From Liolophura sinensis (taxonomy: Eukaryota > Mollusca > Polyplacophora > Chitonida > Chitonidae), in contig NC_088297.1 in NCBI RefSeq assembly GCF_032854445.1, positions 23,259,127 through 23,323,126 on the forward strand: 64,000 nucleotides of DNA, read 5' to 3'. Both the position numbers and the translations under genes were made by a program. The notes under the pieces are model-generated. The model was given only the letters and a program-made list of their open reading frames with translations. It searched no databases and was not told where the DNA came from. How positions within the stretch are numbered: position 1 is the stretch's first letter; each line of letters begins with the position of its first letter. Shown piece by piece: positions 1-64,000 of this stretch.

Positions 1-1850
1 GTGGTATTGGATATGTGACAAGCATTGTGTTACAGAAGTGTGGTTTTGAGACATGTGACCAGTATTGTACTGCAGATGTGTGGTATTGACACGTGACCAA
101 TATTGTGACGGGACTAGTATTGTACTGCAGAAGTGTAGTATTGAGACGTATTGTAGTGCAGAAGTGTGGTATTGAGACAGGTGTTGTACTGCAGAAGTGT
201 GGTATTGAGACAAGTATTGTACTGCAGAAGTGTGGTATTGAGGCATGTACTGTACTGCAGAAGTGTGGTATTGGATATGTGACAAGCATTGTTACAGAAA
301 TGTGGTATTGAGACAGGTATTGTACTGCAGAAGTGTGGTATTGAGACAAGTATTGTACTGCAGAAGTGTGGTATTGAGACAAGTATTGTACTGCAGAAGT
401 GTGGTATTGAGACAAGTATTGTACTGCAGAAGTGTGGCATTGAGAGAAGTATTGTACTGCAGAAGTGTGGCATTGAGAGAAGTATTGTACTGCAGAAGTG
501 TGGTATTGAGACAAGTATTGTACTGCAGAAGTGTGGTATTGAGGCATGTACTGTACTGCAGAAGTGTGGTATTGGATATGTGACAAGCATTGTTACAGAA
601 ATGTGGTATTGAGACAGGTATTGTACTGCAGAAGTGTGGTATTGAGACAAGTATTGTACTGCAGAAGTGTAGTATTGAGACAAGTATTGTAAGGCAGAAG
701 TGTGGTATTGAGACAGGTGTTGTACTGCAGAAGTGTGGTATTGGATATGTGACAAGCATTGTTACAGAAGTGTGGTATTGAGACAAGTATTGTACTGCAG
801 AAGTGTGGTATTGAGACAAGTATTGTACTGCAGAAGTGGTATTGAGGCATGTACTGTACTGCAAAAGTGTGGTATTGAGACAGGTGTTGTACTGCAGAAG
901 TGTGGTATTGGATATGTGACAAGCATTGTTACAGAAATGTGGTATTGAGACAGGTGTTGTACTGCAGAAGTGTGGTATTGAGACAAGTATTGTACTGCAG
1001 AAGTGGTATTGAGACAGGTGTTGTACTGCAGAAGTGTGGTATTGGATATGTGACAAGCATTGTTACAGAAATGTGGTATTGAGACAGGTATTGTACTGCA
1101 GAAGTGTGGAATTGAGACAGGTATTGTACTGCAGAAGTGTGGTATTGAGACAAGTGACAAGTATTGTACTGCAGAAATGTGGTATTGAGACAGGTGTTGT
1201 ACTGCAGAAGTGTGGTATTGAGACAGGTGTTGTACTGCAGAAGTGTGGTATTGAGACCAGTATTGTACTGCAGAAGCGTGGTATTGAGACCGGTATTGTA
1301 CTGCAGAAGTTTGGTATTGGATATGTGGCAAGCATTGTTACAGAACTGTGGTATTGATACATTTATTGTAGTGCAGAAGTGTGGTATTGAGGCGTATTGT
1401 AGTGCAGAAGTGTGGTATTTAGACGTGACAAGTATTGTACTGCAGAAGTGTGGTATTGGATATGTGACAAGCATTGTGTTACAGAAGTGTGGTTTTGAGA
1501 CGTGTGACCAGTATTGTACTGCAGATGTGTGGTATTGACACGTGACCAATATTGTGACGGGACTAGTATTGTACTGCAGAAGTGTAGTATTGAGACGTAT
1601 TGTAGTGCAGAAGTGTGGTATTGAGACAGGTGTTGTACTGCAGAAGTGTGGTATTGAGATGTGACAAGTATTGTACTGCAGAAGTGTGGTATTGAGTCAT
1701 GTTGCAAGTGATGTGGAAATGAAATATTTAGATATTTAACAAGTATTGTACTGAAGAAACCTGGTATTGAGACATGTGACCAGTATTGTACTGCAGAAGT
1801 GTGGTATTGAGACATGTGACCAGTATTGTACTTCAGACGTGGTATTGGAC
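1..1850. repeat. 33-bp minisatellite array, truncated by the window start
   Basis: The core unit reads about ATTGTACTGCAGAAGTGTGG then TATTGAGACAAGT, 33 bp. It carries a CTGCAG site in most copies and diverged variants such as a GGATATGTGACAAGCATTG unit that recurs every several copies. Because 33 is divisible by three, several frames stay open on both strands and produce Cys/Ile/Val-rich or Ser/Gln/Tyr/His-rich pseudo-proteins of up to about 250 residues. Copies decay after 1830. Confidence 0.95.
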
Positions 1851-2070
1851 GTTACCAGAATAATACTGCAGAATCGTAGCATTGAGTTGACTGGTTAGTG
1901 GTGTACTGCTGAAATGTTGTATAGAGTCATGTGATCGTACAGGTAGTATTATGTCATTAGACATGCTGTATTGAGAAAAATCCTTCAAAACACCTGTTGA
2001 TCTGATAAATAAAACTCAGCAGCTAAACACAGTTGTTACTTTTTGTAATTTAAGCACATAATTAGATTTG
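1851..2070. other. Unannotated flank of the 33-bp array
   Basis: Degraded array remnants run to about 1975, then AT-rich unique-looking sequence. No gene seen. Confidence 0.5.
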
Positions 2071-2325
2071 GGGGCTTCCATAGCAGAGTTGCTTGCATGC
2101 TAGTGCAGCATAGGGACTTAAATCTCTCATCAGTGTGGTCACAGTGAGTTTCAGTCCAACTCAGGCTGGCTTAATCACCAATCGTTCGTGGAAATGTCTG
2201 TCAGCAACCTGCAGATGGTTGTGGGATTCCTCTGGCTTCCTCCCACCACAATGCTGGCCACCGTGTAATGAAACGTTGTTCCGTACGGCATAAAACTTCA
2301 ATTTAATGAATAAATAAATGAATTA
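2071..2325 (+). mobile_element. tRNA-derived SINE, full-length, diverged
   Basis: It has a tRNA-like head (CCATAGCAGAGTTGCTTGCA.., with a degenerate B box GTTTCAGTCC), then the conserved body (AACCTGCAGATGGTTGTGGG, TTCCTCCCACCACAATGCTGG) and an ATAAATAAAT tail. Same family as the other SINEs in the window. Confidence 0.8.
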
Positions 2326-2828
2326 GACTTGAGCCATAAAGGGAAGTAATGGGACATTTTGATCTGTATTTATGACAGTTTTTACCGGTCTGCTGTGAAA
2401 CCTTTAAGAGAACCTGCTACAGTAAGGCAGAGAATCGGCCCCTAAGAGGTTCGATAAAGTGCAAATTTCAAAATCCCAGCACAATTCTATAAATTTCCTA
2501 ATCAGAAGAATAACAGTTGGTCTAAGCACCCGCAAAAGAGGTTGCTAAGTAATAACCCTCCAAAATTATACTGTCTATAAAAATAAAAAAAACACTGATT
2601 TTTTGTTTAAACAAGGCAGTTTTTTTTTATTTATACTATGAAGATTGCCGTTAACCAGAAAAATCTATACTGAAATTTGGTTAACCTTTATCTTCGTATG
2701 TGAAACAAACTTTATAGCGATCAATTTTGTCACAATTAAAATTTGTACCTCTGCAATAGTGTCTCATGAATTAGAATGAATAATGGTGTTAAGGTTTTGT
2801 ACATGCCTGTGTAACATGGTAGAAGGCA

Positions 2829-2930
2829 ACTGACGAAATCCTACGTGAATCCTGGCCGAGAGCGCCTATAGACGACCTATAGACGAAATCATACATGAAT
2901 CCTGGCGGAGAGCACCTGTGGTCGTCTATG
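2829..2930. repeat. Two-copy imperfect tandem repeat
   Basis: The phrase ACGAAATCCTACGTGAATCC.. recurs as ACGAAATCATACATGAATCC.., each followed by GGC(C/G)GAGAGC(G/A)CCT, about 55 bp apart. The adjacent CTATAGACGACCTATAG is partly palindromic. Confidence 0.7.
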
Positions 2931-3203
2931 ATTAACATGTGACACGTAGCTGAATGATAACACTGAAAGTTACATTTGTCATATATTTAACTGATTGGTG
3001 CCATCTCTCGCTGATGAATGAAACAACAGATGTAAAATTTGTAGCCTGGACCAGACTCCTTTGAGAGGAATTCTTCATATACAGGTGTATTGTTATACGT
3101 CTGAAGGAGACTTCAGAATTGGGTTTTCCAGCCCCCTTCAAAGAGAAACAAATCTAAATCTAAAACAGCGGCGTCCTCCACCCACTTCAATAGTAATGCC
3201 AGC

Positions 3204-3340
3204 TATGTATGTATGTGTGTATGTATGTATGCTTGGCGTTGAACATGGTGCTTAACAATTTTTCAGTCATGACGAGGAGGAGTCATTAGGTGTGTGTGTA
3301 CATACGTATACACGCTACCCACCAGCCCACCTAAAGGTTG
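3204..3340 (+). repeat. TATG microsatellite and dispersed repeat (TTAACAATTTTTCAGTCAT type)
   Basis: A TATG-rich tract (3204-3231) runs into a dispersed repeat containing TTAACAATTTTTCAGTCAT, also present near 38200, 48010, 56800 and 58100. The family is unnamed here; it is probably a SINE or MITE. Confidence 0.6.
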
Positions 3341-5828
3341 ATTAACAATTTCTACAATACAATAAGAACAGGAACTCCATGTACATTTGACATTGTCTAG
3401 TTTATTCACATATACAGATCAGTTACAATCAATTAACCTTTGTTGTTGTTGTTGTTGCCAAGAACAATCTCAGCCAACAAAGACGAGAAATTTGGAACCA
3501 TGATGTGCAATAACTACGTCAGTTGGGGGTTGGGGGCAGAAAATACATACAGATCTACGGATTGGTCGAAATCAAGAATATTACTAAAAGAGACTCGACA
3601 TGTAACCGATATGCTGTTGTACAATAGTACTGAGGGGATTGGGGGGGGAACAGTTGTGCATGGTTAAAACGACCAAGATTAAGACTCAATGAGGGCCAAA
3701 TACAGAGAAAAAGCAGTGAAATGCACGAGACATCATTGGGGCTACAAGTGAATGTGCATCAATAAATAAACAAAAAAGTCCAGTGTTCCAACATTTTTGC
3801 ACGATTTTGGTAACGGCAACGTGCTTATAAAACTGGGCAAAAATGGCAGTTATAGAGACTTTTTTAACAGCAGGGAAGGTATAACAACTGGATAGAAATC
3901 ATCACAAGAGCACTGGAAGTGGGAGAGACAGCTGGTTGTGGCAGAAGACTGTTCACATGTTTTTCCATATACAGGCTTAGATGAGTGGGAAATCCCACAC
4001 CTGCTGCATGGATGTCAAATGTTATACCCATGTACCCCATCAGAGAATCAAGAAAAGTCTGGAAATGGCCAACTTAAATGCAGAATTTACAAAACTTTCT
4101 ATAATTTCCCTGGGTTAATTTTAAGACTTGTATTCAGAACAAAAAAATCTTGAATTCTGATAAATCTGGAAAATTTAATCTCTGATAAATTCTTAATCCT
4201 TAAAATGGAATTGTTGCTTGCAAAGAACACCAACTTTTTTTTTTTCTCACTGTATTTTTGACGTCTACATGGCATTGAATGGGTTGGTTTACTTTTAAAC
4301 TCCAGAAGTATTTATTTGATTAGGTTTATAGAGCACTCAAGAAAAGAGAACTTACATTTGTAAACCGAGTACACATCATGCAAACCGTTGGAGTTGATCA
4401 TCATTCATCCATGAAATTAGTTAAATTCACCAAAATGTGCTAATATCCGTGACGAAATTGTATACATATTTTATCTGGTTCAGGGAGGTTCTGAATTGGT
4501 TAATCTTTTGCCACAAACAGGTCATGGTTAAGTCTGAAACTGGTCTTGTCTTTCCTACAGAAATTTATCTGGTTTAGATTTTCACTACAAGTAACCCAAA
4601 CATGGAGAATAAAGCTGTAGAGAGAGAAATTGTTTTAAAAAAAAAGAACGAAAAAAAAAAAAAGAAAGGCAGCAAATGCATTTTGTGAGGGGTGGAGGTG
4701 CACTATTAATTTCAGGTAACAGACGGAGCTTTCTAAATGACACATAAAATCCACGTGTGCACCAAGAAAACTTGGCTCAGAAAATAATGTCTGAAAAATG
4801 CAAAAAACACTGCACATGGTTGGTGTTATAAATATGCCTCAGAGCCGAGGACTAACAGTGAAATGTTCAAAGAGTTAGGAAATGTACACAGCTGATTTTC
4901 CCCCCGAGGCTCTATTGGGGGGGGGGGGGGGAGCCCCCTCCATGGCGGGCAGGTGGGCGGTCCAGCCAGGGCACTCAGCCTCACACACCCTGTAGAGCCT
5001 CTTCAAAACTGGAGGAATAGATTGGAAACCTCGAAAAAAAACTACAACTTGTAACACTTTGTCAGAAAGATCCTATAGTCGGAACGTTACTGCTTATATG
5101 AAAATTGCAACAAATGAAATAATATATTTATATTATATATATTTTTTTTTTCTTCATTATCATCATCATCATCATCATCGATCAACATGTGTATAAACAA
5201 ATACAATACAGAGATTTATATGTGAATGTTATGTAGTATAACATAAATACGAACACGCTGCACCAGGCTATTGCACACTTCAACCTAGCTACCACTGAGC
5301 TCCTGCCTCAAATACAGGACAATATACAATGGAGTACCAACACTGTGTACCAGATGAATAAATTAGTCCCCCTGTCCCCGACAATTCTCCCTGGTCAAGG
5401 GAGTGGCCATATACACAGGAAAGCTTAGCCAGTCCACCCAAAACGTTGGGTAACATAAATACGACGACGACATTCCTGTCTGCATCATTCAGCCTGCAGG
5501 ATGCTGCTTGAAACCACATTCAGCAACAAACTAATCTTGGGGGGAGGGGGGAAGGGGGTGGAGTAGGAGAGGGGAGGGGGATAAATAAATAAATAAATAA
5601 ATAAATATTATATTAAATCCTGACTCACCATGGATCTTAGCCAGCCAGACACACAGACGGACATACAGACATGTGGACTGGGAACACAGGGGTAATGCCG
5701 TGTTCACAGATGACCTCTGCACTCTTTTTCTCAATCACCTCGAACAGGAAAACAAACAAGTTGTATGAAATCAGTCAACCTATATAGGGACATACAAGTA
5801 TCTCCAGTGGCTGGTTTATCAGGAGCAT

Positions 5829-5832
<4 letters not shown>

Positions 5833-5873
<41 letters not shown>

Positions 5874-5878
5874 TATAT
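5833..5878. repeat. (TA)n microsatellite
   Basis: Nearly pure TA dinucleotides with one CA interruption. Confidence 0.95.
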
Positions 5879-6634
5879 CTTTTCTGTATACCACTTCATG
5901 GATCAAAATTCCATCCCTAAACTGGATCAACGTTTTACCATATCAGAAGAACATTTCCCATCCTGGTTTGGGCAGTTTTTCTCCCTCCCCATGGGACAGT
6001 CTGCTGACAGGGGAAGAGGGTGGGAGGGGTACTGTGTAATGTTACCAGACTGATGTGTAGCAGTGGTCCCTTAATACCTGGTTACAAGCTATAGCTATTC
6101 CAGGACAATACCAGTCAACATAAAATGCTTCATACATACTGCAATATAATAAAAAAAATAATAATAAAAACAATGACAAATAAAAACAAATGAAAGAGTT
6201 GGATGGACAAAATTAAAGTTTTTCAACAAACAGGATTTTTTAAAAAATCTGAATAAAGCGTTATTTGGTGTAATTAGTGTTTTGAGTTTTTAGCCTATGT
6301 AGAGTAAATTTTTAGTACGAGGATAACACATACAAACTATCTATGTTCATCAGCCTTTTTCATCTTATTTTTTTAAAGACATCTGTTTGTGCTTAAAGCA
6401 TTCACAGCTGAAGAATCTGTCATGCTGTCAAGTTTCATACTGTATCATTTGCAGTGTCTCTCTTTTCATGCACATGATACATACATATCTGTAGATAGGC
6501 ACATATCTAATCCATTAAACAACACAAATGTCACCTTTATACCAAGATTTTATGACTGAAGCCCAATAGAGGGTCAGTTAACACAGAGAAATATCACTCC
6601 ATATAACAAGTTTGTAATGCACAGACTTCAGCCT

Positions 6635-6726
6635 CTCCCGCCGAAGGTCTGCAGCACCCTAAGCCGTCGTGAAGGTGAAATGTTGTTGAGTACGGCGTAT
6701 AACACCAATCAAACAAATAAATAAAT
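6635..6726 (+). mobile_element. SINE 3' fragment
   Basis: It contains the conserved 3' end GAGTACGGCGTATAACACCA followed by ATCAAACAAATAAATAAAT, and the AAGGTCTGCAG.. body motif. The tRNA-like head is missing. Confidence 0.75.
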
Positions 6727-8166
6727 CCTACCTCACAGGACACCACACTGTATGATTGTCGCCAAAGTTTCAAACCCTGAAATTAAGCTAGTATTAACCT
6801 CCTACGAAATCAGTTCCAACTCTGTGGTCTTACTGCCCAAAATCGTCCTACAGCCCCAGCCTAGGCTGAGGGCATCAAGCCAGCCATTCTGCAAAGATTG
6901 CAAGAAATGTTTATCTGAACTAAAAGAAATCTGGCCTACCAAACTACATCTAAGTGATCCTAGCAAAATCAGGCCTGATAAGACTCCACTGACTATTAGA
7001 GCAACTGTCGTTCCTTCCGTATGAAACTCAGGAGACAAAGAAAAATTGTCACATGATGGAGTATGGGTAAATTTGGAGACCAACCAACCAACCCAAACAC
7101 CTGCCCACCATCACAACTAGTACCAATTCACACGATCTGAGAAATCTTTTCCTTGGCATCGCATCAATATTTCAGTCCATAAAGCAGTCTCACTGATTAT
7201 TCAAGTGATCATTCATTAACATGTACAGTCTTGTCACCGCTCCATTATTTCAAAGCTAGAGTTACATCCTTTTGTCACTTTCTGCCTTCTTCGGGTAGGA
7301 TTGCCAAATGTCATCTTCAGGAGGTATATGTTTTAAACAAGCACAAATTCGCTACAGCTGAGATATCTCGCAAAAAAACTCAAGCTCTTGTACTGAGGAC
7401 TCTCGTTCAGTGAAGGACCATTGCTATAGTAGCAATACCAATCAAAAATCAGACCAACAGACAGACTTCCACAATCAAAAAAATTCATTTGGAAATTCTG
7501 TCATGACATCCTTTAAGCACGATCAATTTTTAAAGAAACAGGCAAAAGCAGTAAAAATTTTTGCAGATCATATCCAAGAATTATCAATGAATTTCAAATT
7601 ATTGAAAAGTGAAACCTTTTCACACTTCACTCGCCTTTCGAAGAAAATTTAAATTTCCCTAACCTTACAAATTTGGGCTATTGTTAAACTGTCCAGAGTA
7701 AAACAATTTAAAAACCTAACAGCACGTTGTCTTTCATGGTACCTTTTACATTTGTGAAAATAGTAATTAGGGAGCTAAAGGAAATAAATACATATTAATA
7801 CCATCAGTTGAATATCTGCTATCTTTAGTTCGTACACAAGCCAGCAAGGAACTAAAAATACTAACCTTAAGGCAGATTAATGACTGGAACAATTGTCTGG
7901 TTGTCATCTATTGATAAAACGAATGAACAGTTAGGGAGTTGGGAATACTTCAGCCGTATCATCGCAAATGATAGAACAGATGTTAACTTAGAACAAGTAT
8001 AAATCTATATAGTATAAATATAAAGTAGACAATATATCTTTATCATTCTTGTGCACAGTGAGTCTAAAACGACTTGCACAAAAGAAAATCTTTCCTACTT
8101 AAAGAAATTATCTAACTTGAAACTTGAGGAATCAATAAATGCCCATATAAATACCAACACCAACAC

Positions 8167-8197
8167 ACACATACATATATATATACATATATATATA

Positions 8198-8242
<45 letters not shown>
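8167..8242. repeat. (TA)n microsatellite
   Basis: TA tract with CATA interruptions at its left end. Confidence 0.95.
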
Positions 8243-8244
<2 letters not shown>

Positions 8245-9319
8245 AGATCACATACTGAGCTGGGCCATAGTGTATTGAGTTTTTCCTACAGCGCCCTCAT
8301 CCAAATAGCTTGAATGCACTAATGTCTGGAACATGGCCAGAAGAAATAGAACTGTGACCCATAATGGGAGGGGGGAGACAAGACTTTACTAACGGCTATC
8401 ACATCCAACTGTGTTCTGTGCAAGTACATAACAGTATGATCACAGCTAGGTCATCTTACCAGATAAAACTTTATTCGCTTAAGTTGATCCATGAAAAAAA
8501 AACAAACAAACAAACAAAAATTAAAAACAAAACAAAAAAAATATGAATAGAACAAATAAATAACAACAACAAATAAACACCAAAAAAATGTATAGAGAAT
8601 AAATTAATTTTTCTTCTTTTTTAAAAATAAGTTATAAACCAATGTAAACTTTCTGGTTTACCTCATCCATTCGGGTTCAACGAAACAGCCAACAAACTGG
8701 TAATAATTCAGAGAGGAGATCAAAGGGTGTAAGGGGGTGACAGTTTGTAGTGCACTCTGAAATGGCAAAAGCACAATGTTTGAATCTGCTATAAAACAGG
8801 GGTAGGGAGTAAAGGGAGAGAGGGAGGGGTCAGGCAACATTTACACACTTTTCCGTTTTCCCATGCCTACATACAGCACAGCCTCCACATATACCCGAAA
8901 TACACCACAATTTAGGCCCCCTGGGGTGACCTGCCCAGGCCTCAAGCCTGGAGATGCATCCAGTCAAAGACCAGACCTCTGTGTATGTATGTGAAGCTTG
9001 CAGAGCAGCCTCGACCCACAACATACAATGCCGGCTCCAAGGTCAAACAAAGGGTGACCACATAAGGCTTGATAATCGTCTAACTTCTCCCACACTGCCC
9101 ACAAATACATCACTTTGCCTCGACGCGCCATGCGGCACCTGCCAGGCCAGCAGCTCAATCCAAACCCATATCAAAGATCACACAAGGCTGTGAAGATAAA
9201 AACTGACGATAGGAAATGCTTCCCTGGAGGGTGAATCTCCGTGGGTTTTCCCCCCAAAAGCCTGCCTAATTTCTCCTTCTGCCAGTGTCAGACCAGGTTC
9301 GTGAGGCCGTCAGCCGGTC

Positions 9320-9484
9320 CACTAAGTTCCGCTGACCACTGCCCTGGTCAGCGCAACGGGCAGATTAGGTGTGTGTGGATGGTCGGTGCTGTTCCTTATC
9401 CCAGTCCCACAGCCCGCCCTAAATAATTCTGTGTCTAATGACAGCTTAGCTATGTACAGACAGTGTAAAGCTAGCCGGCCGTAC
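9320..9484 (-). other. Possible 3' UTR exon of DGKQ (low end unknown)
   Basis: A clean acceptor (GTTGTTGTTCTTACAG) ends just above 9484, and the donor next to the DGKQ stop codon lies at 9872, giving a 388-bp candidate intron. The downstream limit is not visible and 9320 is only nominal. No coding potential is needed because the stop precedes the junction. Confidence 0.35.
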
Positions 9485-9873
9485 CTGTAAGAACAACAAC
9501 AACCTGCATCACATAACCTGGCTTTTCTGCAGAGTGACTGTTTACTTATGCATGGCAGTATCAAGCTGTTTCTTTTAAATCATTATTAGATTTTAAGGCA
9601 TAACATTTTTATGGCAACATCTTAGGCAAAAAGACAGACTGTAAAAGTTGTCTAAATAGGATCTAAGTGAATCGCCCTCAGGATGCAAAAAAATCTAATC
9701 TTATTGGAATTGTCTGTTTGATTTTAAGAGTTTTCAATAATTCTCAAGAAACTCTGAACCTAGTAAAAGTGCTAAAAAATGACGTAATAGTCCAAAAGAA
9801 TTTGTCGGAAGTGGGAGGGCACACTGGAGGCTGAGGCATGGCCGAAGCTGGCCTGTTCACTGGGGAACTCACC

Positions 9874-9996
9874 TTATAGAGGTCCGCTCTCCTTGTTCGG
9901 GGACTGGGCTATTAGGGGTTCATTTTCAGGGAAGAAGATACTTGGCTCTGTGTTTCTCCTTTTGATTTTGTTTTTACTTTTCTTTAACATAGTGGC
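9874..9996 (-). CDS. DGKQ: DGKQ visible exon 21: basic C-terminal tail and stop
   Basis: It encodes [18 protein letters not shown], then [16 protein letters not shown] and KESGPL, ending in TAA (9876-9874). The [12 protein letters not shown] stretch parallels the basic ML-K-K-RR tail of theta. One base after the stop codon is a good donor (GTGAGT, reading down from 9872), so a further non-coding 3' UTR exon is likely. Confidence 0.9.
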   Translation of the reverse strand, partial: ATMLKKSKNKIKRRNTEPSIFFPENEPLIAQSPNKESGPL

Positions 9997-12900
9997 CTGA
10001 AATACACATTTCAAACCAATCATAACATCTTGCAGGAACACAGTCTTGACTGACATTGGACTGAGTTTTCAGCTAATGACTTTTAGTCAAGTTTATCTAC
10101 CTGATTCTAGTTATTTATTTATTTGATTGGTTTTTACGCCCTTTTGATTCATGTTCAGCCCTATACTTTAGAACTTTTTGGTCACAAGAGGGAGGTCAAT
10201 TCCACTGGAGGAGACAACAAGGAGTTGCTGGGATACACCCACTGCCGTCCACCAGGTACTCCAACCGAATCAGCAAAAGCTGGATCCAAACACACAAACC
10301 CATTTGTCAGCGCTTTATCTTCAGTATCAGCCGACTCAAACCAATGTAAGCCCTTACTGCTTCTCATTGAAATAGGGTTTATATGTGCGAGCAGAATGTA
10401 ATCATCTCTTAGCATAAGTAGAAAGAGCGTAATTATTTTATTGCCAATTGTACGATGGCAGCCAGCATATTAACAGATGACATGTGACAAAATGTCACAT
10501 AATTATAAGGCAAGTGATCTCTTACAAACTTCATACCAGACTGCACGAAACAGCCAAGGCTCAGAGAAGACTGGAAGCACCAAAATCGTTGAAGGAACAC
10601 CTCATGTGATCTAACAGTTGAAAGGTAATGCACCTTAACCACTCAGCCACGACTCATTCAAAGTTTAAAAATAATTTTTCAGTGATCCTGACATGATTGT
10701 AACTTTTTTTTACTAATATGGATAGCTGGAATATTGGCCAATGTTATTTTGTCATGTACCAAACAGCTGTCCCATGTCCAAATACTTATACTTTTGTCAA
10801 TAGCTGCTCTTCCAGTCAGAGGAAGGAGTGTGCACGTAGGAAAATGCAAAATACCTTAAGAGCTGAGCGGAGAACAACAACCTGGCCTGAGGGTTGGATC
10901 CATGGCTCCCCATCCACCTGTACCGGGACATCCTGCAGCAGTGTGATCCGCAGCTGTAAGAAAACACACCCGGCCAGGTATTAGCAGAAACAAACATTAG
11001 CCACAACTCAAACACTATCGGGGGAGAAATTAACAGTCAGGCCAAAATAAGACGATTTACGTTTGCTAAGGAGCATACTGATATGGTGAATGGCCTAAAA
11101 TTTTTATCCAAGCACCTCAATACTTTTTCAATTAAAGTTCAGGTAAAATGTCCAACTTAGTGTTGAGCAAAATTTTCGGTCATTTATGGAACATGCACAT
11201 AAAACATATATTCTTTTTTTTTTGTTTTCACAATTTTTTTTTCCCTCCGTTTAATTTTAATACATTTTTTTCCTAAATTCTGTAAGCCTGGAAACCTGTT
11301 TTAGCTGCCTTTTGACTGCCAACTGAGTATCTCTGAACATTGTTACTAGCTGAGTGAACACGCTTACATGTCCTCCCTGAGCAAGCCTCATGCCGGTGCG
11401 TAGCCCACTGAAGATCTGACCCATGTGCACCACGCCCGTCACCCCCACCACCTCCAGCATACCGTCGTAGTGGGTGGGCTTGTTGAACTGGTCCTCCTTC
11501 TCAGGACCCCACGGATTGGCCCCAGAACCCCAGCTATAACAACAACAACATGTATCATAAGGCATTCAGCTTTTCAGGACTGACTGCTTGACAACAAATT
11601 CCTAGCTACAACTAGCTGCGACAACAACAACAACATGAACAAAAGGCAGTCATGCCGGATTGACTACAAATCCGTAGCTTCAACAAACAGTCACTCCAAA
11701 GCAAGTCTAGTTGATGATAACATTTTAGTTTTCTATGAAGAACCTGGGAACGCCTCACACTTTAAGGAAACCAACTAAGTTTGGTGCCTAGACAGTGTGT
11801 AGATTTTAGCAAGGCAACATAAGAATATTTAATACTGAGGAATTCAGAAACTATGCCACACATGCACTTCATAGTCGAGCAGACTTACATGAGAATATTG
11901 ACTATGATACCCTCCACAGGAGAACTTACCTGAGAAAGTTGAGTATAATGATACCCTCCACAGGAGAACTTACCTGAGAATGTTCAGTATAATGATACCC
12001 TCCACAGGAGAACTTACCTGAGAATGTTCAGTATAATGATGCCCTCCACAGAAGAACTTACCTGAGAATGTTGAGTATAATGATACCCTCTACAGGAGAA
12101 CTTACCTGAGAATGATAAGTATAATGATGCCCTCCACAGAAGAACTTACCTGAGAATGTTCAGTATAATGATGCCCTCCACAGAAGAACTTACCTGAGAA
12201 TGTTGAGTATAATGATACCCTCTACAGGAGAACTTACCTGAGAATGATAAGTATAATGATGCCCTCCACAGGAGAACTTACCTGAGAATGTTCAGTATAA
12301 TGATGCCCTCCACAGAAGAACTTACCTGAGAATGTTGAGTATAATGATGCCCTCCACAGGAGAACTTACCTGAGAATGTTCAGTATAATGATACCCTCCA
12401 CAGGAGAACTTACCTGAGAATGTTCAGTATAATGATACCCTCCACAGGAGAACTTACCTGAGAATGTTCAGTATAATGATACCCTCCACAGGAGAACTTA
12501 CCTGAGAATGTTCAGTATAATGATGCCCTCCACAGGAGAACTTACCTGAGAATGTTCAGTATAATGATACCCTCCACAGAAGAACTTACCTGAGAATGTT
12601 CAGTATAATGATGCCCTCCACAGAAGAACTTACCTGAGAATGTTGAGTATAATGATACCCTCCACAGGAGAACTTACCTGAGAATGTTGAGTATAATGAT
12701 ACCCTCCACAGGAGAACTTACCTGAGAATGTTCAGTATAATGATACCCTCCACAGGAGAACTTACCTGAGAATGATAAGTATAATGATGCCCTCCACAGG
12801 AGAACTTACCTGAGAATGTTCAGTATAATGATGCCCTCCACAGAAGAACTTACCTGAGAATGTTGAGTATAATGATACCCTCCACAGGAGAACTTACCTG

Positions 12901-15900
12901 AGAATGATAAGTATAATGATACCCTCCACAGGAGAACTTACCTGAGAATGTTCAGTATAATGATACCCTCCACAGGAGAACTTACCTGAGAATGTTCAGT
13001 ATAATGATACCCTCCACAGGAGAACTTACCTGAGAATGTTGAGTATAATGATACCCTCCACAGGAGAACTTACCTGAGAAAGTTGAGTATAATGATACCC
13101 TCCACAGGAGAACTTACCTGAGAATGTTGAGTATTATGATACCCTCCACAGGAGAACTTACCTGAGAATGTTCAGTATAATGATACCCTCCACAGGAGAA
13201 CTTACCTGAGAATGATAAGTATAATGATGCCCTCCACAGGAGAACTTACCTGAGAATGTTCAGTATAATGATACCCTCCACAGGAGAACTTACCTGAGAA
13301 TGTTCAGTATAATGATACCCTCCACAGGAGAACTTACCTGAGAAAGTTGAGTATAATGATACCCTCCACAGGAGAACTTACCTGAGAATGTTCAGTATAA
13401 TGATGCCCTCCACAGGAGAACTTACCTGAGAATGTTCAGTATAATGATACCCTCCACAGGAGAACTTACCTGAGAATGTTCAGTATAATGATACCCTCCA
13501 CAGAAGAACTTACCTGAGAATGTTCAGTATAATGATGCCCTCCACAGAAGAACTTACCTGAGAATGTTGAGTATAATGATACCCTCCACAGGAGAACTTA
13601 CCTGAGAATGTTGAGTATAATGATACCCTCCACAGGAGAACTTACCTGAGAAAGTTGAGTATAATGATACCCTCCACAGGAGAACTTACCTGAGAATGTT
13701 CAGTATAATGATGCCCTCCACAGGAGAACTTACCTGAGAAAGTTGAGTATAATGATGCCCTCCACAGGAGAACTTACCTGAGAATGTTCAGTATAATGAT
13801 ACCCTCCACAGAAGAACTTACCTGAGAATGTTCAGTATAATGATGCCCTCCACAGAAGAACTTACCTGAGAATGTTGAGTATAATGATACCCTCCACAGG
13901 AGAACTTACCTGAGAATGTTGAGTATAATGATACCCTCCACAGGAGAACTTACCTGAGAATGATAAGTATAATGATGCCCTCCACAGGAGAACTTACCTG
14001 AGAATGTTCAGTATAATGATGCCCTCCACAGAAGAACTTACCTGAGAATGTTCAGTATAATGATACCCTCCACAGGAGAACTTACCTGAGAATGATAAGT
14101 ATAATGATACCCTCCACAGGAGAACTTACCTGAGAATGTTCAGTATAATGATACCCTCCACAGGAGAACTTACCTGAGAATGTTGAGTATAATGATACCC
14201 TCCACAGGAGAACTTACCTGAGAATGTTGAGTATAATGATACCCTCCACAGGAGAACTTACCTGAGAAAGTTGAGTATAATGATACCCTCCACAGGAGAA
14301 CTTACCTGAGAATGTTGAGTATAATGATACCCTCCACAGGAGAACTTACCTGAGAATGTTGAGTATTATGATACCCTCCACAGGAGAACTTACCTGAGAA
14401 TGTTCAGTATAATGATACCCTCCACAGGAGAACTTACCTGAGAATGATAAGTATAATGATGCCCTCCACAGGAGAACTTACCTGAGAATGTTCAGTATAA
14501 TGATACCCTCCACAGGAGAACTTACCTGAGAATGTTCAGTATAATGATACCCTCCACAGGAGAACTTACCTGAGAAAGTTGAGTATAATGATGCCCTCCA
14601 CAGGAGAACTTACCTGAGAATGTTCAGTATAATGATGCCCTCCACAGGAGAACTTACCTGAGAATGTTGAGTATAATGATACCCTCCACAGGAGAACTTA
14701 CCTGAGAATGTTCAGTATAATGATACCCTCCACAGGAGAATTTACCTGAGAATGTTCAGTATAATGATACCCTCCACAGGAGAACTTACCTGAGAATGTT
14801 CAGTATAATGATACCCTCCACAGGAGAACGTACCTGAGAATGTTGAGTATAATGATGCCCTCCACAGGAGAACTTACCTGAGAATGTTCAGTATAATGAT
14901 ACCCTCCACAGGAGAACTTACCTGAGAATGTTCAGTATAATGATGCCCTCCACAGGAGAACTTACCTGAGAATGTTGAGTATAATGATACCCTCCACAGA
15001 AGAACTTACCTGAGAATGTTCAGTATAATGATGCCCTCCACAGAAGAACTTACCTGAGAATGTTGAGTATAATGATACCCTCTACAGGAGAACTTACCTG
15101 AGAATGATAAGTATAATGATGCCCTCCACAGGAGAACTTACCTGAGAATGTTCAGTATAATGATGCCCTCCACAGAAGAACTTACCTGAGAATGTTCAGT
15201 ATAATGATACCCTCCACAGGAGAACTTACCTGAGAATGTTGAGTATAATGATACCCTCCACAGGAGAACTTACCTGAGAATGTTCAGTATAATGATACCC
15301 TCCACAGAAGAACTTACCTGAGAATGTTCAGTATAATGATACCCTCTACAGGAGAACTTACCTGAGAATGTTGAGTATAATGATACCCTCCACAGGAGAA
15401 CTTACCTGAGAATGATAAGTATAATGATGCCCTCCACAGGAGAACTTACCTGAGAATGTTGAGTATAATGATGCCCTCCACAGGAGAACTTACCTGAGAA
15501 TGTTCAGTATAATGATACCCTCCACAGGAGAATTTACCTGAGAATGTTCAGTATAATGATACCCTCCACAGGAGAACTTACCTGAGAAAGTTGAGTATAA
15601 GGAGAACTTACCTGAGAAAGTTGAGTATAATGATGCCCTCCACAGGAGAACTTACCTGAGAATGTTCAGTATAATGATGCCCTCCACAGAAGAACTTACC
15701 TGAGAATGTTCAGTATAATGATACCCTCTACAGGAGAACTTACCTGAGAATGTTGAGTATAATGATACCCTCCACAGGAGAACTTACCTGAGAATGTTCA
15801 GTATAATGATACCCTCCACAGAAGAACTTACCTGAGAATGTTCAGTATAATGATACCCTCTACAGGAGAACTTACCTGAGAATGTTGAGTATAATGATAC

Positions 15901-18900
15901 CCTCCACAGGAGAACTTACCTGAGAATGATAAGTATAATGATGCCCTCCACAGGAGAACTTACCTGAGAATGTTGAGTATAATGATGCCCTCCACAGGAG
16001 AACTTACCTGAGAATGTTCAGTATAATGATACCCTCCACAGGAGAATTTACCTGAGAATGTTCAGTATAATGATACCCTCCACAGGAGAACTTACCTGAG
16101 AAAGTTGAGTATAAGGAGAACTTACCTGAGAAAGTTGAGTATAATGATACCCTCCACAGGAGAACTTACCTGAGAATGTTGAGTATAATGATACCCTCCA
16201 CAGGAGAACTTACCTGAGAATGTTGAGTATAATGATGCCCTCCACAGGAGAACTTACCTGAGAATGTTCAGTATAATGATACCCTCCACAGGAGAACTTA
16301 CCTGAGAATGTTGAGTATAATGATGCCCTCCACAGGAGAACTTACCTGAGAATGTTGAGTATTATGATACCCTCCACAGGAGAACTTACCTGAGAATGTT
16401 GAGTATAATGATACCCTCCACAGGAGAACTTACCTGAGGATGTTGAGTATAATGATGCCCTCCACAGCAGAACTTACCTGAGAATGTTGAGTATAATGAT
16501 ACCCTCCACAGGAGAACTTACCTGAGAATGTTCAGTATAATGATACCCTCCACAGGAGAACTTACCTGAGAATGTTGAGTATAATGATACCCTCCACAGG
16601 AGGAAGGTCAATCTGTTTGCCGTCCACTTCAATGCGAACTACTTTGTGAAGGTCCTTACACAGACGCCGATTTACCATCTTACGAATTCCCATTCTTAAA
16701 TACACACTTTTATTATGTAGTCTGAAACACAAAATCATTTCAACACGGTTTAGTCAGACAGAAAGGATGGCCATATTGAATAGCAGACTGTTCATACAGA
16801 CTTCAAGAATGGAAAATAAAAAAAGTTTCAACTTTAAATTTCCTCAAATGTGTTGTTTTCCAAATCCTGTTTTCATTTATTTATTTGATTGGTGTTTCAC
16901 GCCTTACTCAAGAATATTGCACTTATACGATGGCGGCCAACATTATGGTGGGTGGAAACTGGGCAGAGCCCGGGGGAAACCCACGACCATCCACAGGTTG
17001 CTGGCAGACCTTCTGTTTTCATTTATTACCAGATTTACTGATGGAAAACTGTTATCCCACCACCGTCTGCAAAGGCTGTAGTATTATCACTCATAGCCAT
17101 AGCTAAATAGATTCCCTATAGATTCATGTTATGGAATCTACACGAATGATCTAGTACCACCAAGCAGTTACTTCATGTGAATGTTCAGATACCCAGAACA
17201 GTAAATGATTTGGGGGATTCCCGGTTTATTACCGATACTTCACTTTGATACGAATCCATGTGTATTCTACTGCAATCTCTCTAGTTATGGATTAAGACAT
17301 AATATGCAAATCCAGCTCTGCTATTCTTGTCAATAGCCCTGTCTGAGTTTTGAGAGACTGTATATAAGCAGTAGTAATAAGCTTACAACAACCTACATAA
17401 GCCAAAATTTCAACCCTTCGGTTGATCCTCTGTGCTGTACACTGCTACTGAAGTACTCACCTGCTATTAAATTTGTCTGGATTCTCTTCTCGTGCCATAT
17501 GAAAATCTCGCGAGAGTTCCGCATCAATGCCAAGCCCAAAGTAATTGTTCATGACAAAGATGCTTGTAGTATCTTCATTGGTGTTCGCTGAGTTTGTGGC
17601 GTTGGCAATTTCCAGTCTGGCCTCATTAGGTTTCTCTTCATTCGGATGAAATATCACTGTCCATCTGGTGAAACAAGAGAAACTACATTTAGTGCCTTGT
17701 AACCGATTGGTCGTTCCTATATTCTGTTTTCTGATTTATTTATTTATTAACTCACTGGTGTTTGTTTACTCGTCTGAATGTCATCAAGCCTCATACTATG
17801 AAATGTATTTTTGTATGCATGCTTGAGGTTTTACATCGTACTTAACAATTTCTACAATGCGACAGTAAACCTCTGACCTTTGGTAAGTTACAGACAAACT
17901 TTCCCATAGTAGGATGCACCAATAAAAACATTATAATGGAGAAAGAAAGTCGTCTTTCACCCTTTGAACCCTGGCAAGGTTTTACATAAGTGTACCCCTG
18001 ACCCTGGCCTCGCTAGCTAAAATCAATAAATTTTGTGTTTTGTAATAACTGTTGACATTATACAATTACAGCCTAATAGAGTCAAACCTTGGTAGTAATC
18101 ATTGGCAATGTATCAGCATACATAGATGTATATATATTTTCCACATATATATGGATATATACAAAATTGATAAGCTGTATTTTCAGCAACCTACTAACAG
18201 CAGGAGAGATCAGTGTAGCATTTTGTTACTTCGTTTATATATCCAAAACTTCACTTTAGTGTGATAGGAGCCAAAACAGTTCTCGGTACCAGTTCCAACA
18301 CACAAGTAAACATCACATGTGGAACACTTATATACAGTGAGATCCTTATATGGTAAGTCTGGATTATGCTGTCTAAAACGGCAGATTTTCTCCAGGCACA
18401 CAACACATCTGTGGTTAGTTGATGTGCCCTGTGACCTCTCCACAAAATGCATAGGTGTATCTGCACCACTCTGAAGGTGAATATCGCTGTGTGCAACACT
18501 GTCTGGGGTATTGGGCGCTTTTGCGCCAAAAGTTGCCCACAAGTTCCTGACACAGACTCAATGAAAGCATGGAAAGTCAGTTTCCTTTTGCCCGGAGTAC
18601 CAGTATTAGAAGGGGACAAAGTCTGATGGTTTACAAATGAATTGTGTACTGCCCACATGAAGAATTTTATAGTTAGCCGTCTGGGCCATCTGTAATGTTG
18701 TCGGCACCACTGATCATTCTTATCTGTCCCGTCTATAAATTAGTTATGTGTTTTTACAGGTTTTGAACAATTCACCTCAACACGCCTGTGTTCCTGGGTG
18801 CTGTACCTAAGCACAGTTAGCGTCACAGTCAACTTGTGTTGTTGTAACAAAATATATGGGCTTTTTGTCACACCACACTAAAGCGCCACATTTACCATTG

Positions 18901-21900
18901 AATAAGATGTCAGATGTCCCACATTGCATTTTTTTTTTTTTTTTTAATAAGAACTTTAGGAAATCCCTTTCTATTTGGTTGCACTGTTCCACACATCAAG
19001 GTTTTTGTCTCCAATAGTTTTTCACACAAAATAACCGACGTATAAAAATGATCGGTAAAGAGACAGTACTGCTGATCCTAATACGGTGCACCAAGCCGAA
19101 CGAGATTGCCAGTAACAACCACGTCAGCAATTGCATTTCCATCCTGTATTTTACCTGTATATATCTCGGCATTTACTATGTAATCTGACTTGCCTTCACA
19201 CAAGAGAAATGACTTTTATTCCCCACTTTATGGGTGTAGCATTTTCACAAAAACCTTGAGGTAAATTTTTTACTCCAGTGGCTTTATTTGGTGAAAACCG
19301 TTTCTCAACAAACTCAGAAGTATCCCTTTTCCCTCCAGCTGGAGATAGACTATATGTATTTACTGCATGCCCATGCCCTTCTCGACCCCTACCATGAGTA
19401 GGCCTACTGCATGCTCTATCTAACTTATGACGAGATACGGGAAGGGTTTTGTCACTGTCTTCACTATGATCAGCCACGGATCACTTTCAAAGCTCCGAGA
19501 ATCTGCATTATTCACCTGGATGTTGTCATTACTCCTATCGCCTCTCTGATCAACAATATACAACTCAGCATGCCTGTTGTTGTTGTTTTCTGAAACCGAA
19601 TTCTGTGAGGAAATCATCGTAATGTTCATAATTTACATTACCTAACTCCTCATCAGAGTCACTTTGGCCTAATAGTTCTAGCAAATCACTTATTTTCAGT
19701 CGTTTAGCCATGGTTGTGGCCGTTTTTTTTGCCATAAAACGGAACAAGTCATGGACAAGTTATGCAAGGGGTTTGTAACACATGTTTACATCAAACCTGT
19801 CCGGTGGAAGTTGACAGATGCTGGATAGTGCCACCTGTAAAACAGCTTCTTATTTGCTGAAGAGGTTCGCAACTTTCATGTGACTGACATCTAAATCATA
19901 CACAAACTGTACTTAAAACATACTGTCATAAGTATATGCTAGGGCTTCGTCGATTGGGCCATTCGTTGCTAGGTGCGATGTAAACAAAAACGAAAGTACA
20001 CATGATGGTATACCGGCCTGTCAGGTGTACGACACAGATGTATGTAAGCCGGAAAACCTGCTTGTCGGGTTCAAAGGATTAACAAAGGTTGACTGTAAAA
20101 GTTAACATGGGCACCGCCGCCAATTATCACCAATACCCCAAAAGCAGTGAAAGAGGGGGACATTGGTGTTAAATTCAGTTCTTGAACATTTCCACTCATA
20201 GAACGGCTGTCTGGTTGACAGGTGGAGGAATTCGGAATACCTGGAATAATTTATCATCATTTTCGAGGTACCACACAAATTTCATAACAAACCACCACTG
20301 GGGAACCAGCAAGCCATTTTTCACACTGCGATAAAAATTTTGCAAAATTCCAACCTATTTTTCCTGCATCAGGAGGCAGGCATATGAAGCGACTAAAAAC
20401 AGACTTCTTCAAATGACTGTTTGCTATTTATCCAAAGGCAGCCTTGTTTGTTTTTCTATACAGGAACCCTGGGAAAACCACACGTCTTTGGCCACAAAAT
20501 TCACTGCCCAAGACTGGGACTGAAACCGCACCTTGTTCACCAGAAGTTACTGTCATGCACCTCTCCACTGAGCTATATTCTGCTCCCCATACACACATTA
20601 TTTTGATTTATCTGATTGGTATTTCACTTATACAACGGCGGCCAGCATTATGGTGGGAGGAAACCGGGCAGAGCCCAGGGGAAACCCACGACCATCCACA
20701 GGTTGCTGGCAGACCTTCCCACTTACGGACGAAGAGGAAGACAGCATGAGCTGGACTTGAACTCACAGTTACCGCATTGGTGAGAGACTCCTGAGTCATT
20801 ACGCTGTGCTAGGGCGCTAACCAACTGAGCGACGGAGGCCCCCATACACATATTAAGATCATTTTGAGAAAATTCCAACCCTGATTTAAGGTGCCACCAT
20901 GAAGGGAAGCAACCCTGCACTCACCTATCTAGTTTAATTTCTTCTGCCTCTATGACATCCCTCAGTAAATTGAGCGGATCTTCCCCTCCCGTGTAGCCTG
21001 GTCCCCAGCGCAACACCCTGGCTAAATCGTTCCCTGGAATCCACAAAACAACAACGTATTACACCACAGCATAGGAAATATATCACCAATGTTATGTTTC
21101 AATCAACTTTCACAAAATACGTTCTCCTTACGGACCCACTTTTTTGAGAACTTCAACTTGTTCCAGTGAAGGATCCTTAGAGCACTCCACTCTTTAGCTC
21201 AAATCCATTCATGACAGCTGATTTACCCTCTCTTCTATGTTTTATTAATTGTTCACTGAGAGGTCATATGGACTGAAATAAAAATAACTTCCAGTCTTTA
21301 AAAACACTAAAATATTATGTTTTACCAGAAATCTACTGGAGCCCATTGTTGACATTTCAAATAGTGGGTAAAATATCTTTCAACCTCATATCTTTTTATA
21401 CAAGGCAGAGCGAGGCATCTTCTGATGAAGGGGAGGTAACTACCTGTTCCCAGTGGTACAATGGCTAAGGGAGGCGACTGACAGACAGCATCCTGGCCCA
21501 CGTTGTCCAGACAGGACAGCACCCAGCCCACTGTTCCATCGCCACCACACACCAGGATCTTGTAGTAGGGAATGTTGCGTGCAACATATAACCTGTCAAA
21601 AAAACACTCACTTGATTCAGATTTGTGTAGAATGCCACACTCAAGAATCTTACAACGCCGTCAGTTTTAGGTACTGAGAGCCACGAATAAGTTTTAATCA
21701 GCTACCTGTCTAAATTGCTATGGAGACAGATGAAATAGAAATCACACATATTTGGACACCCTGTTTTCAACATCTTTGGGATGGCAAATGAATTAAATCT
21801 TGACATCCTACTCAAACAAAACAGCCTCAGGAAGACACCTTCATTCACATTTCCCTGTTGCCCGGGCTAAACCACTTTTATTCGCATGGTGAGTAACAAA

Positions 21901-24900
21901 CAAACTTTCCTACATGTAAGGTTGCACTGGTGGAAAGCACGTTCTCTTCAACGCAGGCTGAAACCTAAATGTCATCATGAACCTACATGAAAAGTACAAG
22001 AATATAGAAATTCCCTGTCCAATGTCATGATCGATTAATTTATTTATTTGACTGGTGTTTTCATGACATACCCAAGAATATTTCACTTATAGGACAGCAG
22101 CCAGCAGTATGGTGGGGAGAAACTGTGCAGAGCCCAGAGGAAACCCACGACCATCCGCTGGTTGCAGGTAGACATTCCCCCACAGGGCCAGAGAGGAAGC
22201 CAGCATGAGCTAATTCAGGATTGAGCCCTTACTTCCTGCAGTGAGGGTTTAGAGTAGGGAGGAGGTAAGACTCACCCTGGTAATGGTCCTCCGGTCTCCA
22301 GGTTAAAGACCTGATGAGGGTTGAGCAGATGTCGGAAGGAGGTGATGAGCTCCAGGCCCTGACACCCGCCACTTTTCACATTAACAAACACCAGCAGAGA
22401 ATCGTGTTCTCCGGAATCATGTGTGGCTGCACAATAACAAAGGAACAAATTTATTTATTTGACTGGTGTTTTCACCATATTCCAAAAATATTTCACCTAT
22501 ACCAAGGCAACCCAGCATTATTGTGGGACACGAAACCCAAGACCATTCGCAGGTTGCTGGCAGACCGAATACACAAAAGCATGTGAACATAAGCTAAGAT
22601 CATTGTAGCATTATCTGTACTACCATCATGGTGCCTTAGTCGTTATGTTTTTTGCCCTGTTTATGTGTCTGTCAGCAGTTTTATGGACAAGTTATACATG
22701 GAGTTTGTATGCACAGACTGGCGTTGGTAAAAGTACCTTAACAGGATATTCTGGTGGGATGAAGGATTCTTCACCATGGAGTTCCGCGCTCATGCTAAGT
22801 TATGTCAGTCATGGGGTATAACACCATACTTCTGAATATTTCATTTATAAAAAAAAAAAAAAAAGTGGCCCCTGAAAACTACGTTTTTGAACGGTATATG
22901 ACGTCCATGACGCATTTGTCACGTTGCTGAATGGTATATGATGTCCATGACGCATTTGTCACATTGCTGAACGGTATGTGATGTCCATGACACATCTGTC
23001 ACGCTGCTGAACGGTGTATGATGTCCATGACGCATCTGTCACGCTGCTGAACGGTATATGATGTCCATGACGCATCTTTCACGTTGCTGAACGGTATATG
23101 ATGTACATTACGAATCTGTCACGTTGCTGAACGGTGTATGATGTCCATGACGCATCTGTCACGCTGCTGAACGGTATATGATGTCCATGACGCATCTGTC
23201 ACGTTGCTGAACGGTATATAATGTGCATGACACATCTGTCACGTTTCTGAACAGTATATGATGTCCATGACGCATCTGTCACGTTGCTGAACGGTGTATG
23301 ATGTCCATGACGCATCTGTCACGTTGCTGAACGGTATATGATGTCCATGACGCATCTGTCACGTTGCTGAACGGTATATAATGTGCATGACACATCTGTC
23401 ACGTTTCTGAACAGTATATGATGTCCATGACGCATCTGTCACGTTGCTGAACGGTGTATGATGTCCATGACGCATTTGTCACGTTGCTGAACGGTATATG
23501 ATGTCCATGACACATCTGTCACGTTGCTGAACGGTATATAATGTCCATGACGCATCTGTCACATTGCTGAACGGTATGTGATGTCCATGACACATCTGTC
23601 ACATTGCTGAAGGGTATATAATGTCCATGACGCATCTGTCACATTGCTGAACGGTATATAATGTCCATGACGCATCTGTCACGTTGCTGAACGGTATATA
23701 ATGTCCATAACGCATTTGTCACGCTGCTGAACGGTATATAATGTCCATGACACATCTGTCACGTTGCTGAACGGTGTATGATGTCCATGACGCATCTGTC
23801 ACGTTGCTGAACGGTATATAATGTCCATGACACATCTGTCCCGTTGCTGAACGGTATGTGATGTCCATGACACATCTGTCACATTGCTGAACGGTGTATG
23901 ATGTCCATGATGCATCTGTCACGTTGCTGAACGGTATATGATGTCCATGACGCATCTGTCACGCTGCTGAACGGTATATGATGTCCATGACACATCTGTC
24001 ACGTTGCTGAACGGTATATAATGTCCATGACGCATCTGTCGCATTGCTGAACGGTATGTGATGTCCATGACACATCTGTCACATTGCTGAAGGGTATATA
24101 ATGTCCATGACGCATCTGTCACATTGCTGAACGGTATATAATGTCCATGACGCATCTGTCACGTTGCTGAACGGTATATAATGTCCATAACACATTTGTC
24201 ACGCTGCTGAACGGTATATAATGTCCATGACACATCTGTCACGTTGCTGAACGGTGTATGATGTCCATGACGCATCTGTCACGTTGCTGAACGGTATATA
24301 ATGTCCATGACACATCTGTCCCGTTGCTGAACGGTATGTGATGTCCATGACACATCTGTCACATTGCTGAATGGTGTATGATGTCCATGATGCATCTGTC
24401 ACGTTGCTGAACGGTATGTGATGTCCATGACACATCTGTCACATTGCTGAACGGTGTATGATGTCCATGATGCATCTGTCACGTTGCTGAACGGTATATA
24501 ATGTCCATAACGCATTTGTCACGTTGCTGAACGGTATATGATGTCCATGACGCACCTGTCACGTTGCTGAACAGTATATAATGTCCATAACGCATTTGTC
24601 ACGTTGCTATATGATGTATATGATGTCCAACCTTCATGTAAGACCGATTCTATTTGCAGAATGTCTAAATGTCAAACACTGCATAAAGGTCTGAATGTAC
24701 CTTCTAGAAGCAAACTGATTATCATATTTATACCATACTCAGGTTGTTTTTTTACAATGATCATTATTAAAATGAATATTATTATTATTATTATTAATGC
24801 GTTAACTTACCTGTATATTCGGCAGCAACATAACAAGAAGACCCTTATAATCGAAGTAGCCATCTTTAAGGATATTGAAAGCACGTGCAGCTTTTTCAGC

Positions 24901-27900
24901 ATTCATGTAGACGAGGACCAGTGCACCATATTCATAATATATCACATCAAAGCTTGACCATTTATTAGCTGAAACCAAAAGCATAATGATCCAGATTAGT
25001 CACTGTACGAGCTGAAATGTCAAACTAAACGTTAAAACACTTGCTACAAAGGGATTACAGATGTAACCATCTATACAAAACGCCATACAAAAGTTTAAAA
25101 CAGGAAAAATGAGCATATAATTTTGCTGCTGTGTATTGCCATACTGAAGAATTGGCGCAACGGCAGACAGTTTCATGAGTGACGGGAACTAGAGTGCCCA
25201 GCATAAACCACTATCCTGTGGCAAGTTACTGACAAACATTCCCGTGACGTACAGAATATGCGCACAATGTCAATCCTATCTCTTGCTCTCACTTGTAATA
25301 GAAGGCTATGCATGTGTGGTTAGTCCAAAGGGCCATAACCCTGAGTGTGGGAAGCTGGCCAGTAGAGGGCTCAGGGGAAGAGAGGAGCATGGGAGAGGGA
25401 GAGGATGACCAGCAGTTTTTATGTGTGTATGGTGGTGGCCACATGTGTTTTGTAGTGTCTTGTAAAGGAAGTCTTTTGTGGTGAATACAAGGATTACATG
25501 TACCCGTACTGGATGTGTTGTTGACTCTTTTCATGGTAGCAGAGCGTGGTTGCGGATTCCGGAAGAAAGAAAAAGTGGAGGACATGTGGTAATAAAAAAA
25601 CTGTTGTTGTTGCTGGAGCATAGGCTAGTTTTACCCACTGCTGAAAGAAAAGTCCTCCACACGTGTTAGTTTGCACAAACTGCCACATGAGGTTACTGTC
25701 ACCAAGGATCCACAAGCAGTGGGGGGAAAAGAAGAGAGCACATGATAGGATAAAAGTTTACCAGATATACAGAAGAAAACTGCTCACATACTGTGAAACA
25801 CTTTTTTTAACCTGTATTATTTTAAAGCAAGCTTACAGTCAGAGGAAAGTTGACACTTGCGTACATCCTCCCAATTCATAAAGTCACCAACAAGCCTCAA
25901 GACGCTGAATACAACACCACCTCTGATCTTGCGGCAGTTCCAAAAGAGCAGGTTCTGGGTCTTGAACCCTCATTCCAATAATAACTTCTGGACCATCATG
26001 GACCCCTAAGGCATACCAGAATGTCTATTTTCTGTCTCCTTGTAATGCTAACATTTCCTTTCTGTTTTTTTTTTTTTTTTTTGGCTTTTAACAGAACTTC
26101 TTCATTTCTGTCTCAAATGTTAACTTCTTTAAAATCTGAATCTTTTTTCATGAGACAGAAAAAAGAAAAATTACTCTATCAATCTACCCTATGTTTTTTC
26201 CTGATAAGAGTTCGGTCACCTGTAACAAAGGATTTCTCAAGGAAGGCCTAACCATATTGAAATGCTTAAGTGAACCAACCTTTGCCAACAATATCAATAA
26301 GTATTTTTTCATACTGCCTCTGAGAGAGGCCTGAGGGTAGATTGCCAACGTAAAGCGAGACAGCCGGCCCATGGGGGTCCTCCTTCTGCTGGAGGTAAAA
26401 CCTGGTCATACGGTTCTGTCGTAGGGATTCCTGAAAAACAAACAAAGAGGAGTTCACAGGTGTTCTATGATGTTACTTTCTGACCTATACCACCTTTCTG
26501 GGAGAATTTTCACTTTTATTATTTATTGTAACCTCCTTTGCGAATGATGCCACTTCATGGCACTTTTCTTCAATTTTATTCTGTGTAAGCCATGGTGCTA
26601 GGGGCCTGTAATTTGCTATTACACATAAACAGTTGGATTAAAACCCTAACTGAGGTAAATTGACAGGAGGGTAAATTTCACCCATTATGTGTGACCATTT
26701 GCCAGCTATCACATTGTCGTCTCTGCTCTGGTTTTACTGTCTATTCTGTAAGCATTCTACAATACTGTAACATGATTCACTATAAACAATATGAAGTTTT
26801 ATGAGAGTGACCCCTCTACGGGTTGAAGACATTTACATTTCCCTGCAATGTTACACTGGTGATTTTACACAGTCGTCAAGAACATGTCATTCACTGGAAG
26901 ATTTCATAATGGTTTTACAACCATGAAGAACTTGAAAGACAAAAAACACAATGCGATATTTCAAATGTTTGCTTGCTTTGTTTAATGTCACTTTTCAACA
27001 CAATGTCAGTCATATCATGATATTCTTATATTAAAGGCCAAGCTCCGTGCCAAGATATTTTCAGAGGTGTCTCACTAAAATGCTATGCTGAAGACAGCAG
27101 ACACTACATTCCTCTTTATCAGCAGGGGCCAGTTGATCAAAAGCCTATTAAAAGTAAACCCTGGCTTAAATCCTATCCTCGTCTCATTCTAATACAACCA
27201 CATGAAATTTCAGTCTGGACTGAAGTTAAGACACTTTTGAACTAGCCCCTGAGTATGCAAACCAGTACATCATTTGGTACCAAGATCCAAATTCAACAAT
27301 ACACTTGGCATGAACTAGCATCTGACAAGTTGGAAATGAGCAGCAGGGCAAGGATAATGTCCTGCATGAAATAGTGTTTTGACAGGGACGAACTGTTTGG
27401 TACAGGACGAGCTTGCCATGTAACCAATGTTGCAGTTTCGTAATACAGTGGGTGGCTGGGAATATTGCCGGTTATGTCCTGAATCAACTCTAAGGTTTAT
27501 CCAGATTTGATCTGGATACTAGATGCGGTGGGGACTTACTTTCCTGCTCTGTTGGATGAGTTGCCACGGTTTGTCATTGGGCGCCAATTCCTTCTCGGTG
27601 ACGCCTTTGTCCAAGAGAACTTCTATAAGGCTGTACTTAGCAGGAGACGTGCCCTGTGAACAAATACGCAAACGATCAGTTCTCTTTCCACTATTTACAC
27701 ACTGATAGCGTACATATCTATACACTGCATTTGCCCTTGACATATGCCCCAAAATGATCAGAAAATATAACTTTTGGTGCTGAAACAGTAGATGTCATGC
27801 CAACTTCTAAGCAGACCTCAAAACAGATCAAAGAAGCTCTCAAAATTTGGCAAAATAAGTAATTTAGATATAAGGTAAACGTAACAAATTTATACGAAAT

Positions 27901-30900
27901 TTTGCTGTGAATTACACCATTGCAATGTTTTGTTAAACTTCTAAATTTTCTTACCTACTCAATATTTTATTCACTACACTAGCGGACGCCTTGCAAAGCT
28001 GTCACAACGCTATGTCAAGAGCATTTACCATGCTGACTTACACGTATCTCTTCACTATATGTTGCCGTTTATCCTACACCAGCCGCACAATGCGACTGCT
28101 TCGTAAGACGGGTACCAGGTATCCTTCAATTTAAGAATGGTAATCATTTATGCCTACAGAAGTACAGGCAGAGCCTGGAAGGAAAATCATCACACCTCCC
28201 TGAAAGACAGACTTTCTGATGAAAGCCTGCAAATGTACTGGTCTCAGCTCAATGATTTGGGCCAAGGCAGCCTGAAGCACTAGCCCACATAAGGAAACCA
28301 GAAATCTCACTTCACAGGTCCACTGATGCCGGTTGGGACTTTAATCTGCATCTACCTATCTTCAACAACAAGTACTTGTATAGCGTTACATGTATATTGC
28401 AACCACTGTTGTACACACTCACCTCAAAACCATATTTCTGCAATGCTATTTCGATAACTTCCTCTGCGGTTGTTTCCTTGGTTACCGGGATGTGTTTATA
28501 TGCTACCCCGCTCCGACTGTTGGGGGGGAAAAAAGTGAAGGTAGATGTATGTTAGGACTAGGGCTGGATCGTACACAGACAAGCTGCGACAGGTAAAAAC
28601 ATTAAACAGATACAGCCTTGTCTTATCTTTCGCAACAGGTTTTACAGGAAGAACATGTTTTCTTTGATCCCACAGCAATTGTTCCTTCACATCACCAAGT
28701 TATTTGAGAATAACTATCACCATAACCTTACAATTAACACAAAGGTGCCTGGTTTATCCACATATGCCAAACTTCGCTAACGGTCATTTTCGACTAAGTT
28801 GGATCCACACGGCATAGTTTCGGAAAAAGATGAACTCATGCAACTTGTTTGGGAGCCTTAACTTCAATTTTTCTTTTTAAATATGAACTGAAGAAACTAA
28901 AAACAACTAATGCTAAGAAAGAAGATGATCTTAACTTTGGGAAGAGCAGAATCCACCCTGGAAACATCACATCATACGAAAATGAGGGTTTGCAAAATTT
29001 GGATGCTTTCTCTGTGGATGCATTGGTTACATTTGTGACGTTATCATGAGACGACAAGACTACAGAACTATTTGGAGATCACTGGAAACGTGTTTTCTCC
29101 CTGTACAGCTGTGACATTCTGAGGATGGCACAGACGACAGGACCCAGTTCCAAGTTAATATACATAACTGTGATGTGGAAGCTGAGCAGGAGATCTCAGA
29201 GCCACATGTATACTGACCTGATCTCCCCAGGGTAGACTTTAATGTAGCCTCTATCGGGGTCGCGCTCCTTGTAGCGTAGGAAGATGGAAGGCCGTTTGCC
29301 GTCTGGGGTTTTGAGCTGGTTCCTTATGGGACTGGTCTCTTCAAGCTCCACCTCTCCTGCAGCACAGGCTATTGACAAATTAGACACAATCACAACATCA
29401 ACACCCTCACACACAACAGCCCCACAACCAAGCTAACACAGCTGACCTACCATCAGGCCAATAGTAAAAACACGCTTGTTGAGGGTAACCCAACAGACCT
29501 TCATAAAAGATTATCATTGGATTTTTCACTTTTCATGCAATAATTTTAAGTCCATATCTTTTTCATTAGGTAACACCAATTCTATTGTGTGTTTCATGGG
29601 CAAGCAGACTCTAAAAATCCACAAATGAAAACAAAACTGAAAATCCACCTTTTTCTTCTCTTCGATCTCCATATTTTCTTATATTACTGTTCTTGAAGGC
29701 TTTCTGATCACATAAATATAGCTTCAACAGGAAATACTGCCAGGATAACACACCATTTCCACACATTTTTACCCTCCTCTAACATTGAAAAAAAAGTTTA
29801 TTCTGTCCATGAAACAATTAAATTTGATTTGGCCTCATCAGAACAAATACAAAAAAATTCCCTACCAACCCTACCCTGGTTTTTCTGATAGAGTTGAGTT
29901 ACTCCCAACAAAGAGTTTTTACGGCCTCCTCACAATACAACATTCACCACTATCCATCAGCACTGAACGCATTACTGTACAAGAGATCATCACTTATCTC
30001 ACTCTAGGCACTTCAACTCCCACAACAACTGATTAACTCTCAAAGAGCTACTCTAGTTCCACTTCTATCGTCTTTTAATCAAATATGCTTCTGTCACATC
30101 AAACAAACTACTGGTACTGCAGATTTTGTTTCCGAGTACACTTCATATGTTCCCCTTTCAGTCTGTTATGCTTTCTTCATATAAATTATGAAGATTCAGT
30201 GCAGCTTCTCTCAGAACTGGAGTAGCTCTTTTAACTGCCATCTCATTAGTGCTCAGTTTCACTCTCATTAGTGCTCAGTTTCACTTGCACCCAACCTGCC
30301 ATCCATATTCAGACTGTCACACAAGTTATCTCCCTTCATTTTGATGGTATATTTTTTCTCAATGATTTCCAGTCTTGCCCATATCCTCCCACCACACCCT
30401 TCATACTTCTGAACAAGACCTCAAGGGGCCACTTTCATAAAGCAGCATACAACATTTATTTATGGTACATTTGTCGTACTAAGGTACCGTTGTCCTATAT
30501 GTGGAATATCGTACAAGTAATATATCTTTGTGAAAGTGGCGCCAGCAGTACATCTACTGATTACACACTGTTACCTCCCTTCATTGCATGGGCACACATT
30601 TTTTTACACACAATCGCGTAACCTTCTTTCGTAATACTGGATTTCCCCACCATCTCGCAAAAGATCAGTTATCTGACAATCTTAAGATGTCCTGCATTCA
30701 TATCAACATGCCTTCTTTGATTACCTTCCCATCAAGACAACAAGTTATCTCCCTTTGTCATGGGACTTCAAAAACAAAAACCAGACAAGGTGGGGTCTCT
30801 CACAAACTAAGGCAGCTAAAAGGCGAGATTTTGAGGTTGAATATACATCCTGCACAGTTGTGTCCAACAGCTTAATAGTGCGATTAAAAGCTCACATAAA

Positions 30901-33900
30901 ATCACGTTTTAGCCACAATACCTTGCGAGAGCCCAAACTTGTCACGTTTTACACTGTACTCAAGAATATTTGACAACTATACAACATTTTAATACTTGAT
31001 TTTCATGAATTTTACTTATTGGACACTATCTTTTCCCGAGGCATCTTGTGATTAACTTTTCAGGAAAGAGAATAAATGTAAATAGATTTTTAGCTCACCA
31101 AATTCAGAAGCTTCAGAAATGTAATAGTTCTTTGGGTCATCTGATATGTGGAATGTTTTCAGTGCTGCCTCCTATGATGAAAGAGAGAGAGACGAGGACA
31201 TGATTACAACACACATCAGCACAACTTCGCTGTTTTCTACACACAAACCATTAATATCAATACAAGATGCGCGTTCAGGTGGGAAATTCAAGCCATTCCC
31301 TCAGGTTAGCGAACCATTAGTTTCATTTCATTTTTTTTCAAATCTCAGACATTTCTGCAACACCCAATGGCAGATACAACATTTTGTCACATTCTGTCTC
31401 TAGAAAATATTTGTTACTGTCATGACACACAACCCACAAGCTGCACGCTTTAATAGGTGAGGTCCCACTTCTCTTAGTTTCAGGCCTGGAAAACTAATCT
31501 TGCGTTACGTCATAGTCGATGCCTTGTAAAAAGGGAGGTAATGCCGAGCAAGCCTATAGTTCATACTATTTTGTTTACTTAATATTTAAAAAATTAGAAC
31601 ACCAGAGAGAGATTCTCATGCATCTAAAATGGAGTCTCTCCACATCAAAAGTAGGCCAAAGTCGTCGGCAGTGACATGTGGCATACTGTCTAATACACTG
31701 TAACGAGGCATTTTTTCTTATACAGTGTCAATTCAGGTCCAAGCTGGATTGACAGGAGTTCTAAGTTACAGGTTTGTGCACAAATCTTCACCACAAAGGC
31801 TGCAATGAACAAATGACAACGGCTTTGAGTGGAAAAGTTTCCCATTATCCCATTGCCGCAGTCCTTACCAAAATGGCTTGAGCTGGTGCAGATTTGGACA
31901 CAGAGATGGTTCTATACATCCGCCGCTTCATCGAAGAGTTCCCATCAAACACGCGGATAATTTCAGCTGAAAGACAAAAAACACTGGCAATTTAGTTTTG
32001 GCTAAAAGAATACTTGTGAAAGTTACATCTACGGAAACAAGTGCGCTACTCAGTATGGTAGCCATTGTCACACACATGGCTGTCACTGGTACAAAGGTAA
32101 AGGTTTCAGTTGCCAGCTTTTGTTAAGGCTTTTCCTCGCTCAAAATTTACAAGCTGCTTGCAGTAAATGTTCTACACTTACACAAGCATGAAGCAATGTA
32201 AAACGACCTAAAATTGTTGCGGACTTTCACATATGTAAATCAGTGTATTACGGAAGTTCAAAAATGTTGGCAAACAAATTTCCCCTAAGTTTCCTTGTAC
32301 AGCAAACGGTAGACTCTGACCTAGATTTTCCATATATTAGCATACAAATAATGCATTTTTATAGTGATCCTTGCCTCTTAAGGCCAGGGCTAAACAGTGG
32401 GGAAATCTGACTGTCACTGACAAATGATACACAGCTTAAATTCTGAGACGTCCCAATGGTGCTTATGAAACACAAATCGTTTTTAACATGGTTGAAGAAA
32501 CTGCACCAGGAAATCCACACGGCAAATGAGGACTAACCATCAGCATCTTTATCCTTGGCGTCTTTGCCGTCTTTCTCTCGCGGAGATCGCCGTTCTCGCT
32601 CGTCCTCATCGTTCTTTGACTCCCCGCTGGATGACCACTCCTCCGACACCGTCCGTGCTGCAAGACAGACATGGAATCAACATCTAAAGACACCATTAAC
32701 ACAGAATTAGTACTCTCATCACAGGCCACAGCAAGAGAGAAGTGCACAATGTGAGCTTATAAACAAATAACAACAACAACAACAACACTGAACCCTCTTA
32801 AACCTAGCAAGAAAATCATGCAAGGAAAAATCATACGCAGAGGATAAGATCTGTATGTTATCAGATAGATCCCTGTCCACTGGTCAGTTCTGTTGCTTTC
32901 AAGAAAATTAACGCTGTAAAGCAGGATTTCACATAACATGAGCTGTATTTCCCTTAAAATCCAAGGCCAACACTTGTACACAACCAATCATCTCAGCATA
33001 TGACGACACACTCGTCAGCCTAAGAACGAGGCCATCGTATCAAACTGTTGTTTCAACGTACGGCCCGACAGTAAGGGGTCATGCGAAACTGTTATCCTAC
33101 AAAACCCAATGGAAGTGAATATCTGGCAAGAAAAAAGGCCTGTCTTTATTGTTGTAGGACATGAATTATCACTCACTAAATTTCTCGCTGTGACAGCTTG
33201 AAATGACAGCAGAACAAGGTTGCACTCAGCAGTCACATTACCATCGAGGAAACATCCATATTTGCATACTGTCCCTCACCCATGCTTCCAGCAATCTTGT
33301 GTGTGCGAGCTGATCTTGTCCCACTTCAGGCTGTAATTCTATGCTATACTATAGGCAAAGGGCAACTGAGACAAAATAGCAAGTCTGCCAGCAAAGGGCA
33401 ATGCAGGCAAAACAGCAATTCTGTCCGCAAAGGGCAACGCAGTCACAAGCTCAGAAGAATGCGCAGTCTGATTACAAACAATGATTGTACTTTAGCAGTT
33501 TGCCAAAGATAACAGAATAAGAGGTAAATGCAGTAAAGTATGGACTGAAGCAGCCGGGAAAATATTTTAGCCGTTGTCGTCCTGTACTGTTCAGGACCTC
33601 CTACAAAAATAATACCATAAATTCTGATATCTTCTTTTTGACTCTTTTGAATGGAAAAAAGAGGGAGTGTTTCCAAAATGTGCACTTTCAATGCTAAAAC
33701 CAGAATTATCATCATCAAATAAACTGCATCTTGAGAGGCTTTTATTTTGAATTTTAACGTTGAAAAGGTTAAGAAATTAGGGTGTGCAGGGTATGCCTGC
33801 ATGCTATGGGGCAACCCAGGCTTGTCATAATATTGACAGAAATTAGCTAATCGGGTGGTCTTGCCCCGTAATCCTTATAACAACAGGACTAACCTCCCTT

Positions 33901-36900
33901 GTCCCAGAGCAGAGCAAATCAATACCCAGGCTTCAGAAGCATCTCACTATCCTGGCCTTGGCTCACAACCCTGGCCCCACTCTCACTGTGCACAGACCAT
34001 TCCTCTCTACACTACTCCTGGTCAGGTCCATTGAACTCACTAAGTACATGTAAGATTTGTCTACCCTAGTGCTCATTTCAAATTTTAAGACATGACCTCG
34101 GATATGTACATGTACCTGGTGATATGAAATATTTCATATTTGAGCATAAAGATGCCTTTTTCCCCAAGTTAAAATACCAAGCTGTATCAAAGAACATTTT
34201 CAGAATGAAACTTGACTTGCTGAGCATACAGATTTGATTGTGCATCAACCCAAAATTTTATCCAGGAGTAATTTTACCCAATGCGAAGAGTTTTATTGAT
34301 CTTGGATGCAAGGTAGCTGATATCCCATTGGTAAAATGCAAATGTATGACCTCAATTTGCCTGTAAAATGTACATTTTGGGGCAATTCAGGGAAACTGAG
34401 TGGATAAGCAACACTTATACAATTACGAAGCACAACTGATACACAGCTGTATGGCTGGCTTAAAATTTAAGCTTACCAACACTTTCCCACACTGAGACAC
34501 ATGTACAACATACATGCGTCCACAAACACAATGGAACAAACATGTCTAAAAAGAGTTTTTCTCCCAGTTATACAGCATAATACTTATGGCATTGTGGCGT
34601 AACGTCCTAATTAAGACTACTTCACTTATCCAAAAGCCACAAGATAAACGAACTAAGTTGAATAGGCAGATCCTGGTCAAAAACCAGCCATCCAACCAAG
34701 TACTTGTACCTAACAAACATTTGGACACCAGCAGAAGCACAGTTTCAACATGCACTGACACGGACACTCAACCTAAACTGCCACCAAGGACACCACTGTC
34801 ATATTTACAATTATCTTGATAGAATAACGTAACTGGATCATTAATTCCTAAATCTGAACATACAGAATGTACACAATAATGGTCAACAGAAAATGTATTT
34901 ACTTATTTGTTTGGTTTTTTAACTCAACAATACTTCACTTATAAGCTGGATGGAGCCCGGGAAGAAATTATAACACCCTGCAGGATGCTGCCAGATAACC
35001 TGAGAGGAGTCCAGCAGAGCAGGACTTGAACTCACAGTCACTGCATTGGTGAGAGGCTCTAGACCATATTGCCTTGCTAGCACCCTAACCATTACAAAAC
35101 AGAAGAATAAACCAATTAACTCTTACCTGGCACAGCTGAACCAGCAAAGTGGAAGAGAAAAGGAAATAGAAAAGCCACATCAATATTTAAACAGACAAGA
35201 TGATTCAAAAAGAAATACTAAATGTACACATATATTGACAAGGTTGCAGACACGATATAGTATTTGACTCTAGCTAGCTGTTGTTAAAACTCTGAAGTGT
35301 TTGAAGATGTGATTTACCACAGGCTGGAGTGCAAGTGCCGGATTAGCTGAGTCACTTAAACTCTGACACAGGTTATATACTCAACCTGAAAACGTCTCTG
35401 TCTTATCGGTGTTAAAGTAAAAGAAAGCTAAAATGTAAAGTAAGGTTCATTACACAGACAAATGAGAACAATGTATTAAAACACTTTCATTTATTTTTTT
35501 CAGATTTTTTTTTATGAGTGTTGAAAGGCATTCAAATATTGGAATACAATGGTGGGCTTTATGAGCCATACTGATGGTATCTAGAAACTCTGACGTCAAA
35601 TCACATTTTTTTCCTGATGTTTACCAGAAAAGAAATTTTTGGGATTCTTTTACTCCTGAGTAATAAGTTATTCCAACATTCAGTGTCATGAGTTGAAAAA
35701 AACATGCTTTCACACCAGAGTTCCTAAACTGTGATACGACTGGCCAGAAACCAAACAAATTTTTCCCACACACTAGTGGAAAGTAAACGATCAAACAATG
35801 AATTTCATGCAAGACCGCATCAAAAGTCGTCAAGCAACGAGCCGAAGATTCTTTGTCATAGGTTGGGATTTATTCATTTATTGTTGATTTGATTGGTGTT
35901 TTATTTCAGTTTAACGACAACCCAACAATATGTCGTGAGGAAACCGGGCAGAGCCCCGGAGAAAGCCCACGACCATTTGCAGGTCGCTTCAGGCCTTCCC
36001 ACGTACAACAGGAGAGGAAGCCACCACGAACTTCACTGGACTGGAACTCGCAATGATCACACTAGTGAGAGGCTCCTGGGTCAATGCTCTGCACAGGCAT
36101 GCTAACAACTTGGCCACGGTTGCCGCACAGAGTGGGACTGAACCAACACCTTGTATGCGTGCTTGTAACTATGGAACAGGCACCTTAACAGCTCCAATCC
36201 ACCATTCTCTGTTACAGTGGGATAAGGAAGTGTTTGTATGTGGAGACTTACTGCCTTTCATGTTGATTCCCAGCATGACCTCTGTACTGATGTCCATCCG
36301 TGGGATGGTCAGGCAGGAAGGAGGGAGGAGGATTTCCCGCAAGCTGCCAAAATTGCATTCTGCTGGTAAAGACTTGTAGCAATTTGCATGTGCCTGGAAG
36401 ATAAACAAATCATTCACTAGCATGTTTTCACTTTTTTTTGTAGCAATATCTATGCATGGATTTAATAATTTTTGGTATTAATCTTCCAGTCCATGAACCC
36501 ATGTTGCAATCTGCACATGCCTGTAAAGTGAAACAAACGATTCACAGCTGTGCCAGTCCAGCTGTTTGGAAATAGGTACGGATGGATTTCAACCTCGACT
36601 TAAAACTTTCATATTGTTTTGATTTCCAGGATCTGAGTCAATCACCTAACAAATGCGAAGAAAATCAAACTACTGCATATCTTCAACCTTCAACCACTAA
36701 AGCTCTTTTTTCAGTGGAATTTACGCAAACATTTACTGCGAAAACATGACCAAAAATGATCTGTTTGTGTCAATTAAGATTATTTCTCTAAGCCCCATAG
36801 TTCTCTCAGAATATTTCAAAATGTTGGTCGCAGTGGTGGTAGAAAACAAATTAAAACAAACAAAGAACATCATCAGTATCAAAACTTTCAGTATCAAGAC

Positions 36901-39900
36901 TTGGTCCATTTGTACCTGTATGCCGGCCACATCAAACATGAACATAAAGGGCCTAAAATTTGGCCCAAGTAACTGCATTTTAAGAGGCAAGTCAAAGTTA
37001 TACAATAGAACTTTTAGTGCTGATACATTTTTCCAGCAGAACATAATTTCAGCTTTTAAACAAACTTATTAACAGAACTCCCAGAATCAGGAAAAATGAG
37101 CAACTTGTTCATGGGTGAATCTACAGTATGTAAAACTCACATTAACAACATACAGTAAATAGCACATAGATAGATGCATGGACTGAAGCGTATATTGGTT
37201 TTGTAACACTGATCTTACCGTCACACCACACCATTCACATCTCATCCCTGCCAGGCACTCCGATGACCAGCAGGTCTTCTTACAGGCCACACACTTGGAG
37301 TTGGCTGGTAGATTTCCCTCCCTCCAATGGTGGTAGTGGACTACTGACATCTACAACAACAACAACGCATAGTACAGTTGATTTATCTGGAGAGGCTTGT
37401 TCCCGAAACAAAACCAGACACCTGCCAGGTATTCACTTCTGTACTATTCATAAGGCAATACATGTGACTTCTTGGAGATCCTCTTGAGCAGTAAATTATT
37501 AATGATGAAATTTAGCTTCATTTAAACCAACATACATAATATACAATTTCTTTACTAAATTGGTGTTTTACGCCATATTCAAGAATATTTCACTTATACA
37601 ACAATGGCCGACAATATGGCGAGAGGAAACCAAGCAAAGCCTGGGCAAACCCACAACCATCCGTAGGTTGCTGACAGGTATTTCCATGTACAGCCATCCG
37701 GGGAAGAAGCCAGCATGTGCTGGACTTGAACTCCTGGCGACCGCACTGGTGAGAGGCTCCTGGGTCATTACCCTGTGCTGGCACGTTGACCACGGAGGCC
37801 CCAACAATACACAAATCAACATGTACTCTGAAATGGAACTAGAACATCATCACCTCCAACATTATTTTTTTAGTACAGCACTTATAGAGCACTGAATGGA
37901 TAGTTCAACTCCATGCTTTCACAAAACACTGGTTTTATCTGTCCACACAAACTCCTATTCTCGCATTATGCACTTTGTAACTGTGCAGAAAGTTTGAGGA
38001 AATACAGAAGACAGACAGGCTGCTTGGCTTACCAAATCTCTGTGGGGCACATAAGTCGCACATTCTTTACAGTCGCTTACAACGAAATCTTGACAGTCCA
38101 AATGTGCATAATATTCACAAACTGAAATGGGGAAAAAAAACAAGAGTGTACAATGGATACAGACATTCGCAAGAAAGAGTGAGGGCTTGGAGTTTAACTT
38201 TGTACTTAACAATTTTTCAGTCATATGACAACAAAGGAGTTCTTAAGAGTGGATTTCCACTGCTCATTTATCTAGTGCTGCTTCATTGAGATGACTTACC
38301 CAAGGCAAGTAAGTTCCCCGCCCAAGCCATTATACTGATACCGATCAATCAGTTGTTGCACTATCCCCTTAATGCTGAACTGGAAGTGAGGAAGTTACAG
38401 CTTCCTCTTTTTTAAGGTCTTAGATGTGACCCAACCCAGGATTGACCGTGGATCTACCAGCACAGGTAAAATATATTAATTATATCAGCTTTCTTTCAAA
38501 AACTGTACTATCTACTGAAAACTGCACACAAAAACTGGTTATAACTTCTTGTGTATCTGAATGGTGTTACAGTGCAGTAAATCAGTCCTAAAGCTAGAAA
38601 ATTTGTAGTGCTGCCTCACTGGAACATCATGCCAAAGACACCAGACAAGACGTAACACTTTATGATGACACTGGTCCAAGCACAGTCTTATTCCAAATAG
38701 CAGTCAAATGCCAGGCTGATGTACAAGTAGTATTTGGTCATTCCTTTATGCAGTATTGACAACTCTGACATCTTACACACACATACAACAATAAAGAAAA
38801 CTTACTTTCACAGTGTATTGCCAGGCTATCTTCTAGCCGCTTTCGACAAACACTACAAAATTTCCTTTTGAAATGGTGAGGCTCTGACCAACAATGGGCT
38901 ACAGGATTCTGTAAAAAAAGCAAGCACTTGACCATGATTTATTCATTTATTTATCTGATTTGTGTTTTCCAACGAACTCAAGATATGACAACAGCCAACG
39001 TTATGGTGGGAGGAAACCGGACAGATCCCGAAGGAAACCCACGACCATGCGCAGGTTTCCGCAGACCTTCACATACAGCCGGATAGGAAGCCAACATGAC
39101 TGCTGTATTGGTTGGAGGATCCTGGGTCATTGTGCCTTGCTGGCATGCTAGCCCCCTCAGCCACAGAGCCCCCCACCCCCGCTCCCATTTTACCATGAGG
39201 TTATATTAATAACTTATTAACTGAAATACAGCTCCACATCAAATTATAAAATGATTTCCCTTTCTGACACTGTAAATGTTGCTTTTATTTTCTCATTCCG
39301 CTGCAATGGGTCTTGGGAACGTCTACACACAGCTAACTGTGGTCCCCTTCCCCAATCCAACCCTCTCTCCAGACCCCTACCCTCATAAATTCATGTCAAT
39401 TTTTCAGTTTTCATTCAACAGCAAGAGTTGCATAGGAGAGGTACAATCCAATATTCTGCAGCCAATGCCACATACATCTGTTGACAATGCTTATCTCCCT
39501 TTGTTTGGTCGCAAAAACATTGATGTTGCTGAATTCATTCCTTAATACATCAGGATTCTGCTCTGAATAATGGGTCTTTTTGCAGCATAAATTACGAGGT
39601 TACTAAACGACAAGGAACCTTAACTATACCATAACCCTCATTTTGACCTCACCTAACATCTTGCCCAATATGAGGATTACTGACATGATATTTTCCCATA
39701 TCCTGTCACTGAGAAACCATGTAACTAATAGCATTTTGTGCGTTCCAAATTTTGTACTTTATGCACATTTACTAATGCCAGCAATTTATCAATGACAGTG
39801 AAACATTTTGACAACTTCTGGTACAAGGTGGGAAATTGACCTATATCATTGAAAGTTTCATATTCAATGTACCAGCTTACTTTACATAATGTGATGACAT

Positions 39901-42900
39901 GTCTCTATCAGGAGAGCAGTAATCTTGACATATAAACATGTCTCACAGTGACTAGTAGGAAAACTCTAGTTTAATGCATTTTTGCACCAGAAAAAGAAAT
40001 TGAGAAAATCTTTCAAACTGTCAAAATCTTTTACCATTATCCACAGAGTCCACAGTGACCGAGCTCTGTGGCCAGCAGGTAAATAAGGACAAATATGGTC
40101 ATGCTGAATTCCAAATTGTAACTGTAGTATAACTAGATAATCTGACTACTGGAGGAGATAACACAGGTAAACGACAAACGTCCTCTCCAGATAAAAATTG
40201 CCACAAAAGCATCCGCATGAAATAAAGTCAAGATGTTCTAGTAAAACACACCTAACACAAAATTAAAAGTCTTGGGTGAATGAAATCAGGTGTGCTTATA
40301 ACACCCCTTCATGGTGTGATCGTCAAAGACCGGTTACAGGTGTACTGAAACTGAATACCTGCAACTCCACAGGTTTAAATACTTTGTTCATCTATTTATG
40401 ATTCAGTAGATTTGCAGACATGTTCATGTACCTGTTAGATCGCAGGCACACCAACTGTGAGTTATCCCATGAATAGTCATGATGTATACTGTACTACACC
40501 CAGTGGTACTCCACGGGACAAATGAGTCCAACACCCTACTGAACTCTCCCTGGTTTAAAATATGATGATCCTTTACCACTGTACATAGACTAGTATGGGA
40601 TAATGTCCCTTCATAAGTCAGTGGCATAAATTAAAGCAATGGTTTGGTACATGTGCAGGGACCTTCTCAAGTGAGATTCACAATGACCCAGTGTAATTTA
40701 TTACCCATCTTTCAGTCATAATAATATATAATTGGGTCATCTTAAACTTCAGAGAGTTCAGAGAAGTCATCTGGACAGGCCGATATTCGGTCCGTCAACT
40801 GAATAAAAAACTCAATAACTGGTTATGTTTACTCAATTTAAGGATGTCTTTAGAAAGAATTATTCAAACCTTTACATAAACTCAATTTAAACATATTCAA
40901 AGTGACGCTAAGCAATCTGCTGGCATGACAAGTTATCTCCCTTTTTCGGAAATCTTCATGACCCTCTGCATTGATTAGATTTAAGAAGGCAATTTTTGGA
41001 AGTAGAGCATGAAATGAAACACATCACATAGTAAGCTTCTTTGGTCTTACCAAATCGGTCCTCACAAAAAATTTGACCAACATGGGCATCCGATTGTTTT
41101 GTTTTAGACATTAGCATAGCATGATAGACTACACACGCCTGACCTGTTTCCTCCCCCTTGACGTCAGGTGGAGCTAATATCTTCAGCTTCTTTCAAAGAA
41201 AGCATTCAGTTTGCCCCTAGGGTTCGTTTTCGGAAGCCTGAAGGTTGATAAATGGCTTACAGCAGCAAATTAAAGCCTTCTTTGCCAGATATGAACATTT
41301 ACTAGTGACACGATTTGCTATAAAAGCACCTTTTTTGTTTACAGTTATGGAGATGTGTGCCTGACAGGATTTCAGTTCAGGCCATTGAGATCCAGCTGTA
41401 TTTGTTGTGGAAAAAGTGACAATTCACTGATACATATAAAGTAGCAGTGTATTTTATTTTAATTATAGTTACTACTAGTTGAGATAAATCACTAGCTGTG
41501 AGACTCTGAATTTCTTATTACTGGTGGCTGATTTTGACGGTAAATTCCATGTGATTAGTACCCTGTCCATATGTCCAATCTGACTTCGTTTTGAACTGCT
41601 TTTGTTGACTGAAATCTTCGTTTATTTTGACAAATAAGGGTAATATTTCAAGATAATTTAGATAACGCACAGAACATTTATCTGGGTGCACTATTCAGAT
41701 TAGTTTCTAGTACACATGTAAGGTGTTGTTGATTTTCTCAAACATTTTTTTTTTTTTGTTTTAGGTAATTTTTGTCACCTCTTTTTACAGACTGAGAGTG
41801 ACAACCACATATTCCATAAGCCATTAATGCAAGATCATTCCGTCTTGATTCATTACTAGTGAATATTTTTAAAAGGTGATGTGAGAATCAACTGCTTATG
41901 TTGTCAATTTCAGTCGTTGAAGCTAGACTGATGCTCTAAATTTTAAGCTTTCTGGGCAGGTCTTGCGCATCGTTGTACTGGTATCCTGAAACACATGTAA
42001 CAATAACTGCAAGGTGCGCCGATTATCTGTTTGCAGTTATCAACCTAGGAACCAACTTGAGTTCATACATAGACAGCGACAATTACTTTGATCAGTGGAC
42101 GATCATGATACAAAAATATTCAGTTTTGGTATCTCAAACAGTCAGTCGAAACAAAAAAAAAAACAAAAAAAATCAATTTCAGTTGAAACAAAAACTCAAT
42201 TTCGCCCAGACAATGGTGCTCAGAACATGGAAAAATGACTTCTAAGAACCCCCGTCATGTCATCTTTGAGCTTTGATAATGTCAACAAAAGATTCATGTA
42301 TCATATGGTTATCATGCCTACAGTATGTAGTATGCGGTGTAGATGAGTGTGACTGGCTGACAGACTACTACTAGGCCACTACCTTAGACAACCTATTCCC
42401 ACAATATCAGCAGGTAGATCTCATCATAGATTATTTCGTCAACCTGTTGAGAAATATTGAGCCATTCTCCGTCACAGGCCGACTTGATGAATTCCCCATA
42501 ACAAGAATAAATCACAAGCTGCGTCAACCAATGAAATTCAGCTACACATTGGATCTGCCAGAATTTATTTATCTGATTGGTGTTTTACGCAATACTCGTA
42601 TTTCATTTATACAACATTGGCCGGCATTATGATAAGTCAGAAACTGGGCAGAGGACTCTTACAGAAAGAAAATCATCAAAGCAGCCACAATGAAATCCCT
42701 GATTAAATTCCCCATCACACTTATAGCTAGAAACCTATTGATACCCTAATTCCTCAACCTTTCGCATATGAAAGAGAAACTTTCAGTGCAAGTCATATAC
42801 CCTTTTTTTCAGATGATTTTGGAGATAAAACTACATGAGCTAGTCATGTTATTAGAGCTTTAACTTGGGTCACATGATGTCAGCCATCCAGTATTACTCT

Positions 42901-43595
42901 GTACAGATTTTCTCTGTCTCCAAGGAATTTTCGGCCATTTGATCGGCTTCCTGATAACTGGGTCACCAACATGTTTTAATGGAGAATGGGCCTCTATTAA
43001 TCAGCAGGTGATCAAAGGAGTAAAGTAACACAAAATACATTCCATGATGTACTTTAGTGAGTCTTTTCTGCCGATACCTACTATTTAGATACTGACAATT
43101 CCCACCTTCACAGTTTGCCCCGGCTGAAGATAACTGGTATTTTGGATAAAGGTAAGTGCCCACCGACCAAACTATTCACCACAGAGGTAACATTTGTATC
43201 ATTTGAAGCCGTATTTATCCACAATTCATTTATTCATTTATTTGATGGTTGCCCAATGCCATACTCAAAAGATAATAATAGATGTATTTATTTTTTTGAT
43301 TTTTGGATTACACCATGATAAAGAATATTTCACTGATACGACAGCGGCAAACATCATGCCAACAGAAAACCCGGCAAAGAAAGGGTGGAAACCCAAGATC
43401 GCCCAAAGCTTGTTACCATACCACCCCACTCCATACTTATCTACCAATTATCATCACTTAACACTAGACTGTACTAATATCATACTTGCAGAGGCGCAGA
43501 AGGTGAATACTTTACCTTGATGAGGTTGGTGGCAATACTGGAGCAGGCCGACACCACGGTCTTCAGACAGCGATCATGGACCACAAAGTTACACA
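9874..43595 (-). CDS. DGKQ: Diacylglycerol kinase theta, 21 coding exons, 5'-incomplete
   Basis: The enzyme phosphorylates diacylglycerol to phosphatidic acid using ATP, ending DAG signalling and starting PA signalling at membranes. The joined exons (about 883 codons) encode C1-1 (second half only), C1-2, C1-3, an acidic/basic linker, two RA/ubiquitin-like segments, the DAGK catalytic domain and the DAGK accessory domain. Three C1 domains followed by RA-like segments is the theta architecture. Human DGKQ is about 940 residues, so roughly 60-100 N-terminal residues are missing. All junctions have GT..AG borders and compatible phases except exon 13/14, which is off by one base. Introns run from about 390 bp to 5 kb and hold nearly all the repeats. 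Orthology is inferred from remembered family sequences, not from a search. Confidence 0.93.
10109..10140 (-). mobile_element. SINE tail fragment
   Basis: TTATTTATTTGATTGG then TTTTTACGCC is the reversed 3' terminus of the SINE. Nothing further of the element is recognisable. Confidence 0.5.
10855..10953 (-). CDS. DGKQ: DGKQ visible exon 20: end of accessory domain
   Basis: It encodes [18 protein letters not shown] then [15 protein letters not shown]. The block [11 protein letters not shown] ends the accessory domain in this family. Acceptor CTTACAG, donor GTATTT (weak). 33 codons, phase 0 at both ends. Confidence 0.94.
11368..11533 (-). CDS. DGKQ: DGKQ visible exon 19: accessory domain core
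   Basis: It encodes [36 protein letters not shown] and [28 protein letters not shown] and [16 protein letters not shown] are near-invariant DAGK accessory motifs. The Ser codon is split AG/C across the array-bearing intron, confirming the exon 18 donor. Acceptor GTTATAG, donor GTAAGC. Confidence 0.96.
11880..16602 (-). repeat. 44-bp tandem array of the exon 18 end plus its splice donor, about 107 copies
   Basis: Read on the minus strand each unit is CCTGTGGAGGGTATCATT, then ATACTCAACATTCTCAG (coding end of exon 18), then GTAAGTTCT (start of the intron). The copy nearest the exon (16559-16602) is the genuine exon/intron junction; all others lie downstream in the intron. Variants recur: GATACC/GATGCC, GGAG/GAAG, and GTTCAG/GTTGAG/GATAAG/AAGTTGAG before GTATAA. 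The donor is kept in almost every unit; exceptions include 14828 (GTACGT) and units near 14742, 15532 and 16046 (GTAAAT). Two shortened 30-bp units occur near 15597 and 16111. Confidence 0.97.
16566..16721 (-). CDS. DGKQ: DGKQ visible exon 18: accessory domain, source of the 44-bp array
   Basis: It encodes [36 protein letters not shown] and [20 protein letters not shown]...G..K and L..xEGxIxxNI precede SWGSG of exon 19, as in family members. Acceptor TTTCAG, donor GTAAGT at 16565-16560. Its last 35 bases plus the first nine intron bases equal one unit of the adjoining repeat array, so the true donor is the first of about 107 copies. A Leu stands where human has Pro before SWGSG. Confidence 0.94.
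16874..17012 (-). mobile_element. SINE 3' half
   Basis: It shows the tail TTTATTTATTTGATTGGTGT, then ACTTATACGATGGCGGCC, ATTATGGTGGGTGGAAACTG and CCACGACCATCCACAGGTTG. The tRNA-like head is absent. It lies in the intron between exons 17 and 18. Confidence 0.85.
17461..17664 (-). CDS. DGKQ: DGKQ visible exon 17: start of accessory domain
   Basis: It encodes [18 protein letters not shown], a Ser/Thr/Asn-rich insert, then [20 protein letters not shown] and [22 protein letters not shown].....FH..REE.P.KF.SR is the hallmark of the DAGK accessory domain. Acceptor CACCAG, donor GTGAGT. 204 bp, ends in phase 2. Confidence 0.95.
17737..17912 (-). mobile_element. Diverged repeat, second SINE-like family
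   Basis: It starts with TTTATTTATTTATT and ends with a GACCTTTGGTAAGTTACAGA then CAAACTTTCCCA block shared with copies near 21880, 25220, 43760, 46030 and 57520. Embedded is a CGTACTTAACAATTTCTACA motif of the third dispersed family. Confidence 0.5.
17956..20082 (-). mobile_element. Decayed piggyBac transposon with terminal inverted repeats
   Basis: The right end (minus sense) reads TTAATCCTTTGAACCCGACA and the left end TTCACCCTTTGAACCCTGGC, an inverted match that continues with AGGTTTT and GTAC.CCTGAC..GGCC blocks on both sides. The TTAA target site survives at 20079-20082, while the left one is TTCA. Inside is a broken piggyBac transposase on the minus strand. The element sits in the DGKQ intron between exons 16 and 17, in the same orientation as the gene. 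At 2.1 kb it is close to an ordinary element with internal loss. Confidence 0.88.
18213..19732 (-). pseudogene. piggyBac transposase remnant
   Basis: The N-terminal start [16 protein letters not shown] followed by SDSDEE (about 19709-19640) is typical of piggyBac-family proteins. Around 19230-19060 are IKWGIKV..., EIYTGK, and TDHFYTSV with a DDD-catalytic-type Asp. Around 18930-18850 comes [17 protein letters not shown], then [11 protein letters not shown] (third-Asp block) near 18700, and the Cys-rich C-terminal finger RCVVCLEK ... [11 protein letters not shown] ... YHTKVKF at 18430-18240. In-frame stops, at least three frame changes and loss of the first-Asp segment make it non-functional. 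Confidence 0.88.
20602..20842 (-). mobile_element. tRNA-derived SINE, near full length
   Basis: The tail (GATTTATCTGATTGGTATTT), the body (GGCGGCCAGCATTATGGTGG) and the tRNA-like head (reverse B box GGACTTGAACTC, then GCGCTAACCAACTGAGCGAC) are all present. It is the best copy in the window for defining the family. It ends about 80 bp from exon 16. Confidence 0.9.
20925..21033 (-). CDS. DGKQ: DGKQ visible exon 16: end of catalytic domain
   Basis: It encodes [32 protein letters not shown] and IKLDR. [17 protein letters not shown] is a strongly conserved DAGK block spanning the exon 15/16 junction. Acceptor ATTCCAG, donor GTGAGT. 109 bp, ends in phase 2. Confidence 0.95.
21444..21592 (-). CDS. 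DGKQ: DGKQ visible exon 15: catalytic domain with GGDG motif
   Basis: It encodes [35 protein letters not shown] and [26 protein letters not shown] is the glycine-rich nucleotide-binding signature of all DAG kinases, and its catalytic Asp is intact. [10 protein letters not shown] continues into NDL in exon 16. Donor is GTAGTT, an imperfect consensus. Confidence 0.96.
21853..21925 (-). mobile_element. Fragment of second SINE-like family
   Basis: The block GGGCTAAACCACTTTTATTC and ..GAGTAACAAACAAACTTTCC matches those near 25220 and 43760. Confidence 0.45.
22034..22212 (-). mobile_element. SINE, head truncated
   Basis: It has the tail TTTATTTATTTGACTGGTGT, the body CCAGCAGTATGGTGGGGAG, ACCCACGACCATCCGCTGG, then GAAGCCAGCATGAGC. 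Confidence 0.85.
22276..22426 (-). CDS. DGKQ: DGKQ visible exon 14: start of kinase catalytic domain
   Basis: It encodes [35 protein letters not shown] and [15 protein letters not shown]. LLVFVNxKSGG is the first conserved motif of the DAGK catalytic domain, and [10 protein letters not shown]..GGPLPG follows as expected. Acceptor TTGTGCAG, donor GTGAGT. 151 bp, ends in phase 2. Confidence 0.93.
22448..22566 (-). mobile_element. SINE fragment
   Basis: TTTATTTATTTGACTGGTGT, then TTTCACCTATACCAAGGC, CCCAGCATTATTGTGGGA and CGCAGGTTGCTGGCAGACC. It inserts 22 bp upstream of the exon 14 acceptor. Confidence 0.8.
22876..24618. repeat. 40-bp minisatellite array, about 43 copies
   Basis: The unit is about ACGTTGCTGAACGGTATATG then ATGTCCATGACGCATCTGTC, exactly 40 bp, located in the DGKQ intron between exons 13 and 14. 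Copy variants repeat in blocks: 23719-23955 and 24199-24435 are nearly identical, implying a 480-bp (12-unit) segmental duplication, and a four-unit block near 23221 recurs at 23381. It bears no visible similarity to DGKQ exons. Open frames arise only because three units make 120 bp. Confidence 0.95.
24811..24968 (-). CDS. DGKQ: DGKQ visible exon 13: lead-in to catalytic domain
   Basis: It encodes [36 protein letters not shown] and [17 protein letters not shown], matching the stretch before the kinase domain (GA-V-L-V, AE-A-R, LKD, LLP). Acceptor GTTTCAG, donor CAG followed by GTAAGTTAAC. With this donor the exon ends in phase 0, but exon 14 needs one extra base. A GT four bases further would restore frame. 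Confidence 0.88.
25150..25260. mobile_element. Second SINE-like family, fragment
   Basis: It contains GAGTGCCCAGCATAAACCAC, then CTGTGGCAAGTTACTGACAA and ACATTCCCGTGACGTAC. This matches 43720-43795. Confidence 0.5.
26280..26430 (-). CDS. DGKQ: DGKQ visible exon 12: pre-catalytic region
   Basis: It encodes [34 protein letters not shown] and [16 protein letters not shown]. The SLRQ...TRFY and VSL(Y/F)VGxLPxGLS blocks lie just before the catalytic domain in theta and look like an RRM-like fold (the second block resembles an RNP2 strand). Donor is AAAG followed by GTTGGT, an unusual donor, chosen because it preserves frame with exon 13. Confidence 0.9.
27123..27251. mobile_element. MITE-like element with inverted ends
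   Basis: CAGGGGCCAGTTGATCAAAAG at the left matches the reverse complement of CACTTTTGAACTAGCCCCTG at the right. The element is about 129 bp with no coding capacity, inside the intron between exons 11 and 12. Confidence 0.65.
27540..27653 (-). CDS. DGKQ: DGKQ visible exon 11: end of second RA segment
   Basis: It encodes [18 protein letters not shown], then [20 protein letters not shown]. The pattern (Y/F)xLxEV ... ER/KxL ..DxxPW.L is the usual end of an RA-type domain. Acceptor TTCACAG, donor GTAAGT. It is exactly 38 codons, phase 0 at both ends. Confidence 0.9.
28423..28516 (-). CDS. DGKQ: DGKQ visible exon 10: second RA segment
   Basis: It encodes [18 protein letters not shown] followed by [14 protein letters not shown], a beta-beta-alpha pattern typical of RA/ubiquitin-like folds. 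Acceptor CCAACAG after a C-rich tract, donor GTGAGT. Length is 94 bp, phase 2 in and phase 0 out. Confidence 0.88.
29218..29356 (-). CDS. DGKQ: DGKQ visible exon 9: inter-RA linker and start of second RA segment
   Basis: It reads [34 protein letters not shown] and [12 protein letters not shown]. The final IKVYPG block corresponds to the KIYPG segment that opens the second ubiquitin-like region of theta. Acceptor GCTGCAG, donor GTCAGT. It ends in phase 2. Confidence 0.88.
30424..30543. mobile_element. MITE-like element with inverted ends
   Basis: The left end GGGGCCACTTTCATAAAG and the right end CTTTGTGAAAGTGGCGCC are inverted repeats. The interior holds short palindromic GTAC-rich motifs. 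A related copy lies at 48617-48708. Confidence 0.7.
31099..31171 (-). CDS. DGKQ: DGKQ visible exon 8: end of first RA segment
   Basis: It encodes [18 protein letters not shown] followed by SEASEF, continuing exon 7 in frame. The EAALxxxHIxxDP block matches the theta RA domain. Acceptor CATCATAG, donor GTGAGC. Length is 73 bp, leaving one base. Confidence 0.88.
31869..31966 (-). CDS. DGKQ: DGKQ visible exon 7: start of first RA segment
   Basis: It encodes [19 protein letters not shown] and then [13 protein letters not shown]. The pattern hydrophobic-x-V/I-F/Y-D-G ... R.. beta strand ... A..V/I is that of the Ras-association fold in DGK theta. Acceptor TTTCAG, donor GTAAGG. 98 bp, ends in phase 0. 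Confidence 0.9.
32538..32657 (-). CDS. DGKQ: DGKQ visible exon 6: charged linker before RA domain
   Basis: It encodes a Ser/Glu/Arg/Lys/Asp-rich, low-complexity linker ([17 protein letters not shown].., then [12 protein letters not shown]). The matching region is variable in the family, so support comes from phase (starts with two bases, ends with one), the acceptor CTTGCAG and its position between C1-3 and the RA domain. The donor GTTAGT is a weaker consensus. Confidence 0.78.
33350..33445 (+). repeat. Three-copy short tandem repeat
   Basis: The phrase GCAAAGGGCAA(C/T) followed by (G/C)AG.CAAAA.AGCAA occurs three times at about 37-bp spacing, with divergence. It lies in the intron between exons 5 and 6. 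Confidence 0.6.
34897..35094 (-). mobile_element. SINE with internal deletion
   Basis: The tail (ATTTACTTATTTGTTTGG) and head (GGACTTGAACTCACAGTCAC, GCATTGGTGAGAGGCTC) are present, but much of the central body is lost. Confidence 0.75.
35868..36125 (-). mobile_element. tRNA-derived SINE, near full length
   Basis: Tail, body (GAGGAAACCGGGCAGAGCCC) and head (GTGAGAGGCTCCTGGGTCA, GCTAACAACTTGGCCACGG) are all recognisable. Confidence 0.85.
36252..36393 (-). CDS. DGKQ: DGKQ visible exon 5: end of C1-3 and linker
   Basis: It begins [18 protein letters not shown] and continues [26 protein letters not shown] supplies the last HxxC and C ligands of C1-3, and the LRxxLLPPSC segment follows as in family members. 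The donor is GTAAGT. It is 142 bp, leaving one base for exon 6. Confidence 0.9.
37219..37350 (-). CDS. DGKQ: DGKQ visible exon 4: first part of C1-3
   Basis: It encodes [18 protein letters not shown], then [17 protein letters not shown] and MRCEWCGVT. The HHWREGNLP block and the two CxxC pairs start the third C1 domain, which in theta is the extended cysteine-rich motif. The acceptor GTTGTTGTAG, rather than the internal CAG nine bases later, is the one that keeps frame with exon 3. The initial ATG is internal, not the start codon. Length is 132 bp. Confidence 0.93.
37556..37802 (-). mobile_element. tRNA-derived SINE, near full length
   Basis: It shows ATTGGTGTTTTACGCCATA, TTTCACTTATACAACAATGG, GCTGGACTTGAACTCCTGGC and GTGAGAGGCTCCTGGGTCAT, ending in CCACGGAGGCCCC. 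Confidence 0.88.
38033..38121 (-). CDS. DGKQ: DGKQ visible exon 3: second half of C1-2
   Basis: Joined to exon 2 it gives [18 protein letters not shown] and then [15 protein letters not shown], completing the C1-2 zinc ligands (CxxC, HxxC, C). The acceptor is ATTTCAG and the donor GTAAGC. It is 89 bp and ends in phase 0. Confidence 0.92.
38180..38360 (+). mobile_element. Third dispersed repeat family, long copy
   Basis: It contains GTACTTAACAATTTTTCAGT, CATATGACAACAAAGGAGTT, TATCTAGTGCTGCTTCATTG and CCCAAGCCATTATACTGATA. It shares all these blocks with 56775-56965, so this is a genuine dispersed family. Confidence 0.65.
38806..38908 (-). CDS. DGKQ: DGKQ visible exon 2: first half of C1-2
   Basis: The exon reads [18 protein letters not shown] followed by [16 protein letters not shown]. 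The His and the CxxC pair are the first zinc ligands of the second C1 domain, and the HKRKFCxVCRK-like stretch is characteristic of theta. A polypyrimidine acceptor and a GTAAG donor flank it. It is 103 bp and ends in phase 1, which fits exon 3. Confidence 0.93.
38935..39183 (-). mobile_element. tRNA-derived SINE, near full length
   Basis: Tail GATTTATTCATTTATTTATC, body TTATGGTGGGAGGAAACCGG and a degraded head ending in CTCAGCCACAGAGCCCC. It starts 27 bp upstream of the exon 2 acceptor. Confidence 0.85.
39662..39742. mobile_element. Half copy of the hairpin element at 59473-59620
   Basis: CCAATATGAGGATTACTGAC and CATATCCTGTCACTGAGAAA, then CCATGTAACTAATAGC, match the reverse complement of 59473-59552 (loop plus one arm). 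The second arm is missing. Confidence 0.6.
39743..42560. other. Intron sequence, nothing recognised
   Basis: AT-rich sequence within the intron between exons 1 and 2. No splice-bounded coding stretch, RNA gene or clear repeat is visible. Confidence 0.5.
42563..42655 (-). mobile_element. SINE 3' fragment
   Basis: TTTATTTATCTGATTGGTGT, TTTACGCAATACTCG and ACAACATTGGCCGGCATTAT mark the conserved end of the family. The rest is lost. Confidence 0.75.
43222..43402 (-). mobile_element. Diverged SINE, possibly two nested tails
   Basis: Two tail motifs (43222-43262 and 43283-43320) precede one body: AATATTTCACTGATACGACA, GCGGCAAACATCATGCC, GAAACCCAAGATCGCC. This suggests one SINE inserted into another's tail. 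Confidence 0.6.
43516..43595 (-). CDS. DGKQ: DGKQ visible exon 1: second half of C1-1
   Basis: The exon encodes [17 protein letters not shown] and then SSIATNLIK. This is the C-terminal zinc-ligand half of a C1 domain (C, then HxxC, then C). The acceptor is CCACAG before the exon and the donor is GTAAAG after it. It starts with two bases of a split codon, so a preceding exon must end in phase 1. That exon, which should hold the first His and the CxxC pair, was not located. Confidence 0.88.
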
Positions 43596-43650
43596 CTGTG
43601 GACAGAAGAACAAGAACATCAGTAAGCACAAGCACGTCATACAATTAATG

Positions 43651-43800
43651 TTCTTTATTTATTTGACAGTTTTTAGACAAGAATTTTCCACTCGGTATAC
43701 AATGGCGATCAGTCTCATAGGTGCAGGAAACTGAAGCACCCAGCATAAACCAGCGACCCTTTGGAAAGTTGCAGATGGACTTTCCCACATGTGACATACA
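43651..43800 (-). mobile_element. Second SINE-like family, best copy
   Basis: After TTTATTTATTTGACAG the body differs from the main family: GTGCAGGAAACTGAAGCACC, CAGCATAAACCAGCGACCC, then TTGCAGATGGACTTTCCCAC. Confidence 0.6.
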
Positions 43801-45331
43801 GATACAGATAAGAAGACAATCAGTCTTCAACAAATCAGTGGTATAACTTAACACCTGCCCGCTCACCAAACGCAAGTGAAATCGGCACTGGGCCAGTAAG
43901 TCATGTTTTTGGGTTGTGGGGCAGCGCAAGAGACTTGCTAAGAGCATAAAAATAATCTATGATCTGAATTGCATATGTTCACAATCACTCGCTAGCTTGA
44001 ATCTTTCGACTGCACTGGTAAAATATTTGCGTAACATCGCGAACTTCATTTCAGCCATGCACAGCTTTCAGACGGATGGATGAATCAAAGCGAGGCTTTT
44101 GCCTAGTGCGCAGCTCATACTCTCCCACACATGGATGTTTTCATACTGTAAAAAATCAGAAGCATTCTCCGCGTGTCGCTGAGAAGGCTCAGTGGAGGCT
44201 GGTCGCCACGTTGTTTACCTTGTGTTTGTCGCAATGGAGAAGATTCAATGGAGTCTTTTTTGACTAACCACCGGTCAAAAACAAATCCCAGTAGCCCTTC
44301 TGTCAGATAGAAATAAACTTTACGATAGCGCTTAACATTCGAGACTTGGAAAGAAGAATATTCGTGGGAAAGAAGAATATTCGTGGGCTTGAATTCTTGC
44401 ACTAAGCGGACAGATAAGCCGTGTAAGCGCTCATAATCTTAGAGTGGATTAAAACAGTTACATCTGACAAATTATTTCCAAACTTTGCACTCTAATATAT
44501 TAGTATTTGATTAGACTTTAGTCTATGGTTAATAACTGAATACATAAACAAGTTACATAAATGAAAGTCACATTTTTTTTTAATCACTTCAGTGTAGCAT
44601 CAGAAAAATAAAAATGCATGAATGTGAATTGAGACAGATGTATTTAATTCAAAACAATTTTAATATTAATGTTGGCAATAAATTGTGAAACAAATGGTTG
44701 CGTTGTGGCATGGCAAGTGAAAATGAGTGCGGACAATCAGTTTTCTTTGTCAGCTTGCCCTGAGAGCTGGCACCTAAAAAGTTAAGTTACACCACTGCAA
44801 ATGTTAGACTGCAAGGAAATCTACAAAAGTACATTGTCTAAATAGTTGTACAAAAGAACGGATTGAATATAAACATACTGTGTTAGGAAGTACAATAGCC
44901 CTGGTTACAGTTAGTGAACACAGTATCTACTGGGCAAAATTATTTTCCTGGAACCTTGCCCAAATAATATCTTCAGACCGTTTTACAAGAATATTTGGCT
45001 TCAGAGGCATTTTCCCTTTACTCAATATTGACAGGATCTGAACTTGTGCCCAGTCCATCAGAACTACTCATGCTTATTTATTTTTATTTATTTCATTGTC
45101 GTTTTACACCGTATTCAGCTGTTCATGTTTAGGAAATCTGAAGTCTGTAAGTGCATTTCCCATCTGAAGTCGATAACCTATCCTACTAACAACCATCTGG
45201 TCAGTGTGTGTACACATTTTAACGCTTCTGTCCGAGTTACTTCCCTTTACACCCGCCACACCAAGTGTAGTTCTTGAGCAGGAAAAGTTACTAATGGGGG
45301 CACTGAAGTGGTATTACCTGGAAATTTTGGT

Positions 45332-45355
45332 GGGGGGGGGGGGGGGGGGGGGGGG
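45332..45355. repeat. Poly-G run, 24 bases
   Basis: Uninterrupted G homopolymer, capable of G-quadruplex formation and prone to length error in sequencing. Confidence 0.9.
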
Positions 45356-45924
45356 TAGAAGAAAAGCGACTGGGACTATAAAATAAACTTCACATGTTAT
45401 TCACTCATTAGAATAGTTACTTCTGCTTTAGTGCAAACACTATTTTGCTTTAACTTGCTGTTCTTAAGTTGTGAATTTTCTTGTGCAGGGTTCATACAGA
45501 AATGGGTTTTCAAAATACCGCGATATTCCATGATTTTCCAGTCCATTATCACTAAAATGCCATGATATTCAACAGAGAGGTGTTGGTGGGAATGTTAGTG
45601 TAAGTTGATGGAACAAGCAAGTTTGGATGGTTGTGTATGCTTTATGCTTTCATCATTATTTCACTCATATCACTTTATCTGATTAGTGTTAAACGTCCTA
45701 CACAATAAATCATATGCCAATGGTTCTCGTCTGTTCTAGCAAAGCTGCTATGTTTAAATAGTCATGCAAAACATGATACAATATAACAATATACAGACTT
45801 TGTTCTATTTCTGACAGCAAGGCCTAAGCAAGTAACATTATTACACATGTAGTATCAGTAATATTAAATAAGGCACTTGGCATGGCCTACATCAGGTGAC
45901 AGGGCAAATGAGGAAAATATATTT

Positions 45925-46078
45925 ATTTATTTGATTCTTGTTTGGCATCACACTGGTGAAGTTTTCACTTCATGTATGCTGTTGGTAATTAAGATTTAAG
46001 AGTGGAGTAAACCAGACTCCCTGGAGCAAACCATTAACCTCTGTCAAATTACTGATAAACTTCCCACATGCAACATTC
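45925..46078 (-). mobile_element. Second SINE-like family, diverged
   Basis: It starts ATTTATTTATTTGATTCTTG and ends CAAATTACTGATAAACTTCC then CACATGC, parallel to 43651-43800. Confidence 0.5.
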
Positions 46079-47948
46079 ACATAAATGTATGTGCATTTTT
46101 TTTTTGGAAGGGGGGGGGGGAGGGGAGAGGAAGTGATCTTAATGAACAATAGACTGTGCAAGTAGCCACACAAACAACATTAACTGCTCTGGCTTACTAT
46201 CACTAAGGCACCATGATGGTACTAATAATAACAATATACCATGATTCATAAACACTTGTTTAATACTCTGATCACTGAAGTTGAACAGGAGGGAATCCAG
46301 GGTAATCCATCCCAGGTACAAACAAGGAAGAGGAAAAAATAAGTTACATGCATTTATGTTTTTGTATAAGGTCTCCAGAATATCTTCTGTAGTGGCTCAT
46401 CGCATGAATCCAGAGGACGTATTTAGCGGTGACAATGTCACCTTCCCACAGCCGAATACTAACATCCATCTATTTGTTTTGTATCTTCATATTTTTGCTT
46501 TCATGTGGTGTGATAGGCTATATATTTCTTGAAATGTTTTGCGACACCAAATGTAGTCGTGTGTGCAGACTTTCCCTCCCCACACTGCAATTGTGCGGCA
46601 ATGAAACCGTCTGGGATGGTTCATCTGAAGAGCTTTCCCAAAAACAAAAAATTTACATGAATAAAATAACACTAAATATTAAAAACGTATATATGATATA
46701 CACATATAAAGCACATTTTATACTTTAAATTTTCAGAAAAAGTGAACAGTCTCTGTTTATCATATTAACTTTATTTAAAGTTAAGAAAAACAGTTTCTTT
46801 TAAAAGAAAAAAAAAAAAGAGTAAACCTTTTAATGGTGCAATAATCATGTTGGTCTAAATAAAACTTTATGAGAAATCTGTCAAGTTATTGATACCTGAA
46901 TAAAGATACCAAAATTACCAGCAGAAACAGTAGGCCGCAAGTGAGTACCTGTATCAGCCAGCCAGTTGTACGGGCAGTGCAACTGGATTGATTTCAGGCA
47001 CAACCAAATCTCCGCCTCAAATGTTTTGTTGCTAGATGCATACTGGTCAAGTTGTTGTTGTCTTTGCTGTCTACGAATGTACAAGGTCAACTGTCAGAAT
47101 TGACAGTTACAGGTAGTGGGATACTACAAGCTCAGTTTCAATGTCCCGAGCTTCTGCGAGTTGAACGGACTTTTGATGCTGATCGACTGATGGATACAAA
47201 CCACAAGGCAATGATGGTGTGGAAGTATAGTGAGGTGTTATCCCCCTTAGGATACTTTTCCGAAACCCTATCCAAACCTTCTACATTACCAATGCAATAG
47301 TTTTGGCGTTTCTGAAACCACTTCATTAAAAACACTGAACAAATTTCGAGTACTGGTACGTTCAAATTTTATATTTTATCACAGCAAACACCAAGGAATC
47401 TAGAGCCATTTCACTTTTGAAAATTACAACAGCATACTTGACATTAAAGTCCTCTATATTCCAGGACAAAACCATCAAAATTTTAAATTCCCTGATATTC
47501 CAGTGTCTGGAACAGAAAGTTTCATTTTCCCTGATCTTTGTGAACCCTGTTTGTGACTAGATGAATGTCAAAATGCCTAAACCATTCAGGCCAGGTTAGT
47601 TAAAGTGGAAATTAATAGTAAAACAATTTATAGGCACTGTTGCTATATGCCAGCAGACCACAACAATATAAAGTAATATCATGAAGGTACATGTGTCATA
47701 TTTTGATATAAAAGATAAAATACACATTTGACCCACATACATGTATGCATCTGTATGCTAACAGAACAAGTGTCAAAATCCAAATAAATATAACAGGATT
47801 ACCACAAATATAATCAACAGAAAAGACTATTGAGCGGGTAGGTAATACAACTTTGTGCTGTATCTACACTAGCATGTATATGTGCAATTAATGTACATAA
47901 CACTACTCACTTCACAACCAGCTTGCCAACACAGTGACAATAAACACT

Positions 47949-48115
47949 GTATGTATGTATGTATATATGTATGTAAATATGTATTCTTGGGGTTTAAGGT
48001 CGTACTGAACAATTTTTCAGTTATTTGACAACAAGGAGTCATTTAGGGGTCTGTACATACATAGTGTGTTCTTGTGGCTGGGCAATTCCATGCCGCCAAA
48101 GCATTAAACACTGTA
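47949..48115 (+). mobile_element. TATG tract and third dispersed repeat copy
   Basis: TATG/TATA repeats lead into GGTCGTACTGAACAATTTTT, CAGTTATTTGACAACAAGGA and GTCATTTAGG. Compare 3204-3340, where the same tract and repeat are joined in the same order. Confidence 0.6.
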
Positions 48116-48616
48116 ATGTGATGATGTCATGCTACAGCGAACATGCCTTTTCTATACAAAGGAAAGAGGGAAGCTGTCTTATCGCACTACACTGTAGGTA
48201 TATGAAGATATATACTGTACAACATAATGGGCAGAGTTTCCTAGTGCTTTCACCAGCTGTAGCCCTTTGGCTCAATTGTTTAAGTGCCCACTGTGACCCA
48301 CAGAAATGACAAATTAAATCCTTCAGGCATCACAACTACCCCTCAAACACGAGCAAGTCTACAGTAAAAAGAAACATTACAATGTATGTGGTAAAACAGA
48401 CATTCCTAACACCCATTCCTGAAATAATGAATGCCTTTATGTGAAGGTTGATGACATTTCTGTTTGCTACAGGTTTTGTGTCCATTATAATCTGACCAAT
48501 AATAATGGTAGTTTAAACATGATGGTACCGTATGTCCTAGAATCAGGACTACCCCCTATGTTCCAATATTTATACCTGCAATGTTAAGGCATCTAAAGTA
48601 AATGTGTGTAAAACCT

Positions 48617-48708
48617 GAGCCCAGTTTTACGACGCAGAGTACGATGTTTTTGTACATCACTATTACCGTACCATCGTACATGTACAACATCTTTATGAAA
48701 ATGGCTGA
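48617..48708. mobile_element. MITE related to 30424-30543
   Basis: Its ends are GAGCCCAGTTTTACGACG and CATCTTTATGAAAATGGCT (inverted, degenerate), and its interior has GTACATCACTATTACCGTAC, GTAC-rich like the other copy. Confidence 0.5.
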
Positions 48709-49399
48709 GTAACAGAATTACCACTTTACACATGAAAATAAGCATACAGAATCTGACAAGCGCTTGCAATTGTGTGTACAAAATTGACAGTGCAACTGTA
48801 TACAACAATATGCAAATTCAGATACTGATCTCTGAAAAATTTCTAAGATTCATTCATGGAATGCTTTGCAGCACATTCAGTGTGAGTGACAAAACACACA
48901 ATGAATAGTTAGGAGATAATCCATGATGAGCAATGCTTGCATGGTTTTATATTCAGTACATGTGTAGATTTCCATGCTGAATCTTTGTGTATCCACATGA
49001 AAACTGATGCGCATTTAGTCATTGTAATTACAGTATACTAAAATCAACATATTCATGTACAGAATGCAAATGGGATGCAATGTAAGATGGCTTAAGCTGC
49101 ATCCACACAGTATAATCTGATCAATTGTCATATTAACACATTAAATTTGAGTAGTCAAATTAAAACAGAAAAACAGGACAAATCGCATCGTGTTAACACC
49201 GCTTATGAAACACTGTTCATCTTACTTTTGATTAACTGGTCGAATTCTACGAGTTCATATCATGATAAATCAAACCGCACGCACGCAGCTTAATAGTGTA
49301 TCCGAAGAAAATTAGTTTAGCTAAGAATGCGTAACAGCAGATAGAGGTGGGCAGGGATTAAATCTCGAAGCAAAAACTCAAAATCTGTGTGTCATGTGT

Positions 49400-50040
49400 A
49401 CTGGCTTACGGGAGGATGGGGTGGAGCACAGGTAAACAGCAGGGCAGGGAATGTATGGTGATGAGTTTCAGAGGTTGAATAGCAACAGAGCTAAGGTTAG
49501 AAGTTGTAGTATTGGATTTGTAAAGGGAAGATGGAGGGTTACTGACGAAGATGAAACTTGTGTAGGGGTGCAATGCAAGTGGTGTTAAGGAGACCGAAGA
49601 ACTCACCAACAGCGTTTGACAGTAGTGGTTTCGCAGAGCTTGACAATGTATGCGTGGAGGTGGAGCTGGTCAAGAGAAAGGTAAAAGAACTGTTATGGGA
49701 ATGAGTGGGTTGTGGATGAGGGTTGGTGGAGGGATTCTCTGCCTTGAGCGGTATGGTTATCTGGTATGGATGTGAGGCTGTGTGGTATTGAGGCCAATTG
49801 ATGCAGGAGGGCCTGTGTGGCAGAGTTGTGTACCTGTGCAGTGCAGGGTGTGGGGCAGTGTGACTGTGGAGGTGAGGCCACACAGGGTAGAGGAGGGGTC
49901 GCTTGTGTGGGGGAGGAGCTGTGTGACTGTGTAGTGTGGGGGAGGGGGCAGTATAGCTAAGCAGCGTGGAGGAGGGGCAGTGTTGCCGAGGTGTCGGAGG
50001 GGGGAGACAGAGCCAGTTGAGGAGTAGCACCACAGCAGGA
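49400..50040. repeat. G-rich low-complexity stretch
   Basis: Degenerate GTGTG(A/G)CTGTG and GTGGGGGAGGGG motifs recur. The complementary strand gives a Pro/His/Ser/Thr-rich open frame (50078-49539) with no domain and no ATG at its 5' end. I treat it as a composition effect. A minus-strand TATAAAT at about 50085-50091 lies just upstream. Confidence 0.5.
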
Positions 50041-50610
50041 GCCCTGGTGAGCCAGCTTCGCTCTGCCCTCAGCAACACCGACCAAATTTATAGATAAATC
50101 CAGTGGCTCTATACACAGAGCCCGGCTGACTATGCTTGTACGCTGTCAGAGCTATGCAGTCAGAAATTGATTCCCAGTCCACACACATCTAGACAAGCTA
50201 ATTACCCATAAGGCAAAGCGTAGGCTGCCGACATCGCCGTCATACGTGTAGCATCCCTGCTACAGCCCCTGCACACTCAGACACACATACAGGCCTCATC
50301 CACAGAGGTACATTGGACACCGTTAGAATGGCATCCTCAACATCACACTGGGATCATAACATCAGCCACTCTCAAGCCAACACCTGTGTAATGTACAGTG
50401 TAATCCTCACATACTGTGCCAAACACTGTCACTATAATAGCCCTACAACTCACAGGTTTAGTAAATCCTGCATGTAGATAGGCTATGTTGGTTTAGCCTA
50501 TGATAATGTACAGTAGATGTTCCATTCATGCACAGTATGAAGCCAACAGTCAGTGGATACATTCAACCTAACTGTACATGCTGACTAGGTACATCTTGCA
50601 TTCATGTGGG

Positions 50611-50758
50611 TTTGTTGGTTTGATTTGTGTTTTACGTCATACTCTTCACTTATACAACGGCGGCCAGTATTACCGTGGGAGGAAACTTGGCAGAGCCCTG
50701 CGAGAACCCACCACGATCCGAAGGTTGGTGGCAGACCTTCCCACTGACGGCCGGAGTA
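50611..50758 (-). mobile_element. SINE 3' half
   Basis: It shows GTTTGATTTGTGTTTTACG, CACTTATACAACGGCGGCC, GGTTGGTGGCAGACCTTCC and ACGGCCGGAGTA. Confidence 0.85.
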
Positions 50759-50983
50759 CATGTGGGTTTAGCCTGTGGAGCTGGAGATGTATCCCTGAAA
50801 AGCCTTTAGACATACACTGTACACATGTAGAGATGTTCTCATTCATGTACATTAATTATTTACATCAACCACAGTCACTATACATTATCAGCCATACTGT
50901 AGATATGATGATGTAGATATGATAATGAACCCCAGTTCAAGGTTTAGACACTGGAGGTACTGATGTTTCATTCATGCATAGTA

Positions 50984-52400
50984 ACAAGTCACAACTCTGC
51001 ATGTATGTTCATTCCTGTACACAGACCACAGTCGTCACAAACCTTAAACCATAATGTATGGGAGTGGCCAGTCATGGCTTTAGCCACCGGAGGTGTAGTA
51101 GAGGTTTCAATCGTGCATAGTAACAACAGTCACAACTCTGCATGTATGTTCATTCCTGTACACAGACCACACAGTCGTCACAAACCTTAACCATAATGTA
51201 TAGGTGTGGTCAGTCATGGCTTTAGCCACCGGAGGTGTAGTAGAGGTTTCAATCGTGCATAGTAACAACAGTCACTGCTGTGCATGTATGTTCATTCCTG
51301 TACACAGACCACACAGTCGTCACAAACCTTAAACCATAATGTATGGGTGTGGTCAGTCATGGCTTTAGCCACCGGAGGTGTAGTAGAGGTTTCAATCGTG
51401 CATAGTAACAACAGTCACTGCTGTGCATGTATGTTCATTCCTGTACACAGACCACACAGTCGTCACAAACCTTAAACCATAATGTATGGGTGTGGTCAGT
51501 CATGGCTTTAGCCACCGGAGGTGTAGTAGAGGTTTCAATCGTGCATAGTAACAACAGTCACAACTCTGCATGTATGTTCATTCCTGTACACAGACCACAC
51601 AGTCGTCACAAACCTTAACCATAATGTATAGGTGTGGTCAGTCATGGCTTTAGCCACCGGAGGTGTAGTAGAGGTTTCAATCGTGCATAGTAACAACAGT
51701 CACTGCTGTGCATGTATGTTCATTCCTGTACACAGACCACACAGTTGTTACAAACCTTAACCATAATGTATGGGTGTGGTCAGTCATGGCTTTAGCCACC
51801 GGAGGTGTAGTAGAGGTTTCAATCGTGCATAGTAACAACAGTCACTGCTGTGCATGTATGTTCATTCCTGTACACAGACCACACAGTCGTCACAAACCTA
51901 AAACCTTAATGTATAAGTGTGGTCAGTCATGGCTTTAGCCACCGGAGGTGTAGTAGAGGTTTCAATCGTGCATAGTAACAACAGTCACAACTGTTCATGT
52001 ATCTTCATTCCTGTACACAGACCACACAGTCGTCACAAACCTTAAACCATAATGTATGGGTGTGGTCAGTCATGGCTTTAGCCACTGGAGGTGTAGAGGT
52101 TTCCATCGTACATAGTAACAACAGTCACTGCTGTGCATGTATGTTCATTCCTGTACACAGACCACACAGTCGTCACAAACCTTAAACCATAATGTATGGG
52201 TGTGGTCAGTCATGGCTTTAGCCACCAGAGGTGTAGTAGAGGTTTCAATCGTGCATAGTAACAACAGTCACTGCTGTGCATGTATGTTCATTCCTGTACA
52301 CAGACCACACAGTTGTTACAAACCTTAAACCTTAATGTATAAGTGTGGTCAGTCATGGCTTTAGCCACTGGAGGTGTTGAGGTTTCAATCGTGCATGGTC
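50984..52400. repeat. 143-bp satellite array, about 10 copies
   Basis: The unit contains CATGTATGTTCATTCCTGTA, CACAGACCACACAGTCGTCA, GTCAGTCATGGCTTTAGCC and GGTTTCAATCGTGCATAGTA. Spacing between copies is 143 bp (for example 51304 to 51447). Copies differ mainly at CACAACTCTG/CACTGCTGTG before CATGTATG. Degenerate copies continue to about 52680. Confidence 0.95.
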
Positions 52401-52680
52401 ATCATTATTCACTACAATCCTTCCACTGTTCATGTACATTAACAATACAGTCACTATGACCCCTCAGCCACACTTTATAGGTGTGGTCAGTCAAAGGTTT
52501 AGCCACTGAAGGTGTAGAGGTTTCATTCACGTATAGTAACCACACAGTCACTATAAACCTTCAGCATTACTGTATAGGTGTAGTCAGTCATAGGTTTAGC
52601 TACCAGAGGTGTAGATATTTCATTCATCTTCGGTAACCACACACCATAGATGGTGTCACCATAAACCTTCAGCCAGTATG

Positions 52681-53420
52681 TAGGTATACATATAGGTTTA
52701 GTCTATCATACGCTCAAACAAATTTAGATGATCTCCTTGAAACATGTGCCGTAAGTTCCAATGTCAAGTCTAACACTAAAGTGCAGCTATGCAGAGGCTG
52801 TACCAAACGTTCATACGGACGCCTTTTAATCTTGAAGGATTCGTCCAATGTCAATATATTTGTTTTTGCAGACCCTGTAACACCCTAATGGGTTTGCCTC
52901 TCCCTCCACTAGAAATGTAGCTTTCCCACTATACACAAGTACATATAAAGTAACAATAACAGATAAATCAGACATACCACATTCAGGGCTAAGCCCATGG
53001 TAAATACTAGATGAAACCCAGAAGTTCAGATGTTAATTACAGGTAAACCATACCAAATAAGGACACCCAGAATCTACACAATGCCCATAAAATGAAATGG
53101 GCTTACTTTTTTGACAGGAATCTAATTCTCACCATAACACAAGTAAACCAAAACTATGAGAATCCAATCAGATTCCTATAAGGTCAAAAAATAATTTTTT
53201 AAAATGAACAAGGTGTTTTCCAATTTCCAATTTTTTAAGAACTCTTACTACTTTGTAGACAAGAGGTTTGGCATCATTTAAGTTTTTAAAACGGAATCAA
53301 CAAAATCTGTTTTACTTTTAATACATACATTAAATTTTCACTTAGCGCAAAAGCTTAAAGGTACCAGATTTAGGCTGAAATCTGGTAGATTTCCACTGAA
53401 CTTGAATCTTCTGAGATTGA
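52681..53420. other. Nothing recognised
   Basis: AT-rich sequence after the decayed end of the satellite, with no gene, RNA or repeat visible. Confidence 0.5.
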
Positions 53421-53421
53421 T

Positions 53422-53500
53422 AATGAATGAATGAATGAATGAATGATTATGGCTTAACGCCACATCGGCAATATTTCAGCCATATCGTGGCGACTGAGAT
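53422..53500 (+). mobile_element. GAAT microsatellite and SINE-like fragment
   Basis: A GAAT tract (53422-53447) is followed by ATTATGGCTTAACGCCACAT, then CGGCAATATTTCAGCCATAT and CGTGGCGACTGA. This head is unlike the main SINE family. Confidence 0.55.
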
Positions 53501-53997
53501 TGATAGAAATTCTGGCAGAAAAATTCAAGCAGAGAAAGGCCTTTTGTGTACGTGTACAAGTATATCAAAGATCACCGACACACAAATTCATGGACAGCAC
53601 CTGTGCCTGCCCATACCAGAAGTCTATTGTCCATGAATTTTCTGATCCGTAATATTTTCACGCTAATTCCACACTACAATGTCTTGTTCAGGTTTTATTA
53701 TTCTAGCACGTTTGCCACCAGATGTCACCACTAGTCAGAGATAGCACCTGTCAGGCTGTGGCCTCAGCATAATGAGGATGTTAACATATCGTAAGTTCAT
53801 AAAAGTACATTTGTACCCAATCAAACCATTCCCAACAAAAACACTGACAACGCCAAATAAACCTGTTAACTTCACAGCACTGAATAACATTTTCCTCGCA
53901 GGCAGAACCGGACATGTGCTTAGGCAAGCAATACTCTTATGATTGCTTGTCACATTGTGGATGAAATATTACCAATGAGATTATAAATCCTAATCAT

Positions 53998-54150
53998 TCT
54001 TTCATTTGTTTATTTGATTGATGTTTTATGCTGTATTCAAGAATATTTCACTTATACAGCGGTGGCCAGCATTATTGTGCGAGGAACCCTAGCAGAGACC
54101 TTCCCAAGTACGGAAAGAGAAGAAGCCACCATGAGCTGGACTTGAAGGCC
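53998..54150 (-). mobile_element. SINE with central deletion
   Basis: TTTGTTTATTTGATTGATGT, then CACTTATACAGCGGTGGCC, then directly GCAGAGACCTTCCCAAGT and ACCATGAGCTGGACTTGAA. Confidence 0.8.
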
Positions 54151-54455
54151 ACATCATTTTTTCACATGGATTATGAAATTTTACAGAATGAATATGCAGA
54201 ATAACAATCATCCAGTGTAAAAAAATTTGTATATTATGTCGTCTCTAAATACAGTACTTCACATCTGGCACCTGGTCACAACAAATCGATTATAAATAAA
54301 TGAAAAATATGAGGGAAATACTTCTTAAAAGTTTCTTTTTCTCATTTCTTGAAAAGATATAGTGAAAATCCACATGCACACATATAAACACGTCCATACT
54401 TACAATACAGGAAAAAGCATAACAGAAGTGTGTCTTACATGTATAGGATATCATC

Positions 54456-55175
54456 CGGAGCATGGGACCCAGGAGCACACACACAGCATGGGACCCGGGA
54501 GCACACATACACAGCATGGGACTGGGGAGCACACACACAGCATGATACACGGGAGCACACACACAGCATGGGACTTGGGAGCACACATACACAGCATGGG
54601 ACTGGGGAGCACAAACACAGCATGATACGCGGGAGCACACACACAGCATGGGACTCAGGAGCACACATACACAGCATGGGAATGGGGAGCACACATACAG
54701 CATGGGACTCAGGAGCACGTACACAGCAAGGGACTCAGGAGCACGCACACAGTATGGGACGTGGCAGCACGCACATAGAATGGGAATCAGGAGCACACAC
54801 ACAGCATGGGACGTGGAAGCACACATACATACACAGCATGGGACTCGGGAACACGCCAACAGCATGTGACGCGGGAGCACACTCAGCATGGGACTCGGGA
54901 GCACACACACAGCATGGGACTTGGAAGCACACATACACAGCATGGGACTCGGGAGCACACATACACAGCATGGGACTCGGGAGCACACATACACAGCATG
55001 GGACTCAGGAGCACGCACTCAGCATGGGACGCAGGAGCACACTCACAGCATGGGACTCAGGAGCACACAAGGCATGGGACTCAAGAACACGCGCACAGCA
55101 TGGGACTGAGGAGCACACACACAGCAAGGGACTCTGAAGCACACACAGCATGGGTCGCAGGAGCAAACACCCAAA
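54456..55175. repeat. 26-28-bp minisatellite array, about 26 copies
   Basis: The unit is GCATGGGACTCGGGAGCACA plus a variable CACA or TACACA. Length variation of the CA part gives 24-30 bp units. Long open frames on both strands (HSMGLGSTHTQ-type and SHAVCVCSRVPCC-type pseudo-peptides) are by-products. Unit order does not form a clean higher-order repeat. Confidence 0.93.
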
Positions 55176-55199
55176 ATGGGATAATGTAACCCTGACACT

Positions 55200-56770
55200 C
55201 AAAGCCACTGAAAATTCACAGCTTTACACTGTTCATATGCAAATGTGCGCCGTAATAGGCGTATCTATGGCTATTTCAAATCTTTGAGAGAAAAGAAAGT
55301 AATCTACCAAACACTTGCACAAAGCACTTGTGACATAAACGTGATCTACATGTATTTGACAAAACTATCTTGCATAAACATAATAAACAAAGGGGTTTAC
55401 AAATCTGCAACTTTCAAACCACGACCATCCCACTAACTCTGCAACTGCACTGGAAAGCTTTTCCAAATGTTTGTAAACTATAACACTGATTTAAGAAAAT
55501 GTGATGAATTTTCAACACTGTACACGTATGTGTTTGACATGGTTAAAAAGACAAGTAGTAAGTAATTAGAAAACAGTGTAATGGTTAATACTGTGTATTC
55601 CATGTTTACATGTCCAGGCACATGTAATTCCCCAATGAACATGGATCTGAAGACGTAATAAAGGTTCACCAACATTGCTATTGAAATGTTACACTACATG
55701 CGTGTCAGACAGATAAGACTGATATCATAACCTTTTACAGGACATACAATAATATCATGTACACACAACCGTGCATCCATGCGTTCAGAATTCCCTACCT
55801 TGAATATCATGGCATACGAGTATATACAGCTCTTATATCATTTCATCACATATACAACCCACCAACGACAACAGGTAAACGATACTGAGGACCTTTTGAG
55901 AATCGCTCTTACTGCTCAGTCGGGCAGAACAAGGATACTTCTTTTCTCTCCATAAAGCCCAGCTAAGGCACCAACCTGTCTATTCTTTCATGAGTTTACC
56001 ATGTCTCACATTTATATCTTGATCATTTCATTGTTGGTTAAAGCTATACTCATACATATTTCACTCATACGGAGTGTCCTTGGTAAACCACTAAGTTTTA
56101 ACTATATTGGTGGAATCCCAAATTGATGGAAGTGGTCTTCAACACATGCTGTCTTGCACTGACCGCTTTATATTGTCATCTAACCCTACAATCAGTGAAG
56201 CAGTAGAATCTACGAATTTTTCTGTACCATGGATTTAATCCAGTAAAATCCCTTTTCGTTTATTGTAACTTAACATTTTTAGTTGTTTCAATGCAATCGC
56301 TAGAACCTATCTAGAGTTAGAAAATTAAGCAAAATCAAGCTTTACATAAATCTCCATAAAATAAAATTTAAAAAACATGTCAAAATATGCCAACTGATCA
56401 TGAAGATGTACGAACCGGTCGAAGACCTGCATTGGCCTGCACATATGCATACATATATACACACACAGAGGCAAACTGTGCTTGATCAATATCTCTGGAG
56501 TGAATACATTGACACAGTTGTGTGCACCGTTTTTCAGATGCCTAAAGCAGCGAAGTGAGAATTGAGAAGTGAGCTTCTCAATATACCAAACCAGAATTCA
56601 CACACTTTCACAAATAAATTGTGGGCTAATGTGCACTGAGTATCAGGATGGCTGCAAATATTCAACACTAAAATGTGTAATATGAACATGTATTGTAAAC
56701 CATAGTCCAAATGGAAATAATAGCTGCAAGGGAACTGATCCAGTATTTGTCCTTCACCTAAATTGAGTGA
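55200..56770. other. Nothing recognised
   Basis: AT-rich sequence without convincing coding, RNA or repeat structure. Confidence 0.5.
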
Positions 56771-56774
56771 GTGA

Positions 56775-56965
56775 GTGAGTGAGCGTCGTACTTAACGATT
56801 TTTCAGTCATATGACAACAAAGGAATCCTTAGAGTGCACGTAATGTGCCTCCTTGTTGCAGGACAGATTTCCACCATTCTTTTATCTAGTGCTGCTTCAC
56901 TGAGACACCTTACCGAAGGGAAGTAACCCGCATCACCCAAGCCATCATACTGATACTGATCTCTC
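56775..56965 (+). mobile_element. Third dispersed repeat family, longest copy
   Basis: It contains CGTACTTAACGATTTTTCAG, CATATGACAACAAAGGAATC, TATCTAGTGCTGCTTCACTG, AGGGAAGTAACCCGC and CCCAAGCCATCATACTGATA, preceded by a GTGA tract. It abuts the SINE at 57006. Confidence 0.65.
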
Positions 56966-57005
56966 ACCAATACAGTCGCTGTGTTTTCAGGCCCACCTCA
57001 CATTG

Positions 57006-57176
57006 GTTTCCTCTCCAGCCATACGTGGGAAGGTCTGATAGCAACCTGCAAATCTTCCTGGGTTTCCCTGCTGGCTCTGCCCGGTTTTATCACACCATAA
57101 AGCTGACCATCCTCATAAGTGAAATACTCTTGAGTATGGGTTAAAACGCCAATCAAACAAACATATCAAATAAAAA
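57006..57176 (+). mobile_element. SINE, head truncated
   Basis: It shows CCATACGTGGGAAGGTCTG, GCTGGCTCTGCCCGGTTTT, AAGTGAAATACTCTTGAGTA and CCAATCAAACAAACA. Confidence 0.85.
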
Positions 57177-57422
57177 TACCTTGTATAATAAACAAACATC
57201 TGCAAATATGGAGCCCATTTTGACTCCACTTTTCAGGTTGATATATACATGTATATATTTTATTTTCTTACTTACTTATTTTTTGGCGTTAAATCACATA
57301 CCAATAACGGTAAGAATAAGTGTACACAAAGTTAAGGCCAAAGCAAATATAGTACATGATAATGTAGACACTTTGGAAACCCTTGAATTTAATCTCTTCT
57401 TCTTGTAATTCTTTCAAAATAC

Positions 57423-57560
57423 TGGTGTGTTGTTTTCAAACCATACTCGAGAATTGTATTTTTTCACTCATGTGACAGTGGCCAGTTTTATGGATGGAGA
57501 AAAACTGGAGTGCATAGGGTAAACTATACCTTTGGCGAGTTAATTGCTAACTCACCCATG
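57423..57560 (-). mobile_element. Second SINE-like family, diverged
   Basis: TGGTGTGTTGTTTTCAAACC, CACTCATGTGACAGTGGCC, GAAAAACTGGAGTGCATAG and GGCGAGTTAATTGCTAACTC. Confidence 0.45.
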
Positions 57561-57899
57561 TGTTAATGTTAATATTTTACTGGACATCAATTGGTACCGG
57601 CAAACTTCATGTTACAACACAATGCGTGCAAGCAAAGCTAAATGCTTCTTTAGGCCATCAAAGCCTAAAAAAAAAACAATAGAAGCCAGGCAATTTTGAA
57701 ACTTCTTCATCCAAAAAGGAACTGTACCATGATGTACATGTGCCAGGACTTTTGCACTAACAATTTTCTGAAATTACTCCTTAAAACAGCCCAAACTAAC
57801 ATGGAAAAGATGGGAGATATATACATGTATCAAGAGACCAAGCTACCAGCGAGGCCATGACCCAATCTTGCTGAAACATAAGCATTTAAGCGAAATTGG

Positions 57900-58090
57900 C
57901 CGACAAGAGACTTTGTTGAGTTGGACCCAGATTCTCATGATCTCAATTCAACGTCTGTGCCAGCTTTACAAGCTGATGACAATATCGCTAACATTAGTAT
58001 CGCCAGGATGTCCTACAGAAAGAGAAATCAAGAGAGACAGTTGGAAGAGACATGCCACAGTTATGCCAGAACTCACTTCAGCTGTATGTC
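57900..58090 (+). other. Coding-like fragment of unknown origin
   Basis: One plus-strand frame reads RDFVELDPDSHDLNSTSV, PALQADDNIANISIARMS, YRKRNQERQLEETCHSYA without stop. Its composition and acidic-then-basic pattern look protein-like rather than random, but I recognise no family and see no confident splice sites. It could be an exon of another gene or a retroelement fragment. Confidence 0.25.
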
Positions 58091-58210
58091 TGTACGCTGG
58101 AGTTTTTACACCATTTTTTCAGTCATAACACGATGAATAGTCAGGTGTGTGTACACGTGCTTGGGTTGGGGGGCGAGTCAATGTCGTTAATATGCTGCAG
58201 CAATTAAAGT

Positions 58211-58510
58211 ATAAAGTAACATGGTGCAGACGCCAAACATGACACCTCACACAGTCACATCATGCTGATGCCAGACTAAACAGTCCTGTATCTAAACTAT
58301 CAAGCTATAACTATTAAAGTAACATGGCGAAGACGCCAAACATGACACCTCACCCAGTCACATCATACTGATGCCGGACTAAACAGTCCTGTATCTAAAC
58401 TATCAAGCTATAACTATTAAAGCAACATGGCGAAGACGCCAAACATGACACCTCACCCAGTCACATCATACTGATGCCTGACTAAACAGTCCTGTATCTA
58501 AACTATCAAG
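58211..58510. repeat. 103-bp direct repeat, three copies
   Basis: The block GACGCCAAACATGACACCTC ... AACAGTCCTGTATCTAAACT then ATCAAGCTATAACTATTAAAG recurs with its GACGCC at 58229, 58332 and 58435, so a period of 103. Copies are about 97 percent alike, pointing to recent duplication. Confidence 0.93.
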
Positions 58511-58519
58511 AGCCAAGTG

Positions 58520-59460
58520 TCAAGCAAAGGCAGCAACAAGTAAAACTTGCAAAGTCCTTGATATGACCCATTCCCAGGTCTCCCTCAATTCAGCTATAGA
58601 AGCTACATTTTTCTGGCAGGATATCATCCAGCCTAAAAACTTCAGAATTAGGCAATATGTGCAACTGAGTCAGCGGCAAAATTTGATGTCATTTACTGGA
58701 ATTCACACCTGATAGTCTTGTTCAAAATAGCTTATTTCTCATCAGAGGTAACCCTTCAACTAGTGGACAACATGTGAAGAGCAGACTATACAGATTTCTG
58801 AAAATTCGAAAAAATCCACCAGTACAAGCCAATAAATCCACCTAGAATGCTGCTGAATGTACCCAAAAAGCTCAGCAGTCAAAGCAATATGAGTAGTGAA
58901 AAGGATACATTTGCAGAGTGCATACATGTGTCACAACTTATGGATACAAAGTCCTCTGCTAATCTGAATTGTTTCTACATGTTATCAATTGTTTCATGTA
59001 ATTGTCAACAAGTTACAACATGTATGACAAAGATTAGTCTGGTAAATGTTGCATTGTTCATAATGAAAAACATCTTTACTTGTACAACATCATAGAATCC
59101 CTTTTATAGATATAACACTACCCAGGGCGACCAATAAACTAACAAATGCTTTCTTGATCAGTATCCCATCCCCTCAACTCCCCCTCAGTTTATATTTATC
59201 CAAATGATGCCACATTTGACAAGGCGTTTCCTTTTATCACTTCATTGAACATCACCATAATGATTAATTTTGCTGAAATCGGGTGTCTCATTTTAAATTT
59301 TTCTTTCATCTTCCTGATCTGCCCCATGTTAATTTTTGCATCTCAAAGACATCGAGACGCTCTCCTAGCTAAACCTATGGTGAGCACCAAACCCAAAAGA
59401 CTGTCTGTACTAAAGCACTGGACATGACCACTCTCAGAGCTGAAATCAAGGCAGCCTATT
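58520..59460. other. Nothing recognised
   Basis: No gene or repeat can be supported here. Confidence 0.5.
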
Positions 59461-59472
59461 CAACTTTTTTAT

Positions 59473-59620
59473 CACACAGTGTACTATTAGTTACACGGTT
59501 ACTCAGTGATAGGATATGCAAATACATGATGTCAGTAATCCTCATATTGGCACCACACTGACACCATATATTTGCGTATCCTATCACTGAATAACCATGT
59601 AACCAATAGTACACTGTGTG
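59473..59620. mobile_element. Hairpin (foldback) MITE, 63-bp arms, 22-bp loop
   Basis: The left arm 59473-59535 begins CACACAGTGTACTATTAGTT. The right arm 59558-59620 is its reverse complement at roughly 90 percent. The loop is GTAATCC-type AT-rich sequence. No coding capacity. The related half copy at 39662 supports mobility. Confidence 0.85.
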
Positions 59621-60897
59621 ACGGAAAACCAAACTTCCACCACCCCGCCACAATCTATTTCCAGACAAATAAATATATGTATTTCCCAATAAGTAATATT
59701 AATGGTGGTGGAGGGGTAACACCAAGCCATATTCGGACGTTAGTTCAGCGAGCTTCCCTGTAGAGGGCTCTTTGACGGTAAAAACTTCCACCGTACAAAC
59801 ATAAAATTGTATGGTTCATGACCAAGTTACTAATTTTTCCTGACTTTCAGGCGAGTAGCAGGCAGAGGTAGATGATAAATACAGTTGTTCAACTGTATGC
59901 TGTGTTGTGTGAATGTGATAGAATATCATGCACTGATTGCCATGTCATCAGAAACGACACATCAATGCAGTATTCTACAACTAAACACTGTCTGGTATCC
60001 TTTAAAAATACTTTTCCATGAAACTCAAAAGGCCAAAATCAGATAAAATCAAAAATGACATGAAATGTCACCTAGTAACATTAAGCTTTTTATTGGTCTG
60101 AATCATATATTAGAATTGATTTCTTCTTTTAAATGCCATTTCTACACAAAAATTGTGCTATTTTTCTTGTTTGAAATGACCATTCTCAATCCACATTTTG
60201 GTGTACTTTTTTTTTTTCGGTCTCAAAAAATTAAATATGGACTCTGGATATCACATTACTCAGTGTGAATGTACATCCTGACATCCTGCTAGATTAGACA
60301 GGATGCAAAAATATGTATGCAGAGACTTTGAGGGAGAGTCAGAGATAGGTGGAGATGTGGAAGGTAGTTAACCGAGAGTATCAATATCTGTGTGTAATAA
60401 TCACAACGCTACACTCATTCAACACTACATATAGAGTGCTGATCTGCCTGTAAAGTGTGGACACCCTTCTGATTCACAAATTTGTCAGTTTCACCACTTC
60501 TGTGTATGCAAATTCTGTACACCTTCAACCTTTTCAACCACTAAAGCTCTGTTTTCATTGGATTTTATGCATATAATTATTATGAAAATGATGCTACAAA
60601 TGATTTGTTTGCATCATTCAAGATGCAAGCTTCACAAAACTGTTCAAGTTATTTTCTCTGCACTCCGCAGTTCTCTTAGAATGTTTTGAAATATTGGTTG
60701 CAGAGGCAGTTGAAAAGTCTGAAGAATGATGGTAATACAGAAATATGAAAATTTTATTATTTCAAATTCCAAACTTGTGACTCCCAAACCCTTTTGAAGT
60801 TATACCATTAGTCTACCAAATTCATCCATGCCTCTTGGGTAGAGCAAGATGTGGAAATATGAGAAAAATGGTATGGTTATCTTTCCCATAGAAATGA

Positions 60898-61047
60898 CCC
60901 GTACGTGGGAAGGTCTGCCAGTCACATGCGGATGGTCGTGGGTTACCCCAGACACTGCCCAGTTTCCTCTCACCATAATGCTGGCAGCCGTTGTATTAGT
61001 GAAATATTCTTGAGTATGGCTTAAAACACCAATCAAATAAATAAATA
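60898..61047 (+). mobile_element. SINE 3' half
   Basis: It shows CGTACGTGGGAAGGTCTGCC, CACATGCGGATGGTCGTGGG, CACCATAATGCTGGCAGCC, GAAATATTCTTGAGTATGGC and CAATCAAATAAATAAAT. The tRNA-like head is missing. Confidence 0.88.
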
Positions 61048-61379
61048 GAAATAGAAATATTTTATGAAATGTTTTCTTTGTATTAGCACACTGTTTTTAC
61101 ACCTATACATATTTGCCTAAGCCTGTATGTACCTCATGAAAACATACCAGCGGGGGACCCAGCGTTTTACTTTGCACTGGAGAGGATCACATTCCACAAT
61201 ATGACCAACGAAGCAAAATTAGTTCCATGACATTACCACTTCATTCTAATATGTTTTTTTTTTGTTTGTTTGTTTGTTTTATTCTTTCAGCCTTAAAATG
61301 TATTAAATGTAATTTAAAATAATTAGCTCTGATGGAACCTTCAAAATTGAATAGGCAAACCAGTCTTAGCGTATATATT

Positions 61380-61700
61380 CAAGACCGCGGATATTGGGAC
61401 AATTCACTTGTACGCCGCAGCGGCAAGCAGGCAACAACATGAAAGATAACATGGGAAGGCAGAGGGAAATGAACAGACAACAGAACAATGTGCACAGCAT
61501 ACATACATTGCGAACGTCAACACAACCTGGTTTTAGACCTATGAGACTTTCAAGTAGATTTTTAACTCCTATGTTATTTAGACAACAATTTCACTTTCTT
61601 ATTTGAGCGAGTAAGCATATTGGCGCCAGAAAATGGCAAATGCCCGGATGACGCGGTGTCGAAAATGGAAGAAAGTCCAGCCAAATAAGTTAGTAAGTGA
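61380..61700. other. Higher-GC island with coding-like frames, unassigned
   Basis: On the plus strand APENGKCPDDAVSKMEESPA is open near 61620-61690, and on the minus strand LAGLSSIFDTASSGHLPF continues for about 30 residues. Neither is a family I recognise. It may be a TE fragment or an unrelated exon. Confidence 0.2.
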
Positions 61701-64000
61701 CCTAATTTTATGATGTGTACTGTAGAGTGTGCATCATTGTGTTTGTTAAACATTTGCAATTTTGCATCCAACTAAAACCAAGCTTCATGCTTGAGAAGCA
61801 GACGTGTCAGAATACAGGAAGAGGATGAAGTATAATGTAACCAGAACCGGTTTTGAACTCATTTCACATCACACAGGCCTTCACTTAATAACCAAGATAA
61901 CAAAAATGTAATGACAGATCACAGCATAATCACAGATTTTAAAGGGACAACAACTGTTTTATGAATAAAAAAAATTATTTTCTGATAGAAATTAAACATT
62001 GTAAAATGCATATATATATGTGTATTGTTTTTCCCTTCATATAATTAGGTTTTTGACATGAGTTTATTTTGGTCACAAAATGTTTTCTGAGCACTTGACA
62101 GCCATCATGGTAGACTTAGGCCTATACATGTAGTGTCCCGAGTGGCAAGGTCAAATTGAAAACGAAAAAAAGAAAGACCCTAATCTATGTATTGAGAGAA
62201 CATACTCTTTTTTCATCCCAAAGGACGCTTTGAAAGGTTGTAAAGGCTAATGTTTGTCTTTTTTCGGGCCTAAAATGGGCTCTTTCTTCTCAATATTTGG
62301 AAGGGTACCACCTCTGTATTGGACTCTGAACAGCCCTGATAAAATAACGTATATTTACCAAGACTCAACCAAGAAATACTGGTTTTTGACATCCCATTTC
62401 AGACTAAAAGAAGAAGTGCTTCCAGTACAAGGCAGATTGAAAGTCAGTGAACATTTTCAAGATAATGGGGCATGATCAAACCTAACCAGAGCATGTTATT
62501 GGCTACTGCAGACCAATTGAGGCTGTCCAGTCATAATGTCTGATCACATCGTATTTGCGTTTGACACCAAAAAATTAACTGATGTGTGATGAAGTTTCAC
62601 ACATAAAATTACATACAGATAGAGTAAACAGGCCATGATTGTTTTCCAAAATATTAAAACACCACTGACCATTACTGGTCATTACCACCACATTATTCAA
62701 ACAAGATACTCATTATGATCTAAGGTTCATATATATCAAGCAACTTAAGACTTAAGTCATAAACCTCCAGTGCTGTAAAAGCCAAACTCAGAACAGAAAA
62801 GAATTCAAATTGTGGATGGTACAAATCAGGATACAAATTTTAAACTTCCTAGAGTAAAACATTTTAATCGTAGCTGCGTTTGAAATTTTTACCTAAGTCT
62901 TACGAAGTTTGATAAATATGGGTCCTGTACTACAATTTTCACCACAGATGTTTACATTAGATAGGGTTAGCCAGAAACCACTTGTCTACATAGCCCTTTT
63001 TCAGACCATTTTGTCAGAGAACGTTTAAAGACAGGGAGTCCGGTTTGTCAAATACAAGTGCATATAGCATAAATATCTTGTTCATGATCTACATGTACTT
63101 GGGTGGGTGGGTGTATGAAGAGCTGGTTAACCCTATAAGCTGGATCCCACCAAAAACAGTTGCTTCATTACTATGTTCTGTCTGAAGCTAACATACTATC
63201 CATGTCAGATTCTTGTTTGCAGATTATGTAAAATCATAAATAGGCTACTAACTCAGGGGAGATTTGCATTCGTTCATCTCTACTTGGTTTATCCAAAAAA
63301 TTAACTTACCATAAAATTGCTGACTTCAAGTGTAAGGCAAAAAATTTGTTTTTTTGGCAGTGGCTAGGCTGAAACTGAAGGTCAGTTGGATGAAGCTAGA
63401 CGACAGGGTTTGAAATTTAAGGTGGACACATGCTTCCACTTTTTTTGCCACACAGTTCAACCAGAAAAGTTTATCTTTACAGCCATTTTGTAAATCTGGG
63501 TAAACTCCATCACCTTCAATTTTTTTTTTTTTATTATTATTTCTCATTTCACTCCTGGACACTAAATGGTTCTTACATGTATATCCAAAATATAATATGC
63601 CGATTTCAATGCCAACAATGGTTCTGACTGAGTAATGCAAACAAGAAACAATCAAACCTTCCTGGATTCAGTTCTTTCAGGTCTTGTCTATATGTAGAAG
63701 TATTTATAAATAAATTGTGTCTTACGAGAGCATGTCAGTATAAAAATCTCAGATCAACCATCAAGATACAGTGAAACCAGTAAGCCTAATCAACACAACT
63801 CAGATTTTTATACATGACTATTGTCCACTCCATAAATATATACATTACTGCCTACTTAGCACAGATCAGATTCACTCACAAAGTGCAGTACAGTTGAGTC
63901 ATAACGAAAAGACAAGCCATGTCCAGCATTTCTTTATTATATTGTTAATTTTATTACATACAATCACATGCAAACTCCTTGATTAAACTACACAGAGACA
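61701..64000. other. Nothing recognised
   Basis: AT-rich sequence without an identifiable gene. I looked on the minus strand for the missing first C1 half (His, CxxC) and did not see it. Confidence 0.45.

Follow-up and report, generated by a model that had tools for sequence, protein, structure and literature searches.

A splice-donor minisatellite of about 107 copies at an exon/intron junction of a DGK theta gene, and related arrays in the same genome

One intron of a diacylglycerol kinase gene begins with a long tandem array in which the 5' splice site of the preceding exon is repeated in copy after copy, raising the question of how such an array arose, whether its donors are kept for a role and how the exon can still be spliced. 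The gene lies on the minus strand of the window, the whole 64,000-nt stretch of DNA analysed, which covers 23259127-23323126 of contig C3 in a 609-Mb assembly. Six of ten minus-strand pieces searched against Pfam were matched (RBD_DGKtheta, RA, C1_1, DAGK_cat and, twice, DAGK_acc), and on these matches the gene is identified as an orthologue of DGK theta. The frame of the array-bearing exon, its TTTCAG acceptor and its CAG/GTAAGT donor (the slash marking the junction) were read by eye. The boundary itself, on which the initial annotation had made its reading depend, is supported by homology because the DAGK_acc profile continues from positions 28-83 in this exon to 82-147 in the next. The exon ends with AG after its last full codon and its last 35 nt form the first copy of the repeat unit, while the intron totals 5,032 nt, comprising 4,686 nt of array and 346 nt of other sequence. 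Coordinates are collected in Table 1.

Table 1. Features of the DGK theta locus (window coordinates) and the eight other arrays reached by a recognisable coding exon (locus labels)
Feature	Position or locus	Strand	Evidence
Upstream DGK theta exon, part	17454..17555	minus	Pfam DAGK_acc profile 1-34
Array-bearing exon, 156 nt, phase 2 at both ends	16566..16721	minus	DAGK_acc 28-83 (38-82 in second search)
Exon-proximal donor CAG/GTAAGTTCT	16557..16568	minus	Donor position list
Tandem array, 44-nt unit (35 exon + 9 intron nt)	11880..16600	minus	Tandem Repeats Finder and donor positions
Copy 12, shortened to 30 nt	16096..16125	minus	Donor spacing
Copy 24, shortened to 30 nt, opening the 9-unit block where it recurs	15582..15611	minus	Donor spacing, unit order
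Degenerate copy of 41 nt at the distal end, with donor CAT/GTAAGTCTG; borders the older intron sequence	11880..11929	minus	Donor spacing
Rest of intron, 346 nt, ending in TTGTTGTTGTTATAG	11534..11879	minus	Sequence read by eye
Following exon, starting C TGG GGT	11350..11533	minus	DAGK_acc 82-147 (85-148 in second search); the homology match stops at 11350, which is not a fixed exon end; acceptor read by eye
GH31	L011		Pfam 7.2e-14
MH2 as in SMADs	L018		Pfam 3e-11
RIC1	L024		Pfam 1.4e-10
BTB	L031		Pfam 1.3e-12
Roc	L041		Pfam 2.4e-5, slightly under curated cut-off
BTK motif	L042		Pfam 7.9e-6
HflX/GTPBP6	L020		NCBIfam 4.9e-13 as fragment; PDB 2.3e-11
RNA polymerase III RPC1	L009		PDB 7.9e-9

Tandem Repeats Finder delimits the array at 11904-16602 with a period of 44, 107.4 copies and 92% matches, and each unit consists of the exon's last 35 nt followed by GTAAGTTCT, the first 9 nt of the intron. 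In the exon tail, 34 of 35 positions match the array consensus. On the minus strand 108 donor positions are found, that of the exon itself at 16565 followed by another 107 down to 11888, the 107 spacings between them being 44 nt in 104 cases, 30 nt in two and 41 nt in one. The copies retain donor-like sequence, GT being present at 108/108 donors; the word is CAGGTAAGT (CAG/GTAAGT) at 103, CAGGTAAAT (CAG/GTAAAT) at three, CAGGTACGT (CAG/GTACGT) at one and CATGTAAGT (CAT/GTAAGT) at one, the distal degenerate copy. The anatomy given in the initial annotation, about 107 tandem copies of a 44-bp unit taken from 35 coding and 9 intron bases at the exon's own boundary with the GTAAGT donor kept in nearly all of them, is therefore borne out by the repeat and donor counts, the 34/35 identity and the 103 of 108 exact donors. 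Variation is confined to 10 of the 44 columns of the unit among 105 copies, copies 12, 24 and 108 being excluded for their length. The order of the variant units is informative, as a block of nine at copies 12-20 recurs at copies 24-32, the longest such block in 300 shuffles being six. Since the block, headed by a 30-nt copy, is found twice, growth of the array involved multi-unit duplication. All 104 matches of an exon-plus-donor query against the assembly fall at the DGK theta locus, a missing match not being equivalent to absence.

The copy number given here is that of one assembly, and long arrays are hard to assemble, so that a small true copy number inflated by the assembler has to be considered. 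This explanation is scarcely credible, as the array contains 20 distinct 44-nt unit windows in a non-random order that includes the nine-unit duplication, both of its flanks lie in one contig and many similar arrays are present elsewhere in the genome.

The position of the array bears directly on the mRNA. With the exon ending in phase 2, read-through of the donor at 16565 gives CTC AGG TAA, the in-frame stop starting 1 nt into the intron. As read from the DNA, 16565 is the only donor whose use would keep the reading frame, any other being predicted to add repeat units and the TAA to the message.

Whether the locus stands alone was addressed by a whole-genome screen for three exact CAGGTAAGT words separated by gaps of 15-45 nt, with the reversed word as control. 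The triple pattern occurs 264 times genome-wide versus 158 times for the control, and the listed places, clustered by eye, correspond to at least 41 separate CAGGTAAGT arrays including that of DGK theta. When the 40 others were re-examined, Tandem Repeats Finder detected an array in 40/40, each with two or more exact donors, and in eight of the 40 a recognisable coding exon reaches the first donor or the copies (Table 1). The search for these exons covered 30 of the 40 loci with at least one open reading frame scanned. At 24 loci, thirty frames with a length of 30 codons or more extend to the array, and all were scanned against Pfam, six matching at E <= 0.001 (Roc below its curated cut-off); 15 loci had none, and L005 had one further frame outside the scanned set. 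A further 34 frames end less than 100 nt before an array, and none of the seven scanned (Pfam, E <= 1) matched at 0.001. NCBIfam searches of ten selected frames returned HflX and a weak match to deoxyribose-phosphate aldolase (deoC, L012; E = 0.0013), which was left out of the count. PDB searches of six frames matched L020 and L009, gave no match for L012, L043 and L013 and returned only a designed protein (0.0065) and HIRA (0.067) for L022. Control frames, 14 in a first set and 29 in a second, of which 10 were Pfam-scanned, gave no match, a sample too small for a statement on enrichment. Judged by these domain matches, the DGK theta case is not a lone one, the genome having at least eight further predicted exon-edge arrays.

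The relation between exon and unit seen in DGK theta also recurs. Over tail lengths that we set, exon tail and array consensus agree at 30/30 positions in RPC1, 28/28 in GH31, 19/20 in RIC1, 31/31 in BTB, 28/30 in Roc and 20/21 in the BTK-motif gene, the RIC1 and BTB values resting on four copies each; the stretch common to exon and array is short in the SMAD (6 nt) and aldolase (12 nt) cases. Agreement of this kind in six arrays is what an origin of the repeat at the exon boundary would predict. Across nine other exon-edge arrays, the eight counted and the weak aldolase case, with phases and first donors assigned by eye, reading past the donor meets a stop after 1 to 80 nt in all but two. The exceptions are GH31, with a period of 39 and its first stop at 275 nt, and the BTB gene, with a period of 45 and its first stop at 237 nt; in both the period is a multiple of three and the frame stays open for several units.

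An array of this kind might be a regulator, as a landing strip for U1 snRNP or as a device of donor competition, lowering or tuning DGK theta expression via its copy number, with more copies giving more premature-stop mRNA. The word CAG/GTAAGT, carried by 103 of the 108 donors, is fully complementary to the 5' end of U1, read-through of the first donor always runs into a stop, and a human repeat of similar layout, the CBS VNTR, is reported with reduced CBS activity. Donors kept for such a role would be expected to be more constrained than their neighbours. They were not, either in the DGK theta array, where 2 of 9 donor columns versus 8 of 35 others vary (Fisher P = 1; 105/108 copies), or among 27 arrays of at least ten copies, DGK theta included, where mean divergence is 0.088 in the donor and 0.088 elsewhere and the donor columns are the less diverged in 15/27 (P = 0.56). 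The comparison covered 36 of the 41 arrays, five with periods below 22 or above 60 being skipped, and it is biased towards conservation, as the arrays were picked for exact donors. Some noise is contributed by L012, whose consensus window is without a donor, and by L005, L013, L021, L022, L033 and L042, whose own consensus differs from CAGGTAAGT. The more diverged arrays have lost many donors, RPC1 retaining 9 exact ones in 21 copies and the BTK-motif gene 19 in 55, where CAT/GTAAGT is the commonest form. Counted by copies, which are not independent of one another, the DGK theta donors are cleaner than the rest of the unit (0.012 versus 0.040), and by this count they may be under weak constraint. 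On the column comparisons, the extra donors seem to have been carried along as an ordinary minisatellite grew, without detectable selection, and the roles that the initial annotation had suggested for them, a U1 sponge, suppression of premature polyadenylation or slowed splicing, are left unsupported. The absence of a sign of selection in DGK theta and the 27 arrays, together with recurrence in genes as unrelated as SMAD, RPC1, GH31, RIC1 and others, which is more in keeping with a by-product than with a device of one gene, makes the regulator unlikely.

Coding constraint on the copies, which would be expected if units pass through the exon before they reach the intron, was also considered. 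Of the 10 distinct variants of the DGK theta array, 6 leave the amino acid unchanged when read in the exon frame (expected fraction 0.26, P = 0.025; P = 0.034 with transitions weighted), a looser count giving 8/19 (expected 0.25). No synonymous excess was observed in six other arrays (18/84 versus an expected 17.7), and with the hint unrepeated this candidate was dropped.

Taken together, we consider it probable that the array is a junction-born minisatellite that has grown into the intron, is tolerated through nearest-donor exon definition and carries its extra donors as passengers. The anatomy and the likeness of unit and exon tail show a minisatellite amplified from the DGK theta exon/intron junction, next to a coding exon that is intact; started by a tandem duplication across this junction, it would have extended into the intron to about 107 copies, partly by multi-unit duplication as the nine-unit block shows. 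Of all the donors, the one closest to the 3' splice site of the 156-nt exon is most likely the one by which the spliceosome defines this exon, and the array would be tolerated because the other copies are then most likely sent out with the intron. By analogy with the human gene IFI6, low-level use is probable for the one or two extra donors closest to the exon, and mRNA made from them would carry the in-frame TAA and be expected to undergo nonsense-mediated decay. Some donor competition among the copies may occur.

Each unit runs from GTAAGT to CAG, so that any retained stretch is bounded like a GT-AG intron. It follows from the unit sequence that the array could be a self-correcting ladder, in which a later round of recursive or nested splicing takes out retained units and leaves the mRNA unmarked. 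Ratchet points in Drosophila, in the excerpted description, are juxtaposed acceptor and donor sites (PMC8605326), and tandem duplication of AGGT segments is cited as a route of intron gain (PMC4974935). Before each CAG, however, neither a clear branch point nor a long pyrimidine tract is apparent by eye. One 44-nt unit is, in addition, short for an animal intron, and we regard the ladder as very unlikely. A broader form of the proposal, in which 5' splice-site minisatellites are a recurrent class in many genes that act as self-erasing intron extensions, their length tuning time and mRNA survival, is given a slim chance. If it were true, whichever of up to 108 donors fired first, re-splicing between copies would restore one mRNA, and this would explain the tolerance of the genome for such arrays.

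The junction-born minisatellite that we favour has counterparts in human genes. A 31-bp VNTR in CBS was reportedly associated with reduced CBS activity by Lievers in 2001, and Turri, Cuin and Porter are said to have described in 1995 a splice-donor minisatellite in the interferon-induced gene IFI6 (G1P3, IFI-6-16). The CBS repeat, c.1444_1467+7(16_21), comprises by its name 24 exon and 7 intron bases in 16-21 copies (PMC2630376, in excerpt). The DGK theta unit resembles it, as far as that excerpt describes it, in straddling the exon/intron junction with each copy spanning the donor position, whereas the CBS repeat is polymorphic and reportedly tied to enzyme activity at 16-21 copies and the DGK theta array has 107 copies in one assembly. 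For IFI6, use as additional donors is described for two repeat units downstream, from which three mRNAs are said to result (PMC4526556, excerpted text); donor use is reported there, while in the DGK theta array it is predicted from the DNA sequence. With a unit of exon tail plus intron start and donor-like copies, the DGK theta array fits this CBS and IFI6 type.

Two further systems share part of the arrangement. In the cited part of PMC4974935, tandem duplication of an AGGT-containing exon segment leads to intron gain (the Rogers 1989 model, ATP2A1 and 24-bp repeats in fission yeast), and here too every copy gains a possible acceptor and donor from its AG/GT. Unlike those cases as they are outlined there, the DGK theta segment already sat at an existing exon/intron junction, so that an old intron grew and no new one arose. 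Like the Drosophila ratchet points of the PMC8605326 excerpt, the donors are directly preceded by AG, with AG/GT at 107/108 and AT/GT at the distal copy; ratchet points are described in that excerpt mainly in long introns, and the DGK theta units are without sign of conservation.

The description of the array as a highly unusual architecture was consequently too strong, given the layout of the CBS VNTR, the IFI6 minisatellite and the eight or more further exon-edge cases in this genome. The kind of repeat is already known; what is new is the copy number and the recurrence within one genome. No comparably large 5' splice-site array, nor a genome-wide set, was met in searches of an open-licence library, and a larger case may exist in print. 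How the spliceosome chooses between donors of identical sequence has long been asked, as a rule in minigenes with two or three copies. The DGK theta locus and its relatives form a natural series of about 5 to 107 copies, and as the unit variants partly label the donors, the distance from the exon at which a donor remains usable could be read directly from long RNA reads. Arrays at the exon edges of recognisable genes suggest that nearest-donor exon definition may be very robust.

The number of arrays was finally compared with the frequency of the words from which they are built, word counts taking in the arrays' own copies. CAGGTAAGT occurs 9,807 times in the whole genome versus 4,854 for the reversed word (ratio 2.0), and in the stretch of contigs common to both lists, which runs to C10:16.2 Mb, at least 31 CAGGTAAGT arrays were counted versus 14 reversed ones (2.2; clustered by eye, with some donor arrays past C3 possibly missed). 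For a second donor word, AAGGTAAGT, the genome has 7,537 occurrences versus 10,164 of its control, and up to C10:1.4 Mb there are 14 arrays versus 13, a small sample; raw matches number 127 versus 68 in the reversed control. Per word, AAGGTAAGT arrays are about 1.4 times as frequent as control arrays, a slight lean to donors. Preferential birth of arrays at donors was rejected, as array counts track word counts for CAGGTAAGT. Array numbers are roughly proportional to word frequency, which indicates neither clear seeding by donors nor clear purging. One of the control arrays, L057, itself contains CAG/GTAAGA.

The donor at the exon's own end does not always match the array that follows it in the intron. 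Putative exon-proximal donors read GTATGT in the GH31 (L011) and RIC1 (L024) genes and GTAAAT in the RNA polymerase III RPC1 gene (L009), the array consensus behind each being GTAAGT. In L011 and in the BTB gene (L031), the array periods of 39 and 45, respectively, are divisible by three, with 275 and 237 nt of open frame beyond the first donor. Judged from the reading frame, use of a later donor in these two genes could yield a longer protein rather than a truncated one.

Two arrays on contig C2, L015 and L016, are separated by ∼67 kb and consist of closely similar 40-bp donor units. The sequence upstream of the arrays, which we take to be a SINE, is also similar between the two; the pair thus resembles either copies of one duplicated repeat or a repeat linked to a mobile element. 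On contig C1, the genome word listing revealed recurrence of CAGGTAAGT with a period exceeding the range of the gap search (three exact donor words with 15–45 nt gaps). CAG|GTAAGA is also present in units of L057, an array picked as a reversed-word control; an exon-like ORF precedes this array, and Pfam and NCBIfam scans of the ORF returned no match.

Within the window, the 40-bp minisatellite appears to lie in another intron of the DGK theta gene than the main array. DGK-exon-like ORFs are observed on both sides of it, the Pfam scan giving no match for the left-hand candidate. Two further tandem repeats were detected in the window.

Coordinates of additional arrays, repeats and flanking ORFs (bare coordinates are window positions)
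Feature	Position	Unit or spacing	Copies	Matches	Source
CAGGTAAGT array	G000:C1:1413360-1415608	mostly 82 nt			genome word listing
Control array L057	C9:14544900-14548500				
Repeat	1-1873	33 bp			Tandem Repeats Finder
DGK-exon-like ORF, left	near 22272-22454				
Minisatellite	22881-24629	40 bp	43.7		Tandem Repeats Finder
DGK-exon-like ORF, right	near 24802-24999				
Repeat	50965-52396	143 bp	∼10	94%	Tandem Repeats Finder
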